A DNA stretch of 49,409 nucleotides from Conexibacter sp. (GTDB lineage: Bacteria > Actinomycetota > Thermoleophilia > Solirubrobacterales > Solirubrobacteraceae). Every line of letters starts with the position of its first letter. Position 1 is the stretch's first letter. Position numbers and translations under genes: made by a program. Below the pieces are notes generated by a model. The model was not told where the DNA came from and ran no database searches. It saw only the letters and a list, made by a program, of their open reading frames with translations. Below are positions 1-49,409 of this stretch, piece by piece. The stretch lies in the NCBI GenBank assembly GCA_025964325.1, contig JAOPZA010000008.1, forward strand, positions 1 to 49,409, given 5' to 3'.

Positions 1-48
1 GGCGACATCGAGGTCGAGCACTACGTCGCACCCGACGAGAACGACTAG
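1..48 (+). CDS. C-terminal end of an unidentified protein (partial)
   Basis: The first 45 bases read as 15 in-frame codons (GDIEVEHYVAPDEND) followed by TAG. The acidic C-terminus looks like a normal protein end, but it is too short to assign a family. It converges on the GntR regulator gene, whose stop lies 13 bases further on. Confidence 0.5.
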   Translation, partial: GDIEVEHYVAPDEND

Positions 49-60
49 CGCAATCGCGCC

Positions 61-720
61 TCAGCCGGCGCTGCGGCGCAGGGTCGCGTCGAGGTGCTGC
101 GTGAGCGCGAGGTCGGCGCTCTCGGCCTCGCCGTCCCGCAGCGCGTCGAGGATCCGCTCGTGCTCGGCGACCAGCTCCCGCGGGCGCCGCTCGTCGGTCG
201 CGATCATCGTCGCGGTCACGCGCTGCTGGCGATCGCGCAGGCGGTCGTAGAGGTCGAGCAGGATGCGGTTGCCGGCCGCCGCGACCCACAGGCGGTGATA
301 CTCGCGGTCGGCCGTCACGAAGCCGGCGAAGTCGTCGCGCGCGAGCAGCTCGCGCTGGCGCGCGAGCTCGGCCTCGAGCGCGGCGAGCAGCCCGGGCGCC
401 GGCGGCAGCGCCGCGCGCAGGCAGTGGCGCTCCAGCAGCAGGCGGGACTCGAACAGCTCCACGACCTCGCGCCCGGAGACCGGCGTGACGAGCGCTCCGC
501 GCTTCGGGTAGAGCGTCAGCAGATGCTCGGACTGCAGCTGCAGCAGCGCCTCCCGCACGGGCGTACGGCTGATGCCGAGCTCGTGCGCGATCGTGCCCTC
601 GCTCAGCAGCTCGCCGTCCTCGTAGGCGCCGGCCAGCAGCCGCCCCTTGACGTGGTCGTAGGCGCGGCGCGCGGCGGGCTCGCGCGGCTCCGCCTCGGTG
701 GGGGATCTCGTCGTCGTCAT
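61..720 (-). CDS. GntR-family transcriptional regulator (FCD subfamily)
   Basis: A cytoplasmic DNA-binding repressor or activator of about 219 residues. The N-terminal winged helix-turn-helix is clear (YDHVKGRLLAGAY, then LSEGTIAHELGISRTPVREA with the typical GntR recognition helix). It is followed by an all-helical ligand-binding FCD domain (LLLERHCLRAAL, DREYHRLWVAAAGN, EHERILDALRDGE). The start is taken as ATG at 720; another in-frame ATG at 735 adds five residues. It is divergent from the MFS transporter at 754, with only a short AT-rich gap between. That arrangement suggests it regulates itself and the transporter. The ligand cannot be read from the sequence. Confidence 0.85.
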   Translation of the reverse strand: MTTTRSPTEAEPREPAARRAYDHVKGRLLAGAYEDGELLSEGTIAHELGISRTPVREALLQLQSEHLLTLYPKRGALVTPVSGREVVELFESRLLLERHCLRAALPPAPGLLAALEAELARQRELLARDDFAGFVTADREYHRLWVAAAGNRILLDLYDRLRDRQQRVTATMIATDERRPRELVAEHERILDALRDGEAESADLALTQHLDATLRRSAG

Positions 721-735
721 CGCCCGCGACAGCAT

Positions 736-753
736 GGTATAGCTACAGCTTAG
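736..753. promoter_or_regulatory. Compact divergent promoter between the GntR and MFS genes
   Basis: This 18-base gap is AT-rich for the window. It holds TATAGC (738-743), a -10-like hexamer 10 nt before the MFS ATG, and on the other strand TAAGCT (747-752), 11 nt before the alternative GntR ATG at 735. AGCT-AC-AGCT (741-750) is a short inverted repeat that could be part of a GntR operator. Neither gene has a Shine-Dalgarno sequence, so leaderless transcripts are likely. Confidence 0.45.
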
Positions 754-2049
754 ATGCAAGCGGTCGCCAAGCCCACGCTGCGCGGTTGGTGGATCTGGGC
801 CGTCGGCGGCTCCTTCTACTTCGTCGCGGTCTTCCACCGCATGGCGCTCGGCGTCGCCGGCCTGACCGCCGAGCAGCACCTGCACGTCGACAAGGGCGCG
901 CTCGCGAGCTTCACCGCGCTGCAGTTCCTCGTCTACCTCGCGATGCAGGTGCCGGCCGGCCTCGCCGCCGACCGCATCGGCCCGCGCCGCACGCTCGCCG
1001 CCGGGCTCGCGTTCATGGCCGTCGGCGAGACGCTCTTCTCGCTCGCCCACGGCCTCGGCCTGGGGCTCGCCGGCCGCGCGCTCGTCGGCGTCGGCGACGC
1101 GCTCGTCTTCCTCAACATCCTGCGCCTGACGCACGCCTGGTTCCCGCCGCGGATGGGCGCGCTGCTGGCGACGATGACCGGCATGGTCGGCGCGCTCGGC
1201 CAGCTGATCGGGACCGTCCCGCTGCAGTGGTCGCTCGACCACCTCGGCTGGAGCGCGACCTTCGCCGGCAGCGCCGCGATCACGGCCGCGCTGATCTTCG
1301 TCTCGCTCGCGGCGATCCGCGACCAGCCGCCGGGCGTGCCGTCGCACGCCTCGCACGAGCACGCGCCCGTGCTCGCGACGCTGCGGGACGCCTGGCGCCG
1401 GCCCGGCACGCGTCACGGCTTCTGGGTCCACCTCGGCCTCTTCGCCCCCTTCCAGGTGATCGGCGCGCTCTGGGGCGTCCCGTTCCTCGTCCAGGGCGAG
1501 GGCTTCAGCAAGGGCACGGCCGCCACCTACCTGCTCGTCCTGGTCGCCGCCTTCGCCGCCAGCGGCCCGCTCGTCGGCGCGCTCGCCGGCCACGAGGTGC
1601 GGCGGCAGAACCGCGTCGTGCTGGTCCTCGGGATCACGCTGCTGGTGCCGTGGACGGCGATCCTGCTGTGGCCGGGCGGCCACGTCCCGCACGCGCTGCT
1701 GCTGGCCGGCTTCGTCATCTGCGGCGCGACGGCGCCAGCCGGGATGGTCGCCTTCGACATCGGACGGCGCGAGAACCCGCCGCTCGCCGCCGGCAGCGCG
1801 ACCGCCCTCGTCAACTGCGGCGGCTTCCTCGGCGGCGTCGTCTGTCTCGAGCTGGTCGGGCTGCTGCTCGGCTCCGGCGATCCCAGCGGCAGCCGCTTCC
1901 AGCACGCGCTGCTGCCGATGCTGGTGCTCTCGCTGCTCGCGCTGACGCAGAGCGTGCGCCTCTCGCGCCATCGCGGCCGGATCGCGGACGCGGCCGGCGA
2001 CGGGGTCCCGCCGGACGAGGCGCCCGTCACGAGCGCCAACGCCGCCTGA
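754..2049 (+). CDS. MFS transporter
   Basis: An integral membrane protein of 431 residues with about 12 hydrophobic segments, matching the major facilitator superfamily. The loop between helices 2 and 3 carries the MFS signature (GLAADRIGPRRTLAAG). The N-terminus (WWIWAVGGSFYFVAVFHRMA) resembles the nitrate/hexose-phosphate-type MFS branch, but the substrate is unknown. ATG at 754 follows a TATAGC hexamer by 10 nt without a ribosome binding site. It is divergent from the GntR regulator, its likely controller, and ends 9 bases before the convergent GST-like gene. Confidence 0.85.
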   Translation: MQAVAKPTLRGWWIWAVGGSFYFVAVFHRMALGVAGLTAEQHLHVDKGALASFTALQFLVYLAMQVPAGLAADRIGPRRTLAAGLAFMAVGETLFSLAHGLGLGLAGRALVGVGDALVFLNILRLTHAWFPPRMGALLATMTGMVGALGQLIGTVPLQWSLDHLGWSATFAGSAAITAALIFVSLAAIRDQPPGVPSHASHEHAPVLATLRDAWRRPGTRHGFWVHLGLFAPFQVIGALWGVPFLVQGEGFSKGTAATYLLVLVAAFAASGPLVGALAGHEVRRQNRVVLVLGITLLVPWTAILLWPGGHVPHALLLAGFVICGATAPAGMVAFDIGRRENPPLAAGSATALVNCGGFLGGVVCLELVGLLLGSGDPSGSRFQHALLPMLVLSLLALTQSVRLSRHRGRIADAAGDGVPPDEAPVTSANAA

Positions 2050-2058
2050 GCCGCGCGT

Positions 2059-2829
2059 TCAGACGGGCGCTACGGCCCGGCGGTCCCGCTCGCCGCCGTA
2101 GACGCGGTCGGCGAAGGCGCCCGCCGGATGGGCCCGCAGACGCCGCACCTCGCACGCCATCGGATCCGGCATCGCCTCGGGCGGCGGCAGCGGCAGCCCG
2201 TAGCGCGGCGGCAGCAGCACCGGCGCGGCGAGTGCGGCGAATGCCAGGTCGGCGGCGGTGAAGCGGTCGCCGAGCAGGAAGCGGCGCCCGTCCGACAGCC
2301 GCGCCGCGACGTCGTCGAAGACCTGCTCGACGCGCTCGAGCGCGGCGCTCGCCTTCGGCCCGTCGATCCCGAGGGCGCGGCGGATCGCGACGTCCACGAG
2401 GGGCCCCGCGACGCGGAACGCGACGCGCTCCCACGACGGGACGCCGGCGAGCGCCCACCGTCCCATCTGCTGCGCGACCGGCAGGGTCTCGTGGTACATC
2501 CACAGCCGACCGTCGGGGCCGAGCCCGCCGTCGAGCCACGCCTCGAGCTCTGCCGCCTCCGCCCCCGGCTCGCCGTCGGGATAGAGGCGCCGTCCGGGCG
2601 GGAGCCGCGCGTCGGCCCAGCGCAGGATCTCCGAGGAGTCGGCCAGCACCGTGCCGGCATCGGTGACGAAGACCGGCACCGTGCGCCCGCCCCCCGCCCG
2701 TCGCGCCGCGACGACGTGGAACAGCTGGACGTGGGGCTGCTCGACGTAGTCGACGCCCGCGCGGTCGAGCGCCCACCGCGCCTTCTCGCAGAAGTGACTG
2801 ATCGGGATCGTGACGAGGCGCGCGCCCAC
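2059..2829 (-). CDS. Glutathione S-transferase-like protein
   Basis: A cytoplasmic protein of 256 residues. The N-terminal thioredoxin-like GST domain contains SHFCEKARWALDRAG (residues 11-25), the usual Ser/Cys motif at the start of helix 1, and VPVFVTDAGTVLADSSEIL, equivalent to the VPVL..G..L.eS.aI glutathione-site region. A helical GST C-terminal domain follows (LGDRFTAADLAFAALAAPVL). Start is GTG at 2829; there is no in-frame ATG nearby and no clear ribosome binding site. Actinobacteria usually make mycothiol rather than glutathione, so the thiol cofactor and substrate are open. Confidence 0.8.
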   Translation of the reverse strand: MGARLVTIPISHFCEKARWALDRAGVDYVEQPHVQLFHVVAARRAGGGRTVPVFVTDAGTVLADSSEILRWADARLPPGRRLYPDGEPGAEAAELEAWLDGGLGPDGRLWMYHETLPVAQQMGRWALAGVPSWERVAFRVAGPLVDVAIRRALGIDGPKASAALERVEQVFDDVAARLSDGRRFLLGDRFTAADLAFAALAAPVLLPPRYGLPLPPPEAMPDPMACEVRRLRAHPAGAFADRVYGGERDRRAVAPV

Positions 2830-2897
2830 GGCGCGAGCCTCGCAGATCGGCCGAGGCGCCGTCGCAGCCGCCTCGGCCGCTGCGCCCGAAAGCGGTG

Positions 2898-5609
2898 CTA
2901 CGTGGCCTGCCCCGCCCCCGCGATTCGCTCGGCGACCGCCGCCTGCGCGGCCGCGACCCGGGCGATCGGCACGCGGAACGGCGAGCAGGAGACGTAGTCG
3001 AGGCCCGAGTGGTGGAAGAAGTCGATCGAGTCGGGGTCACCGCCGTGCTCGCCGCAGACGCCGAGCTTGAGGGCCCCCTTCGTTCTGCGCCCGAGCCACG
3101 CCGCCATCCGCACCATCTGCCCGACGCCGGGCGTGTCGATCGTCTCGAACGGCGAGCGATCGATGATCTTGCGATCGAGGTAGACGCCCATGAACTTGCT
3201 CTCGACGTCGTCGCGCGAGAAGCCCAGCGCCGTCTGCGTCAGGTCGTTCGTGCCGAACGAGAAGAAGTCGGCGTGGTGCGCGATGTTGTCGGCCTGGAAG
3301 CAGGCGCGCGGCAGCTCGATCATCGTCCCGACGAGGAAGTCGTCGCCGACCGCCAGCCCGCGCTCCTGCGCGACGTCGAGCACGAGTCTGCGCATCAGCT
3401 CGAGCTCGGTCTCGTAGTCGACGAGCGGGATCATCACCTCGAGCAGCGGCGCGGTGCCGGTCCGCTCGCGCACCGCCAGCTGCGCGTCGAACATCGCGAC
3501 CGCCTGCATCTCGTAGATCTCGGGGTAGAGGATCCCGAGCCGGCAGCCGCGCGTGCCGAGCATCGGGTTGACCTCCTCGAGCGCCTTCACGCGCACGAGC
3601 GTGCGCCGCAGCTCGGCGAGCTTCGGCCCGTCGCCGACGCCGCCGGCGGCCTCGTCGTCGGCCAGCGCCTGCTCCAGCTCCTGCTCGACCTCGAAGCGCT
3701 GCGGCAGGAACTCGTGCAACGGCGGGTCGAGGAAGCGGATCGTCACCGGCTGGCCCGTCATCGCCTCGAACAGGCCCTCGAAGTCGTCTCGCTGGAGCGG
3801 CAGCAGCTCGGCGAGCGCGGCGCGGCGCTCCTCCTCGCTGTCGGCGAGGATCATCGCCCGCATCTTCGGCTGGCGGTCCGCGGCCATGAACATGTGCTCG
3901 GTGCGGCAGAGCCCGATCCCGTCGGCGCCGAACTCGCGGGCGCGCTGCGCGTCGGCCGGCGTGTCGGCGTTCGCGCGCACGCCGAGGCGGCGCAGCTCGT
4001 CGCACCAGGCCAGCACGGTCTCGAAGGCGTCGCTCCACTCGGCCTCGACGAGCGGCACGTCGTCGATCGTGATCAGCCCGGTCGAGCCGTCGATCGCGAT
4101 CAGGTCGCCGGCCTCGATCAGGGTTCTGCCGACCCGCATCTGCTGGCCCTCGACGTCGATCTCGAGGGCCGAGGCGCCGCAGACGCACGGCCGCCCCATC
4201 CCGCGCGCGACGAGCGCGGCGTGCGAGGCCTTGCCGCCCTCGCTCGTGAGGATCCCTCTGGCGGCGTGGAAGCCGGCGACGTCCTCGGCCTCCGTGAACG
4301 GCCGTACGAGGACCACCGCTCTCCCCTCCGCGGCCGCGTCGACGGCCGCCTGCGCGGTGAAGACGACGGCGCCCTTCGCCGCGCCCGGCGAAGCGGCGAC
4401 GCCGCGCGCCAGCTGCTGGATCTCGGCCTTCGGGTCGAAGGTCGGATGCAGGAGCGCGTCGAGCTTGCCGGCGTCGATCGTCATCAGCGCCTGCTCGCGG
4501 TCGAGCAGCCCCTCCTCGACGGCGTCGACCGCGAAGCGCACGGCCGCCTGCGCCGGCCGCTTCGCGTTGCGCGTCTGGAGCATGTAGAGGTGCCCCTCCT
4601 CGATCGTGAACTCGGTGTCCTGCATGTCGCCGTAGTGGCGCTCGAGCGTCCGCAGGATCTCCATCAGCTCGTGATGGGCGTCGGGCATGATGTCGGCCAG
4701 CTCGGCGATGTCGCGCGTGTTGCGGACGCCCGAGACGACGTCCTCGCCCTGCGCGTTCTGGAGGAAGTCGCCGGACGGCTCGGCCGCGCCGGTCACCTCG
4801 TCGCGGCTGAAGGCGACGCCCGAGCCGGACGTGTCGCCCTTGTTGCCGAAGACCATCTGCTGGACGTTGACGGCCGTCCCCCAGGTGTCCGGGATGCGGT
4901 TGATGCGCCGGTAGGAGATCGCGCGCTCGCCCATCCACGAGTCGAAGACGGCGCCGATCGCCTGGCGCAGCTGCTCCAGCGGCTCCTGCGGGAAGGCCTC
5001 GCCGGTCTGCTCCTGGAACAGCGCCTTGAAGCGCTGGGTCAAGGTCTGCAGGGCCGCGACGTCGAGCTCGGTGTCCAGCTCGACGCCCTGCTCGCCCTTG
5101 ATCCGCTCGATCTCAGCCTCGAGGCGGACGCCCGGCACGCCGCGCACGACATTGCCGAACATCTGCACGAAGCGGCGGTAGGAGTCCCACGCGAACCGCG
5201 CGTTCCCCGTCTTCTGCGCGAGACCCTCGACGGAGCTGTCGTTGAGGCCGAGGTTGAGGACCGTGTCCATCATCCCCGGCATCGACTCGCGCGCGCCCGA
5301 GCGCACGGAGACGAGCAGCGGGTCGTCGGCGGCGCCGAGGCGCTTGCCGGCCACCTGCTCCAGCCGCGCCAGCGCGTCGGCCACCTCCCGCTCCAGCCCC
5401 GCCGGGCTCTGGCGCCCGCCCTCCATGTAGGCGACGCACGCCTCGGTCGTGATCGTGAAGCCGGCCGGTACTCGGTCGGCGCCCAGGAGCCGGGTCATCT
5501 CGGCGACGTTGGCGCCCTTGCCCCCGAGCAGCTCGCGCATCTCGCGCGAGCCCTGGGCGAAGTCGTAGACGAACGTGGTGCGTGGGGCGGCAGCGGAGGT
5601 CTCAGTCAT
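2898..5609 (-). CDS. ppdK: Pyruvate, phosphate dikinase
   Basis: Interconverts pyruvate, ATP and phosphate with PEP, AMP and pyrophosphate. The 903 residues match the usual length. The N-terminal ATP-grasp region begins LLGGKGANVAEM; the swivelling phosphohistidine domain has GGKASHAALVARGMGRPCV with catalytic His463; the C-terminal TIM barrel has GLCRTEHMF and the catalytic Cys852 in GVCGEHGGDP. In enzymes controlled by the PDRP kinase/phosphatase the residue two before the His is Thr; here it is Ala461, so that control is probably absent. ATG at 5609 lies 6 nt after a TATAGT hexamer, suggesting a leaderless mRNA. It is downstream of recO on the same strand. Confidence 0.97.
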   Translation of the reverse strand: MTETSAAAPRTTFVYDFAQGSREMRELLGGKGANVAEMTRLLGADRVPAGFTITTEACVAYMEGGRQSPAGLEREVADALARLEQVAGKRLGAADDPLLVSVRSGARESMPGMMDTVLNLGLNDSSVEGLAQKTGNARFAWDSYRRFVQMFGNVVRGVPGVRLEAEIERIKGEQGVELDTELDVAALQTLTQRFKALFQEQTGEAFPQEPLEQLRQAIGAVFDSWMGERAISYRRINRIPDTWGTAVNVQQMVFGNKGDTSGSGVAFSRDEVTGAAEPSGDFLQNAQGEDVVSGVRNTRDIAELADIMPDAHHELMEILRTLERHYGDMQDTEFTIEEGHLYMLQTRNAKRPAQAAVRFAVDAVEEGLLDREQALMTIDAGKLDALLHPTFDPKAEIQQLARGVAASPGAAKGAVVFTAQAAVDAAAEGRAVVLVRPFTEAEDVAGFHAARGILTSEGGKASHAALVARGMGRPCVCGASALEIDVEGQQMRVGRTLIEAGDLIAIDGSTGLITIDDVPLVEAEWSDAFETVLAWCDELRRLGVRANADTPADAQRAREFGADGIGLCRTEHMFMAADRQPKMRAMILADSEEERRAALAELLPLQRDDFEGLFEAMTGQPVTIRFLDPPLHEFLPQRFEVEQELEQALADDEAAGGVGDGPKLAELRRTLVRVKALEEVNPMLGTRGCRLGILYPEIYEMQAVAMFDAQLAVRERTGTAPLLEVMIPLVDYETELELMRRLVLDVAQERGLAVGDDFLVGTMIELPRACFQADNIAHHADFFSFGTNDLTQTALGFSRDDVESKFMGVYLDRKIIDRSPFETIDTPGVGQMVRMAAWLGRRTKGALKLGVCGEHGGDPDSIDFFHHSGLDYVSCSPFRVPIARVAAAQAAVAERIAGAGQAT

Positions 5610-5615
5610 TCCGGC

Positions 5616-5621
5616 ACTATA
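5616..5621 (-). promoter_or_regulatory. Probable -10 element of ppdK
   Basis: On the minus strand this is TATAGT, ending 6 nt before the ppdK ATG; the recO stop codon is embedded in it. In such GC-rich DNA the hexamer stands out, and the spacing puts the transcript start at or next to the ATG. Confidence 0.55.
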
Positions 5622-6357
5622 TTGGTCGGACCACTTCTTTCGCTCTGAGCGGTCGCAGCCGCACGTGGGCGTGGTGCTCGGCCGTCTCCCCGATCGCCCG
5701 CTCCGCCTGGCGCAGCGCCCGCGCGCTCGCCTCCGGCGCCTCCGCGAGTGGGCGCCCCAGCGCGCTCACGAGGAACGTGTGCGCCTCCTCCGCGAGCGGG
5801 AAGGCCGATGCCTCGCAGGAGCTGCAGACGACGCCGCCGGCCTCGCCCGAGAAGCCGCTGAGGTGGTCGACCTCGCCGCACGAGGCGCAGGAGGCGAGCT
5901 GCGGCGTGAAGCCGCCCGCCACCAGCAGCTTGAGGCGGAAGGCGAGCTGCGAGGCGGTCGCGGAATGGCGCGCCTCGCCGTCGAGCAGTCGCAGCTGGTT
6001 CGCGAGCAGGTGGAAGACCGGCGGGCTCGGATCGCCCGCCTCGAACAGACGCGAGACGGCGTCGCAGGCGCGCGCGGCCGCGTCGAGCGAGTCGGCGCGC
6101 TCGCGCAGCGGCCCGTGCGCCTCGAGCGTCTCCGCGCTCGTGACCGTCCGCAGGTCGCCGCGCCCCTCGTACAGCAGCACGCGCAGGTGGAAGAACGGCT
6201 CCAGCCGCGCGCCGAAGCGGCTGCGCGTGCGGCGCGCGCCCTTCGCGATCGCGCCGACGCGGCCGTGCTCGGGGGTGTAGAGGTGGAGGATGCGGTCGGC
6301 CTCGCCGTAGCGGATCGAGCGCAGCACGATCGCCTCCGTGCGCAGCGATCTGGACAC
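5617..6357 (-). CDS. recO: DNA repair protein RecO
   Basis: Recombination mediator that loads RecA with RecR and anneals SSB-coated strands. It has 246 residues, the typical length. The N-terminal OB fold begins SLRTEAIVLRSIRYGEADRI and continues KGARRTRSRFGARLEPF. The helical C-terminal half contains a four-cysteine zinc site (CASC...CSSC, around residues 160-185). Start is GTG at 6357. It is divergent from the glutaredoxin gene with 42 bases between, and lies just upstream of ppdK. Confidence 0.95.
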   Translation of the reverse strand: MSRSLRTEAIVLRSIRYGEADRILHLYTPEHGRVGAIAKGARRTRSRFGARLEPFFHLRVLLYEGRGDLRTVTSAETLEAHGPLRERADSLDAAARACDAVSRLFEAGDPSPPVFHLLANQLRLLDGEARHSATASQLAFRLKLLVAGGFTPQLASCASCGEVDHLSGFSGEAGGVVCSSCEASAFPLAEEAHTFLVSALGRPLAEAPEASARALRQAERAIGETAEHHAHVRLRPLRAKEVVRPI

Positions 6358-6383
6358 TCTTAGACGTTCCCCGAACCGGGAGC

Positions 6384-6389
6384 TATATT
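6384..6389 (+). promoter_or_regulatory. Probable -10 element of the glutaredoxin gene
   Basis: TATATT on the plus strand, 10 nt before the ATG at 6400. The intervening GCGGAAGCA gives at most a weak GGAAG ribosome binding site, so the transcript is leaderless or nearly so. Confidence 0.55.
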
Positions 6390-6399
6390 TGCGGAAGCA

Positions 6400-6654
6400 A
6401 TGAAGCCGATCACGATGTACACCACCGACCGCTGCCCGTACTGCATTCGCGCCAAGGCGCTCCTGCAGAGTCGCGAGCTCGCGTTCGAAGAGATCAATCT
6501 GGCAGGTGATCCCGACGGACGCACGAAGCTCGTCGAGCTCACGGGCATGATGACGTTCCCGCAGATCCTGATCGGGAACGAGCCGATCGGCGGCTACGAC
6601 CAGCTCGCGGCCGCAGATCGCAACGGCTCCCTGACCGAGCTGCTGGCCGCCTAG
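6400..6654 (+). CDS. Glutaredoxin (GrxC-type)
   Basis: A small cytoplasmic thiol-disulfide oxidoreductase of 84 residues with the full glutaredoxin fold. The active site is CPYC (residues 14-17, in YTTDRCPYCIRAKALL). The cis-proline region is TFPQILIG, and GGYDQL is the conserved Gly-Gly loop. It could reduce disulfides or carry an Fe-S cluster; in actinobacteria the reducing thiol may be mycothiol. It is a single gene between divergent recO and convergent mutM. Confidence 0.93.
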   Translation: MKPITMYTTDRCPYCIRAKALLQSRELAFEEINLAGDPDGRTKLVELTGMMTFPQILIGNEPIGGYDQLAAADRNGSLTELLAA

Positions 6655-6703
6655 CGCGGCCGGCCGCTCGGACAGTCACCCGGCGAGCGCGCAGCTTCGC
6701 CGC

Positions 6704-7558
6704 TCATCGCGTCATGGGCACGATCAGCGCACCACGCGGCCGCGGCTGGCAGCGCTCGCAGACGTAGGTGCCGCGACCGGCGACGAGGATCTTGCGGACC
6801 GTCCCGCCGCATTCCGGGCACGGCTCGCCCTCCCGGCGGTGGACGAGGAAGCGGTCCTGGAAGCTCCCGCGCGCGCCGTCGAGGTCGCGGAAGTCGTCGA
6901 TGCTCGCGCCGTGCGAGTCGATCCCGAGCTGGAGCGCCTCGACGATCCCGTCGCGCAGCAGCCGCCACTGCGCGAGCGTCACTCTGCCGACCGGGCGCAG
7001 CGGATGGATGCCGGCGCGGAAGAGCGCCTCGTCGGCGTAGATGTTGCCGACCCCCGCGATCTTCCGCTGGTCGAGCAGGAACGCCTTGATCGGCGCGCGT
7101 GAGTTGCGGGCGAGCGCGCGCAGGTGCTCGGCGGTGAAGTCGTCGGAGAACGGCTCGACGCCGAGCCGCGCCGCGAAGTACGCGTCGAGCGCGGGCTGAC
7201 CGGCGACCAGCCGGCCCGTGCCGAAGCGGCGCGGATCGACGAAGCGCAGGTCGTGGTCGTCGTCGAAGCCGAAGTGGGCGCGCGTGTACGGCGTCCCCTC
7301 CGGCGCGTCGTACAGCAGGTTGCCCGTCATCCGCAGGTGCATCAGCAGGAAGAGCTCGTCCTCGGCCTCCCAGATCAGGTACTTGCCGCGGCGGCGCAGC
7401 GCGACGATCGTGCGGCCGACGAGCGGGCCGACGACCTCGTTCGGCGACGCCGGCGCCGTCCACCGCTCGTCCCGCACGGCGTAGGCGACGAGCATGCGGC
7501 CCTCCAGCCGTGGCGCGAGCTGGCGCCGTACCGTCTCGACTTCGGGTAGCTCGGGCAT
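6704..7558 (-). CDS. mutM: Formamidopyrimidine-DNA glycosylase (MutM/Fpg)
   Basis: Base-excision repair enzyme that removes 8-oxoguanine and formamidopyrimidines and nicks the DNA. The 284 residues begin with MPELPEVETVRR, giving the catalytic Pro2 and Glu3 after Met removal. It has GKYLIWE with the conserved beta-elimination Lys, the H2TH segment (DQRKIAGVGNIYADEALFRA), and a C-terminal zinc finger (CPECGGTVRK...YVCERC). It is the last gene of the minus-strand block that begins at tlyA, about 110 bases downstream of deoB, with hairpins in that gap. TAAGCT lies 7 nt before its ATG. Confidence 0.97.
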   Translation of the reverse strand: MPELPEVETVRRQLAPRLEGRMLVAYAVRDERWTAPASPNEVVGPLVGRTIVALRRRGKYLIWEAEDELFLLMHLRMTGNLLYDAPEGTPYTRAHFGFDDDHDLRFVDPRRFGTGRLVAGQPALDAYFAARLGVEPFSDDFTAEHLRALARNSRAPIKAFLLDQRKIAGVGNIYADEALFRAGIHPLRPVGRVTLAQWRLLRDGIVEALQLGIDSHGASIDDFRDLDGARGSFQDRFLVHRREGEPCPECGGTVRKILVAGRGTYVCERCQPRPRGALIVPMTR

Positions 7559-7560
7559 CG

Positions 7561-7646
7561 TGCTCAGCTTACGCTGAGCATCGCGAGTTCGACTGCGTGT
7601 GCTCGGCTGGCGCCGAGCATTGCGAGTTCGACTGCGTCGAACTCGC
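7561..7646. repeat. Three consecutive hairpins between deoB and mutM
   Basis: Hairpin 1: TGCTCAGC/GCTGAGCA (7561-7580, loop TTAC). Hairpin 2: TGCTCGGC/GCCGAGCA (7600-7619, loop TGGC). Hairpin 3: GCGAGTTCGA/TCGAACTCGC (7622-7646). The 16-mer GCGAGTTCGACTGCGT occurs twice, at 7583 and 7622. Hairpin 1 overlaps the TAAGCT hexamer before mutM. They could end the deoB transcript or belong to a dispersed hairpin family also seen at 12631 and 17655. Confidence 0.8.
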
Positions 7647-7672
7647 GGGGCAGTGAGCGCCCGCAGACCTCG

Positions 7673-8839
7673 TCAGGGCGTGAACGGCGTACCGGGCACG
7701 CTGGCCGGCCCGTCCGCTCCGGTCAGCCAGCGCACGACGCTCGCGCCGACGTCGGCGAGCGGGCCGTCGTGGCGGCCGCCCCGATCGCCGGCGAAGCGGG
7801 CCAGCAGCGGCGCGTGCTCGCGCGTGTGGTCGGTGCCGGGGTGCAGGGGATCGCAGCCGTGGTCGGCCGTCAGCACCAGCAGGTCGTGGGGGCCGAGCAG
7901 CGCCAGCCACTCCGTCACGGCGGCGTCGATCGCCCGGAGCGCGGCATGGAAGCCTGCGATGTCCTTGCGGTGGCCGTAGACCTGGTCGGTCTCGATCAGG
8001 TTCGTGAACACGAAGCCGCCATCGAGGCCCCGCAGCAGCGCGGTCGTGGAGGCGATCGCCTCCGCGTTCGTGGCGCCGGGATGCGCCTCGTCGACGCCTC
8101 CGGGGAAGAGCTGCGCGACCTTCCCGACCGCGTGCACCGGCACGCCGCGGGCGCGGAGCGTGTCGAGATGGCTGGCGGCGGGCGGCGTGAGCGTGAAGTC
8201 GCGGCGGCCGTCGGTGCGCTCGAAGTCGCCCTCGCGCCCGTCGAACGGCCGCGCGATCACCCGGCCGACCGCGTGCTCGCCGGTCATCAGGCGTCGGACC
8301 GCCGCGCAGGCGGCGTGCAGCTCCTCGCCTGTGACCGCCTCGACGTGCGCGGCGATCTGCAGCACCGAGTCCTGCGAGGTGTAGACGATCAGCGCGCCGT
8401 CGCGGCGCGCCCGCTCCCCCAGCTCCTCGATCGCGCTGAGGCCGTCGCTCGTCGCGTTGCCGATCACGCGTCGGCCGGTGACGCGCTCGATCGCGGCGAT
8501 CAGCTCGGACGGGAAGCCGTGCGGATAGGTCGGCAGCGGCGCCGGCGCGACGACGCCCATCAGCTCCCAGTGGCCGGTCGTCGAGTCCTTCCCCGGGCCG
8601 AGCGGATGGAGGCGCCCGTGGAGCACCGGCGCGGAGGTCGGGGGGACGCCGTCGAGCGCGACGATCGAGCCGAGTCCGAGCGCCTGCAGCTGCGGCAGGT
8701 CGAGCCCGCCCGCCTCCCGGGCGAGGTGGACGAGCGTGTTCGTGCCGGCGTCGCCGTAGTCGGCGGCGTCGGGCAGCGCACCGACGCCGCAGGCGTCGAG
8801 GACGACGACGACCGCACGCCGGGCCGCCGGCGCGCTCAC
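7673..8839 (-). CDS. deoB: Phosphopentomutase
   Basis: Interconverts ribose-1-phosphate or deoxyribose-1-phosphate with the 5-phosphates in nucleoside salvage, using two metal ions. It has 388 residues of the alkaline-phosphatase superfamily: VVVLDACGVGALPDAADYGD at the N-terminus (metal ligand Asp), KDSTTGHWE (the phosphorylated Thr region), and TADHGCDPLHPGTDHTREHAPLL near the C-terminus (metal ligands). Start is GTG at 8839, giving a 4-base GTGA overlap with the xerD stop, so translation is probably coupled. A longer same-strand reading frame through xerD is an artefact. Confidence 0.96.
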   Translation of the reverse strand: MSAPAARRAVVVVLDACGVGALPDAADYGDAGTNTLVHLAREAGGLDLPQLQALGLGSIVALDGVPPTSAPVLHGRLHPLGPGKDSTTGHWELMGVVAPAPLPTYPHGFPSELIAAIERVTGRRVIGNATSDGLSAIEELGERARRDGALIVYTSQDSVLQIAAHVEAVTGEELHAACAAVRRLMTGEHAVGRVIARPFDGREGDFERTDGRRDFTLTPPAASHLDTLRARGVPVHAVGKVAQLFPGGVDEAHPGATNAEAIASTTALLRGLDGGFVFTNLIETDQVYGHRKDIAGFHAALRAIDAAVTEWLALLGPHDLLVLTADHGCDPLHPGTDHTREHAPLLARFAGDRGGRHDGPLADVGASVVRWLTGADGPASVPGTPFTP

Positions 8840-9792
8840 CGGGTCGCGGGGTCGGCCGTTGCCCGCGGGTGGGCGGCGAAGTAGACGTCGCGCAGCCGGT
8901 CGGCCGACAGGTGCGTGTAGATCTGCGTCGTGGCGATGTCGGCGTGGCCGAGCATCTCCTGCAGCGAGCGCAGGTCGCAGCCGCCGGCCAGCAGATGCGT
9001 GGCGAACGTGTGGCGCAGCGTGTGCGGGCTCATCCTGTCGGCCAGCCCGGCGCTGCGCGCGTGGCGCTGGACGATCTTGTAGAGGCCCTGGCGCGTGAGG
9101 CCCTGGCCGCGCTGGTTGACGAACAGGTGGCGCTCCTCGCGCAGGCCGACGAGCTGCGGGCGGCCGCGCACGAGGTAGGCGCGCAGCGCCTCGAGCGCCT
9201 TGCTGCCGATCGGCACGAGCCGCTCCTTCGCGCCCTTGCCGTTCGCGCGCAGGACGCCCTCGTCGAGATCGATCTCGTCGAGCTGGATCCCGACCGCCTC
9301 GGAGGCGCGCAGGCCGCAGGCGTACATCAGCTCGAGCAGCGCGCGGTCGCGCAGCGCCGGCGGGCTCGCGCCGGTCGGCTGCGCCAGCAGCAGCCGCACC
9401 TCGTCGCGCGAGAGGACCTTCGGCAGGCGCTTGTCGCGCGGCGGGCCCTTCAGCTCGGCGGTCGGGTCGCGCTCGAGGATCTCCTCGCGGCGCAGGTGCC
9501 GGTAGAACGACCGCAGGCAGGCGACCTTGCGCTGGATCGTCGTGGAGGCGGCCGGCGGCCGTCCGGCGCCGCCCGCGGCCAGCTCGCCGACGAACTGCGC
9601 GAGATCGCCGTGGTCGACCTCGAGGGCCTGCTTCCCCGAGCGGGCGAGCCAGGCGCCGTACTGCAGCAGGTCGGAGCGGTAGGCCTCGAGCGTGTTGCGG
9701 CTGAGGCCGCGCTCCAGCTCCAGGTACGCGATGAAGTCGAGCACGAGATCCTCGAAGGAGCCGGCCCGAAGGGGAGCGATCACCGATGTCAT
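8836..9792 (-). CDS. xerD: Tyrosine recombinase XerD
   Basis: Site-specific recombinase that resolves chromosome dimers at dif with a partner such as XerC. The 318 residues have the N-terminal SAM-like core-binding domain (FIAYLELERGLSRNTLEAYR) and a complete catalytic set: Arg162, Lys186, His257, Arg260, His283 and nucleophile Tyr292. No mobile element surrounds it. Position after the Nudix gene matches the mycobacterial xerD, so a housekeeping role is likely. Start is ATG at 9792. Confidence 0.95.
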   Translation of the reverse strand: MTSVIAPLRAGSFEDLVLDFIAYLELERGLSRNTLEAYRSDLLQYGAWLARSGKQALEVDHGDLAQFVGELAAGGAGRPPAASTTIQRKVACLRSFYRHLRREEILERDPTAELKGPPRDKRLPKVLSRDEVRLLLAQPTGASPPALRDRALLELMYACGLRASEAVGIQLDEIDLDEGVLRANGKGAKERLVPIGSKALEALRAYLVRGRPQLVGLREERHLFVNQRGQGLTRQGLYKIVQRHARSAGLADRMSPHTLRHTFATHLLAGGCDLRSLQEMLGHADIATTQIYTHLSADRLRDVYFAAHPRATADPATR

Positions 9793-9846
9793 GCCGCTCC
9801 GTTGTTCTGCCCGGCGGCGCAGGCTCCTGCCCGCGCACGCAGTCGG

Positions 9847-10377
9847 TCAGGAACGAAGGCGCAGCAACAGCAGCCCGGTCAGCGACTTCGCGTCGTCGCA
9901 GGCGGCGATCGCGTCATCGAGTCGGTCGAGCGGCCACGGGACGATCTCGATCCGCTCGTCGTCGTCGATCTCCGGTCGCCGGACGTCCGCGAGGTCGGTC
10001 GCGAGGTAGAGCTCGAGCCGCTCCTCGATGAAGCCGGGGCTCGTGTAGAAGCCCTTCAGGTGCTCCCACGTCCCCGCCGCCTTGCCGATCTCCTCCGCCA
10101 GCTCGCGCTTGGCGGTCTCGAGCGGCGGCTCGTCCTCGACGTCGCGCTTGCCGGCCGGGATCTCGAGCAGCCCCGCCTCGCCGACCGCCTCGCGCGGCTG
10201 GCGCACGAGCCAGACGTGCTCGCCGTCGTGCGCGACGATCCCGACGGCGCCCGGATGGCCGACGATCTCGCGCGTGACGACCGCGCCGTCCGCATGGCGG
10301 AAGCGGTCGTTGCGGACCGACAGGATGCGGCCGCGCCAGACGGTCTCCGAGTCGATGCGTTGGAATTCGTCGCTCAT
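9847..10377 (-). CDS. Nudix hydrolase (ADP-ribose pyrophosphatase type)
   Basis: Hydrolyses nucleoside diphosphate-X compounds, most likely ADP-ribose. It has 176 residues. The Nudix box is AGKRDVEDEPPLETAKRELA then EEIG, with one extra residue between the first Gly and the Arg compared with the standard GX5EX7REUXEE spacing. The following GFYTSPGFIEERLELYLA is typical of ADP-ribose pyrophosphatases. Start is ATG at 10377, overlapping the stop of a 16-codon mini-ORF. A longer frame reaching 10539 would overlap the DUF3866 gene and is not supported. Confidence 0.9.
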   Translation of the reverse strand: MSDEFQRIDSETVWRGRILSVRNDRFRHADGAVVTREIVGHPGAVGIVAHDGEHVWLVRQPREAVGEAGLLEIPAGKRDVEDEPPLETAKRELAEEIGKAAGTWEHLKGFYTSPGFIEERLELYLATDLADVRRPEIDDDERIEIVPWPLDRLDDAIAACDDAKSLTGLLLLRLRS

Positions 10378-10424
10378 GACAGCACAGTGGCAGGAGTGGT
10401 TTCGGCGACGAGCGTGTCGCTCAC
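10374..10424 (-). CDS. Possible 16-codon coupling ORF between the DUF3866 and Nudix genes
   Basis: GTG at 10424 overlaps the DUF3866 stop as GTGA, and its TGA (10374-10376) overlaps the Nudix ATG as ATGA. The encoded peptide is MSDTLVAETTPATVLS. It bridges the only gap in this part of the operon with the same 4-base overlaps seen between the full genes. It has no Shine-Dalgarno. Chance is possible in a 43-base gap, so this is a candidate only. Confidence 0.35.
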   Translation of the reverse strand: MSDTLVAETTPATVLS

Positions 10425-11458
10425 GGCAGCAGGGCGGCGGTCGCGGTCCCGGCGGCGAGCGCCGCGGCGAAGAAGAGGCGGTCCTCGTCCAGCTCGCGGC
10501 CCATCGTCCGGCTCGGCAGTCCACTGGAACGGTAGCCATCGACGTCGGCCTCCGCGTCGTGGACCTCGTGTCCCCGAGCGCGCGCGGCCTCGAGGTCGTC
10601 CGCCAGCCCGATCGGCGCGCCCGCCGGGACGGGCAGCGTGACGGGTGCCAGCAGCAGCTCGAGCACGATGCGCGTGTGGTGCGAGATCCCGCGGTGGCGC
10701 TCGCGCGCGTCGCCCTCCGACATGCGCGCCACGAGGACGGTCGGGCAGCCGAGCGCGAGCGCGGCGTGCGCCGAGTCGAGCGCGACGATCCCGCCGTGGC
10801 CGAGCGCCGAGCCGGAGCCGAGGATCCCCGGCCCGGGGCCGACGAGCGCGACGTCCCAACCGCGCTCCGCGATCCCGTCGTGGACGCCGCCGGCCGTCGT
10901 GATCGCCTCGCGCGCGCCGCCGTACGCCGCGCCCGCCGTCACGTGGTCGGCCAGCAGGCCTCGCACGCGCAGCTCGCGGACGGTGTCCGACAGCGCCCCA
11001 GGGAGCGCGCCGCCGGCGGTCTGCACGTAGCCGACGCGCGCGCCGGGCCGCGCCTGGGCGAGCGCCCAGGCGAGCGGCGCGAGCTGGCCGTGCAGCGAGA
11101 AGACGGCCGCCGGACGCCCGAGCGGCACCGCCAGCCGCTCCCGCTCGACCGGCAGGACCGCGTGCTGGAGGCTCGTGTAGTTGAGCTTCATCACGTGCGC
11201 CTCCGGGCTCGTCTCCCCCGTCAGCCCGCGTGTGAGGTTGACGTGCACGAGGTCGAAGCCGCCGGAGCCGAGCGCGAGATCGCGCGCCTCGACGTTGACG
11301 ACGACCTCGTCGCCGGCCTCGCACGGCCCGATCAGCGCCGTGTCGGCGAGCGCCGGACGCCGCTCGCCGCCGACCTCGACCTCGACGCGCTGCATCGGCG
11401 CGCTGGCAGGGTGCGCGGGGTCGTTCCCGACGACCACCCCGTGACGCAGCTTCAGCAC
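10421..11458 (-). CDS. DUF3866 family protein
   Basis: A conserved protein of 345 residues, recognised as DUF3866, a family of unknown function found in actinobacteria and Firmicutes. It opens with a possible beta-rich region ([11 protein letters not shown]...RPALADTALIG). A larger alpha/beta part follows with Gly-rich turns (HVMKLNYTSLQHAV, VGPGPGILGSGSALGHGG, HRGISHHTRIVLE). No transmembrane segment or signal peptide is seen. GTG at 11458 overlaps the M20 peptidase stop by 7 bases. Its place between pyrG/M20 and Nudix/xerD is in a conserved block but gives no clear function. Confidence 0.88.
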   Translation of the reverse strand: MLKLRHGVVVGNDPAHPASAPMQRVEVEVGGERRPALADTALIGPCEAGDEVVVNVEARDLALGSGGFDLVHVNLTRGLTGETSPEAHVMKLNYTSLQHAVLPVERERLAVPLGRPAAVFSLHGQLAPLAWALAQARPGARVGYVQTAGGALPGALSDTVRELRVRGLLADHVTAGAAYGGAREAITTAGGVHDGIAERGWDVALVGPGPGILGSGSALGHGGIVALDSAHAALALGCPTVLVARMSEGDARERHRGISHHTRIVLELLLAPVTLPVPAGAPIGLADDLEAARARGHEVHDAEADVDGYRSSGLPSRTMGRELDEDRLFFAAALAAGTATAALLP

Positions 11459-12591
11459 TGCTCGGCGGCGGTGTCGAGCAGCGTGAGCGCGACGTCGAGC
11501 ATCTCGTCGAGCGCGGCGACCGCGACCCGCTCGTCGGGCTGGTGGGCGCGCTCGGTGCCGTTCGCGAGGTTGAGGCAGGGGAAGCCGCCGACCAGCAGCG
11601 CGTTCGCGTCGGAGCCGCCACCGGTGACGATCCGGCGCGGCGTGTGGCCGCGAGCGCGGAGCGCGGCCTCGGCCGCCAGCAGCTCGGGGGCGGTCGGCTT
11701 GACGCGGAAGCCGCGGAACAGCTGCTCCACGATCACGTCGACGTCGCAGCCGACGGCGTTGGCGCCGTCGTGGAGGTGGTCGACGAGCTCGGCGACGACT
11801 GCCTCGACCCTCGCCTCCTCCAGGCTGCGCGCCTCGCCGACGACCCGGCAGTGCTCGGGCACGACGTTGACGCCCGAGCCGCCCTCGATCAGGCCGACGT
11901 TGGCGGTCGTCTCGGCGTCGAGCCGGCCCAGCGTCATCGCGGCGATCGCCTTCGCCGCGGCCGCGATCGCGCTGCGGCCGTCCTCCGGACGGATCCCGGC
12001 GTGCGCGGCGACGCCGTGGAACTCGCCGACGACGCGGTGGTAGGTCGGCGCTGCGACGATCACCTCGCCGATCGGCGTCGCGTGGTCGAAGACGTAGCCG
12101 AAGGCGCTGCGCAGGCGGCTGACGTCGAAGGCCTTCGCGCCCGCGAGCGCGTTCTCCTCGCTGACGGTGAAGAGCAGCTCGAGCGGGATCGGCGGCGGCT
12201 CGGCGAGCGCACGGCGCGCGACCGCCAGCATGACGGCGACCGCCGCTTTGTTGTCGGCGCCGAGGATCGCCTCGTGGCGGTTCTCCCAGCCGTCGCCGAC
12301 CAGGACCGGCTCGACCGGCCCGGTCAGCGGGACGGTGTCGAGGTGGGCGCAGAGCAGGACCCCGCGCTCGGGCGCGCCCTCGCGCCCGGGGATGCGGGCG
12401 AGCAGGTTGCCGCAGTCGGCGCCGACCTGCGCGCCGGCGCCGTCCTCCTCGACGGCGACGCCGAGGCCGCGCAGCTCAGCGGCGACGCGGTCGCCGCACG
12501 CGCGCTCGCGGCCGTACGGGCTCTCGATCGCGCACAGCTCGGCGAAGAGCGCGCCGAGCCGGCGGCGTTCGCCCTCCTCGGCGCGCCTCAC
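11452..12591 (-). CDS. M20 family metallopeptidase (PepT-like)
   Basis: A cytoplasmic zinc aminopeptidase of 379 residues related to tripeptidase T. Metal-site motifs are in order: CAHLDTVP (His, Asp), [10 protein letters not shown] (bridging Asp), [15 protein letters not shown] (catalytic Glu and ligand Glu), FDHA, and [11 protein letters not shown] with a late ligand region [13 protein letters not shown]. The dimerisation domain is the middle segment beginning [23 protein letters not shown] at 12591 overlaps the pyrG stop as GTGA, so it is translated with CTP synthase. The substrate is not evident. Confidence 0.9.
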
Positions 12592-14348
12592 GCTCCGCTA
12601 GGCCAGACGGTGGACTCGACCGGAGGGCGCGCGAGTTCGGCGCCAGCCGAACTCGCAATGGAATCGGCGCCAGCCGATTCCACGGCGCCAGCCGATTCCG
12701 CGACGTCGGCGCCGGCCGCCTGCGCGCGGTCGAGCGCGGCGCGCACGAAGCCGCGGAAGAGCGGCGCCGGGCGCTGCGGGCGCGACTTGAACTCCGGGTG
12801 GTACTGGGAGGCGACGAAGAACGGGTGCATCTCGCGCGGCAGCTCGATCGCCTCGACCAGCTGCTCGTCCGGCGACGTCCCGGAGAAGATCAGCCCGGCG
12901 CTCTCGAGCCGGCGGCGCAGGTGGTTGTTGACCTCGTAGCGGTGACGGTGGCGCTCGTAGATGACGGCCTCGTCGTAGAGCTCGCGGACGCGCGTGTCCT
13001 CGTGCAGCTTGACCGGGTCGGCCCCGAGCCGCATCGTTCCGCCGAGGTCGGAGATCTCCTTCTGCTCGGGCAGCAGGTCGATCACCGGATAGGGCGTCTC
13101 GGGGTCGAACTCCGTCGAGTTGGCGCCCGGCATGCCGGCGACGTGGCGGGCGAACTCGGCGACCGCGATCTGCATCCCGAGGCAGATCCCGAGGTACGGG
13201 ATCCCGGCCTCGCGCGCGACCCGCGCGGCGGCGACCTTGCCCTCGATGCCGCGACCGCCGAAGCCGCCGGGGATCAGGATGCCGTCGGCGTGCGAGAGCT
13301 TCTCGCGCGCCTCCTCGTTCTCGAGCTGCTCGGAGTCGATCCAGTCGACCTCGACCTTCGCGCCGTGCTCGATGGCGGCGTGGCGCAGCGACTCGACGAC
13401 CGAGAGGTAGGCGTCCTCGAGCTTCACGTACTTGCCGACGAGCGCGATCCGGACCGGCTCGGTCGCCTCCTCGGCGCGCCGCGTGAGGTCCTCCCAGCCG
13501 CTCAGGTCGGGCGCCGGGGCGTCGATCCGGAAGTGGTCGAGGACGAAGTCGTCGACGCCCTGCTCGCGGTAGTTGAGCGGGACCTTGTAGATGTCGTCGA
13601 CGTCCGAGGCGGAGACGATCGCCTCGATCGGCAGACTGGCGAAGAGCGCGATCTTCTTGCGGATGTCCTTCGACAGGCGGCCCTCGGAGCGGCACATCAG
13701 CATGTCGGGCGCGATCCCGATGCGGCGCAGCTCCTGCACCGAGTGCTGCGTCGGCTTCGTCTTCAACTCGCCGGCGTGGCCGATGTAGGGCACGAGCGTG
13801 AGGTGGATGAACATGCAGTTGCGGCGGCCGACGTCGACCGGGAACTGGCGGATCGCCTCGAGGAACGGCAGCGACTCGATGTCGCCGACGGTCCCGCCGA
13901 TCTCGGTGATGACGACGTCGACGTCGCTCGCGTCGGCCATCAGCTTGACGCGCTGCTTGATCTCGTCCGTGATGTGCGGGACGACCTGGACGGTGCCGCC
14001 GAGGTAGTCGCCGCGGCGCTCGCGCCGGATCACCGAGTTGTAGATGCCGCCCGCCGTGACGTTCGAGCCGCGGCGCGCGTTGACGTCCGTGAAGCGCTCG
14101 TAGTGGCCGAGGTCGAGGTCGGTCTCGGCGCCGTCCTCGGTCACGAAGACCTCGCCGTGCTGGTAGGGCGACATCGTCCCGGGATCTACGTTGATGTACG
14201 GGTCGAGCTTCTGGAGCTGGACGGTCAGGCCGCGTGCGACGAGCAGCCGCCCCAGCGAGGATGCCGCGATCCCCTTGCCGAGCGACGACACGACTCCCCC
14301 CGTGATGAAGATGAAACGGGTCGTGCCGCTGGTGGGGACGTCAGGCAT
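12588..14348 (-). CDS. pyrG: CTP synthase
   Basis: Makes CTP from UTP, ATP and glutamine. It has 586 residues. The N-terminal synthetase domain begins [19 protein letters not shown]; the C-terminal class I glutamine amidotransferase has nucleophile Cys389 (LGICLGMQ) and the His517/Glu519 pair (QYHPEF). ATG at 14348 is chosen because GGAGGAA lies 9 bases upstream; an in-frame TTG at 14366 would precede that site. The last 40 or so residues are an Ala/Ser/Glu-rich tail encoded largely by DNA hairpin repeats (12631-12700), which is unusual. Its start overlaps the end of the glycosyltransferase gene. Confidence 0.97.
12631..12700. repeat. Hairpin repeats inside the pyrG 3' end
   Basis: GCGAGTTCGGC/GCCGAACTCGC (12631-12656) and TGGAATCGGC/GCCGATTCCA (12659-12682) are perfect inverted repeats, both with the loop GCCA on the plus strand. 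A partial third copy follows: CGGCGCCAGCCGATTCC at 12665 is repeated at 12683. They encode the low-complexity tail of CTP synthase and share the loop and closing GGC/GCC pairs with hairpins at 7600 and 17655. Confidence 0.8.
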
Positions 14349-15174
14349 GCGTGGGGTTCCTCCCAAACGAGTCTAGATGACGAAGGACGGGGGTTCGCTC
14401 GATCAGCGCCGAGAGCGATCGAAACTCACCGTAGACGGTGATCGCGAGGATCACCGCGAGCGCGATCGCCTGCCCGGCGGTCGAGAGCGTCAGGATCAGC
14501 CAGAGGCCGGCGAGGCCGCCGATCACGTTCGCGCCGGTGTCGCCGAGCATGGCACGCTCGCGCAGGTCGTAGAGGCCGGCGACCAGGACGGGCGCCGCGA
14601 AGAGGCCGAGCGCCTCGAGCGGCCGCGTGTCCCAGGCGCCGAGCGTGAGGCCGGCGCCGAGCAGCGCGAACGCCTTCGCGGCGCGGCCGGGACGCAGGTC
14701 GAGCAGATTGAAGAGGTTGGTCGCGAGCACCAGCAGCGCGACCGCGAGCAGGTACTGGCCGGCGCCGTAGCCGCGATCGCTGAGGCCGTAGAGCGCGAGC
14801 CCGAGCGAGCCGACCGCCTTCAGCGCGCCGGTGCTGAAGCTGCCCGACGCGACCGCCGCCCCGTGGCCGCGCCAGCCCCGCGAGCGGCCCGCGAGCAGGT
14901 CGTCGGCGAGCCCGAGGAACGCGACGCCGAGCACGTAGGTGGCGACGAGCCCCAGCTCCGGCCGCAGGAGCCGTGCGTCGGCCAGCTGCTGCAGCGCTGC
15001 GAGCGGCACGAGCGCGGCCAGCGCGGCGGCCAGGATCGCGATCCCGGCGGGGAACGGAAGCCGGGCGCCGCGGTAGTTCTCGCGCACGAGACCCTCGGCG
15101 CCGAGGTGACGCAGGACCGCGGGCATGAGCACGATCGCGGCCGCGAGCGCGACGAGAGTCGGGAGCAGGTGCAC
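14341..15174 (-). CDS. MraY/WecA-like glycosyl-phosphate transferase family protein
   Basis: A polytopic membrane protein of 277 residues with about nine or ten hydrophobic segments. It shows the polyprenyl-phosphate sugar-phosphotransferase hallmarks: the Asp-Asp pair in [10 protein letters not shown], the [17 protein letters not shown] loop (equivalent to NxxNxxDG), and [14 protein letters not shown]. It may transfer a sugar phosphate to a lipid carrier, but it is short and diverged from MraY, so the substrate is unknown. GTG at 15174 lies 10 nt after TAGCTA. The end overlaps the pyrG start by 8 bases and contains its ribosome binding site. Mycobacteria lack a gene at this point between mctB and pyrG. 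Confidence 0.82.
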
Positions 15175-15184
15175 GCGGGAACGG

Positions 15185-15190
15185 TAGCTA
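15185..15190 (-). promoter_or_regulatory. Probable -10 element of the MraY-like gene
   Basis: TAGCTA, 10 nt before the GTG at 15174, just downstream (in gene direction) of the repeat array. It would let the glycosyltransferase and pyrG be transcribed separately from steA-steB. Confidence 0.4.
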
Positions 15191-15210
15191 CGAAGGCGGA
15201 CGCCGCGGGC

Positions 15211-15429
15211 GGAAGCCCGCGGCCTGCGGCCGTGGCTTCCGTCGGAAGAACTCGCCCAGGGCCTGCGGAAGCCTGCGGCCTGCGGCCTTGGCGTCCGTCG
15301 GAAGAACTCGCCCAGGGCCTGCGGAAGCCCGCGGCCTGCGGCCTTGGCTTCCGTCGGAAGAACTCGCCCAGGGCCTGCGGAAGCCTGCGGCCTGCGGCCT
15401 TGGCTTCCGTCGGAAGAACTCGCCCAGGG
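15211..15429. repeat. Tandem array of four 56-bp units
   Basis: Units begin at 15211, 15267, 15323 and 15379 (period exactly 56; the last is slightly short). Each opens with GGAAGCC, ends its first half with GGCTTCC (GGCGTCC in copy 2) and has an inner GGCC-TGC-GGCC, so each can fold into a hairpin. The second half contains GGAAGAACTCGCCCAGGG. 56 is not a multiple of three and the array lies between two well-supported genes, so it is probably non-coding. The units have no unique spacers, so it is not CRISPR. Confidence 0.92.
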
Positions 15430-15564
15430 GCTCGTTCTTCCCAGGGCTCGTTCTTCCCCAGGGGCTCCTTCTTCCCAGGCTCGTTCTTCCCAGGGCTCGT
15501 TCTTCCCCAGGGCCTCGTTCTTCCCCTGGGGCTCGTTCTTCCCGGGGGGCTCGTTCTTCCCCAG
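15429..15564. repeat. Tandem array of eight 16-18-bp units
   Basis: Eight imperfect copies of CTCGTTCTTCCCCAGGGG directly abut the 56-bp array and end 6 bases before the steB/mctB stop codon. The core CGTTCTTCC is close to the reverse complement of the GGAAGAAC found in each 56-bp unit, so the two arrays could pair in RNA. Spacing varies by one or two bases between copies. Confidence 0.9.
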
Positions 15565-15569
15565 CTGGT

Positions 15570-16427
15570 TCAGAGCAGCGGGGGGAGCAGGCCGCCGTCG
15601 GCCGTGGGCTTCTGCCCGAAGGCGCCGCGCTGGCCCGGCAACAGTGCGAACACGAGCGCGGCGCGGCCGATCGCGTCGTCGAGGTCGTCGACGCTCGAGA
15701 CGTCGTGGGACGTGAACCACGGGACCTGCGAGGGATCGGTGTCGGTCGCCTCGACGCCGACGACCGGGATGTTGTGCTCACGAAGGCCCGCCATCAGGCC
15801 GTCCTCGAACGTCTGCGCGATCTTGGCCGCGTCGCCGTCGAGGTGCGTCGGGTCCTTCACGACGACGACGCCGTCGGCGCCGGCGAGGGTTCCGGATCCC
15901 TGCCCGAACAGGTCGTGGCGGACGGCGTTGAGGAGCTCGCCGCCCTGCGTGAACTGGATCCCGAGGCGGGCGCCGAAGGCGTGGACGACGTTCTGGTCGA
16001 CGTCGAGCGTGTTGTACGGCGTCCCCTTCGCCGCCTTCGCGAGCGCCTCGAGCTGGAGCGGCTCGCGGATCACCGAGATCGAGACGAGCTTCGCGCCGGC
16101 CGGCACGATCGCGTCGCGCGTGAGGTTCCACATGCGCTCGGAGGCGCCCCCCAGCTCGATCAGGGCGATGCGCTTGCCCTGCAGGCGGTCGGCCACCAGC
16201 GCCGGGTACGCCTCGGCCTCGAACGTCGCCCGCTGGTCGACCTTGCTCTGCGCCGTGTCGCGCTGCTGTTGCGCGTTTCTGACGTCGCTGCGCAGCGAGG
16301 CGCGAACGTCCTTCTCGGCGCTCGAGACGAGCCCCTTGTCGCCGATCGCGACCCCGAGCAGCAGCCCGATCACGAGCGCGAGGATGACGGCGACGAGCGA
16401 GAGGGCGTGGTAGCGGAAGTTCAGCAT
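15570..16427 (-). CDS. SteB/MctB family membrane-anchored protein
   Basis: A 285-residue protein with one N-terminal transmembrane segment (LVAVILALVIGLLLGVAIG, about residues 11-29), a short coiled coil (DVRNAQQQRDTAQSKVDQRA) and a large extracytoplasmic alpha/beta domain (GKRIALIELGG, ADGVVVVKDPTHLDGD). The family includes Mycobacterium MctB (Rv1698), linked to copper tolerance, and Corynebacterium SteB, which works with SteA in septal cell-wall cleavage. The gene directly follows steA, as in those genomes, which favours a cell-division role; copper is an alternative. The stop is followed by the tandem arrays. Confidence 0.87.
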   Translation of the reverse strand: MLNFRYHALSLVAVILALVIGLLLGVAIGDKGLVSSAEKDVRASLRSDVRNAQQQRDTAQSKVDQRATFEAEAYPALVADRLQGKRIALIELGGASERMWNLTRDAIVPAGAKLVSISVIREPLQLEALAKAAKGTPYNTLDVDQNVVHAFGARLGIQFTQGGELLNAVRHDLFGQGSGTLAGADGVVVVKDPTHLDGDAAKIAQTFEDGLMAGLREHNIPVVGVEATDTDPSQVPWFTSHDVSSVDDLDDAIGRAALVFALLPGQRGAFGQKPTADGGLLPPLL

Positions 16428-16460
16428 CGACGGCCGCGGAGAACGGTAACCGGTCTGCTC

Positions 16461-17636
16461 TCAGGCATTGATGCCGAGGAGGACCTGCAGCTTCAGCCAC
16501 AGCAGGTCGGCGACGTCGTAGAGGGCCGGGGTCGCCATCACGACCGCGATCAGCGCGAGGATCCCGACCGCGAGCAGCAGCAGCACCGGAGCGACCCCCG
16601 GCTGCGGACGGTAGAGCCGGCTCACGCCCTTCGCGTCGACGAGGATCTCCCCGATCCGCAGGCGCGTCAGGAAGGTCGAGGCCATGCCGTTGCGGTTCTT
16701 GTCGAGGAACTCGACGAGGTTGAAGTGCGAGCCGACCGAGACGATCAGCTCGGCGCCCTTCTCGGCCGCGATCAGCATCGCGATGTCCTGGCTCGTCCCC
16801 GGCGCCGGCAGCAGCTTGTACGGCAGTCCGAGCGACTCGAGGCGCTGGCGCCCGGGCGCGCGGCCGTCGGGGTAGGCGTGCACGACGAGCTCGGCGCCGG
16901 AGCGCAGCGTCGCCTCGGTGGCCGAGTCCATGTCGCCGACGATCATGCTCGGGCGGAAGCCCTCCTCGAGCAACGCGTCGGCGCCGCCGTCGACGCCGAC
17001 GAGGACCGGCCGGACGTCGCGGATGTACGGCCGCAGCGCCTTCAGGTCGCGCTTGTGGTCGACGCCGCGCACGACGATCAGCACGGGCTTCTCGTGGAAG
17101 TCGGTCTCGAAGCGCGGCAGCTCGAGCTTGCCGGAGAGCAGGTCGCGCTCCTGGATCATGTACTGGACGGTGTTGGCGGCGAACGCCTCGAGCGCCTCGC
17201 CGATCTCCTCGCGGCGCTGCTCGGTCTGCGCCTGCACATGGGCCGGCTCCTGCGCCACGCCGCTCGCCACCAGCACGCCGCGCCGCCACACCTCGCCGCC
17301 GCGCAGGACGATCGGATCGCCGTCGTGCAGCGTGTCGAACAGATCGGCGTCAGGCGCGTCGACCAGGTGGATGCCGGCCTGCACGACCAGCAGCGGCCCC
17401 ATGTTCGGGTAGCCGCCGCTCGAGGACGCCTTGCAGTTGACGACGCCGACGACCCCACACGCGACGAGGTCCTCGCCCGAGACGCGGTCGAGATCGAGGT
17501 GGTCGATGATCGCGATCTCGCCGGGGCGCAGGCGCTTGACGAGCAGCTTCGTCCGCTTGCCGAGCCGGGCGATGCCGGCGACCTCGCGCGCGGCCCCGCC
17601 GTCCGCCGACGACGCGGTGGTGGAAGAGACGGCCAC
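16461..17636 (-). CDS. steA: SteA-like protein (thiamine pyrophosphokinase-like domain)
   Basis: A protein of 391 residues related to mycobacterial Rv1697 and Corynebacterium SteA, which localises to the division septum with SteB. Visible parts: an N-terminal region (GEIAIIDHLDLDRVSGEDLV), a thiamine-pyrophosphokinase-like fold (VGVDGGADALLEEGFRPSMI followed by VGDMDSAT), and a C-terminal transmembrane helix (VLLLLAVGILALIAVVM). Start GTG at 17636 lies 10 nt after TAGACT with no Shine-Dalgarno. It is separated from recN by a 115-base gap holding two strong hairpins. Confidence 0.88.
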   Translation of the reverse strand: MAVSSTTASSADGGAAREVAGIARLGKRTKLLVKRLRPGEIAIIDHLDLDRVSGEDLVACGVVGVVNCKASSSGGYPNMGPLLVVQAGIHLVDAPDADLFDTLHDGDPIVLRGGEVWRRGVLVASGVAQEPAHVQAQTEQRREEIGEALEAFAANTVQYMIQERDLLSGKLELPRFETDFHEKPVLIVVRGVDHKRDLKALRPYIRDVRPVLVGVDGGADALLEEGFRPSMIVGDMDSATEATLRSGAELVVHAYPDGRAPGRQRLESLGLPYKLLPAPGTSQDIAMLIAAEKGAELIVSVGSHFNLVEFLDKNRNGMASTFLTRLRIGEILVDAKGVSRLYRPQPGVAPVLLLLAVGILALIAVVMATPALYDVADLLWLKLQVLLGINA

Positions 17637-17646
17637 TGGGCAGTCC

Positions 17647-17652
17647 AGTCTA
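17647..17652 (-). promoter_or_regulatory. Probable -10 element of steA
   Basis: TAGACT on the minus strand, 10 nt before the GTG at 17636. The same hexamer precedes alaS by 9 nt. The steA-steB pair could therefore be transcribed apart from recN. Confidence 0.5.
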
Positions 17653-17654
17653 CG

Positions 17655-17707
17655 CGGATCGGCCTGGCGGCCGATCCGGTCGGGAGTTGGCCTGGCGGCC
17701 AACTCCC
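17655..17707. repeat. Paired hairpins between recN and steA
   Basis: CGGATCGGCC/GGCCGATCCG (17655-17678) and GGGAGTTGGCC/GGCCAACTCCC (17682-17707) are perfect inverted repeats, both with a TGGC loop. No T-run follows, so they are not classical intrinsic terminators. They lie just upstream of the steA -10 element and resemble the hairpins at 7600 and 12631 in loop and closing pairs. Confidence 0.85.
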
Positions 17708-17750
17708 AGGTGGTCGAGGAGCGGACCCGCGACCGCACGCAGCTCCGCCG

Positions 17751-19424
17751 TTAGGCCGCTCTGAGCAGCTCCTTCGCGTGCTGGCGGGCCGCGCGGTCGG
17801 TCTCGTCGGCGCCGAGCATCCGCACCAGCTCGCCGAGCACGGCCTCGCCGCTGCCGAGGGCGGCGACGGTCGTCGTCGCCGTCTCGCCGGAGCCGTCCTT
17901 CGCGATCCGGAAGTGGCGGTCCGCGTGCGCGGCGACCTGCGGCAGGTGGGTGATGCAGAGGACCTGACGACCGGCCGCGAGCGCGCGCAGCTGCGAGCCG
18001 ACGGCATTCGCGGTGCGGCCGCCGATGCCGGCGTCGACCTCGTCGAAGACGAGCAGCCCGGCGCCGGCCTCGACGTCGGCGTTGGCGACGCCGAGCAGCG
18101 CCAGCATCACGCGCGAGAGCTCGCCACCGGACGCGATCTCTCTCAGCGGACCGGCGGGGACGCCGGGGTTGGCGGCGATCAGCAGCTCGACGGTGTCGGC
18201 GCCCGTCGCGCCCGGCTCGTCGCGCTCGCCGAGCGCGACCTCGAAGCTCGCGCCCGCCATCGCCAGCTCGGCGAGCCGCTCGCGCACCGCTTCCGAGAGG
18301 CCGGGCGCGGCCGCCGCGCGGGCGCCGCGCAGCTCGCCGGCGACGGCAGCGAGCCGCTCGCGTGCGGCGGCCAGCTCCGCGGTCGCCTGCTCGAGCGCGG
18401 CCTCGGCGCCGGTCAGCTCGTCGCGCCGCGCGCGGCACTCCTCCGCGTGCGCGAGCACGGCGGCGACCGTCCCGCCGTGCTTGCGCTCGAGCCGCGCGAA
18501 GGCCGCCAGCCGCTCCTCGACCTCGTCGAGACGGCCCGGCTCGGCCTCGATCCCCTGCTCGTAGCCGCGCAGCTCGGTCGCGAGGTCGTCGGCCTCGAGC
18601 GCCAGCGCGCGGTAGCGCTCGGCGAGCTCGTCGAGCTGCGGGTCGACGCCGGCGACGGCGTCGAAGTCGCGCCCACCGCTCGCCAGCAGCAGGCTCGCAC
18701 CGGCCTCGCCGCTCTCCGGCACGAGCCCCTCGGCCGCGCCGAGCGCGGCCGCTCGCAGCCCCTCGAGGTGCCGCAGCCGGTCGCGCTCGCGCTCGAGGTC
18801 GCGCTGCTCGGCCTCGCTCGGATCGACCTCCTCGATCTCCCGCAGCTCGAACTCGAGCAGGTCGAGCTCGCGCTCGCGTGCGCCGCCGATCGCTCCCAGC
18901 TCCTCGGCCCGGCGCACGAGCGCCCGCACCTCGGCGTTCGCCTCGGCGGCGGCGACGCGACGCGCGCGTTGCCCGGGCCCGCAGAAGCCGTCGAGGATCT
19001 CGAGCTGGGCGGAGGCGAGCGTCAGTCGGCGATGCTCGTGCTGGCCGTAGAAGGCGAGCAGCCGGCCGCCGATCTCGCGCAGGTCCCCGACCGTCGCCGA
19101 GCGGCCGTTGAGATACGCGCGCGTGCGGCCGTCGGGCCACACGCGGCGCGCGAGCACGATCTCCTCGGCGTCCTGCGGGAGCCGGTCGGCGAGCAGCGGG
19201 CGCAGTCGCTCGACGTAGTCGAAGACGCCCTCGACGTAGGCCTCGGCCGCGCCGGGGCGGACGATCCCGCTGCGCGCCTTGCCGCCCAGCAGCAGGTCGA
19301 GCGCGTGGGCGAGCATCGTCTTGCCCGCGCCCGTCTCGCCCGTCAGCACGTTCAGGCCCGCACCGAGGCGCAGCTCGGCGCGTTCGATCAGCAGCAGGTT
19401 CTCGACGCGCAGCTCGTGAAGCAC
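17751..19424 (-). CDS. recN: DNA repair protein RecN
   Basis: SMC-like ATPase acting in double-strand break repair. It has 557 residues: Walker A GETGAGKT (29-36) after the typical opening LRVENLLLIERAEL, long coiled-coil arms with many Ala/Glu/Arg, an ABC signature (LREIASGGELSRVMLAL), Walker B (LLVFDEVDAGIGG) and the late ITHLPQVAAHAD motif. Start is GTG at 19424, 7 nt after a TACACC hexamer. It follows nadK with a short gap in the conserved tlyA-nadK-recN order. Confidence 0.97.
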   Translation of the reverse strand: MLHELRVENLLLIERAELRLGAGLNVLTGETGAGKTMLAHALDLLLGGKARSGIVRPGAAEAYVEGVFDYVERLRPLLADRLPQDAEEIVLARRVWPDGRTRAYLNGRSATVGDLREIGGRLLAFYGQHEHRRLTLASAQLEILDGFCGPGQRARRVAAAEANAEVRALVRRAEELGAIGGARERELDLLEFELREIEEVDPSEAEQRDLERERDRLRHLEGLRAAALGAAEGLVPESGEAGASLLLASGGRDFDAVAGVDPQLDELAERYRALALEADDLATELRGYEQGIEAEPGRLDEVEERLAAFARLERKHGGTVAAVLAHAEECRARRDELTGAEAALEQATAELAAARERLAAVAGELRGARAAAAPGLSEAVRERLAELAMAGASFEVALGERDEPGATGADTVELLIAANPGVPAGPLREIASGGELSRVMLALLGVANADVEAGAGLLVFDEVDAGIGGRTANAVGSQLRALAAGRQVLCITHLPQVAAHADRHFRIAKDGSGETATTTVAALGSGEAVLGELVRMLGADETDRAARQHAKELLRAA

Positions 19425-19467
19425 GCCCGCAGGTGTAGCACCCGCCGCCGACAGATCCGGCCGTCCG

Positions 19468-20340
19468 TCACATCGTGTTGACGAGCCGTCCGAACTTCTC
19501 CCGCAAACGGTGGTAGAAGCTGGCGCCGTAGCTCTGTGCGAGGGTGCCGACGCCGGGTCTGAAGCGCGCCGACAGCGCCCCGCCCTCGGCGAGCTCGCAG
19601 ACCGGACGGCCGTCGACGCTGACGTCGACCGGCTCCTCCTCCGAGCGGTTGTGGACGGTGATCGCGTCCTGCGGCGCGACGACGAGCGAGCGTGCCGTCA
19701 ACGAGTGCGGCGCGATGAAGGAGACCGCGTAGCCCTCCACGCCCCATGCCATGACGGGGCCGCCGTTGGCGAGGTTGTAGCCCGTCGAGCCGGCCGGCGT
19801 GGCGATCACGAGGCCGTCGCAGCGGACCCGCCCGACCTCCTCCTCGCCGACGTCGAAGGCGAGGTCGGCGACCCGCATCCCCTTCTGGCGGTGGAACGAC
19901 ACGTCGTTCATGGCGATCCACGTCTCGCCGCTGAGGGTGACCTCGATGCCCGGCAGGGAGAGCGTCTCGAAGTCGCCGCGGAAGGCGCGCTCGAGGCCCT
20001 CGCGGATGTTGTCGGGATCGATCGTCGCGAGGAAGCCGACCTCGCCGTAGTTGACGGCGAAGACCGGGACGCCGGTGTGGGCGTAGGCGCGCAGGGCGTG
20101 CAGGATCGTGCCGTCGCCGCCGAGCACGATGCAGAGATCGACGGCACGGTCGACGGGCGCGTCGACGACGATCCCCGGCTCCGGTCTCAGGCCGTGCTTG
20201 CGCGTCTCCTCGGGCGAGAAGCGCAGCACGCTGCCGTGACGCGCCGCCACCTCGCGCAGCACCTGCAGCGCGGCGGCCGTCTCGCTCGAGCGGCGGTGCG
20301 TGAAGACGGTCGCGACCCGTACCGAGCGCGTGACGGTCAT
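19468..20340 (-). CDS. nadK: NAD kinase
   Basis: Phosphorylates NAD to NADP. It has 290 residues with the family motifs VLGGDGTILHALR (GGDG), NYGEVGFLATIDP, MNDVSFHRQKG (NE/D motif) and DGLVIATPAGSTGYNLANGG. A cytoplasmic housekeeping enzyme. ATG at 20340 overlaps the tlyA stop as ATGA, so the two are translationally coupled. Confidence 0.96.
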   Translation of the reverse strand: MTVTRSVRVATVFTHRRSSETAAALQVLREVAARHGSVLRFSPEETRKHGLRPEPGIVVDAPVDRAVDLCIVLGGDGTILHALRAYAHTGVPVFAVNYGEVGFLATIDPDNIREGLERAFRGDFETLSLPGIEVTLSGETWIAMNDVSFHRQKGMRVADLAFDVGEEEVGRVRCDGLVIATPAGSTGYNLANGGPVMAWGVEGYAVSFIAPHSLTARSLVVAPQDAITVHNRSEEEPVDVSVDGRPVCELAEGGALSARFRPGVGTLAQSYGASFYHRLREKFGRLVNTM

Positions 20341-21131
20341 GCCGGCTCGGCCTCGCGCGCGGCCGCCTCGAGGTCGGCGACGCCGGGGCGCGCGCCCTCC
20401 GCGAGCCAGACGAAGCTCTCGCGGTTGCCCTTCGGGCCGGGCAGGCCGGAGGACGCGAACCCGAGGACCGCGGCTCCGAGCGCCTGGGCCGCCGCGCCGG
20501 CGGCGACGAGCGCCGAGCGCCGCTCGGCCGGATCGCGCACGACCCCACCCTTGCCGACGCGCTCGCGCCCGACCTCGAACTGCGGCTTCACGAGCGCGAG
20601 GCAGTCGAAGCGCTCGGCCGTGCAGGCGAGCACCGCCGGCAGCACCTTCGCGAGCGAGATGAACGAGACGTCGATCACGACGAGGTCCGGAGCGTACGGC
20701 AGCTCGCCCGGATCGATCGCGCGGGCGTTGCGACGCTCGAGCACCGTCACGCGTTCGTCGTTGCGGATGCGCCAGTGCAGCTCGCCGTAGGCGACGTCCA
20801 GCGCGATCACGTGCGGCGCCCCGCGCTGCAGCAGGCAGTCGGTGAAGCCGCCGGTCGAGGCGCCGACGTCGAGCGCGCGGCGCCCGCCGACGTCGAGGCC
20901 GAACGCGTCGAGCGCGTTCGCCAGCTTGGTCCCCCCGCGGGAGACGAAATCGGGCGCCCGCGCGACGTCGAGCTCGACGTCGCTGTCGACCATCTGGCCG
21001 GGCTTCTGCGCGCGGACGCGGTTGGCGCCGATCAGCACGTCGCCCGCCAGCACGGACGCGGCAGCCCGCGTTCGAGAGTCGAAGACGCCCCGCTCCGCGA
21101 GCAGCGTGTCGAGTCGCATCTTCGTCGTCAC
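20337..21131 (-). CDS. tlyA: TlyA family rRNA 2'-O-methyltransferase
   Basis: SAM-dependent ribose methyltransferase of ribosomal RNA; in mycobacteria TlyA methylates 16S C1409 and 23S C1920. It has about 264 residues: an N-terminal S4 RNA-binding domain (MRLDTLLAERGVFDSRTRAA...LVGDV-like region) and an FtsJ-type methyltransferase domain (ALDVGASTGGFTDCLLQRGA, APDLVVIDVSFISLAKVLP, ALVKPQFEVGR). Start GTG at 21131 is 8 nt after TAGCGT; ATG at 21119 is the alternative. It leads the long minus-strand block ending at mutM. Confidence 0.93.
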   Translation of the reverse strand: MTTKMRLDTLLAERGVFDSRTRAAASVLAGDVLIGANRVRAQKPGQMVDSDVELDVARAPDFVSRGGTKLANALDAFGLDVGGRRALDVGASTGGFTDCLLQRGAPHVIALDVAYGELHWRIRNDERVTVLERRNARAIDPGELPYAPDLVVIDVSFISLAKVLPAVLACTAERFDCLALVKPQFEVGRERVGKGGVVRDPAERRSALVAAGAAAQALGAAVLGFASSGLPGPKGNRESFVWLAEGARPGVADLEAAAREAEPA

Positions 21132-21139
21132 CGGCGAGA

Positions 21140-21145
21140 ACGCTA
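21140..21145 (-). promoter_or_regulatory. Possible -10 element of tlyA
   Basis: TAGCGT on the minus strand, 8 nt before the GTG at 21131. It fits the TAnnnT-spacer-start pattern of the window but is a weak hexamer. Confidence 0.35.
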
Positions 21146-21223
21146 CCGGGCCGGCGTGGGAAGGACGCAACCGGTTCGTAACGGGCGCACTATCACAATG
21201 CGGAGCAACAGTGTCGTCAGCTC

Positions 21224-21239
21224 TGTGAGGCAGCTCACA
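21224..21239. promoter_or_regulatory. Perfect Crp-type palindrome
   Basis: TGTGAGGCAGCTCACA matches TGTGA-N6-TCACA, the consensus of Crp and related Crp/Fnr-family regulators, with no mismatch. It lies between divergent tlyA (start 21131) and a small ORF at 21265, and about 430 bases before the GH6 gene. A cAMP-responsive regulator is the natural candidate, but none is encoded in the window. Confidence 0.7.
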
Positions 21240-21264
21240 CATTTTCCACGAGAAAGGGCGCACC

Positions 21265-21450
21265 ATGGTTCAGGCAATGACCGCGCTCCGGCCCATCTCC
21301 CTCCCACTCCACGGTGCGATCGCCGGCGACGCCGCCACATCGCTCGCCCTCGGCGCGGTCGGAGTGGCGCAGCTCGGCTCAACGCCTCGACGCGCTACAG
21401 CGCGCGGGCGGCATAAGACTTCCCCCACCGATCACAGCATCACCACATAG
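21265..21450 (+). CDS. Possible small protein (61 aa), unknown
   Basis: ATG at 21265 is preceded by AGAAAGGG with a 5-6-base gap, one of the better Shine-Dalgarno matches in the window. It is followed by an intrinsic terminator 20 bases past the stop, so a discrete transcript is likely. The peptide (start MVQAMTALRPISLPLHGAIA) has a mildly hydrophobic middle and a basic C-terminus, with no motif I recognise. It may instead be a non-coding RNA or leader. The upstream Crp-type site suggests regulation. Confidence 0.4.
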   Translation: MVQAMTALRPISLPLHGAIAGDAATSLALGAVGVAQLGSTPRRATARGRHKTSPTDHSITT

Positions 21451-21469
21451 ACACATCTCTCCTCCCGGG

Positions 21470-21500
21470 AAACGGCTCGCTTCGGCGGGCCGTTTCTCTT
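21470..21500 (+). terminator. Intrinsic terminator with TTCG loop
   Basis: AAACGGC-T-CGC, loop TTCG, GCG-G-GCCGTTT (21470-21495), followed by CTCTTT. This is the clearest Rho-independent terminator in the window and would end the small transcript starting near the Crp-type palindrome. Confidence 0.8.
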
Positions 21501-21665
21501 TAAGTGGCACGGCATGACGCCGAGCCGCCCGCGGCGGCCGACGTCAGCAAGCGCACGGACTCGTACAAACGTCCAGAGTGCGCCCTCAACTGACCTGAGC
21601 ATTCGGCCGATAGCGGAGGAACAGGCACGAAGCCTCGTCCACGTCCCCGGCCCCTCTCCCTCTCT

Positions 21666-23078
21666 ATGCGAACGAAGGTCCTCCATCTTGGGCTGCTCGC
21701 GCTCGGCGCGCTGCTCCTCTCACCTGCCGTCGCCTCCGCGGCGCCCGGCACCGTCCAGCTCGCCTCGAGCAGCTTCAGCGTCGGCGAAGGCGACGGCAAC
21801 GCGGTGATCACGGTCACGCGCAGCGACGCGCGTACGACCGGCGAGATCCGCTACGGCGTCAACCATCTCACCGCGCAGCAGTACCAGGACTACAAGCCGG
21901 TCGGCGGCCGCATCGACTTCGCCGCCGGGCAGACGACGGCGACGTTCGACGTGCCGATCGTCGACGACAGCAACGTCGAACCGAGCGAGACCATCCACAT
22001 CCACCTCTACGGCGCCCATCCGATGGCGCTCGGCTCGCCGACCGAGGGGACGCTCACGATCAACGACAACGACGCGATCGCGACGGTCCGCGACGCGCTC
22101 AACCCGCTCGCGCTGAACCCGCCGCCGCCCGCCACCAACCCGTTGCTGGGCGCCCGCTTCTACGTCGACACGAACGACAACCTCGCCGGCAAGGTCGCGC
22201 ACCAGATCCGGAGCAAGAAGGCGGGCTCGGCCCGGATGCTGTCGGTGATCGCCGACCAGCCCGAGTCGAAGCGCTTCGGCACCTGGACGCAGGACGCGCA
22301 GCACGACGTCGCCAAGTACCTGGCGAAGGCCGCCGGGCGCGAGCCCGGAGCGGTGCCGCTGCTGGCGACGTACCGCCTCCAGCACCTGCGCTGCGGCGGC
22401 GTGACCGATACGCCCGCCCAGATCGCCGCCTACAAGCGCTGGTACGAGCAGTTCGCCCAGGGCATCGGCAACCACGACGCCGTCGTCTTCCTCGAGATCG
22501 ACGGCCTGATCACGGCGAAGTGCAACTCCGCGCAGGGCCTCAGGATCCGCGTCGACGAGCTGCGCTCGGCGATCGACACGCTCTCGAGAGCTCCGCACGC
22601 CGTCGTCTACGTCGACGCCGGAGCGGCCGATGCGGGCCAGGCGTCGTACATGGCCCACCTGCTGCGCAGCGTCGGCGTCTCGAAGATCCAGGGCTTCTTC
22701 ACGAACTCGACGCACTACGACTGGACCGGCAACGAGATCGCCTACGGCCGCAAGCTCTCGAGCTTGACCGGCGGCAAGCACTTCGTCGTCAACACGGCCG
22801 TCAACGGCCGCGGTCCGCTGCGCCCCAAGAGCCGCGTCAAGAACGGCAACGAGGTGCGCTGCAACCCCTCCGGGCGGGGGCTCGGGCCGAAGCCGACGGC
22901 GAACGTGACGGGTCGCTACGGCGGCCGCGGCCTCGACGGCCTCTTCTGGATCGGCAACCCCGGCCGCTCGACCGGCGAGTGCGGGCACGGCGATCCGCCG
23001 ACCGGCCAGTTCTTCCTCGACTACGCGCTGATGCTGATCAAGAACGCGGACTTCCGCATCCGCAGCGGACCGCAGTAG
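21666..23078 (+). CDS. Secreted Calx-beta/glycoside hydrolase family 6-like protein
   Basis: An exported protein of 470 residues. It has a signal peptide (residues 1-26, cut near ASA-APG), a Calx-beta domain (about 28-137, with VGEGDGNAVITVTR, DDSNVEPSETIHIHL and LTINDNDA), a Pro-rich linker, and a GH6 cellulase-like domain (about 163-465: VFLEIDG, VVYVDAG, GKHFVVNTAVNG, CNPSGRGLGPKPT). The general acid Asp279 and Asp317 are kept. The Arg-Asp-Cys motif is LRCGG (Asp replaced by Arg242), the WxK Lys is Gly430, and the GESDG segment is GRSTG (Asp to Thr436). A standard cellulase activity is therefore doubtful. No ribosome binding site is visible. Its insertion between dxs and tlyA breaks conserved synteny. 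Confidence 0.85.
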   Translation: MRTKVLHLGLLALGALLLSPAVASAAPGTVQLASSSFSVGEGDGNAVITVTRSDARTTGEIRYGVNHLTAQQYQDYKPVGGRIDFAAGQTTATFDVPIVDDSNVEPSETIHIHLYGAHPMALGSPTEGTLTINDNDAIATVRDALNPLALNPPPPATNPLLGARFYVDTNDNLAGKVAHQIRSKKAGSARMLSVIADQPESKRFGTWTQDAQHDVAKYLAKAAGREPGAVPLLATYRLQHLRCGGVTDTPAQIAAYKRWYEQFAQGIGNHDAVVFLEIDGLITAKCNSAQGLRIRVDELRSAIDTLSRAPHAVVYVDAGAADAGQASYMAHLLRSVGVSKIQGFFTNSTHYDWTGNEIAYGRKLSSLTGGKHFVVNTAVNGRGPLRPKSRVKNGNEVRCNPSGRGLGPKPTANVTGRYGGRGLDGLFWIGNPGRSTGECGHGDPPTGQFFLDYALMLIKNADFRIRSGPQ

Positions 23079-23103
23079 GACGGGCGCGGCGGCGCCTCGC
23101 CCG

Positions 23104-25065
23104 TCAGGCGGCGGTGGTGGGGCGCTTCGCGCCCTGCCCCACCGCGGCGGCGATCCGCTCGGCGATCCGCTCGCCGGTGAAGCCGACCTCCTCGTGCAGG
23201 AGGGCCGGCGAGCCGTGCGTGACGTAGCGGTCGGGCAGGCCGACCCGCAGGATCCGCGAGGCGAGGCCGCTGTCGGAGAGCGTCTCCCACACGGCCGAGC
23301 CGAAGCCGCCGGCGAGCACGCCCTCCTCCACCGTCACGAGCAGCTCGTGCTCGGCCTGCAGCTGCGCGATCAGCGGTGCGTCGAGCGGCTTCGCGAAGCG
23401 AGCGTCGGCGACCGTCGCGACGATCCCGTGGGCGGCGAGCAGATCGGCGGCCTCGAGCGCCTTCGCGACGCCGCTGCCGTAGCCGAGCAGCGCGACCCTG
23501 CCGTCGCCCTCGCGCAGGATCTCGCCCGTCCCGATCGGGATCTCGCGCGGCACGGGCGGCAACGGCACGCCGATCGCCTCGCCGCGCGGGTAGCGCAGCG
23601 CGACCGGACCCTCGTGACGGAGCGCCGTGCGCAGCATGTGGACGAGCATCGCCTCGTCGCGCGGCGCCATCAGCGTCATGTTCGGCAGTGGCCGCAGGTA
23701 GGCGATGTCGAAGACGCCGTGGTGCGTCGGGCCGTCGTCGCCGACGAGGCCGGCGCGGTCGAGCGCGAAGACGACGTCGAGGTTCTGCAGCGCGACGTCG
23801 TGGACGATCTGGTCGAAGGCCCGCTGCAGGAAGGTCGAGTAGATCGCGGCGACCGGCTTGGCGCCCTGGATCGCCAGCCCGGCGGCGAAGAGGATCGCCT
23901 GCTGCTCGGCGATGCCGACGTCGAAGTAGCGCTCCGGCAGCGCCTTCTGGAGGATGTCGAGGCCGGTGCCGGTGTTCATCGCCGCCGTGATGCCGACGAT
24001 CCGCTCGTCGCGGCGGCACTCGGCCAGCAGCGCGTCGCCGAACACCTTCGTGTACTGCGGCGGCTTCGGCGCCGCGGCGGCGCCGTTCGCAGGCGCCGGC
24101 CGCGACGGCGCGGGCGCGCCGTTCGCGATCGACTTGGGCTTCGCCGCGTGCCACTTCTCCATCCCCTCGAGCCCGCCGTCCTCCGCCGGCGCGAAGCCCT
24201 TGCCCTTGACGGTCGCGACGTGGACGACGACCGGGCGCCCGGCGGCGAGCGCCTCGCTCAACGCCTCGCGCAGCATCGGCACGTCGTGGCCGTCGATCAC
24301 GCCCATGTAGGCCCAGTCGAGCTCCTCCCAGAAGAGCCCGGGCGCCCAGAACGCCTTCAGCGACTCCTTCAGTTGCGGGCCGATCCGTTCGAAGCGCTCG
24401 CCGAGGCCGGCGGGCAGCTTCGTGAGGCCGTCCTCGACGCCCTCGCGCGCTCTCCACAGCTTCGGATGCAGCCGCATCCGGTTGAAGTAGCGCGACAGCG
24501 CGCCGACGTTCGGCGCGATCGACATCCCGTTGTCGTTCAGGACGACGACGATCGGCGTGCCGAGGCCGCCGGCCTGGTGGACGGCCTCGAAGGCGACGCC
24601 GCCCGTCATCGCGCCGTCGCCGATCACGGCGACGACCTTGCCGTCGACGCCCTGGCCGTGGCGCATCGCCTCTCTGATCCCGACCGCGTAGCCGATCGAG
24701 GTCGACGCATGGCCGGCGCCCATGATGTCGTGGTCGGACTCGTCGATCGAGCAGAACGGCGTCAGCCCGCCGTACTTGCGGATCGTCGCCAGCTCGTCGC
24801 GGCGGCCGGTCAGCACCTTGTGCGGATAGGCCTGGTGGCCGACGTCCCAGAGCACCTTGTCGCGCGGCGAGTCGAGCAGCGAGTGCAGCGCGACCGCCAG
24901 CTCGCAGGTGCCGAGGTTCGCGCCGAAGTGGCCGCCGACCTCCCCGACCGTGTCGATGATGTGCTCGCGCACCTCCTGCGCCAGCTGCTGCAGCTGCTCC
25001 TCGGAGAGGCCGTGCAGGTCGTGCGGGCCGTCGATCCGGGACAGCAGGGGTTGGTCGTGGCTCAT
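23104..25065 (-). CDS. dxs: 1-deoxy-D-xylulose-5-phosphate synthase
   Basis: First enzyme of the MEP isoprenoid pathway; condenses pyruvate and glyceraldehyde-3-phosphate using thiamine diphosphate. It has 653 residues: DVGHQAYPHKVLTGR, the TPP-binding VIGDGAMTGGVAFEA...LNDNGMS, the transketolase pyrimidine-binding domain (GIAEQQAILFAAGLA) and the C-terminal domain. An Ala/Pro-rich linker of about 30 residues (around 310-340) separates the first two domains. ATG at 25065 overlaps the ispA stop as ATGA, coupling two steps of isoprenoid synthesis. Confidence 0.97.
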   Translation of the reverse strand: MSHDQPLLSRIDGPHDLHGLSEEQLQQLAQEVREHIIDTVGEVGGHFGANLGTCELAVALHSLLDSPRDKVLWDVGHQAYPHKVLTGRRDELATIRKYGGLTPFCSIDESDHDIMGAGHASTSIGYAVGIREAMRHGQGVDGKVVAVIGDGAMTGGVAFEAVHQAGGLGTPIVVVLNDNGMSIAPNVGALSRYFNRMRLHPKLWRAREGVEDGLTKLPAGLGERFERIGPQLKESLKAFWAPGLFWEELDWAYMGVIDGHDVPMLREALSEALAAGRPVVVHVATVKGKGFAPAEDGGLEGMEKWHAAKPKSIANGAPAPSRPAPANGAAAAPKPPQYTKVFGDALLAECRRDERIVGITAAMNTGTGLDILQKALPERYFDVGIAEQQAILFAAGLAIQGAKPVAAIYSTFLQRAFDQIVHDVALQNLDVVFALDRAGLVGDDGPTHHGVFDIAYLRPLPNMTLMAPRDEAMLVHMLRTALRHEGPVALRYPRGEAIGVPLPPVPREIPIGTGEILREGDGRVALLGYGSGVAKALEAADLLAAHGIVATVADARFAKPLDAPLIAQLQAEHELLVTVEEGVLAGGFGSAVWETLSDSGLASRILRVGLPDRYVTHGSPALLHEEVGFTGERIAERIAAAVGQGAKRPTTAA

Positions 25066-25964
25066 GAGGTCCGGGTGTAGATGAAGTCGGTGATCTGCTC
25101 GAGCTCGTCGGCTCCGCCTGCCGCGGCCTGCTCCAGCGCGGCGCGGGCGTTGCGATGCGAGTCGGCCGCCAGCTCACGTGCCCGCGCGAGGCCGAACTCG
25201 CTGACGTAGGTGCGCTTGCCGAGCCGCTCGTCGCTCCCGTGCGGCTTGCCGAGCGCGTCGTCGGTCCCGGTCACGTCGAGGATGTCGTCGACGATCTGGA
25301 AGAGCACACCCAATTCGCTCGCGAAGCTGCGGAACGCGTCCATTGTCGCAGGTCTCCCGGCACTTCCCAGCAGCAGCGGACAGAGGATCGAAGCGCCGAT
25401 CAGGCGGCCGGTCTTGAGCGCGTGCAACTGACGGAGGCCGGCGGCGCCGTCGGGAGCGGTTGCGGTCACATCCAGGTACTGCCCGCCCACCATCCCGTTC
25501 ACGCCCGTTGCCGTCGCCAGCTCGGCGAGCGTCGCGAGCACGGCCGACGGCTCGCCCTCCTGCGCGCTGAGGACGTGGCGGAAGGCCTCGGCGTAGAGCC
25601 CGTCGCCGGCGAGGATCGCGACGTTCTCGCCGAACGCCTTGTGGCAGGTCGGGCGGCCGCGGCGAAGGTCGTCGTCGTCCATCGCGGGCAGGTCGTCGTG
25701 GATCAGCGAGTAGGTGTGGATCAGCTCGAGCGCAGCGGCTATCGGCAGCATCCGCTCGGCCGGCTCGCCGATCGCGCGCGCGGTCGCGAGCACCAGGACG
25801 GGACGGATCCGCTTGCCACCCGCCAGCAGCGAGTAGCGCATCGCGTCCTGCAGGCCGGAGGCGGCCTCGATGCCGGGCTGGACGAAGGTCAGCTGCTCGA
25901 GGTAGGACTCGACCTGCTCGCGCAGCTCGTCCGGGTAGCGCGAGATGCGCATGCCGGTGCTCAC
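25062..25964 (-). CDS. ispA: Polyprenyl (farnesyl/geranylgeranyl) diphosphate synthase
   Basis: Short-chain isoprenyl diphosphate synthase of 300 residues. First aspartate-rich motif: LIHDDLPAMDDDDLRRGR, the bacterial DDx4D type; second: LFQIVDDILDVTG. GGKRIRPVLVL binds diphosphate. Chain length cannot be fixed from the sequence, so farnesyl or geranylgeranyl are both possible. GTG at 25964 overlaps the stop of the xseB-like gene as GTGA; MRISRY is an in-frame alternative start four codons later. Confidence 0.93.
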   Translation of the reverse strand: MSTGMRISRYPDELREQVESYLEQLTFVQPGIEAASGLQDAMRYSLLAGGKRIRPVLVLATARAIGEPAERMLPIAAALELIHTYSLIHDDLPAMDDDDLRRGRPTCHKAFGENVAILAGDGLYAEAFRHVLSAQEGEPSAVLATLAELATATGVNGMVGGQYLDVTATAPDGAAGLRQLHALKTGRLIGASILCPLLLGSAGRPATMDAFRSFASELGVLFQIVDDILDVTGTDDALGKPHGSDERLGKRTYVSEFGLARARELAADSHRNARAALEQAAAGGADELEQITDFIYTRTS

Positions 25965-26155
25965 GCGCTCGCCCCCGCGGCGCTGTCGGCCGCCGCGCGG
26001 ATCCGCCGCTCGAGCTCGTTGGCGGCATCGCCGGCGAGCCGCGCGCACTCCTCGACGACGCGAGCCGCCTGCGCCGGCTCGAGCTCGCCGGCACGCAGCT
26101 CGGCCGCCGCCTGCTCGAGCTGCTGGGTCACGTGCTCGAGCGGATCGATGCTCAC
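25961..26155 (-). CDS. XseB-like small helical protein
   Basis: A 64-residue, all-helical, acidic protein (LEHVTQQLEQAAAELRAGEL, then EECARLAGDAANELERRIR). The pattern of two helices around a GELEPAQAARVVEE turn resembles the small subunit of exodeoxyribonuclease VII. It sits in the xseB place between nusB and ispA, but no xseA is next to it. It overlaps both neighbours by GTGA. It is diverged, so XseB is a suggestion from position and fold, not a firm call. Confidence 0.6.
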   Translation of the reverse strand: MSIDPLEHVTQQLEQAAAELRAGELEPAQAARVVEECARLAGDAANELERRIRAAADSAAGASA

Positions 26156-26565
26156 CGCGAACCGCCGGCCGCCGGGGCCTTCTCGCGCAGCACCGCGGCG
26201 AGGATGCCGTTGACGAAGCCGGGCGCCTCGGCGCCGCAGTAGGACTTCGCGGTCTCGACCGCCTCCGAGATCGCGCCCTGCGGCGGGATCGGCCGGGCCG
26301 CCGGCACGTCCTCGGGGTGCAGCATCTCGAGCAGGCTGACGCGCAGGATCGAGCGCTCGAGCGGCGCGATTCGCTGGAGCGACCAGCCCTCCGCGAAGCG
26401 GCTGATCAGCTCGTCCAGCTCCGGCTGGCGCGCGAGCGTCGCCTCCGCCAGCGCGCGCATGAAGGGCGCGGCGTCGTGCGGCAGCGTCTCGTCGAGCGGT
26501 CGCCCGGTGAGATCGTGCTGGTAGAGCGCGAAGACGGCCCCACGTCGCTGATCGCTGCGGCGCAC
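26152..26565 (-). CDS. nusB: Transcription antitermination factor NusB
   Basis: RNA-binding helical protein acting with NusE/S10 on rRNA antitermination. It has 137 residues, the normal length: RRSDQRRGAVFALYQHDLTG at the start, IAPLERSILRVSLLEML and ISEAVETAKSYCGAEAPGFV then NGILAAV near the end. GTG at 26565 follows the efp stop by 9 bases; the end overlaps the xseB-like gene. Confidence 0.95.
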   Translation of the reverse strand: MRRSDQRRGAVFALYQHDLTGRPLDETLPHDAAPFMRALAEATLARQPELDELISRFAEGWSLQRIAPLERSILRVSLLEMLHPEDVPAARPIPPQGAISEAVETAKSYCGAEAPGFVNGILAAVLREKAPAAGGSR

Positions 26566-26574
26566 GCTGCGCCC

Positions 26575-27135
26575 CTACGCCCGCGACACGTAGGCGCCGG
26601 AGCGCGTGTCGACGCGGACCCTGTCGCCGATGTTCACGAACAGCGGCACCGTCACGTGCGCGCCGGTCTCGAGCGTCGCCGGCTTCTGGCCGCCGCCGGA
26701 GGCGGTGTCGCCCTTGACGCCCGGCTCGGTCTCGGTGACCTCGAGGTCGACGGCGCTCGGCAGCTGGATGTCGGCCGGCTGGTCGTCGATGTAGAGCAGC
26801 TCGACGTTGTCGTTCGGCCGCGTCCACTGCAGCGCCTCCGCGAGCGTCGCCTGCGGGATCGCCAGCTGCTCGAAGCTCTCGCTGTCCATGAAGTGCGCGT
26901 CGGAGCCGTCGCCGTAGAGGAACTGCATGCGACGCACCTCGGTGCGGATCGAGCGGAACTTCTCGCCGGCGCGGAACGTGCGGTCGATCACGTTGCCGTC
27001 GCTCGAACGGCGCAGCTTGGTGCGCACGAACGCGCCGCCCTTGCCCGGCTTCACATGCTGGAACTCCAGCACCTTGAAGATCGTGCCGTCGACCTCGATG
27101 TGGTTGCCGTTCTTTAACTGGTTGGTGGAAATCAT
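26575..27135 (-). CDS. efp: Translation elongation factor P
   Basis: Relieves ribosome stalling at polyproline. It has 186 residues in three beta-barrel domains. The functional loop is [15 protein letters not shown] with Lys at the position that is modified in many bacteria; the modifying enzyme is not in the window. C-terminal signature: [23 protein letters not shown] at 27135 is 10 nt after TAGAAT and has no ribosome binding site. It leads efp-nusB-xseB-like-ispA-dxs. Confidence 0.97.
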
Positions 27136-27145
27136 CTAGCGGGGG

Positions 27146-27151
27146 ATTCTA
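27146..27151 (-). promoter_or_regulatory. Probable -10 element of efp
   Basis: TAGAAT on the minus strand, 10 nt before the efp ATG. It is one of the best -10 matches in the window and likely drives the five-gene efp-to-dxs operon. Confidence 0.55.
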
Positions 27152-27215
27152 GGCCGCGGCGCGGTCGGCGGCCCGCCCGGTCCCTCCGCTGGAGCCGGTC
27201 TCGCCATTTCGGGAC

Positions 27216-27238
27216 GGCGCCGACCCTAGGTCGGCGCC
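27216..27238. terminator. Hairpin over the YciI stop codon
   Basis: GGCGCCGACC, loop CTA, GGTCGGCGCC: a perfect 10-bp stem with the YciI stop codon (27226-27228) in the loop. There is no T-run, but its place at the end of the arsR operon and before efp suggests a terminator or 3' stability element. Confidence 0.5.
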
Positions 27239-27501
27239 AGGATCTCGTTCCACTCCCGCAGCTGCCAGCTCCGCACGACGCCGTTGCGCACGAACGGGTC
27301 GCCCTCGACGAACGACTCGGCCGCCGCGCGCGTCGGGAAGACCGCCATCGAGCCCTCCTGCTGCGGGTCGCCGAAGGTCCCGACCATGAGGATCTCGCCG
27401 CGCGCGTGGAACTCCCGGATGCGCGCGCTGTGCGCGCCGAAGTGGAGCGGCGCCTTCGAGAGGACGTCGTCGGCCGACTCGTAGAGCACGACGAACTTCA
27501 C
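27226..27501 (-). CDS. YciI-like protein
   Basis: A small dimeric alpha-beta-barrel protein of 91 residues. It begins KFVVLYESADDVLSKAPLHF, keeps the conserved His in HFGAHSARIREFHARGE and Asp in GDPQQEGSMAVFPT, and ends EGDPFVRNGVV...REWN, all typical of YciI. The family includes dehydrochlorinase-like enzymes and many of unknown activity. GTG at 27501 overlaps the SRPBCC gene stop as GTGA; the operon is arsR-SRPBCC-yciI. Confidence 0.85.
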   Translation of the reverse strand: MKFVVLYESADDVLSKAPLHFGAHSARIREFHARGEILMVGTFGDPQQEGSMAVFPTRAAAESFVEGDPFVRNGVVRSWQLREWNEILAPT

Positions 27502-27971
27502 CGCGCACCTCCGAACGCGGCGCTGTACGCGGCCAGCGTCGCGTTCCAGGCGCCCGGCCCCTCGAACATCTGACGCATGCGCTCGGCCTCGGGACCGAAG
27601 CGCTCGAGGTCGCGGTGCTCGAGCCGCACGCGCGTGCGGGCCGGCGCCTCCTCCTCGAAGCGGATCTCGATCGTCGTGACGAGCGACGGGTCGTAGCGCC
27701 AGTCGGCACCGATCTGCCAGGTGACGACGAGCCGGTCGGGCGGCTCCCACGCCGCCACGTAGCCGGTCGAGGTCTCGCTCGCGTCCTCGTGGCGCGTGTA
27801 CCAGCGGCCGCCCTCGCGCGGCTCGAGCACGATCTGCTCGATCGGCGCGCTGCCGATGTGGTGGTCGCTCGGCCACCAGTCCGTCATCCGCGAGGTGAAG
27901 ACCTCGAACGCGGTCTGCTTCGCCACCGGCACGACGACCTCGCGCCGGATCGACTCAATCGCCTGGATCAT
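27498..27971 (-). CDS. SRPBCC/AHSA1 domain protein
   Basis: A 157-residue protein of the START-like AHSA1 family: REVVVPVAKQTAFEVFTSRM, WWPSDHHIG, EPREGGRWYTRHEDASE, and WEPPDRLVVTWQIG. These fold around a hydrophobic cavity and often bind small ligands. It is regularly paired with an ArsR regulator, as here, where its ATG at 27971 overlaps the arsR end by 17 bases. The ligand is unknown. Confidence 0.88.
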   Translation of the reverse strand: MIQAIESIRREVVVPVAKQTAFEVFTSRMTDWWPSDHHIGSAPIEQIVLEPREGGRWYTRHEDASETSTGYVAAWEPPDRLVVTWQIGADWRYDPSLVTTIEIRFEEEAPARTRVRLEHRDLERFGPEAERMRQMFEGPGAWNATLAAYSAAFGGAR

Positions 27972-28284
27972 CCTGCTCGCCTCTCTCTTCGCTTGCTGCG
28001 GACGCGAACGCCGCCAGCGACCGCTCCCAGAACTGGTCCAGATGGGTCCGCAGGACCGCCAGGCCGGCGGGGTCGACCTGGTAGAGCCGCCGCGTTCCCT
28101 CCCGCCGGTCGACGACCAGCCCGACGTCCTTCAGCACGCGCAGGTGCTGAGAGACGGCGGGGCGGCTGACCGGCAGCCCGGCCGCCAGCTCCCCGACCGG
28201 CCGCGGGCCGTCGGAGAGGCGATCGAAGATCGCCTGCCGCGTGGGGTCGCCCAGCGCGGTCATCATGGCGGGTGCGTTCGTCAC
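27955..28284 (-). CDS. ArsR-family transcriptional regulator
   Basis: A 109-residue winged-helix repressor: MMTALGDPTRQAIFDRLSDG, then LPVSRPAVSQHLRVLKDVGL, then the wing VDRREGTRRLYQVD. There are no cysteines arranged as a metal site, which fits the SRPBCC-linked, non-metal branch. Start GTG at 28284 lies 10 nt after TAACTT, and a palindrome covers that hexamer, suggesting autorepression of arsR-SRPBCC-yciI. Confidence 0.9.
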   Translation of the reverse strand: MTNAPAMMTALGDPTRQAIFDRLSDGPRPVGELAAGLPVSRPAVSQHLRVLKDVGLVVDRREGTRRLYQVDPAGLAVLRTHLDQFWERSLAAFASAASEERGEQDDPGD

Positions 28285-28292
28285 GACGAACG

Positions 28293-28303
28293 GTAAGTTA
28301 CCA
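28293..28303. promoter_or_regulatory. Palindrome over the arsR -10 element
   Basis: GGTAA-G-TTACC is an 11-base inverted repeat. On the minus strand it contains TAACTT, 10 nt before the arsR start. An operator lying over the -10 is what an autoregulated ArsR repressor would use. Confidence 0.5.
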
Positions 28304-28381
28304 CGCACGGAAGCGCGATGCCATTCGCCGGCGGCGCGTTCGGGCGAGGCAGCGGGCCGACACGGGGCCCGGTGCGCGATC

Positions 28382-28975
28382 ATGAGGCGCGTGAGCGACT
28401 CGCGACCGACCGATCCGCCGGCGACGACCGCGGAGGCGACGGCGGCGCGCGGCGAGAGCGCCGACGCGGTCGCGACGTCGACGCGCGAGCAGGCGCCGCC
28501 GCTCGACCGGACCGCCGGGCACTACACCGCCGCCGTCTACGGCTCGATCCTCGTCACGGCCCTGATCGCCGCGCTCCAACACCAGCACGCGACCGCCGGC
28601 GCGCTCGTCGGCGGGGTCGCCGCGACGGTCGGCGTCTTCTGGCTCGCCCACGTCTGGGCGGGGATGGTGGGCGAGCGGATCGTCGCGGGGCGCCGCTTCG
28701 ACTGGCGCCGGGCCGGGCGAATCGCGTACGAGGAGTGGCCGATGGTCGAGTCGGCGGGACCGCCGCTACTCGCCCTCGTGCTCGCCTGGGTCGGCGTCTA
28801 CGACCTCGACACGGGCACGACCCTCGCGCTCGTGATCGGGGTCGCACACCTCGTCGGCTGGGGCGTCGTGATCGGACGGCGGACGTATGGGAGCTGGGGC
28901 GTGAGCATCGCGACCGGCCTCGTCGACGGCGTGCTCGGCGTCGGCATCATCCTGCTCGAGACGGCGATCCACTAG
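28382..28975 (+). CDS. Membrane protein of unknown function
   Basis: A protein of 197 residues. A Thr/Ala-rich cytoplasmic N-terminus of about 45 residues precedes four or five hydrophobic helices (AAVYGSILVTALIAALQ, LVGGVAATVGVFWLAHVWAG, PPLLALVLAWVGVYDL, TLALVIGVAHLVGWGVVIG, GLVDGVLGVGIILLETAI). I recognise no family. ATG at 28382 is used; GTG at 28391 is possible. It is divergent from arsR with a 97-base gap and may or may not belong to that regulon. Confidence 0.7.
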   Translation: MRRVSDSRPTDPPATTAEATAARGESADAVATSTREQAPPLDRTAGHYTAAVYGSILVTALIAALQHQHATAGALVGGVAATVGVFWLAHVWAGMVGERIVAGRRFDWRRAGRIAYEEWPMVESAGPPLLALVLAWVGVYDLDTGTTLALVIGVAHLVGWGVVIGRRTYGSWGVSIATGLVDGVLGVGIILLETAIH

Positions 28976-29028
28976 GAGCGCTCGCCGCCTCGCAGCACGT
29001 GCCCGAGCGGCCGGGCGCCGGATTTGCG

Positions 29029-29057
29029 CACTTTGGTGAGGAAAGCTTCACCAAGTG
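29029..29057. promoter_or_regulatory. Inverted repeat upstream of the MFS exporter
   Basis: CACTTTGGTGA (29029-29039) and TCACCAAGTG (29048-29057) are complementary except for one extra T. The element ends 24 bases before the TAGCCT hexamer (29081-29086), where a -35 box would be, so it looks like an operator. No T-run follows. Confidence 0.45.
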
Positions 29058-29080
29058 ACGAGGCGCCGCGCTCGCTGTCG

Positions 29081-29086
29081 TAGCCT
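29081..29086 (+). promoter_or_regulatory. Possible -10 element of the MFS exporter gene
   Basis: TAGCCT, 7 nt before the GTG at 29094. It supports choosing that start over the upstream GTG at 29055. Confidence 0.4.
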
Positions 29087-29093
29087 GCGCGCT

Positions 29094-30362
29094 GTGCGCC
29101 AACTTCCTGTCCTGTGGGCCCAGCGCGACTTCCGCTGGCTGTTCCTCAGCCAGGCGATCTCGACGACCGGCGACCGGCTCGTCATGGTGGCGCTCGCGCT
29201 GCTGGTGACGGAGCGGACCGGCTCGACGACTGACCTCGGCCTCGTGATCGGCGCCCAGACGGCCGCGCTCGTGGTCTTCCTGCTGATCGGCGGCGCCTGG
29301 GCCGACCGCCTGCCGCGCCACCGGATCATGGTCTCGACCGATCTCGTCCGCTGCCTGCTCCACGCCGGCCTCGCCGTGCTGATCTTCGCCGACGGCCTGC
29401 AGCTGTGGCACCTGATCGCGATCGAGGTCGTCTTCGGCGCGGCGGAGGCGTTCTTCCGCCCGGCCTACAGCGGGCTCGTCCCGCAGACGGTGCCGGAGGA
29501 GCTGATCCAGGAGGCGAACGCGCTCAACTCCGCGACCGTCACGATCGCCGAGTTCTTGGGGCCCGCGATCGCGACCGGCCTCGTCCTGACGGCCGGGACC
29601 GGCACCGCCTTCGCCGTCGACGCCGGCACGTTCCTCGTCAGTGCGCTGCTGCTGACGCTCGTGCGGCCGCGGGCGCGGGGCGCCGCGGTCGCGGCCGGCA
29701 GCTCGCTGCTGCGTGAGATCGCGGACGGCTATCGGGAGGTGCGCGCCCGACCCTGGGTGTGGGTCACGATCCTCGTCTTCTCCTTCAAGCTGCTGGTCGG
29801 CTTCGGCCCCTACCTCGTGCTCGGCCCGGCCGTCGCCGCCGGCCGCTACGACGACGCCGCCCTCTACGGCTGGGTCGTCGTCGCGGTCGGCGTCGGGACC
29901 TTCGCCGGCGCGCTGGTCGCGCTGCGCTGGCGTCCGCTGCACCCGCTGCGCGCGGCGATGCTGGTGACGCTGCCGTTCTCGCTGCTGCTGCTGGCGTTCG
30001 CGTTCGGGGCGCCGCTCGCGCTCGTGCTCGTCCTCGGCACGGTCGCCGGCGCCGGCAGCACGCTCTTCAGCGTCTGGTGGGAGACGGCGCTGGCGCAGCG
30101 GATCCCGCCGGGGACGCTCTCGCGCGTCACGGCCTACGACTGGATGGGCTCGCTGGCGCTGCTGCCGCTCGGCTTCGTGCTGGTCGGGGTGCTCGCGGAG
30201 CAGCTCAGCGCCACGACCGTGATGGCGGTCGGCGGCGTCCTCTCGGCGCTGCTCGTCGTGCCCGGCCTGCTGCCGCGGCAGACGCGCGAGCTGCGACGGC
30301 TCGAGGAGCAGCCGGCGGCCGCCACGCCGGCCCCGCTCGTGGAGATCGAACGGGTTCCCTGA
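29094..30362 (+). CDS. MFS transporter (EntS/MFS_3-type exporter)
   Basis: A 422-residue membrane protein with about 12 helices. The start (RDFRWLFLSQAISTTGDRLV) and the loop GAWADRLPRHRIMVSTDLVR, followed by AFFRPAYSGLVPQTVPEELI, are hallmarks of the MFS_3 drug/siderophore exporter group. The substrate is unknown. A long 3' tail is cytoplasmic. GTG at 29094 is preferred because it follows TAGCCT by 7 nt; GTG at 29055 would add 13 residues. The inverted repeat just upstream may bind its regulator. Confidence 0.87.
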   Translation: MRQLPVLWAQRDFRWLFLSQAISTTGDRLVMVALALLVTERTGSTTDLGLVIGAQTAALVVFLLIGGAWADRLPRHRIMVSTDLVRCLLHAGLAVLIFADGLQLWHLIAIEVVFGAAEAFFRPAYSGLVPQTVPEELIQEANALNSATVTIAEFLGPAIATGLVLTAGTGTAFAVDAGTFLVSALLLTLVRPRARGAAVAAGSSLLREIADGYREVRARPWVWVTILVFSFKLLVGFGPYLVLGPAVAAGRYDDAALYGWVVVAVGVGTFAGALVALRWRPLHPLRAAMLVTLPFSLLLLAFAFGAPLALVLVLGTVAGAGSTLFSVWWETALAQRIPPGTLSRVTAYDWMGSLALLPLGFVLVGVLAEQLSATTVMAVGGVLSALLVVPGLLPRQTRELRRLEEQPAAATPAPLVEIERVP

Positions 30363-30414
30363 GCGGCGATCCCTCTATCCCGATCTGCCGCGGCCCGGCG
30401 CTCAGCCGGCCGCC

Positions 30415-31491
30415 CTAGACGACCGTCAGGTCCTTCGGGATCCCGTTGAGGAGCTCGTAGCCGTCGTCGGTCACGACCACGAGGTCCTCGATCCGCACGC
30501 CCAGCTCCCCGGGCAGGTAGACGCCCGGCTCGACGGTGACGATCTGGCCGGCGGCGAGCGTCGACGTCGACGCCTTCGAGAGCCGCGGCGCCTCGTGGAC
30601 CTCGAGCCCGACGCCGTGGCCGAGGCCGTGGCCGAAGTGCTCGCGATGCCCGGCCGCGTCGATCAGGGCGCGGGCCGCGGCGTCCGCGGCCTTGCCGGTC
30701 TGCCCCGGCCGGACCGCGTCGAGCCCCGCCAGCTGCGCCTGCAGCACGAGCGCGTAGATCTCGCGCCCGCGCTCGCTCGGCTCGCGGCCGGCGGCGTACG
30801 TCCGCGTGCAGTCCGACGCGTAGCCGTCGAGCACGCCGCCCCAGTCGATCGTCACGAGGCTGCCGGCGGCGATCTCGACGTCGCGCGGCGAGGCGTGCGG
30901 GAGCGCGCCGTGCGGGCCGTGCGCGACGATCGTGTCGAAGCTCGGCCGCTCGGCGCCGAGGCGCCGCAGCTCGGACTCGAGCGCGATCGCGACGTCGCGT
31001 TCGGTGCGGCTGACGAGGCCGCCCGCGAGCGTCGTCAGCAGCGCGGCGTCGGCGAGCTCGGCGGCGGCGCGGATGCGGGCGACCTCGTCGGCGTCCTTGA
31101 CGAGGCGCAGGCCCTCGACCAATCCGGACGACGGCACCAGCTCGACGCGCTCGGGCAGCAGCGTGCGGAGACGGTCGAACGCGCGCACCGAGACGTCGGC
31201 GTCGTCGAAGCCGAGCCGCACGTCGCCCTCGGGCAGCGCCGGCAGGACCGAGTCGAGCAGATCGGTCTCGCCGACCTCTCGCTCGTAGCCCTGCACCTGC
31301 TCCTGCGCCTGCGTGACGTAGCGGAAGTCGGTCACGAAGCGCCGCTGGCCGGGCTCGCGGCCGACCAGCGCGATCCCGTTCGAGCCGGTATAGCCCGTCA
31401 GGTAGCGGACGTTCACCAGGTTCGTCACGAGCAGCGCGTCGATCTCGCGTTCGGGCAGCGCCTCCGCCAGGCGCTCCGCTCGTTCGATCAT
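30415..31491 (-). CDS. pepP: M24 family Xaa-Pro aminopeptidase
   Basis: Metallopeptidase of 358 residues with a creatinase-like N-terminal domain (DALLVTNLVNVRYLTGYTGS) and a pita-bread catalytic domain. Metal ligands are visible: Asp in TIDWGGVLDGY, Asp in ASDCTRTY, His in HGLGHGVGLEVHEAP, Glu in VTVEPGVYLPGELG and Glu in RIEDLVVV. ATG at 31491 overlaps the aroQ stop as ATGA. In relatives this gene stands just before efp; here 3 kb of accessory genes come between. Confidence 0.93.
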   Translation of the reverse strand: MIERAERLAEALPEREIDALLVTNLVNVRYLTGYTGSNGIALVGREPGQRRFVTDFRYVTQAQEQVQGYEREVGETDLLDSVLPALPEGDVRLGFDDADVSVRAFDRLRTLLPERVELVPSSGLVEGLRLVKDADEVARIRAAAELADAALLTTLAGGLVSRTERDVAIALESELRRLGAERPSFDTIVAHGPHGALPHASPRDVEIAAGSLVTIDWGGVLDGYASDCTRTYAAGREPSERGREIYALVLQAQLAGLDAVRPGQTGKAADAAARALIDAAGHREHFGHGLGHGVGLEVHEAPRLSKASTSTLAAGQIVTVEPGVYLPGELGVRIEDLVVVTDDGYELLNGIPKDLTVV

Positions 31492-31940
31492 GACGTCAGC
31501 TCCTCCTTCAGGCGTACGAGCGCCTCACGGTAGCCGTCCGGGCCCTTCCCGGAGACGGTCGCGACGCACAGCTCGCGGATCACGGACGTGCGGCGCCACT
31601 CCTCGCGCGCCTCGACGTCGGACAGGTGGACCTCGACCGCCGGCAGCGCCGCGATCTCGAGCGCGTCGCGGATCGCCCACGAGTAGTGGGTCCAGGCGCC
31701 GGGGTTGAGGAGGATCCCGTCGGCCATCTCGTCGGCGCGATGGAGCTGCTCGACGAACGCGCCCTCGTGGTTGCTCTGGAAGAACTGGACGCGCAGCCCC
31801 AGCTCGGCGGCGAAGCCGCCGATCCGCTGCTCGAGCTGCTCGAGCGTCAGCGAGCCGTAGATCGCGGGGTCGCGCCGGCCGAGCTGGTCGAGGTTGACGC
31901 CGTGGAGGACGGTCACGCGGGTCCGCGGAAGGCTGCTCAT
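31488..31940 (-). CDS. aroQ: 3-dehydroquinate dehydratase, type II
   Basis: Third step of the shikimate pathway. It has 150 residues, the usual size: VTVLHGVNLDQLGRRDPAIY (catalytic Tyr and Arg region, with VLHGVNL in place of the more common VLNGPNL), FFQSNHEGAFVEQLHRA (Glu), ILLNPGAWTHYSWAIRDAL (Asn, His) and VEVHLSDVEAREEWRRTSV. ATG at 31940 overlaps the AroKB stop as ATGA. Confidence 0.95.
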   Translation of the reverse strand: MSSLPRTRVTVLHGVNLDQLGRRDPAIYGSLTLEQLEQRIGGFAAELGLRVQFFQSNHEGAFVEQLHRADEMADGILLNPGAWTHYSWAIRDALEIAALPAVEVHLSDVEAREEWRRTSVIRELCVATVSGKGPDGYREALVRLKEELTS

Positions 31941-33499
31941 GGATGCGCCAATTCGTTGACGGCGGACTGCAGCGCGACGTCGGAGATCTGGCAGCCAGGA
32001 CGCGCCGCGCCGGGGGCGTCGAGCAGCACGAACGGGACGGCCTGACCGCTGCGGCGCTTCTTGTCGCGCGCGGTCGCCGCTATCACCTCGTCGAGGTCGA
32101 TCGCCTCGGCGTCGAGCGTCGTCGGCAGCCCGTGCGCGGCCAGCAGTGCGGCGACCTCCGAGCGCAGCTCGTCCTGCTCGGAGAGCCGCAGCGCCGCCAG
32201 CAGGCCGAGCGCGACCGCCTCGCCGTGGCGGTAGCGGGCGTAGCCGGTGACCGTCTCGATCGCGTGGCCGACGGTGTGGCCGAGGTTGAGCACCTGGCGC
32301 AGGCCGTGGTCGCGCTCGTCCATCGCGACGACCGCGAGCTTCGTGCGGGCGCAGGCGAAGATCACGTCGGCGTCCGGCTCGGCGCCGCTGCGGACGCGCT
32401 CCCACAGGTCGCCGCCGGCGATCAGCGCGGTCTTGACGACCTCGGCGTAGCCGGCCGCGGCCTCTGCCGGTGGCAGCGAGGCGAGCGTGTCGACGTCGGC
32501 GATCACCGAGGCCGGCTGATGGTAGGCGCCGACGTAGTTCTTCGCCTGCGGCAGGTCGACGCCGGTCTTGCCGCCGTAGGCGGAGTCGACCTGCGAGACG
32601 AGCGTGGTCGGGATCTGGACGACCGGGACGCCGCGCTGGTAGGTCGCGGCGCAGAAGCCGGCGAGGTCGCCGACGACGCCGCCGCCGAGCGCGACGAGAT
32701 GGTCGCTCTGCGTCATCCCGTGCTGACCGAGCGCGACCCACACCTGCTCGGCGGTCGCCAGCGACTTGTTCGTCTCGCCCGCCGGGATCGTGATCGTCGT
32801 CGCGAGCGGCCCGAGCCGCTCGACATAGCGCGGCCCGACCTGGTCGTCGGTGACGCAGAAGCCCTGCCCGCTGACCGGCGAGAGGCGCGCGTCGAGCAGG
32901 CCGCGGCCGACGAACACCGGGTAGTCGTGGGAGTCGCTCGTCGCCCACAGCAGGCGGATGTCGGCCCCGCGCGCCCGCGCGTCGGCGAGCGCGAGGATCG
33001 ACGGCAGCGCGTCGTCGACGCGCTCGCGCCCGTCGGCCGGCACCACCACGTCGGCAGCTGCCATGTAGAGGGGGCGACGGCGGATGTAGAGCTCGCGGAA
33101 CTCCTGCGGGTCGCGCGCGAGCGGGCGGCCGCGGCCGGCGGCGCGCTCCCAGGCGACGTTCACGTCGACGTCGAGCAGGATCGCGACGTGACGTCTCAGC
33201 GCCGCGCGGATCCGCTCGGAGTGCAGCGCGCCGCCGCCGAGCGAGAAGACGCCGCCGTCGGCCTGCTCGAGCGCCTCGCCGACGCACGCGCTCTCCTCGG
33301 CGCGGAAGCGCGCCTCGCCGTGCTCGGCGAAGCAGCGGTCGATCGGCATGCCGATCCGCTCGGCGATCAGCGCGTCGGCGTCGACCACGTCCTGGTCGAG
33401 GAGCCGGCCGACGCGGCGGGCGGCCGTCGTCTTGCCGGCGCCCATGAAGCCGATCAGGACGATCGCCCGACCGGCGGGTGCGGTCAGCTCCGCCGCCAT
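31937..33499 (-). CDS. aroKB: Fused shikimate kinase / 3-dehydroquinate synthase
   Basis: One 520-residue protein doing two shikimate steps. Residues 10-170 are shikimate kinase: Walker A GFMGAGKTTAARRVG (17-31), Asp40/Asp42 region, RFRAEES and SLGGGALH, lid RGRPL. Residues about 180-520 are dehydroquinate synthase: IPAGETNKSL, ALGGGVVGDLAGFCAATYQR, PTTLVSQVDSAYGGKTGVDL, EVVKTALI, NLGHTVGHAIE and HGEAVALG. No stop or frameshift separates them. ATG at 33499 overlaps aroC by 16 bases. In Mycobacterium the two are separate adjacent genes. Confidence 0.96.
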   Translation of the reverse strand: MAAELTAPAGRAIVLIGFMGAGKTTAARRVGRLLDQDVVDADALIAERIGMPIDRCFAEHGEARFRAEESACVGEALEQADGGVFSLGGGALHSERIRAALRRHVAILLDVDVNVAWERAAGRGRPLARDPQEFRELYIRRRPLYMAAADVVVPADGRERVDDALPSILALADARARGADIRLLWATSDSHDYPVFVGRGLLDARLSPVSGQGFCVTDDQVGPRYVERLGPLATTITIPAGETNKSLATAEQVWVALGQHGMTQSDHLVALGGGVVGDLAGFCAATYQRGVPVVQIPTTLVSQVDSAYGGKTGVDLPQAKNYVGAYHQPASVIADVDTLASLPPAEAAAGYAEVVKTALIAGGDLWERVRSGAEPDADVIFACARTKLAVVAMDERDHGLRQVLNLGHTVGHAIETVTGYARYRHGEAVALGLLAALRLSEQDELRSEVAALLAAHGLPTTLDAEAIDLDEVIAATARDKKRRSGQAVPFVLLDAPGAARPGCQISDVALQSAVNELAHP

Positions 33500-34650
33500 C
33501 CGATCCGCTCCTCGTACGCGGAGACGGCGGCGCGGACGTCATCGATGTGGTCGCCGCCGAACTTGCGGCGGTAGGCCTCCGCCAGCACCTGCGCGAGCAT
33601 CGCCTCGCCGACGACGCCGGCGGCCGGCACCGTGCACGAGTCGGTTCGCTCGCGCAGCGCCTGCGCCGGCTCGCGCGTCTCGATGTCGACCGAGCGCAGC
33701 GGCTTGGTGAGCGTCGGGATCGGCTTCATGCCGACCTGCACGACGAGCGGCTCGCCGTTCGTCATCCCGCCCTCGAGGCCGCCGGCGCGGTTGGTCTCGC
33801 GATGGTAGCCGCGCTCCTCGTCGAAGAAGATCTCGTCGTGCGCCTGCGACCCGGGCCGGCCGGCGAGCTCGAAGCCGTCGCCGATGCCGACGCCCTTCAT
33901 CGCCTGGATCGACATCATCGCCATCGCGATCCGGCCGTCGAGCCGCTCCTCCCACGAGACGTGCGAGCCGAGTCCGGGCACGACGCCGAAGGCGACCACC
34001 TCGAAGACGCCGCCGAGCGACTCGTTCGCCTTGCGCAGCGTCGTGATCTCCTGGACCATCGCTCTGCTCGCCTCGGGATCGAGGCAGCGCACGGGCGACT
34101 CGTCGACCTGCTCGAAGTCGGCGATCGTGAGGTCGTGGCGGCGCGGGACGCGGATGCTCGTGATCTGCGTCACGTGCGAGCGGATCTCGACGCCGAGCGT
34201 CCGCAGGAACGCCTTGAACACGGCGCCGCCGGCGACGCGGGCCGCCGTCTCGCGCGCGCTCGCCCGCTCGAGGATGTCGCGCACGTCCGCGACGCCGTAC
34301 TTCCAGACGCCGACGAGGTCGGCGTGCCCGGGCCGCGGCAGATGGACGGGCGGGACCTCGGTCTCGACCGGCCACGGGTTCATCCGCTCCTCCCAGTTCG
34401 CGTAGTCGCGGTTGGGGACCTGGAGCGCGATCGGGCCGCCGAGCGTGCGCCCGTGGCGGACGCCGGCGGTGACGTCGGCGCGGTCTCTCTCGATCTTCAT
34501 GCGGCCGCCGCGCCCGAAGCCGAGCTGGCGACGCGCCATGTCGCGGTTGATCGCGTCCTGGTCGAGCCGCAGTCCGGCCGGCAGGCCCTCGACGATCGTG
34601 GTGAGACCGGGGCCGTGCGACTCGCCGGCGGTGATGAGACGGACTGGCAT
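33484..34650 (-). CDS. aroC: Chorismate synthase
   Basis: Last shikimate step, EPSP to chorismate, using reduced FMN. It has 388 residues: RLITAGESHGPGLTTIVEGL at the start, DMARRQLGFGRGGRMKIERD, RPGHADLVGVWKYGVADVRD, and the C-terminal RSVDIETREPAQALRERTDS. ATG at 34650 is 9 nt after TAACCT without a ribosome binding site. It leads aroC-aroKB-aroQ-pepP. Confidence 0.97.
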   Translation of the reverse strand: MPVRLITAGESHGPGLTTIVEGLPAGLRLDQDAINRDMARRQLGFGRGGRMKIERDRADVTAGVRHGRTLGGPIALQVPNRDYANWEERMNPWPVETEVPPVHLPRPGHADLVGVWKYGVADVRDILERASARETAARVAGGAVFKAFLRTLGVEIRSHVTQITSIRVPRRHDLTIADFEQVDESPVRCLDPEASRAMVQEITTLRKANESLGGVFEVVAFGVVPGLGSHVSWEERLDGRIAMAMMSIQAMKGVGIGDGFELAGRPGSQAHDEIFFDEERGYHRETNRAGGLEGGMTNGEPLVVQVGMKPIPTLTKPLRSVDIETREPAQALRERTDSCTVPAAGVVGEAMLAQVLAEAYRRKFGGDHIDDVRAAVSAYEERIGWRRS

Positions 34651-34659
34651 CGGCGCTAC

Positions 34660-34665
34660 AGGTTA
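34660..34665 (-). promoter_or_regulatory. Probable -10 element of aroC
   Basis: TAACCT on the minus strand, 9 nt before the aroC ATG; would drive the aro operon from a leaderless or near-leaderless start. Confidence 0.45.
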
Positions 34666-34738
34666 GATGGCGCGCGTACGTGACGCTCCCGCGCTCCCCC
34701 GCTCGCGCGCGGCGTCGGCGAGCCGGCGACGGCGCGGA

Positions 34739-36124
34739 TCAGATCGCCTTGCCGGGATTCAGCAGGCCGGCCGGGTCGAGCGCGCGCTTGATCGCGCGGT
34801 GCAGCTCGTGGGCCTCGCCCAGCTCGCCCGCCAGCAGGCCGTGCTTCAGCAGGCCGACGCCGTGCTCGCCGGCGATCGTCCCGCCCAGCTCGAGCGTGAG
34901 CGCGACGATCGCGGCGAAGGCCGCACGGGCGCGGGCGACGGCGTCCTCGTCGCGGTGGTCGTAGACGACGGTCGGGTGCATGTTGCCGTCGCCGGCGTGG
35001 CCGAAGGTGCCGATCAGTACCTCGTGGCGCTCGGCGATCTGCTCGATCCCCTCCAGCAGCGCCGGGATCTTGCCGAGCGGGACGCCGACGTCGTCGAGCA
35101 GCGTCGCGCCCTGGCGCTCGAGCGCGGAGTAGGCGAGCCGCCGCGCGGCCATCAGCATGCGGCCCTCGGCCTCCTCGTCGGTCGTGACGGCGAGCGTCGC
35201 GCCCTCCTGCTCGCACCAGCCGGCGATCCGGTCGACCTCGTCGAGCGATGCCGCGCCGCCGAGGTCGGAGCGCGCGAAGACGAGCACCGCGATCTCCTGG
35301 TCGAGCCCCTGCGGCGCCATCTGCTCGACCGCGCGGATCGTCGTGCGGTCCATCAGCTCGAGCACGGCCGGGGTCGTCTCGCGCGTGATGCGGGCGATCG
35401 CGCGGCCGGCGTCGCCGAGGTTCGCGAAGCTGGCCGCGAGCGTGGCGGAGGAGCGCGGCGGCGGCAGCAGCCGGACCGTGGCCTCGGTCACGATCGCGAG
35501 CGTCCCCTCGGAGCCGCAGATCAGCGAGACGAGGTCGTAGCCGGCGACGCCCTTGCGCGTGCGGCGGCCGATCCGCAGCGCCCGCCCGTCGGCGAGCACG
35601 ACCTCGAGCCCGAGCAGCGCGTCGCGCGTGACGCCGTACTTGACGCAGCAGAGGCCGCCGGCGTTCGTGGCGATGTTGCCGCCGATCGTCGAGAACTCGT
35701 AGCTGGCCGGGTCGGGCGCATACCAGAGCCCTTCCGCTCTGGCGGCCTCGCCGAGCCGGGCGTTGACGAGCCCCGGCTGGACGGTCGCGAGCAGCGACGG
35801 CGCGTCGACGGCGACGACGTCGGTCATCCGCTCGGTCGAGATCACGAGGCAGCCGTCGATCGCGTTGGCGCCGCCGGCCAGGCCGCTGCCGGCCCCGCGC
35901 GGCACGACCGGGACGCCGTGGCGAGCGGCCGCGCGAACGGCCTCCTGCACCTCGGCGGTCGTGCGGGGCCTGGCGACCGCGGCGGGCATGCCGGCCGGCA
36001 GCAGGCCGGGCGCGGCCTGGTCGCTGCGATAGGAGGCGAGCAGGTCCGGGTCCACGACGACGTCGCCGGCGCCGTCGAGCTCGGCGAGCAGGCGGGCGGC
36101 GCGATCTGCGCTGGCGGCGGTCAT
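34739..36124 (-). CDS. FAD-linked oxidase (GlcD/D-lactate dehydrogenase type)
   Basis: Flavoprotein of 461 residues that oxidises a 2-hydroxy acid such as glycolate or D-lactate. The PCMH-type FAD domain has VPRGAGSGLAGGANAIDGCL and the STIGGNIATNAGGLCCVKYG segment; the C-terminal cap has GTFGHAGDGNMHPTVVYD and TIAGEHGVGLLK. ATG at 36124 overlaps the stop of the GntR gene as ATGA, so they form a two-gene operon with the regulator first. No glcE/glcF partner is next to it, so the natural electron acceptor and substrate are open. Confidence 0.93.
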   Translation of the reverse strand: MTAASADRAARLLAELDGAGDVVVDPDLLASYRSDQAAPGLLPAGMPAAVARPRTTAEVQEAVRAAARHGVPVVPRGAGSGLAGGANAIDGCLVISTERMTDVVAVDAPSLLATVQPGLVNARLGEAARAEGLWYAPDPASYEFSTIGGNIATNAGGLCCVKYGVTRDALLGLEVVLADGRALRIGRRTRKGVAGYDLVSLICGSEGTLAIVTEATVRLLPPPRSSATLAASFANLGDAGRAIARITRETTPAVLELMDRTTIRAVEQMAPQGLDQEIAVLVFARSDLGGAASLDEVDRIAGWCEQEGATLAVTTDEEAEGRMLMAARRLAYSALERQGATLLDDVGVPLGKIPALLEGIEQIAERHEVLIGTFGHAGDGNMHPTVVYDHRDEDAVARARAAFAAIVALTLELGGTIAGEHGVGLLKHGLLAGELGEAHELHRAIKRALDPAGLLNPGKAI

Positions 36125-36879
36125 CGGGCGGCGGCCTCCTGCGGCGCGATCGCGGCGGTGTAGAAGCCGAGGACGTGGTCGCGTACGACGCGCGCCGCCG
36201 TCTCGCCCTCGCCCGCGGCGATCGCGCTCAGCAGCGCGTCGTGCTCGGCCGTGAGCTGGCGCAGCGCGGCGCTCGCGGCGCGCGCGGAGCGGGCGTGGAG
36301 CGCATCGCGCAGGTGGGCGCCGATCGAGTCGCGGACGGCGAGCATCACGAGCTCGATCGCGTCGTTGCCGGCGGCGCGCACGAGCGCGAGGTGGAAGGCG
36401 ACGTCGGCGCGCTCGAAGCCGTCGAGGTCGCCGTCGGCGACCCGCATCTGCGCGAGCGCCGCGTGGGCCTCCGCGAGGTCGGGCGCGGGATCCGCCGCCG
36501 TCGCGGCTGCGACGGCATCCGCTGCGCGGGCGACCGCGGCCGCCTCGAGCGCGCAGCGCAGCTCGACGAGGTCGGCGAGCGCAACGCGGCCGAGCCGCAG
36601 CAGGTGGACGAGCCCGTCGCGCAGCGGGCCGCTCGAAAGGCTCTCGGCGCCGGCGACCCGCAGCGGCGCGGTCGGGCCGCCGGAGATCGCGAGGCCCTGG
36701 GCCTGCAGCGCCCGCAGCGCCTCCCGTACGGTCGTGCGGCTGACGTCGAACTGCGCGCACAGCTCGCGCTCGGCCGGCAGCTCGTCGCCGGCCGCGAGCG
36801 TGCCGTCGAGGATCGCCTCGCGCAGCTGGGCGGCGACCTGCTCGTAGGCGGGACTGCGAACGACGCTCTGGAAGGACAT
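36121..36879 (-). CDS. FadR/LldR-type GntR regulator
   Basis: A 252-residue GntR protein: winged HTH (AYEQVAAQLREAILDGTLAA, LPAERELCAQFDVSRTTVRE) and an FCD ligand domain (ELRCALEAAAVARAA, FHLALVRAAGNDAIELVM, EHDALLSAIAAGE). The FCD domain commonly binds carboxylates via metal. Coupled to the 2-hydroxyacid oxidase, it is probably a lactate or glycolate sensor. A strong palindrome stands just upstream of its -10-like TAGGCT, suggesting autoregulation. Confidence 0.92.
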   Translation of the reverse strand: MSFQSVVRSPAYEQVAAQLREAILDGTLAAGDELPAERELCAQFDVSRTTVREALRALQAQGLAISGGPTAPLRVAGAESLSSGPLRDGLVHLLRLGRVALADLVELRCALEAAAVARAADAVAAATAADPAPDLAEAHAALAQMRVADGDLDGFERADVAFHLALVRAAGNDAIELVMLAVRDSIGAHLRDALHARSARAASAALRQLTAEHDALLSAIAAGEGETAARVVRDHVLGFYTAAIAPQEAAAR

Positions 36880-36885
36880 GGCCGC

Positions 36886-36920
36886 AGCCTAATGCTTGCC
36901 TGCTGGTCTGACAAGCAGGC
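36886..36920 (-). promoter_or_regulatory. GntR-oxidase promoter and operator
   Basis: TAGGCT (36886-36891, minus strand) is 6 nt before the ATG. Perfect arms GCCTGCT (36898-36904) and AGCAGGC (36914-36920) flank a core TGGTCTGACAA, one mismatch from the TGGTNNNACCA sites of FadR-type GntR regulators. The operator would cover the -35 region. Confidence 0.6.
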
Positions 36921-36941
36921 CGCCGCTCGTGGTCGTCGCCG

Positions 36942-37448
36942 TCAGCCCGCCGCGCCGGCCAGGTACCAGCCGAGCAGGCGGTCGCCGACCACGAGGGCGA
37001 CGAGCGTGCCGAGTGCCAGGAACGGCGCGAGCGGGATCGTCGTGGCGCGCCACTCGCGCGCGTCCGCCGTCGAGCGGACGCCGGCGCGCAGGGCGATCGT
37101 GCTTCCCGCCACCGTCGCGGCCAGCAGCGCCACCAGCAGGGCGACGAGCACCGTACGGCCGAGGAACAGCCCCAGCACGGCGGTCAGCTTCACGTCGCCG
37201 AGCCCCATCCCGTCCGGCCGCACGACCGCCGCGAGCAGCAGGACGCTGCCGGCCGCGAGCGCGGCGAGCAGTCGCTCGGGCAGCGCCTCGGGCTCACCCA
37301 GCAGACCGAGCAGGAGCGCGGCGACCGCGCCCGCGCCGGTCAGCCGGTTCGGGATCCGCCGGCTGCGCAGGTCGATCACGACGACCGCAAGCAGCAGCCC
37401 GAGGAGCACGAGGCCCCGCAGCAGATCGTGGAGGTCGTGCGCCGGCAT
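36942..37448 (-). CDS. Type IV prepilin peptidase (A24 family)
   Basis: A 168-residue membrane aspartic protease with five or six helices. Both catalytic aspartates are in place: VVVIDLRSRRIPNRLT and GMGLGDVKLTAVLG (GxGD motif). It lacks the N-terminal methyltransferase domain, as in many actinobacterial versions. A prepilin peptidase also follows aroE in mycobacteria (Rv2551c), so this may be part of the conserved block. No pilin genes are seen in the window. Confidence 0.9.
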   Translation of the reverse strand: MPAHDLHDLLRGLVLLGLLLAVVVIDLRSRRIPNRLTGAGAVAALLLGLLGEPEALPERLLAALAAGSVLLLAAVVRPDGMGLGDVKLTAVLGLFLGRTVLVALLVALLAATVAGSTIALRAGVRSTADAREWRATTIPLAPFLALGTLVALVVGDRLLGWYLAGAAG

Positions 37449-37573
37449 CGGCCGGTTGACCGGCGACGCCCGAGCGCTTCGCCCCCGTGCGCGCTGCGGT
37501 CAGGCGGCGCGGGCGCGTCGCGGACCCGGCGCGTCGCGCTCGGGTGCCGGGGAGGCCGAGCGGAAGGCGCGAC

Positions 37574-37774
37574 TCAGGCGCCGGCAGCAGCGCGCAGGAC
37601 CGCTCCCGCGACCTGCGCGTCATGGCCGGGCTCGACCACGCCGGTGCCCTCGCACCACGGGCACGTGACCTCGTGGTTCTCGCCACCGAGGCCGGAGATC
37701 ACTCTGCCGGTGCCACGGCACGCGAGGCACTCGCGCGGGTCGCTCTCCTCCGGGGTGTCGTCTCTCGCTGCCAT
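37574..37774 (-). CDS. Small DnaJ-type zinc-finger protein
   Basis: A 66-residue protein with two CxxCxGxG repeats (CLACRGTGRV at about 16-25 and CPWCEGTGVV at about 38-47), the zinc-binding unit of the DnaJ cysteine-rich domain. Nothing else of DnaJ is present. Such free-standing zinc modules may assist folding or bind nucleic acid; function unknown. ATG at 37774 lies 8 nt after TACGCT. Confidence 0.75.
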   Translation of the reverse strand: MAARDDTPEESDPRECLACRGTGRVISGLGGENHEVTCPWCEGTGVVEPGHDAQVAGAVLRAAAGA

Positions 37775-37814
37775 CCGCCGCGAGCGTAGCGGACGCGACG
37801 CCGGCCCGGACCCG

Positions 37815-38453
37815 TCAGCGACGCGCCGCGACCGCGAGGCCCTCGCCGACCGGGACGAGTGTCGTCACGAGCTCGGGATGCTCGAGCAGGCGGGCGTTGA
37901 GATCCAGCCCGGCCGCGCTTCGCTCCTCGCCGCGCGCGACGCCGGCGCGCTCGTTCGCGATCGGATCGTCGACGAGGACGTTGTCGACGACGAGCACGCC
38001 GCCCGGCCGCAGCAGCGGCACGACCTGCTCGAGCATCGCGTCGTACTGCGTCGCGATGCCGTCGAGGAAGACCAGGTCGACCGGTCCCTCGACCTGCGGC
38101 AGCCCCTCGTGGGCGTCTTGCAATCGCAGGTCGAGCCGCGCGCGGAGCCGGGCGCGGGTCAGATAGCTCAGCGCCGCCGCGTGCCGCTCGCGATCGAGCT
38201 CGAAGGAGATCAGCTCGCCGTCGTCGGGGAGCGCCCGGGCGAGGTGGAGCGTCGAGACGCCGATCGCCGTGCCGACTTCGACGATGCGACGGGCTCCCAT
38301 CGCACGGGCGACGACGTGCAGCAGCGCGCCGCTGTGCGGGTCGAGGATCGGCACGCGATCACGCGCGCCGTGCGCCTCCATCTCCGCCAGCAGGACGTCG
38401 GGCTGCGGCCGGGTCGCGTCGAGATAGGTGCGGACGGAGTCGCGGACGATCAT
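37815..38453 (-). CDS. SAM-dependent O-methyltransferase (family 3)
   Basis: A 212-residue class I methyltransferase of the catechol/caffeoyl-CoA type: VEVGTAIGVSTLHLARALP (SAM site), ISFELDRERHAAA, GPVDLVFLDG and GGVLVVDNVLVDD (metal-site Asp-Asn). The substrate is unknown. ATG at 38453 follows AAGGAGGGG, the strongest Shine-Dalgarno in the window, unlike its mostly leaderless neighbours. This implies a longer 5' untranslated region, perhaps reaching into 38454-38620. Confidence 0.9.
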   Translation of the reverse strand: MIVRDSVRTYLDATRPQPDVLLAEMEAHGARDRVPILDPHSGALLHVVARAMGARRIVEVGTAIGVSTLHLARALPDDGELISFELDRERHAAALSYLTRARLRARLDLRLQDAHEGLPQVEGPVDLVFLDGIATQYDAMLEQVVPLLRPGGVLVVDNVLVDDPIANERAGVARGEERSAAGLDLNARLLEHPELVTTLVPVGEGLAVAARR

Positions 38454-38778
38454 CTCTCCCCTCCTTCCCCAACAGCGCGTCCGAGTAGCCACGCGCCACG
38501 AGACTTCGCCGAGGAGCGTCCGGGTCGCGCGTCTCGCGCACGGCGAGCATCCACGATTCGTGCCGGATTCGTCGCGTTCTGACACGTCGCTTGCCATCTC
38601 GTCCTAATGCTCAGTATCTTTTGCGCAATTGGGAGCGCCCCCCCGTGGGGGGCCGCTCCCGAAGCCACACGGTACCCCTGGCAGGGGAGGTCGCTCGTGT
38701 TCTGGCGTTCGACATAGCGCGACGGGGTCGCGCTCGCTGCGCGTGCCCGCCCGCAGCGCGACCCCGGCGCGCCGCTAG
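38454..38778. other. Non-coding gap with two strong hairpins
   Basis: No convincing gene. Hairpin A, 38631-38660: GGGAGCG/CGCTCCC outer stem and a six-pair C/G inner stem. Hairpin B, 38724-38765: GGGGTCGCGC/GCGCGACCCC with an 18-24-base interior that can refold through CGCTGCG/CGCAGCG. Neither is followed by a T-run. TACCCC-TGGCA-GGGGA lies between them (near 38671-38687) and resembles half of the operator at 38779. The AT-richer stretch at about 38604-38630 may hold the promoter of the methyltransferase gene. Confidence 0.6.
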
Positions 38779-38797
38779 TACCCCCATGGGGTATATT
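38779..38797 (+). promoter_or_regulatory. CsoR-like operator overlapping the -10 of the DUF4396 gene
   Basis: TACCCC-CAT-GGGGTA (38779-38793) is a perfect inverted repeat of the type bound by CsoR/RcnR-family copper or nickel sensors. It overlaps TATATT (38792-38797), a -10 element 9 nt before the ATG at 38807. No ribosome binding site follows. The arrangement predicts repression relieved by metal. Confidence 0.6.
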
Positions 38798-38806
38798 GGG
38801 TTGGCG

Positions 38807-39301
38807 ATGCCCGCTCGTGCCGATCACCACCCGGCGCCGACCCAGACGCCCAGCGGCCGCGCGCTCAACCGCCTCGCGCTGAGCGCAACCCTGCACTGCC
38901 TGACCGGCTGCGCGATCGGCGAGGTGCTCGGCCTGGTGCTCTCGACGGCCTTCGGCTTCGGCAACGCCCTCTCGATCGTGGTCTCGATCGTGCTCGCGTT
39001 CTTCTTCGGCTACGCGCTCACCTCGCTGCCGCTGCTGCGCTCCGGACTCTCATTGCGCGAGACCGCCCCGCTTGCGTTGGCCTCCGACACGCTCAGCATC
39101 ACGACGATGGAGCTGCTCGACTCGCTGACGGTGCTGCTGATACCCGGGGCGATGGCCGCCGGCCTCGGCGACGGGCTCTTCTGGGGCTCGCTCGCAGGCG
39201 CGCTGTTCATCGCCTTCTGGGCGGCCTATCCGGTCAACCGCTGGCTGATCGCCCGCGGCAAGGGGCACGCCGTGGTCCACGCGCATCACGCGGCCGGCTG
39301 A
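38807..39301 (+). CDS. DUF4396 membrane protein, candidate copper-linked
   Basis: A 164-residue protein with four hydrophobic helices (residues 25-160), recognised as DUF4396. The first helix carries the family motif LHCLTGCAIGE (His30, Cys31, Cys35), a plausible metal site. The N-terminus (RADHHPAP) and C-terminus (GHAVVHAHHAAG) are His-rich. Function is not established; the CsoR-like operator over its promoter and the His-rich exported protein next door suggest metal handling. ATG at 38807 gives a leaderless start. Confidence 0.8.
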   Translation: MPARADHHPAPTQTPSGRALNRLALSATLHCLTGCAIGEVLGLVLSTAFGFGNALSIVVSIVLAFFFGYALTSLPLLRSGLSLRETAPLALASDTLSITTMELLDSLTVLLIPGAMAAGLGDGLFWGSLAGALFIAFWAAYPVNRWLIARGKGHAVVHAHHAAG

Positions 39302-39358
39302 GCCGCGAACGGGCGCAGACGCGAACGCGCGGCGCGATTGCGTGCGCAACTACCACGC

Positions 39359-39364
39359 TATGCT
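39359..39364 (+). promoter_or_regulatory. Probable -10 of the His-rich exported protein gene
   Basis: TATGCT, 7 nt before the ATG at 39372. It lies inside the longer frame that starts at GTG 39342, and so supports the internal start. Confidence 0.4.
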
Positions 39365-39371
39365 GGCGCGG

Positions 39372-40052
39372 ATGGCCAGAACGACCCGCATCCGCATCAT
39401 CGCCGCCGCGGTCCTCGTGGCGGTCGTCGTCGGCGTGATCGTCGGCGTCTCGCTCGGCAAGAGCACGAGCTCCGACTCGACCTCCAAGGCAGCGACGAGC
39501 GCGTCTGCCGCCACGACGACCGCGACCGGCGCCAGCACCTCGGCCGCCCCGCTGCCCGGCGCCCAGAACGGCGCTCCGCCGTGGCCCGCCAACGGCGACC
39601 AGCTGGCCGATCGGCTGAAGGCGATCAACCTGCCGGCGCTGCCCGCGGAGGGCACCGTGGTGCACATCCACCAGCACGTCGACATCCTCTTCGAGGGTCA
39701 GCGCGTCCCCCTCGCCGCCAACACCGGCATCGACCCGGGCGGCCAGTTCATCTCGCCGCTGCACACGCATGACGCGACCGGGATCGTCCACGTCGAGTCG
39801 CCGACGGTGCGGACGTTCACGCTCGGGCAGTTCTTCGACGTCTGGGGCGTCTCGCTGAGCGCGAGCGAGCTCGGCGGGCAGTCGACCGGCAACGGCAACG
39901 TCCTGCACGTCTGGGTCAACGGCCTGCGCGTGAAGGGCGACCCGGCCAAGGTCGAGCTGGCCGCGCACCAGGAGATCGTGATCGCGTACGGCAGCCCGGC
40001 GCAGATGCCGAAGCAGGTGCCGTCGACGTACCAGTTCCCGCAGGGCGTCTAG
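39372..40052 (+). CDS. Membrane-anchored His-rich extracytoplasmic protein
   Basis: A 226-residue protein: N-terminal anchor (residues 6-28, IIAAAVLVAVVVGVIVGV), a Ser/Thr/Ala-rich stalk (30-70), then a compact domain with regularly placed histidines: HIHQH (98-102), PLHTHD (130-134), His140, His179 and His199. This pattern looks like a divalent-metal (copper or zinc) site outside the cell. I do not know a named family. It follows the DUF4396 gene by 70 bases and may share its regulation, though it has its own -10-like TATGCT. ATG at 39372 is preferred; GTG at 39342 would add ten residues. Confidence 0.8.
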   Translation: MARTTRIRIIAAAVLVAVVVGVIVGVSLGKSTSSDSTSKAATSASAATTTATGASTSAAPLPGAQNGAPPWPANGDQLADRLKAINLPALPAEGTVVHIHQHVDILFEGQRVPLAANTGIDPGGQFISPLHTHDATGIVHVESPTVRTFTLGQFFDVWGVSLSASELGGQSTGNGNVLHVWVNGLRVKGDPAKVELAAHQEIVIAYGSPAQMPKQVPSTYQFPQGV

Positions 40053-40053
40053 C

Positions 40054-40102
40054 GCGTCGTATCAGCCTGCGAGCGCGTCGTTTCAGCCTGCGAGGGCGTC
40101 GT
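40054..40102. repeat. 21-bp tandem repeat at converging gene ends
   Basis: GCGTCGTATCAGCCTGCGAGC starts at 40054, a near-identical copy at 40075 and a third partial copy at 40096. It lies between the stop of the His-rich protein (40052) and the stop of the convergent small gene (40083). In the minus-strand frame each unit encodes DALAG then TGA, so the duplication repeats the small gene's end. Confidence 0.8.
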
Positions 40103-40277
40103 CGGCCTCGTCCTCGACGTCGTCGACCGGGACGACGCCGAGCTCGCCGTCGCTGCGCACGACCGTCTCGACGAAGCCGAGTCGAACGAGCGCCTCGAGG
40201 TCGGCGAGTAGCTCCGAGTCGCAGACCGTGGCGTCGACATAACGCGAGCCGTCGGGCTGGAAAGGTTCATACGTCAT
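40083..40277 (-). CDS. Small acidic protein, unknown
   Basis: A 64-residue protein: MTYEPFQPDGSRYVDATVCD, ELLADLEALVRLGFVETVVR, then an acidic tail. The helix-loop-helix with a final beta hairpin recalls a small winged-helix or a conserved hypothetical, but I recognise no family. Codon use and the D/E-rich tail look like a real gene. A weak GAAGAGG ribosome binding site stands 11 bases before the ATG at 40277; GTG at 40289 is an alternative. It is divergent from the HARE-HTH gene, across the DnaA-box cluster. Confidence 0.6.
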   Translation of the reverse strand: MTYEPFQPDGSRYVDATVCDSELLADLEALVRLGFVETVVRSDGELGVVPVDDVEDEADDALAG

Positions 40278-40367
40278 GGCGTGTAGCACCTCTTCGCTGA
40301 ACTGTGTGGCGTTGCAGAATCGCGCGGCGGTCGGACGGAATCACTGCTCGGAGCAGGCCGCAGTTCG

Positions 40368-40505
40368 CTATACACACGGGGTAAGCGCCGAAAAGTGCGC
40401 TCTTTGCGGGAATCCTGTGACTTCTCCACACGGTTGCGAACAGAGATTGGCGCCGCGACGCCACGCCACGCACCGTAGGACCAGCCGGCGTAGGAGTTAT
40501 CCACA
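40368..40505 (+). promoter_or_regulatory. Cluster of three DnaA-box-like sites
   Basis: TTATCCACA (40497-40505) is a perfect DnaA box. TTCTCCACA (40422-40430) matches the mycobacterial form TT(G/C)TCCACA. CTATACACA (40368-40376) has one mismatch to TTATNCACA. All three are on the plus strand within 138 bases of a 274-base gap between divergent genes. The stretch is richer in A+T than its surroundings. No dnaA, dnaN or gyrB is near, so this is probably not oriC, but a DnaA-responsive promoter or titration site. Confidence 0.55.
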
Positions 40506-40536
40506 GGGTCGGCACGCGCGCCGCTACGCCGACCTG

Positions 40537-40542
40537 TAGGAA
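40537..40542 (+). promoter_or_regulatory. Possible -10 of the HARE-HTH gene
   Basis: TAGGAA (followed by T), 9 nt before the ATG at 40552; fits the leaderless pattern. It lies 31 bases after the perfect DnaA box. Confidence 0.4.
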
Positions 40543-40551
40543 TGCTGCTCG

Positions 40552-41217
40552 ATGCCCTCCACCCCCTCCCGCACCGTCTCCTCACGTCTCGTCCGCGCCG
40601 CCGCCGCAGAGCGGATGGCGCTGCTGCGCGAGCGCGCGAAGCTGGTGCGGCGCCGCGAAGGCGTCGCCGCGCAGCTGGCGGCGCTGGAGGAGCAGCTGGC
40701 GACCGTCGACGACCGCCTCGGTCTGATCGACCGGCTCGCGCCGGAGGCCGCCAACGTCCATCCGTTGCCGAGCCGCGACAGCGGCGAGGGGCTCAAGGGC
40801 GCGGCGATCCGGCAGGCCGCCATCGACGTGCTGCTGCAGGGCCCGCACGGTGCCGCCCCGATCCACTACAAGGAGTGGTTCGCGCTGCTGGAGCAGGCCG
40901 GCAAGCCGGTCGCCGGCAAGGACCCGCTCGCCGTCTTCCTGACGCAGATCTCGCGCTCGCCGGTCGTGCGGCGCACGACCCAGTCCGGCGTCTACGAGCT
41001 CGACGTCGAGGTCCCGGAGCGCCTCAGAACGCGACTCGAGCGCCTCCACGCCCGGCTCGCCGCCTGCCCCCCGGCGCTCGGCGGCTCCGAGGAGCGAGCC
41101 GAACGCGATCGCATCGTCGCCGAGATCAGCGCGGCCGAGCGTGCGCTCGACGAGGCCGAGCAGGCGCTCGCCGACGCCGCCGAGCGGCGCGGCAGCCGGG
41201 CCGCCGGCTCGTTCTAG
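40552..41217 (+). CDS. Coiled-coil protein with HARE-HTH-like winged helix
   Basis: A 221-residue protein in three parts: coiled coil (about 20-66, Arg/Glu/Ala/Leu-rich), a winged-helix segment (81-150: LKGAAIRQAAIDVLLQGPHG, then PIHYKEWFALLEQAGKPVAG, then SGVYELD) and a second coiled coil (155-215). The middle part has the look of the HARE-HTH domain, found in DNA-associated proteins and RNA polymerase delta. It probably dimerises and binds DNA; the exact role is unknown. It lies 47 bases after a perfect DnaA box and ends with a 4-base overlap with convergent aroE. Confidence 0.75.
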   Translation: MPSTPSRTVSSRLVRAAAAERMALLRERAKLVRRREGVAAQLAALEEQLATVDDRLGLIDRLAPEAANVHPLPSRDSGEGLKGAAIRQAAIDVLLQGPHGAAPIHYKEWFALLEQAGKPVAGKDPLAVFLTQISRSPVVRRTTQSGVYELDVEVPERLRTRLERLHARLAACPPALGGSEERAERDRIVAEISAAERALDEAEQALADAAERRGSRAAGSF

Positions 41218-42008
41218 CCGGCGGCGCCGCGCACGCCGGCGCGCATCGCGTCGAGCGGCGGCGCGATGCCCGTCCAGCGCTCGAAGCCCAGCGCGCCCTG
41301 ACGCACCAGCAGCTCCTGCCCGTCGACGACGGCGGCGCCGGCGGCGGACGCCGCGTCGAGCAGCGCCGAGCGGCCGCCGGCGTAGACGTAGTCGACGACG
41401 CATGCATAGCTGCCGAGGCCGTCGCGCTCGAGCGGCAGGTGCTCGAAGTGATCCTCGTCCCCGTGCCCGACGGAAGTCGTCTGCACCAGCAGGTCGGCCG
41501 GCTCCGGCCGCGCGACGGCGCGGCTACCGAGCTCGTCGCAGAGGCGCTCGGCGCGCTCCGGCGTGCGGTTCCAGACCATCACCTCGGCCGCGCCGGCGTC
41601 GCGCAGCGCCCAGACGACGGCGCGTGCGGTGCCGCCGGCCCCGAGCACGAGCGCGCGGCGCCCGGCGACGGCGAACGGAAGCGCGTCGATCAGACCGCGC
41701 GCGTCGGTGTTGTCGGCGAGGATGCGGCCGTCGGCGAAGGTCAGCGTGTTGGCCGCGCCGATCGCCCGCGCCCGCTCGGTCGGCTCGTCGGCGAGCGCGA
41801 GCGCGGCGTGCTTGTGCGGCATCGTCACGTTCGCCCCGGTGAAGCCGGCACCCGGCAGCGCGCGCACGGTCTCCTCGAACAGCTCGGGCGGCACCGGCAG
41901 CAGGCCGTAGTGCCAGTCGCTCATCCCGAGCGCGCCGAAGGCGGCCCGGAACATCGCCGGCGAGCGGCTGTGGCGGACCGGCCAGCCGAGCACGCCGAGG
42001 CGGTCCAT
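41214..42008 (-). CDS. aroE: Shikimate dehydrogenase
   Basis: NADPH-dependent reduction of 3-dehydroshikimate. It has 264 residues: LGWPVRHSRSPAMFRAAFGA (shikimate Ser residues), NVTMPHKHAALALAD (catalytic Lys), NTDARGLIDAL (Asp), the nucleotide fold VLGAGGTARAVVWALRDAGA with NRTPERAERL, and the C-terminal GQELLVRQGALGFERWTG. ATG at 42008 lies 11 bases after the mltG stop. The rest of the aro operon is about 7 kb further along. Confidence 0.96.
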   Translation of the reverse strand: MDRLGVLGWPVRHSRSPAMFRAAFGALGMSDWHYGLLPVPPELFEETVRALPGAGFTGANVTMPHKHAALALADEPTERARAIGAANTLTFADGRILADNTDARGLIDALPFAVAGRRALVLGAGGTARAVVWALRDAGAAEVMVWNRTPERAERLCDELGSRAVARPEPADLLVQTTSVGHGDEDHFEHLPLERDGLGSYACVVDYVYAGGRSALLDAASAAGAAVVDGQELLVRQGALGFERWTGIAPPLDAMRAGVRGAAG

Positions 42009-42018
42009 CAGCCCGCGC

Positions 42019-44052
42019 TCAGCACTTCGTCGGCGACTTGCCGCCGGCCGCCTGCCGCGCCGAGTTGTACTTCGCGGCGTCGGCCAGGAACTGCTGGTAG
42101 TTCGTCGAGAACGCGTGCGAGTCGCACGAGCCGGGCTTGACGACGTAGTAGAGGTAGTTGCTCTTCGCCGGCTTCGCCGCGGCCTTGATCGAGGCGAGGC
42201 CGGGGCTGCCGATCGGACCAGGTGGCAGCCCGGTCGTGCGGCGTGTGTTGTAGGGGTTGCCGCCGTTGATCTGCGACTGCGTCAGCGGATGCGTCCAGTC
42301 GTTGAGCCCGAAGCGCAGCGTCGCGTCGATCCCGAGCGGCATCTTGAATCTCAAGCGGTTGTAGATCACGGCGGCGACGAGCGGCCGCTCCTTCGCCACC
42401 GAGACCTCGCGCTCCACCATCGAGGCGATCGTGAGGACGTCGAAGGCGCTCAGGTGTCTGCTCTTCGCGTAGCTGAGGTCGACGGTGGCGAAGTTGCGTC
42501 TGAAGGTGCTCAGCTGGTCGTCGACGAGCTGCTGCACCTTCGCGTGACGCGGCAGGTCGTACGTCGCCGGGAACAGGAAGCCCTCGAGCGTCGCGGCCCT
42601 CGGCGCGCCATATCTCCGTGGGTCGAGCGTCGCGGATCTGCGCGTCGCGGCGAGGTAGTCGCCGGTCAGCCCGTCCTGCTGCACCAGCGACGTCGCCTCG
42701 CGGCGGCTGCGACCCTCCGGTATCGCGACTCTCACGGTCGGCACCGTCGCCGCGGTCTTCGTCTTCGTCAGCTCGGCCAGCGCGGAGCCGTAGCTCATGT
42801 CCTTCTTCATCGTGAAGGTGCCGGACGCGAGCTTGCTGCGATCGCCGGAGAGCGTCGCGCGAGCACGGAAGAAGAAGCTCGACGAGATCACCCCTCTGCG
42901 CTCCAGCAGGTCGCCGATCTGCGAGACGCCCGAGCCTCTCGGGATGTTCACGACGATCGCTCCGCTGCCTCCGCCGGCGAACGGCTGGAAGAGCGAGAAG
43001 AGGAACCAGACGACGGCGACCGCGAGGACGAGCAGCACGAGCGCGATCCAGCGGCGCAGCGGATGGGCGCGACCGCCGCCGACCGCGCTGCCGCCGGCGG
43101 ACCGTCGCGCGCCGCCGCCGCGACCCCAAAGGCGACCGGAGCGACCGGAGCCGCCGCCTCTGCCGCGACCCGGACGGTGGAGCTGCGGGAGGCGCGCCCG
43201 CTCGGCGGCACCGATGCGCCGGGTGCCGAGCGGACGCTCGTGCTCCTCGGAGGGCGGATCGACGGCGGCGTGCTGGTCGGTCCACTCCGTGCCCCAGTCC
43301 GGGGCCGCCGGCGGGTTCGCTCGCGCCGACGCGGGTCCGGAGACGTCGGGCAGCGGCGGGAGCGAACGCGGCCCTCCGGCCACCGGCACGGCCGGCCCCT
43401 CCGGCGAGGCCGGGCCCGGCTCGCCGGCCGAGCTCGCGCCGGCCGCAGACGCGGCGGCGTCCGGGACGGGCGGCGTCTCGCCGGTCCAGCCGGCGGTCAC
43501 GTCGTGCTGCTGCGTCGCATCGAGGTCGTGGGCGTCGTCGGCGGCGCGGGCGTCGATCGGCTCGTGAGCGACCGGCGGCTCGTCGGCGACCGGCGGTTCG
43601 TGCGCGACCGGCGGCTGATCGTCGGCGGGTGGTTCGTCGGCGGCGGACACGGGCGGCTCCTCTGCGGCGCCCGGGACGACGGGAGCCGCTGGCGCGGGCG
43701 GCTCCGGTTGGGGAACCTGCTGACCTGCCGGCGGCGCGAGGGGCGGCAGCTCGCCGGTCCAATCGCGCGTCACGTCGTACTGCTGCGTCGCATGCGGGTC
43801 GTGCTCGTCGGCGTGCGGGTCGTGCTCGTCGGCGTGCTCGTGATGCGCGCCCTCCGAGGACGGCGTCGCGTCGAACGCGGCCGGCTCGCCGACCGGAGCC
43901 GGCTCGCCGAATGCGGCCAGCTCCTCGCGCGCCGCCGGCAGCTCGGGCTCGGGCGGCAGGGGGCGGCCTTCGCGCGCCGCGCGGCGCGCCTCGCGCTCGC
44001 GGCGCGCTGCCTCGCGCTCCTCGGGGGTGCGATCGCTTCCGCGGCGGCTCAT
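42019..44052 (-). CDS. mltG: Endolytic transglycosylase MltG with a long disordered N-terminus
   Basis: Membrane-anchored lytic transglycosylase that cuts nascent glycan strands. It has 677 residues. Residues 1-330 are cytoplasmic, Pro/Glu/Ala/His-rich and low-complexity; one transmembrane helix (335-357) follows, then the YceG domain with the catalytic Glu in TIASMVEREVSVAKERPLVA, and IYNRLRFKMPLGIDATLRF and NPYNTRRTTGLPPGPIGSPG. The N-terminal part holds two copies of ATQQ-x-DVT-x-x-WTGE (88-101 and 179-192), an ADEHDPH duplication and VAHEPPVADEPP repeats. Such Thr motifs could be kinase/FHA sites. ATG at 44052 overlaps the ruvX stop as ATGA. Confidence 0.94.
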   Translation of the reverse strand: MSRRGSDRTPEEREAARREREARRAAREGRPLPPEPELPAAREELAAFGEPAPVGEPAAFDATPSSEGAHHEHADEHDPHADEHDPHATQQYDVTRDWTGELPPLAPPAGQQVPQPEPPAPAAPVVPGAAEEPPVSAADEPPADDQPPVAHEPPVADEPPVAHEPIDARAADDAHDLDATQQHDVTAGWTGETPPVPDAAASAAGASSAGEPGPASPEGPAVPVAGGPRSLPPLPDVSGPASARANPPAAPDWGTEWTDQHAAVDPPSEEHERPLGTRRIGAAERARLPQLHRPGRGRGGGSGRSGRLWGRGGGARRSAGGSAVGGGRAHPLRRWIALVLLVLAVAVVWFLFSLFQPFAGGGSGAIVVNIPRGSGVSQIGDLLERRGVISSSFFFRARATLSGDRSKLASGTFTMKKDMSYGSALAELTKTKTAATVPTVRVAIPEGRSRREATSLVQQDGLTGDYLAATRRSATLDPRRYGAPRAATLEGFLFPATYDLPRHAKVQQLVDDQLSTFRRNFATVDLSYAKSRHLSAFDVLTIASMVEREVSVAKERPLVAAVIYNRLRFKMPLGIDATLRFGLNDWTHPLTQSQINGGNPYNTRRTTGLPPGPIGSPGLASIKAAAKPAKSNYLYYVVKPGSCDSHAFSTNYQQFLADAAKYNSARQAAGGKSPTKC

Positions 44053-44459
44053 GCGTCGTCCTCCAGGATCGCGCCGTGACGCGCCAGCCAGCCCTCGAGC
44101 AGCACGGCGGCCGCGCGCGAGTCCTCGCTCTCGCGGCCGCCGACCCGCGCCGCGATCAGCGTCGTGAAGCGCTCGTCGTACAGGTCGATCGGCAGCTCGC
44201 CGCCGAGCGCCTCGCCGAGTCGCTGCGCGAACGCGCGGGCCTCGGTCGTCTGCGCCGTGTCCTCGCCCGAGAGGCCGACCGGCAGCCCGACGACGACGCG
44301 CCCGATCTCGCGCTCGCCGACCAGCCGCACCAGCCGCGCCATCCCCTTGCGTGTCGCGGGCCGCTCGACGGCCGCGATCGGCGTCGCGATCGTCCCCGTC
44401 GGATCGCTCACCGCACAGCCGCAGCGAGCACTGCCGTAGTCGAGCGCCAGCACGCGCAT
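44049..44459 (-). CDS. ruvX: Putative pre-16S rRNA nuclease / Holliday junction resolvase-like YqgF
   Basis: RNase H-fold protein of 136 residues involved in 16S rRNA 5' maturation in other bacteria. Motifs: VLALDYGSARCGCAVSDPTG (first Asp), IGRVVVGLPVGLSGEDT, YDERFTT (Glu) and EDSRAAAVLLEGWL (Asp). ATG at 44459 shares its A with the alaS TGA (TGATG), so translation is coupled. The alaS-ruvX-mltG-aroE order is conserved in actinobacteria. Confidence 0.94.
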   Translation of the reverse strand: MRVLALDYGSARCGCAVSDPTGTIATPIAAVERPATRKGMARLVRLVGEREIGRVVVGLPVGLSGEDTAQTTEARAFAQRLGEALGGELPIDLYDERFTTLIAARVGGRESEDSRAAAVLLEGWLARHGAILEDDA

Positions 44460-47113
44460 CAACCCGCGAGCGCCGCCTCGATCGCCGCTCGCGCGGCGTC
44501 GATCGCGGCCGGCAGCTGCTCCGGATCGCGTCCGCCGGCACGCGCCATCGTGTCGCGGCCGCCGCCACCGCCGCCGGTCACCTCGGCGGCCACTCTGACG
44601 ATCGCGCCGGCCTTCACGCCGCGCGCGACCAGCGCCGGCGCGACCGCGGCGACGAGGTGCACGCGCCCGTCTGCAACGGCGCCGAGCACGATCGCGGCGT
44701 CGCCGAGTCTCGCTCTCAGGCGGTCGGCGACGTCGGGCAGCGTCTTCGGGTCGGCGACCTCGACGACGGCGGCGACGACGCGCGCGCCGTCGTGCTCGGT
44801 CGCGGAGGCGCTCAAGGCGTCGACGTCGACGCCGCCGCGAGCGCCGCCGGACTGCTTCTCCGCTCGCTCGAGCTCTCTGACCCGCTCCCGCAGTCTCGCG
44901 ACGAGGTCGGGCACGCGCTCGGGCGTCGCGCGCAGCGTCTCCGCCGTCTCGCGCAGCGCGGCGTCGTGGGCGCGCAGGAGGTCGACGGCGGCCGGTCCGG
45001 TGAGCGCCTCGATGCGGCGCACGTTGGCGGCGCTGGAGGTCTCGCCGACGACGCGGAAGAGCCCGATCTCGGCGGTGGAGCGGACGTGCGTCCCGCCGCA
45101 CAGCTCGCGCGAGAAGGAGCCGTCGCCGATCTCGACCATCCGCACGACGTCGCCGTATCTCTCGCCGAAGAGCGCCATCGCCCCGAGCCGCCGCGCCTCG
45201 TCGAGCGTCGTCGTCAGCGCGCGCACGCGGTGGTTCTCGAGGATCCAGCGATTGACGTCGTCCTCGACGTCGCGCAGCTCCTGCGGCGTGAGCGCCTGAC
45301 CGTGCGTGAAGTCGAAGCGCAGCTTGTCGGGCTGCACCGACGAGCCCGCCTGCCGCACGTGGTCGCCGAGCCGGCGCCGCAGCGCGGCGTGCAGCAGGTG
45401 CGTGGCGGTGTGGTTCGCCTCGGTCGCGTGGCGCGCACGGCGGTCGACGACCGCGCGCACCTGCGCGCCGGGCGTCAGCTCACCGACCTCGGGCGTGACG
45501 ACGAGCACCTGGTCGTCGCCGCCGGAGAGGCGGAAGACCTCGTCGACGCGGGCGCGGACCTCACCGTCGGTCGACTCGACCAGCCCGCTGTCGGAGACCT
45601 GGCCGCCACCGGCGGCGTAGAAGGGCGACTCGAGCAGCTTCACGAGCGTGCGACCGTTCTCGGCCTCGAGCGCGCCGACCGTCGTCGCCTGCTCGGTCGT
45701 CTCGTAGCCGGTGAACTCGCTCGCGAAGCCAACGCCGCCGGCGAGCGCGCGGGCGCGGTCTCTCAGCGCGTCGACCGTCTGCGTCCGTCCGCCGCCGAGG
45801 CGCGCGCGCGTGCGCTGCTCCTCCATCAGCTGCTCGAAGCCCTCGTCCTCGACCCCGAGGCCGTGCTCGGCCGCGATCTCGCGGGTGAGGTCGACGGGGA
45901 AGCCGAACGTGTCGTGGAGCTGGAAGACGTCCTGCGAGGCGAGTCCCTCCTCGCCGTCGACCTTCGCGCGCGCGATCAGGTCGTCGAGCAGGCGCGTGCC
46001 CTGCTCGAGCGTGCGGCCGAAGCCCTCCTCCTCGCTGCGGACCCACGCGCGGATCGCGGCGCGCTGCTCGCGCAGCTCGGGATAGGCGGAGCCCATCACC
46101 TCCTCGACGCGGTCGGCGAAGCGCGGCAGGAAGCCCTGCTCGATCCCGAGCGCGCGGCCCTGCTGGATCGCGCGGCGCATCACCCGGCGCAGGATGTAGC
46201 CGCGGTCCTCGTTCGAGGGCACGACGCCGTCAGCGATCAGGAACGTCATCGCGCGCGAGTGGTCGGCGAGGATCCGCAGCGCGCGGGTCGTCGCGAAGTC
46301 CTCGCCGTAGCGGCGGCCCGAGAGCTCCTCGCCGAGCGAGATCAGCGGCTGGAACTGATCGGTCTCGAAGACCGACGGTCTGCCCTGGAGGATCGCGGCG
46401 AAGCGGTTGAGGCCGAGGCCGGTGTCGATGTTGCGGGACGGCAGCGGCGTCAGTCTGTTCGCCGGGTTCTGGTCGTACTGCATGAAGACGAGGTTCCAGA
46501 ACTCGAGGAAGCGCTCGTTCTCGCCGCCCGGAAGGTCGTCGGGCGCGCCGAACTCGAGGCCGCGGTCGAAGTAGAGCTCCGAGCAGGGGCCGCACGGCCC
46601 GAGCGGACCGGCCTGCCAGAAGTTCTCCGAGCGCGGGCACTCGACGATCCGCTCTCGCGGCATGCCGGCCGCCTGCCAGAGCGCGATCGCCTCCTCGTCG
46701 GGGCCGAGCCCCAGCTCCTCGTCGCCGCCGAAGACGGTGACCCAGATCTCCTCGGGCTTGAAGCCGAAGCCCTGCGTCGACAGCTCCCAGGCGTACGCGA
46801 TCGCGCCCTCCTTGAAGTAGTCGCCGATCGAGAAGTTGCCGAGCATCTCGAAGAAGGTGAGGTGGCGCAGCGTCGTGCCGACGTTCTCGATGTCGCTCGC
46901 GCGGAAGCACTTCTGGCAGCTCGTCAGGCGCGGGTACGGCGGCCGCTCCTGCCCCGCGAAGTACGGCTTGAGCGGGTGCATCCCGGCCGTCGTGAGCAGC
47001 ACGGAGGGATCGAACGTCGCCGGCACGAGCGGCGCCGACGGCAGCCGGTGGTGGTCCCGCTGCTCGTAGAAGTCGAGGAAGGTCGAGCGGATCTCGTCAG
47101 AGGTCATCGTCAT
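44459..47113 (-). CDS. alaS: Alanyl-tRNA synthetase
   Basis: Charges tRNA-Ala. It has 884 residues: class II core (DEIRSTFLDFYEQRDHHRLP, MHPLKPYFAGQERPP, the GTTLRHLTFFEMLGNFSIGD motif 2 region and TGLGLNRFAAILQG motif 3), the editing domain with HTATHLLHAALRR and CGGTHVRSTAEIG zinc-type motifs, and the C-terminal DHHA1/C-Ala part (RGVKAGAIVRVAAEVTGGGG). ATG at 47113 is 9 nt after TAGACT; the in-frame ATG at 47107 is possible. A perfect palindrome lies just upstream. Confidence 0.97.
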   Translation of the reverse strand: MTMTSDEIRSTFLDFYEQRDHHRLPSAPLVPATFDPSVLLTTAGMHPLKPYFAGQERPPYPRLTSCQKCFRASDIENVGTTLRHLTFFEMLGNFSIGDYFKEGAIAYAWELSTQGFGFKPEEIWVTVFGGDEELGLGPDEEAIALWQAAGMPRERIVECPRSENFWQAGPLGPCGPCSELYFDRGLEFGAPDDLPGGENERFLEFWNLVFMQYDQNPANRLTPLPSRNIDTGLGLNRFAAILQGRPSVFETDQFQPLISLGEELSGRRYGEDFATTRALRILADHSRAMTFLIADGVVPSNEDRGYILRRVMRRAIQQGRALGIEQGFLPRFADRVEEVMGSAYPELREQRAAIRAWVRSEEEGFGRTLEQGTRLLDDLIARAKVDGEEGLASQDVFQLHDTFGFPVDLTREIAAEHGLGVEDEGFEQLMEEQRTRARLGGGRTQTVDALRDRARALAGGVGFASEFTGYETTEQATTVGALEAENGRTLVKLLESPFYAAGGGQVSDSGLVESTDGEVRARVDEVFRLSGGDDQVLVVTPEVGELTPGAQVRAVVDRRARHATEANHTATHLLHAALRRRLGDHVRQAGSSVQPDKLRFDFTHGQALTPQELRDVEDDVNRWILENHRVRALTTTLDEARRLGAMALFGERYGDVVRMVEIGDGSFSRELCGGTHVRSTAEIGLFRVVGETSSAANVRRIEALTGPAAVDLLRAHDAALRETAETLRATPERVPDLVARLRERVRELERAEKQSGGARGGVDVDALSASATEHDGARVVAAVVEVADPKTLPDVADRLRARLGDAAIVLGAVADGRVHLVAAVAPALVARGVKAGAIVRVAAEVTGGGGGGRDTMARAGGRDPEQLPAAIDAARAAIEAALAG

Positions 47114-47122
47114 CGGCAGGGC

Positions 47123-47143
47123 AGTCTAGATGGGTGCTCACCC
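47123..47143 (-). promoter_or_regulatory. alaS promoter with palindrome
   Basis: TAGACT (47123-47128, minus strand) is 9 nt before the ATG. Four bases further upstream is GGGTG-CT-CACCC (47132-47143), a perfect inverted repeat placed where a repressor would cover the promoter. Confidence 0.5.
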
Positions 47144-47184
47144 GGCATGCCGAGCGCGCCCGGCGTGGGCGCGGCCCGTGGACG

Positions 47185-48702
47185 TCAGGCGACTGGCACG
47201 CTCGTGGGCTCGGGTGCGGCGATCGCGAGCCGCTCGGGGTCGACGACGATCGTACCCCAGCCGACTACGACGTCGCCGTCCATCAGGCAGGCGAGCTGTC
47301 CGGGAGCGGCGCCGTCGATCGGCTCGCCGAGCTCGAGCTGCGCGCGCCGGTGGCTGCCGGCGGCCGCCTCGTCGAGCAGCCGCGCCGGCAGCGGCGGGGC
47401 GTGGTAGCGCAGCTTCACGCCGTCGACGCGGGCCCCGTCGCGGTGCAGGCGCAGCCCGCGGATCGCGACGCGCGTCGTGCGCAGCTCAGCGCGGGTGCCG
47501 GCGACGACGCGGTTATGGCGCGGATCGGTCGCGAGCACGTAGAGCGGCTCGCGCCCGGAGACCCCGAGACCCTTGCGCTGCCCGACGGTGAAGCCGTGGT
47601 AGCCGCGGTGACGGCCGAGCACGCGACCGCGACGGTCGACGATCTCGCCCGGCTGCTCGACCATCTCGCCGTGGCGCACGAGGAAGGCGTTGCGGCTCGT
47701 GCCGGCGAGGAAGCAGAGGTCCTGCGAGTCGGGCTTGCTCGCGACCGGCAGCGCGGCCTCGGCGGCGATCGCGCGCACCTCCGGCTTGACGAGCCCGCCG
47801 AGCGGGAAGCGCAGCCGCGCGAGCGAGGCGGGCGCGAGCGCGGCCAGCATGTAGGTCTGGTCCTTCGCCGGGTCGGCGGCGACGCGCAGCAGCGGCCCCG
47901 CGGCCTCGTCGTGCTCGACGACGCGGGCGTAGTGGCCGGTCGCGAGGTGCTGGGCGCCGAGCCGGTCGGCCAGTTCGAGCATCGCGTCGAGCCGGACGTG
48001 CCCGTTGCAGCTGACGCACGGGTTCGGCGTCTGGCCGTCGGCGTGGCCGGCGAGGAACGGGTCGACGACGCCGGCGCGGAACTCGTGGCGCAGGTCGAGC
48101 GTGAGGTGCGGGATCCCCATCCGGTGCGCCAGCCCGCGCGCGACGCGGACCGCCTGCGCCGAGCAGCAGGAGCGCTCGCCGTCGTTCTGCTCGTCGGCCC
48201 ACAGCTCGAGCGTGACGGCGAGGACCTCGCTGCCGTCGCGCGCGCTCAGCAGCGCGGCGACGGCGGAGTCGACGCCGCCGGACATCGCGACGAGCGTGCG
48301 GGTGCGGCGCTCGGCTGGCGGCGCGAGCTGCGCGCTCGCGCGGGCGGCGGTGCCGAGCGCGCGGGCGAGCGCGTCGGCCGCCAGCTCGGCCGCGTGGAGC
48401 TTCGCGGGGCTGAGGCCGCCGAGCTCCTGCGCGATCTCCTCGACGCCGATGCGCGCCGCGTCGACGAGCGACCGGCCGCTCACCAGCTCGACGGCCGCGC
48501 TGCCGGCTGCGATCGCGGCGCCGCAGCCGTCGACCTCGTAGCCGGCGTCGGCGACGTGGGTTCCGCTCGGGTCGAGCGCCAGCGTGAAGCGGATCACGTC
48601 GCCGCACTGGCGCGTGCCCGCGACGCCGCTGGCGCCGCGCGGGGGCGCGTGGCCGCGGCTGCGGGGATAGGTGAGGTGATGCTCGAAGCGCTCGCGATCC
48701 AC
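47185..48702 (-). CDS. mnmA: NifU/IscU-like domain fused to tRNA 2-thiouridylase MnmA
   Basis: A 505-residue fusion. Residues 1-117 resemble an IscU/NifU scaffold: RQCGD (Cys33, Asp35), VDGCGAAIAAGSAAVELVSG (Cys60) and GGLSPAKLHAAELAADAL, where the third ligand Cys is Ala104 after a conserved His103. Residues about 134-505 are MnmA, which inserts sulfur at U34 of tRNA: PP-loop SGGVDS (141-146), TPNPCVSCNGHVR, GHYAR, SKPDSQDLCFLAG with the second catalytic Cys, and HGFTVGQRKGLGVSG. Start GTG at 48702 is 7 nt after TACACT and includes the full first domain. It stands before alaS, as mnmA often does. Confidence 0.93.
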   Translation of the reverse strand: MDRERFEHHLTYPRSRGHAPPRGASGVAGTRQCGDVIRFTLALDPSGTHVADAGYEVDGCGAAIAAGSAAVELVSGRSLVDAARIGVEEIAQELGGLSPAKLHAAELAADALARALGTAARASAQLAPPAERRTRTLVAMSGGVDSAVAALLSARDGSEVLAVTLELWADEQNDGERSCCSAQAVRVARGLAHRMGIPHLTLDLRHEFRAGVVDPFLAGHADGQTPNPCVSCNGHVRLDAMLELADRLGAQHLATGHYARVVEHDEAAGPLLRVAADPAKDQTYMLAALAPASLARLRFPLGGLVKPEVRAIAAEAALPVASKPDSQDLCFLAGTSRNAFLVRHGEMVEQPGEIVDRRGRVLGRHRGYHGFTVGQRKGLGVSGREPLYVLATDPRHNRVVAGTRAELRTTRVAIRGLRLHRDGARVDGVKLRYHAPPLPARLLDEAAAGSHRRAQLELGEPIDGAAPGQLACLMDGDVVVGWGTIVVDPERLAIAAPEPTSVPVA

Positions 48703-48709
48703 GTCCCCG

Positions 48710-48715
48710 AGTGTA
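48710..48715 (-). promoter_or_regulatory. Probable -10 of the NifU-mnmA gene
   Basis: TACACT on the minus strand, 7 nt before the GTG at 48702. It supports starting translation at the NifU-like domain, so the fusion is expressed as one protein. Confidence 0.5.
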
Positions 48716-48756
48716 GAAGGCGCCGGCAGGGCCCCGACGATGGCAAGCTGTCTCGC

Positions 48757-49409
48757 ATGGAACTGACCTCCGCGGAATCCCTGCTGCTGCTCTCGCTCGG
48801 CGACGACAAGGGCGAGAACCCGATCGGGGACGTCCTCGAGCTGGCGATCGCGGGCGGGCTGCTGCTCGACCTCTCGGCCGGCGGCGCCCTCGTCGAGTGC
48901 GGCGGGCTGCTGCTGGCGGAGCCGGACACCGAGCTGGAGGACGCGCTGCTGCGCGAGGCCTACGTCGCGATCCTGACGGCGCCCAAGCCGCGCGAGCCGG
49001 GCGCCTGGGTCCAGCGACTGCCGCGGGAGCTGAAGCCGATCCAGCGCTACGTCTGCGAGCGTCTCGTCGAGCGCGCGGTCCTCACAGAGGTTCCGCGGAG
49101 CAGCTTCTTCGGCGCGCATCGCTATCCGACGCGCGATCCTGCTCCGGAGCACGAGCTGCGCGAGCGGCTCGCCGCCGTCCTGTCGGGCGACGCCGCGGCC
49201 GAGCCGGCCGAGCGGCGACTGGCGGCGCTGCTCGCCCCGCTGGAGCTGGCCGGCACGCTCGTCCCCGAGTCCGAGCGCGCGGAGGCGACCGACCGCGCGA
49301 GAGCGCTCGCGGAGGAGCAGTGGGCGGACGGCGCGGCGCAGGAGACCGTCGACGCCGTGCGAGACGCCGTCACGGCGGCCCTCGGCGCCGATCGGCGCCC
49401 GCCCGCCGC
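48757..49409 (+). CDS. GPP34 (GOLPH3-like) family protein, 3' end missing
   Basis: The first 217 or so codons of a helical protein, still open at the window edge. ELTSAESLLLLSLGDDKGEN, then AIAGGLLLDLSAGGALVE, LKPIQRYVCERLVERAVL and the FFGAHRYPTRDPAPE hairpin are typical of GPP34, the family of the eukaryotic Golgi PI4P-binding protein GOLPH3. Bacterial members are common in actinobacteria and their function is mostly unknown; membrane phosphoinositide binding is a possibility. ATG at 48757 has no clear ribosome binding site. It is divergent from NifU-mnmA. Confidence 0.85.
   Translation, partial: MELTSAESLLLLSLGDDKGENPIGDVLELAIAGGLLLDLSAGGALVECGGLLLAEPDTELEDALLREAYVAILTAPKPREPGAWVQRLPRELKPIQRYVCERLVERAVLTEVPRSSFFGAHRYPTRDPAPEHELRERLAAVLSGDAAAEPAERRLAALLAPLELAGTLVPESERAEATDRARALAEEQWADGAAQETVDAVRDAVTAALGADRRPPA

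What the first reader, a model, noticed from the sequence alone, without database searches (positions are those of the whole stretch)
47185..48702. IscU/NifU-like scaffold fused to MnmA, with one cluster ligand lost
The N-terminal domain keeps Cys33, Asp35, Cys60 and His103, but the third Cys is Ala104. MnmA follows on the same chain with both of its cysteine motifs. Recent work links Fe-S clusters to tRNA thiolation enzymes, so a built-in scaffold could deliver sulfur or a cluster straight to MnmA; alternatively the domain only binds a cysteine desulfurase. Either would be an unusual sulfur-relay design. A TACACT element just before the GTG supports expression of the full fusion.
Basis: partly seen in the sequence, partly recalled or inferred. 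Interest (0 to 1): 0.72.

Follow-up and report, generated by a model that had tools for sequence, protein, structure and literature searches.

The report
IscU-like domain fused to MnmA thiolase
In a large branch of soil actinobacteria, the enzyme that adds sulfur to transfer RNA carries on its front end a retired iron-sulfur scaffold that has lost its cluster-building cysteine but strictly keeps a metal site and one reactive cysteine, so it probably works as a built-in sulfur receiver.

Summary
On the minus strand, 48702-47185 encodes a 505-residue NifU/IscU-like domain plus a complete C-type MnmA. It is the genome's only MnmA. It is not a sequencing error: the fusion occurs across the order (Solirubrobacterales), most of its class, and in Rubrobacteria-like genomes. 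A TA[GC]ACT-like -10 element stands just before the start in 45 of 50 relatives.

In 135 genomes, Cys33, Asp35, Cys60 and His103 are invariant, and residue 104 is Ala, Gly or Val, never Cys. None of 168 rows from fusion-bearing families keeps both His103 and Cys104. All 13 unfused IscU genes in iscS-iscU-mnmA operons keep all five ligands. The four kept residues are exactly the mononuclear metal site of free ISCU; the lost one is the cysteine that accepts persulfide from class I desulfurases. One family keeps Cys33 alone (16 of 16).

Best reading: a former scaffold turned MnmA-dedicated sulfur acceptor, metal-gated as in SufU, loaded on Cys33. In the window's order IscS is not found and SufS is the likely donor. 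A cluster scaffold is unlikely. A family with a truncated domain without ligands shows the relay is not indispensable everywhere. No paper on this fusion was found.

The parts
47185..48702 (-). Fusion gene: IscU/NifU-like domain + C-type MnmA, 505 aa, GTG start at 48702
48352..48681 (-). IscU/NifU-like domain (residues 8-117)
   Evidence: Pfam NifU_N; IscU fold Z 20.9 to 4eb5_C
48604..48606 (-). Cys33 codon: equivalent of ISCU2 Cys69 and of the SufU acceptor Cys (Mtb Cys40); invariant
   Evidence: 132/132 without a gap; 16/16 in f9, where the other ligands are lost
48598..48600 (-). Asp35 codon, metal ligand (ISCU2 Asp71)
   Evidence: invariant in f1-f5 and f22
48523..48525 (-). Cys60 codon, metal ligand (ISCU2 Cys95)
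   Evidence: invariant in f1-f5 and f22
48394..48396 (-). His103 codon, metal ligand (ISCU2 His137)
   Evidence: invariant in f1-f5 and f22
48391..48393 (-). Ala104 codon, where IscU has its third Cys (ISCU2 Cys138)
47188..48309 (-). MnmA part (HUP domain, PRC-barrel, C-terminal barrel), from about residue 132
48163..48168 (-). CC motif (Cys179-Cys180) of C-type MnmA
48007..48018 (-). CxxC motif (Cys229...Cys232)
47713..47715 (-). Cys330 (DLCF), equivalent of E. coli Cys199
48710..48715 (-). TACACT, -10-like element 7 nt before the GTG; suggests a leaderless transcript
   Evidence: 45 of 50 family relatives carry TA[GC]ACT-like sites 4-12 nt upstream, 0.5% in control positions
44459..47113 (-). 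alaS, next gene downstream; same neighbour as in the unfused operon and in most relatives

Best explanation
The gene makes an MnmA with its own sulfur-acceptor domain. An ancestral operon rrf2-iscS-iscU-mnmA-alaS supplied IscU as MnmA's neighbour. IscU became dedicated to MnmA, dropped the third cluster cysteine, and was joined to MnmA. The domain no longer builds clusters. Its Cys33, Asp35, Cys60 and His103 hold one metal ion (Zn or Fe). On docking to a cysteine desulfurase, Cys33 is released as in SufU, takes the persulfide and hands it to the catalytic centre of the C-type MnmA on the same chain, which thiolates U34. In the window's order, where IscS was not found, the donor is most likely SufS, whose protected persulfide needs such an acceptor. 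Shown: the fusion, the lineage-wide spread, the ligand pattern, the operon order, the lack of a detectable IscS, the C-type cysteines. Inferred: the metal, the persulfide on Cys33, the donor and the transfer to MnmA.
For: Only five of about 125 domain columns are invariant in 135 genomes, and four of them are C33, D35, C60 and H103. These correspond to ISCU2 Cys69, Asp71, Cys95 and His137, the tetrahedral Fe/Zn ligands of free ISCU, while position 104 is the NFS1 persulfide acceptor Cys138 (PMC11021402). Families f8, f10, f11 and f53 mostly keep the alternative set C, D, C + Cys104 with His lost, the SufU-type ligand set. Family f9 keeps Cys33 alone in 16 of 16; [quoted passage not shown] Unfused IscU in the same class sits in rrf2-iscS-iscU-mnmA-alaS with all five ligands. 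Class I IscS was not found in 17 of 17 genomes of the order while SufS-like proteins are present, and those SufS that were read carry the HPHD/HxHD metal-swapping His. Precedent: P. falciparum MnmA has an N-terminal SufE-like domain proposed to take sulfur from SufS (PMC10219651).
Against: No biochemistry exists. Family f7, where IscS was also not found, has truncated the domain and lost every ligand, so MnmA can work without it. Rubrobacteria-like genomes with the same C-D-C-H/Ala set have IscS next door, so Ala104 does not track loss of IscS. In ISCU2 the equivalent of Cys33 is not needed for persulfide transfer from a class I desulfurase. The domain resembles IscU more than SufU (NCBIfam 63-70 versus 27.6 bits), so docking to SufS is unproven. 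B. subtilis YrvO serves MnmA directly, without an acceptor (PMC11784392), and in P. falciparum SufE is dispensable for this branch. No coordinates of the model were available, so the Cys33-to-MnmA distance was not measured.
Confidence: 0.52

Rival explanations
1. Docking adaptor: the N-domain, with a structural metal, only recruits a desulfurase (SufS, or IscS where present) and places its persulfide next to MnmA. No sulfur passes through the domain.
For: Mtb IscS and TrmU are co-transcribed and physically associate without IscU (PMC10848736). B. subtilis YrvO serves MnmA directly. Family f7 has none of the ligand cysteines left in the domain. In ISCU complexes the desulfurase loop cysteine itself coordinates the metal at this site.
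Against: In f9 the metal ligands are gone but Cys33 is kept in 16 of 16, which an adaptor would not require. A SufS loop is not expected to reach far (knowledge of class II desulfurases).
Confidence: 0.22
2. Cluster scaffold or carrier: the N-domain assembles or relays an Fe-S cluster to the C-type MnmA, using Cys33, Asp35, Cys60 and His103.
For: The fold is IscU. The MnmA half carries the C-type motif, so it probably needs a [4Fe-4S] cluster. Four potential ligands remain.
Against: None of 168 fusion-family rows has the full ligand set, whereas all 13 unfused operon IscU do. Different lineages dropped different ligands of the His-Cys pair, and f9 has none of the other four left. The genome carries a SUF system (SufS, SufU and a SufC-like ATPase at one locus).
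Confidence: 0.12
3. Vestige: the fused domain is decaying and is kept only for folding or as a linker.
For: f7 has lost half of it, and f15 and f9 have lost most ligands.
Against: Four ligand residues are 100% invariant in 132-134 genomes of f1-f5 and f22, against a mean top-residue frequency of 58% over the domain. A vestige would not do this.
Confidence: 0.08
4. Annotation artefact: translation really starts after residue 117 and the upstream frame is spurious.
For: High-GC genomes have many open frames.
Against: IscU-like Pfam, fold and ligand conservation upstream; a conserved -10 element just before the fusion start in 45 of 50 relatives.
Confidence: 0.01

Closest known systems
IscU / NifU N-terminal scaffold (A. 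fulgidus IscU 4eb5, human ISCU2)
   Same: Fold (Z about 20), ligands Cys33, Asp35, Cys60 and His103, and descent from an operon iscU
   Different: Third cluster cysteine replaced by Ala/Gly/Val; fused to MnmA; cluster assembly not expected
SufU zinc-dependent sulfurtransferase (B. subtilis 5xt5/6jzv; Mtb 8odq)
   Same: Four-ligand metal site with the acceptor cysteine at the first Cys; likely partner SufS with an HPHD histidine
   Different: Sequence closer to IscU; His103 in place of the last SufU cysteine; the 21-23 residue SufU insertion is not seen; fused to MnmA
C-type (CC-CxxC-C) MnmA, Thermus thermophilus type
   Same: All three cysteine motifs; MnmA equivalog models above cut-off
   Different: About 130-residue N-terminal IscU-like extension
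Apicomplexan MnmA with N-terminal SufE-like domain (P. falciparum)
   Same: Proposed built-in sulfur acceptor in a compartment served by SufS (PMC10219651)
   Different: SufE fold there, IscU fold here; independent origin; also untested there
Mycobacterium tuberculosis iscS-trmU operon
   Same: Actinobacterial desulfurase and MnmA as operon partners (PMC10848736)
   Different: No IscU domain; IscS present

Membership tests
IscU/NifU Fe-S scaffold | IscU fold | tested here: met
   NifU_N 88.7 bits; Z 20.9 to 4eb5_C, rmsd 2.4, 136 aligned
IscU/NifU Fe-S scaffold | Three cluster cysteines plus Asp/His | tested here: not met
   Third Cys is Ala104; 0 of 168 fusion-family rows have H103 + C104
IscU/NifU Fe-S scaffold | Assembles and transfers a [2Fe-2S] cluster | not testable with these tools
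   Needs anaerobic purification and spectroscopy
IscU/NifU Fe-S scaffold | NCBIfam IscU/NifU equivalog cut-offs | tested here: not met
   63-70 bits against cut-offs of 188-273
SufU | NCBIfam SUF_scaf_2 equivalog | tested here: not met
   27.6 bits against 92.5
SufU | Acceptor Cys plus three further metal ligands | tested here: inconclusive
   Cys33, Asp35, Cys60 and His103 are invariant, but His stands where SufU has Cys; metal binding not measured
SufU | Activates SufS and carries persulfide | not testable with these tools
   Needs enzyme assay
C-type MnmA | PP-loop SGGVDS and MnmA equivalog score | tested here: met
   NF001138 336.5 bits (cut-off 284), TIGR00420 278.9 (237)
C-type MnmA | CC-CxxC-C cysteine set | tested here: met
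   C179 C180, C229/C232, C330
C-type MnmA | [4Fe-4S] cluster needed for activity | not testable with these tools
   Shown for T. thermophilus only (PMC8584467)

The most novel reading that the evidence does not exclude
An Fe-S scaffold was converted into an on-board transpersulfurase. IscU, once dedicated to MnmA, gave up cluster assembly and the class I acceptor cysteine but kept a metal-gated Cys33, which let MnmA switch its sulfur source from IscS to SufS so that IscS could be lost in Solirubrobacterales. The parallel losses (C-D-C-H, C-D-C-C, Cys33 only, none) would then be different outcomes of one conversion.
Probability: 0.35. Interest if true: 0.78.

Novelty: new variant of a known kind. 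Interest (0 to 1): 0.62.

Why it matters
How C-type MnmA gets its sulfur, and whether the chemistry runs through a persulfide or through the cluster, is open (PMC11784392, PMC8584467). Here nature has tethered a candidate donor domain to MnmA and mutated it in a graded series across one phylum. That makes the question testable with single proteins and natural variants: all five ligands (unfused), four, Cys33 only, none. It also bears on how SufS-only organisms thiolate tRNA, and gives a bacterial parallel to the SufE-like domain proposed on the malaria-parasite MnmA.

Tried and rejected
(1) Sequencing error or spurious frame: rejected by conservation across the order and by the conserved -10 element. 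(2) Strict rule 'third Cys is lost when the genes fuse': rejected, because four Rubrobacteria-like genomes have split or overlapping ORFs that still read H-A. (3) Ala104 as a consequence of losing IscS: rejected, because f22 keeps an adjacent IscS and has Ala/Gly. (4) The three f28 genomes that first looked fused (G286, G341, G414) are adjacent genes in one frame with a stop between. (7) Literature searches for a NifU/IscU-MnmA fusion found nothing; the primary C-type MnmA paper (PMC7025502) is not held, so its review was used. (8) The PDB fold search showed no solved structure of the fusion among the rows listed.

Full report
What is there. The finding lies on the minus strand: GTG at 48702, stop at 47185, 505 codons. 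The protein is an IscU/NifU-like domain (NifU_N 8-117) followed by a complete MnmA. AlphaFold2, with 29 relatives as its alignment, gives mean pLDDT 92.2 and pTM 0.90. In the PDB, residues 2-125 match IscU (4eb5_C, Z 20.9; human ISCU2, Z 20.2; SufU about 15) and 131-492 match MnmA (2hma Z 40.0; E. coli MnmA-tRNA complex 38). The residue-by-residue alignment puts Ala104 opposite the third cluster cysteine of IscU (KLHA against KMHC). The domain scores 63-70 bits on the IscU/NifU equivalog models and 27.6 on SufU, all below the cut-offs.

The MnmA half. It has CC (179-180), CxxC (229, 232) and C330, the C-type set. For this type, Thermus MnmA was shown to carry a [4Fe-4S] cluster, and how the cluster works is unknown (PMC8584467; debate for E. 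coli in PMC11784392). If there is a cluster in this protein, it most likely sits on the MnmA half. This is inference from the motif.

It is real and expressed as a fusion. A search of 121 genomes (the window's genome and 120 relatives) found the fusion in nearly every one with a match, over four families of the order. Named relatives are Solirubrobacter, Paraconexibacter, Svornostia and other Solirubrobacteraceae/Solirubrobacterales. At class level most families carry it, and at phylum level a further family with IscS adjacent (f22) does too. In 45 of 50 loci of the window's family a TA[GC]ACT-like site stands 4-12 nt (43 of 45 at 6-9 nt) before the fusion start, against 0.5% of random positions in the same loci. 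This supports a leaderless transcript that begins with the IscU-like domain. The window genome has no second MnmA and only one other NifU_N protein, SufU beside SufS.

Where it came from. One family of the same class (f6) has the unfused arrangement rrf2-iscS-iscU-mnmA, with alaS a little further downstream, and IscU with all five ligands (5 of 5). Family f28 of the phylum has iscS-iscU-mnmA, again with all five (8 of 8). In the window the fusion is followed by alaS, and 29 of 35 named loci also have alaS downstream (several of the rest are short contigs). The fusion is therefore best explained as the joining of operon neighbours. In f22 some genomes have one reading frame and others two overlapping ones, all with His-Ala or His-Gly, so the cysteine was lost when IscU became MnmA's partner, not strictly at fusion. 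An MnmA tree puts f1-f5, f7-f11 and f22 on one side of a branch (SH-aLRT 99) and f28, f36, f15, f53 on the other; f6 was not in that tree. f15 and f53 also carry fused domains, so more than one fusion or some re-splitting is possible; this was not resolved.

The ligand pattern. In 135 genomes of f1-f5 and f22, the only invariant columns of the domain are C33, D35, C60, H103 and A111; the mean frequency of the commonest residue over all columns is 58%. Position 104 is Ala, Gly or Val. No row from the fusion-bearing families has both His103 and Cys104 (0 of 168; a few of these rows are unfused MnmA or lack the domain in frame). f8, f10, f11 and f53 went the other way: His lost, Cys104 mostly kept. 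f9 kept Cys33 in 16 of 16 and lost all four other ligands. f7 has a domain of about 70-80 residues with none of the ligands.

What this means. In human and mouse ISCU the tetrahedral metal site of the free protein is Cys69, Asp71, Cys95, His137, and the persulfide acceptor from NFS1 is Cys138 (PMC11021402). These correspond to C33, D35, C60, H103 and position 104. The window's protein thus keeps exactly the mononuclear metal site and lacks exactly the class I acceptor and cluster cysteine. In SufU the first cysteine of the site (Mtb Cys40, position of Cys33) takes the persulfide from SufS by a zinc-ligand swap with a SufS histidine (PMC10216065). That Cys33 is the last ligand to survive in f9 points to it as the chemically active residue.

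Which desulfurase. A class I IscS query that scores 228-354 bits in f5, f8, f9, f10 and f11 finds nothing above 97 bits (about 30% identity, SufS-like) in 17 of 17 genomes of the window's order, most of them single-contig or nearly so, nor in two genomes of f7. The window genome has SufS (554 bits, cut-off 475) with the HPHD motif. A SufS persulfide is protected and normally needs SufU or SufE. So the likeliest route in this order is SufS, Cys33, MnmA. Shown: the parts and their conservation. Inferred: every transfer step. Weak points are f7, which also lacks a detectable IscS and has lost the site, and the IscU-like rather than SufU-like sequence of the domain.

Comparison and novelty. By descent the N-domain is IscU, but it fails a defining feature of the scaffold (three cysteines), so I do not file it as a scaffold. 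It may work like SufU, but it is not a SufU by sequence. The MnmA half is an ordinary C-type MnmA. The nearest design in the literature is the SufE-like N-terminal domain noted on P. falciparum MnmA (PMC10219651). I found no paper on the IscU-MnmA fusion in the held library; subscription papers are mostly missing, and automatic domain databases probably list the architecture. I rate it a new variant of a known kind.

Noticed in passing
L082-L086, L222-L229 (family f7): MnmA with an IscU-like domain cut down to about 70-80 residues, without any of the ligands, in a family where class I IscS was also not found (two genomes tested).
   Followed up: partly
L091-L094, L294-L305 (family f9): The fused domain keeps Cys33 but has D35 to A/V, C60 to S/A and neither His103 nor Cys104, in 16 of 16 genomes.
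   Followed up: yes
L121, L290, L291, L293 (family f22): iscU and mnmA as split or overlapping frames that still read His-Ala; other f22 genomes have one frame. Repeated fusion and fission, or frameshifts in draft genomes.
   Followed up: partly
L281-L285 (family f6): Intact rrf2-iscS-iscU-mnmA-alaS operon in the same class; G127, G132 and G157 also have a second iscS-iscU pair (L286-L288).
   Followed up: yes
window 48757-49407 (+): Divergent GPP34-like gene (111 bits) starting 54 bp from the fusion's start codon, on the opposite strand.
   Followed up: no
L088 (G129) 5869-7494: In this genome the fused MnmA frame is interrupted by one in-frame TAG between two otherwise complete parts.
   Followed up: no
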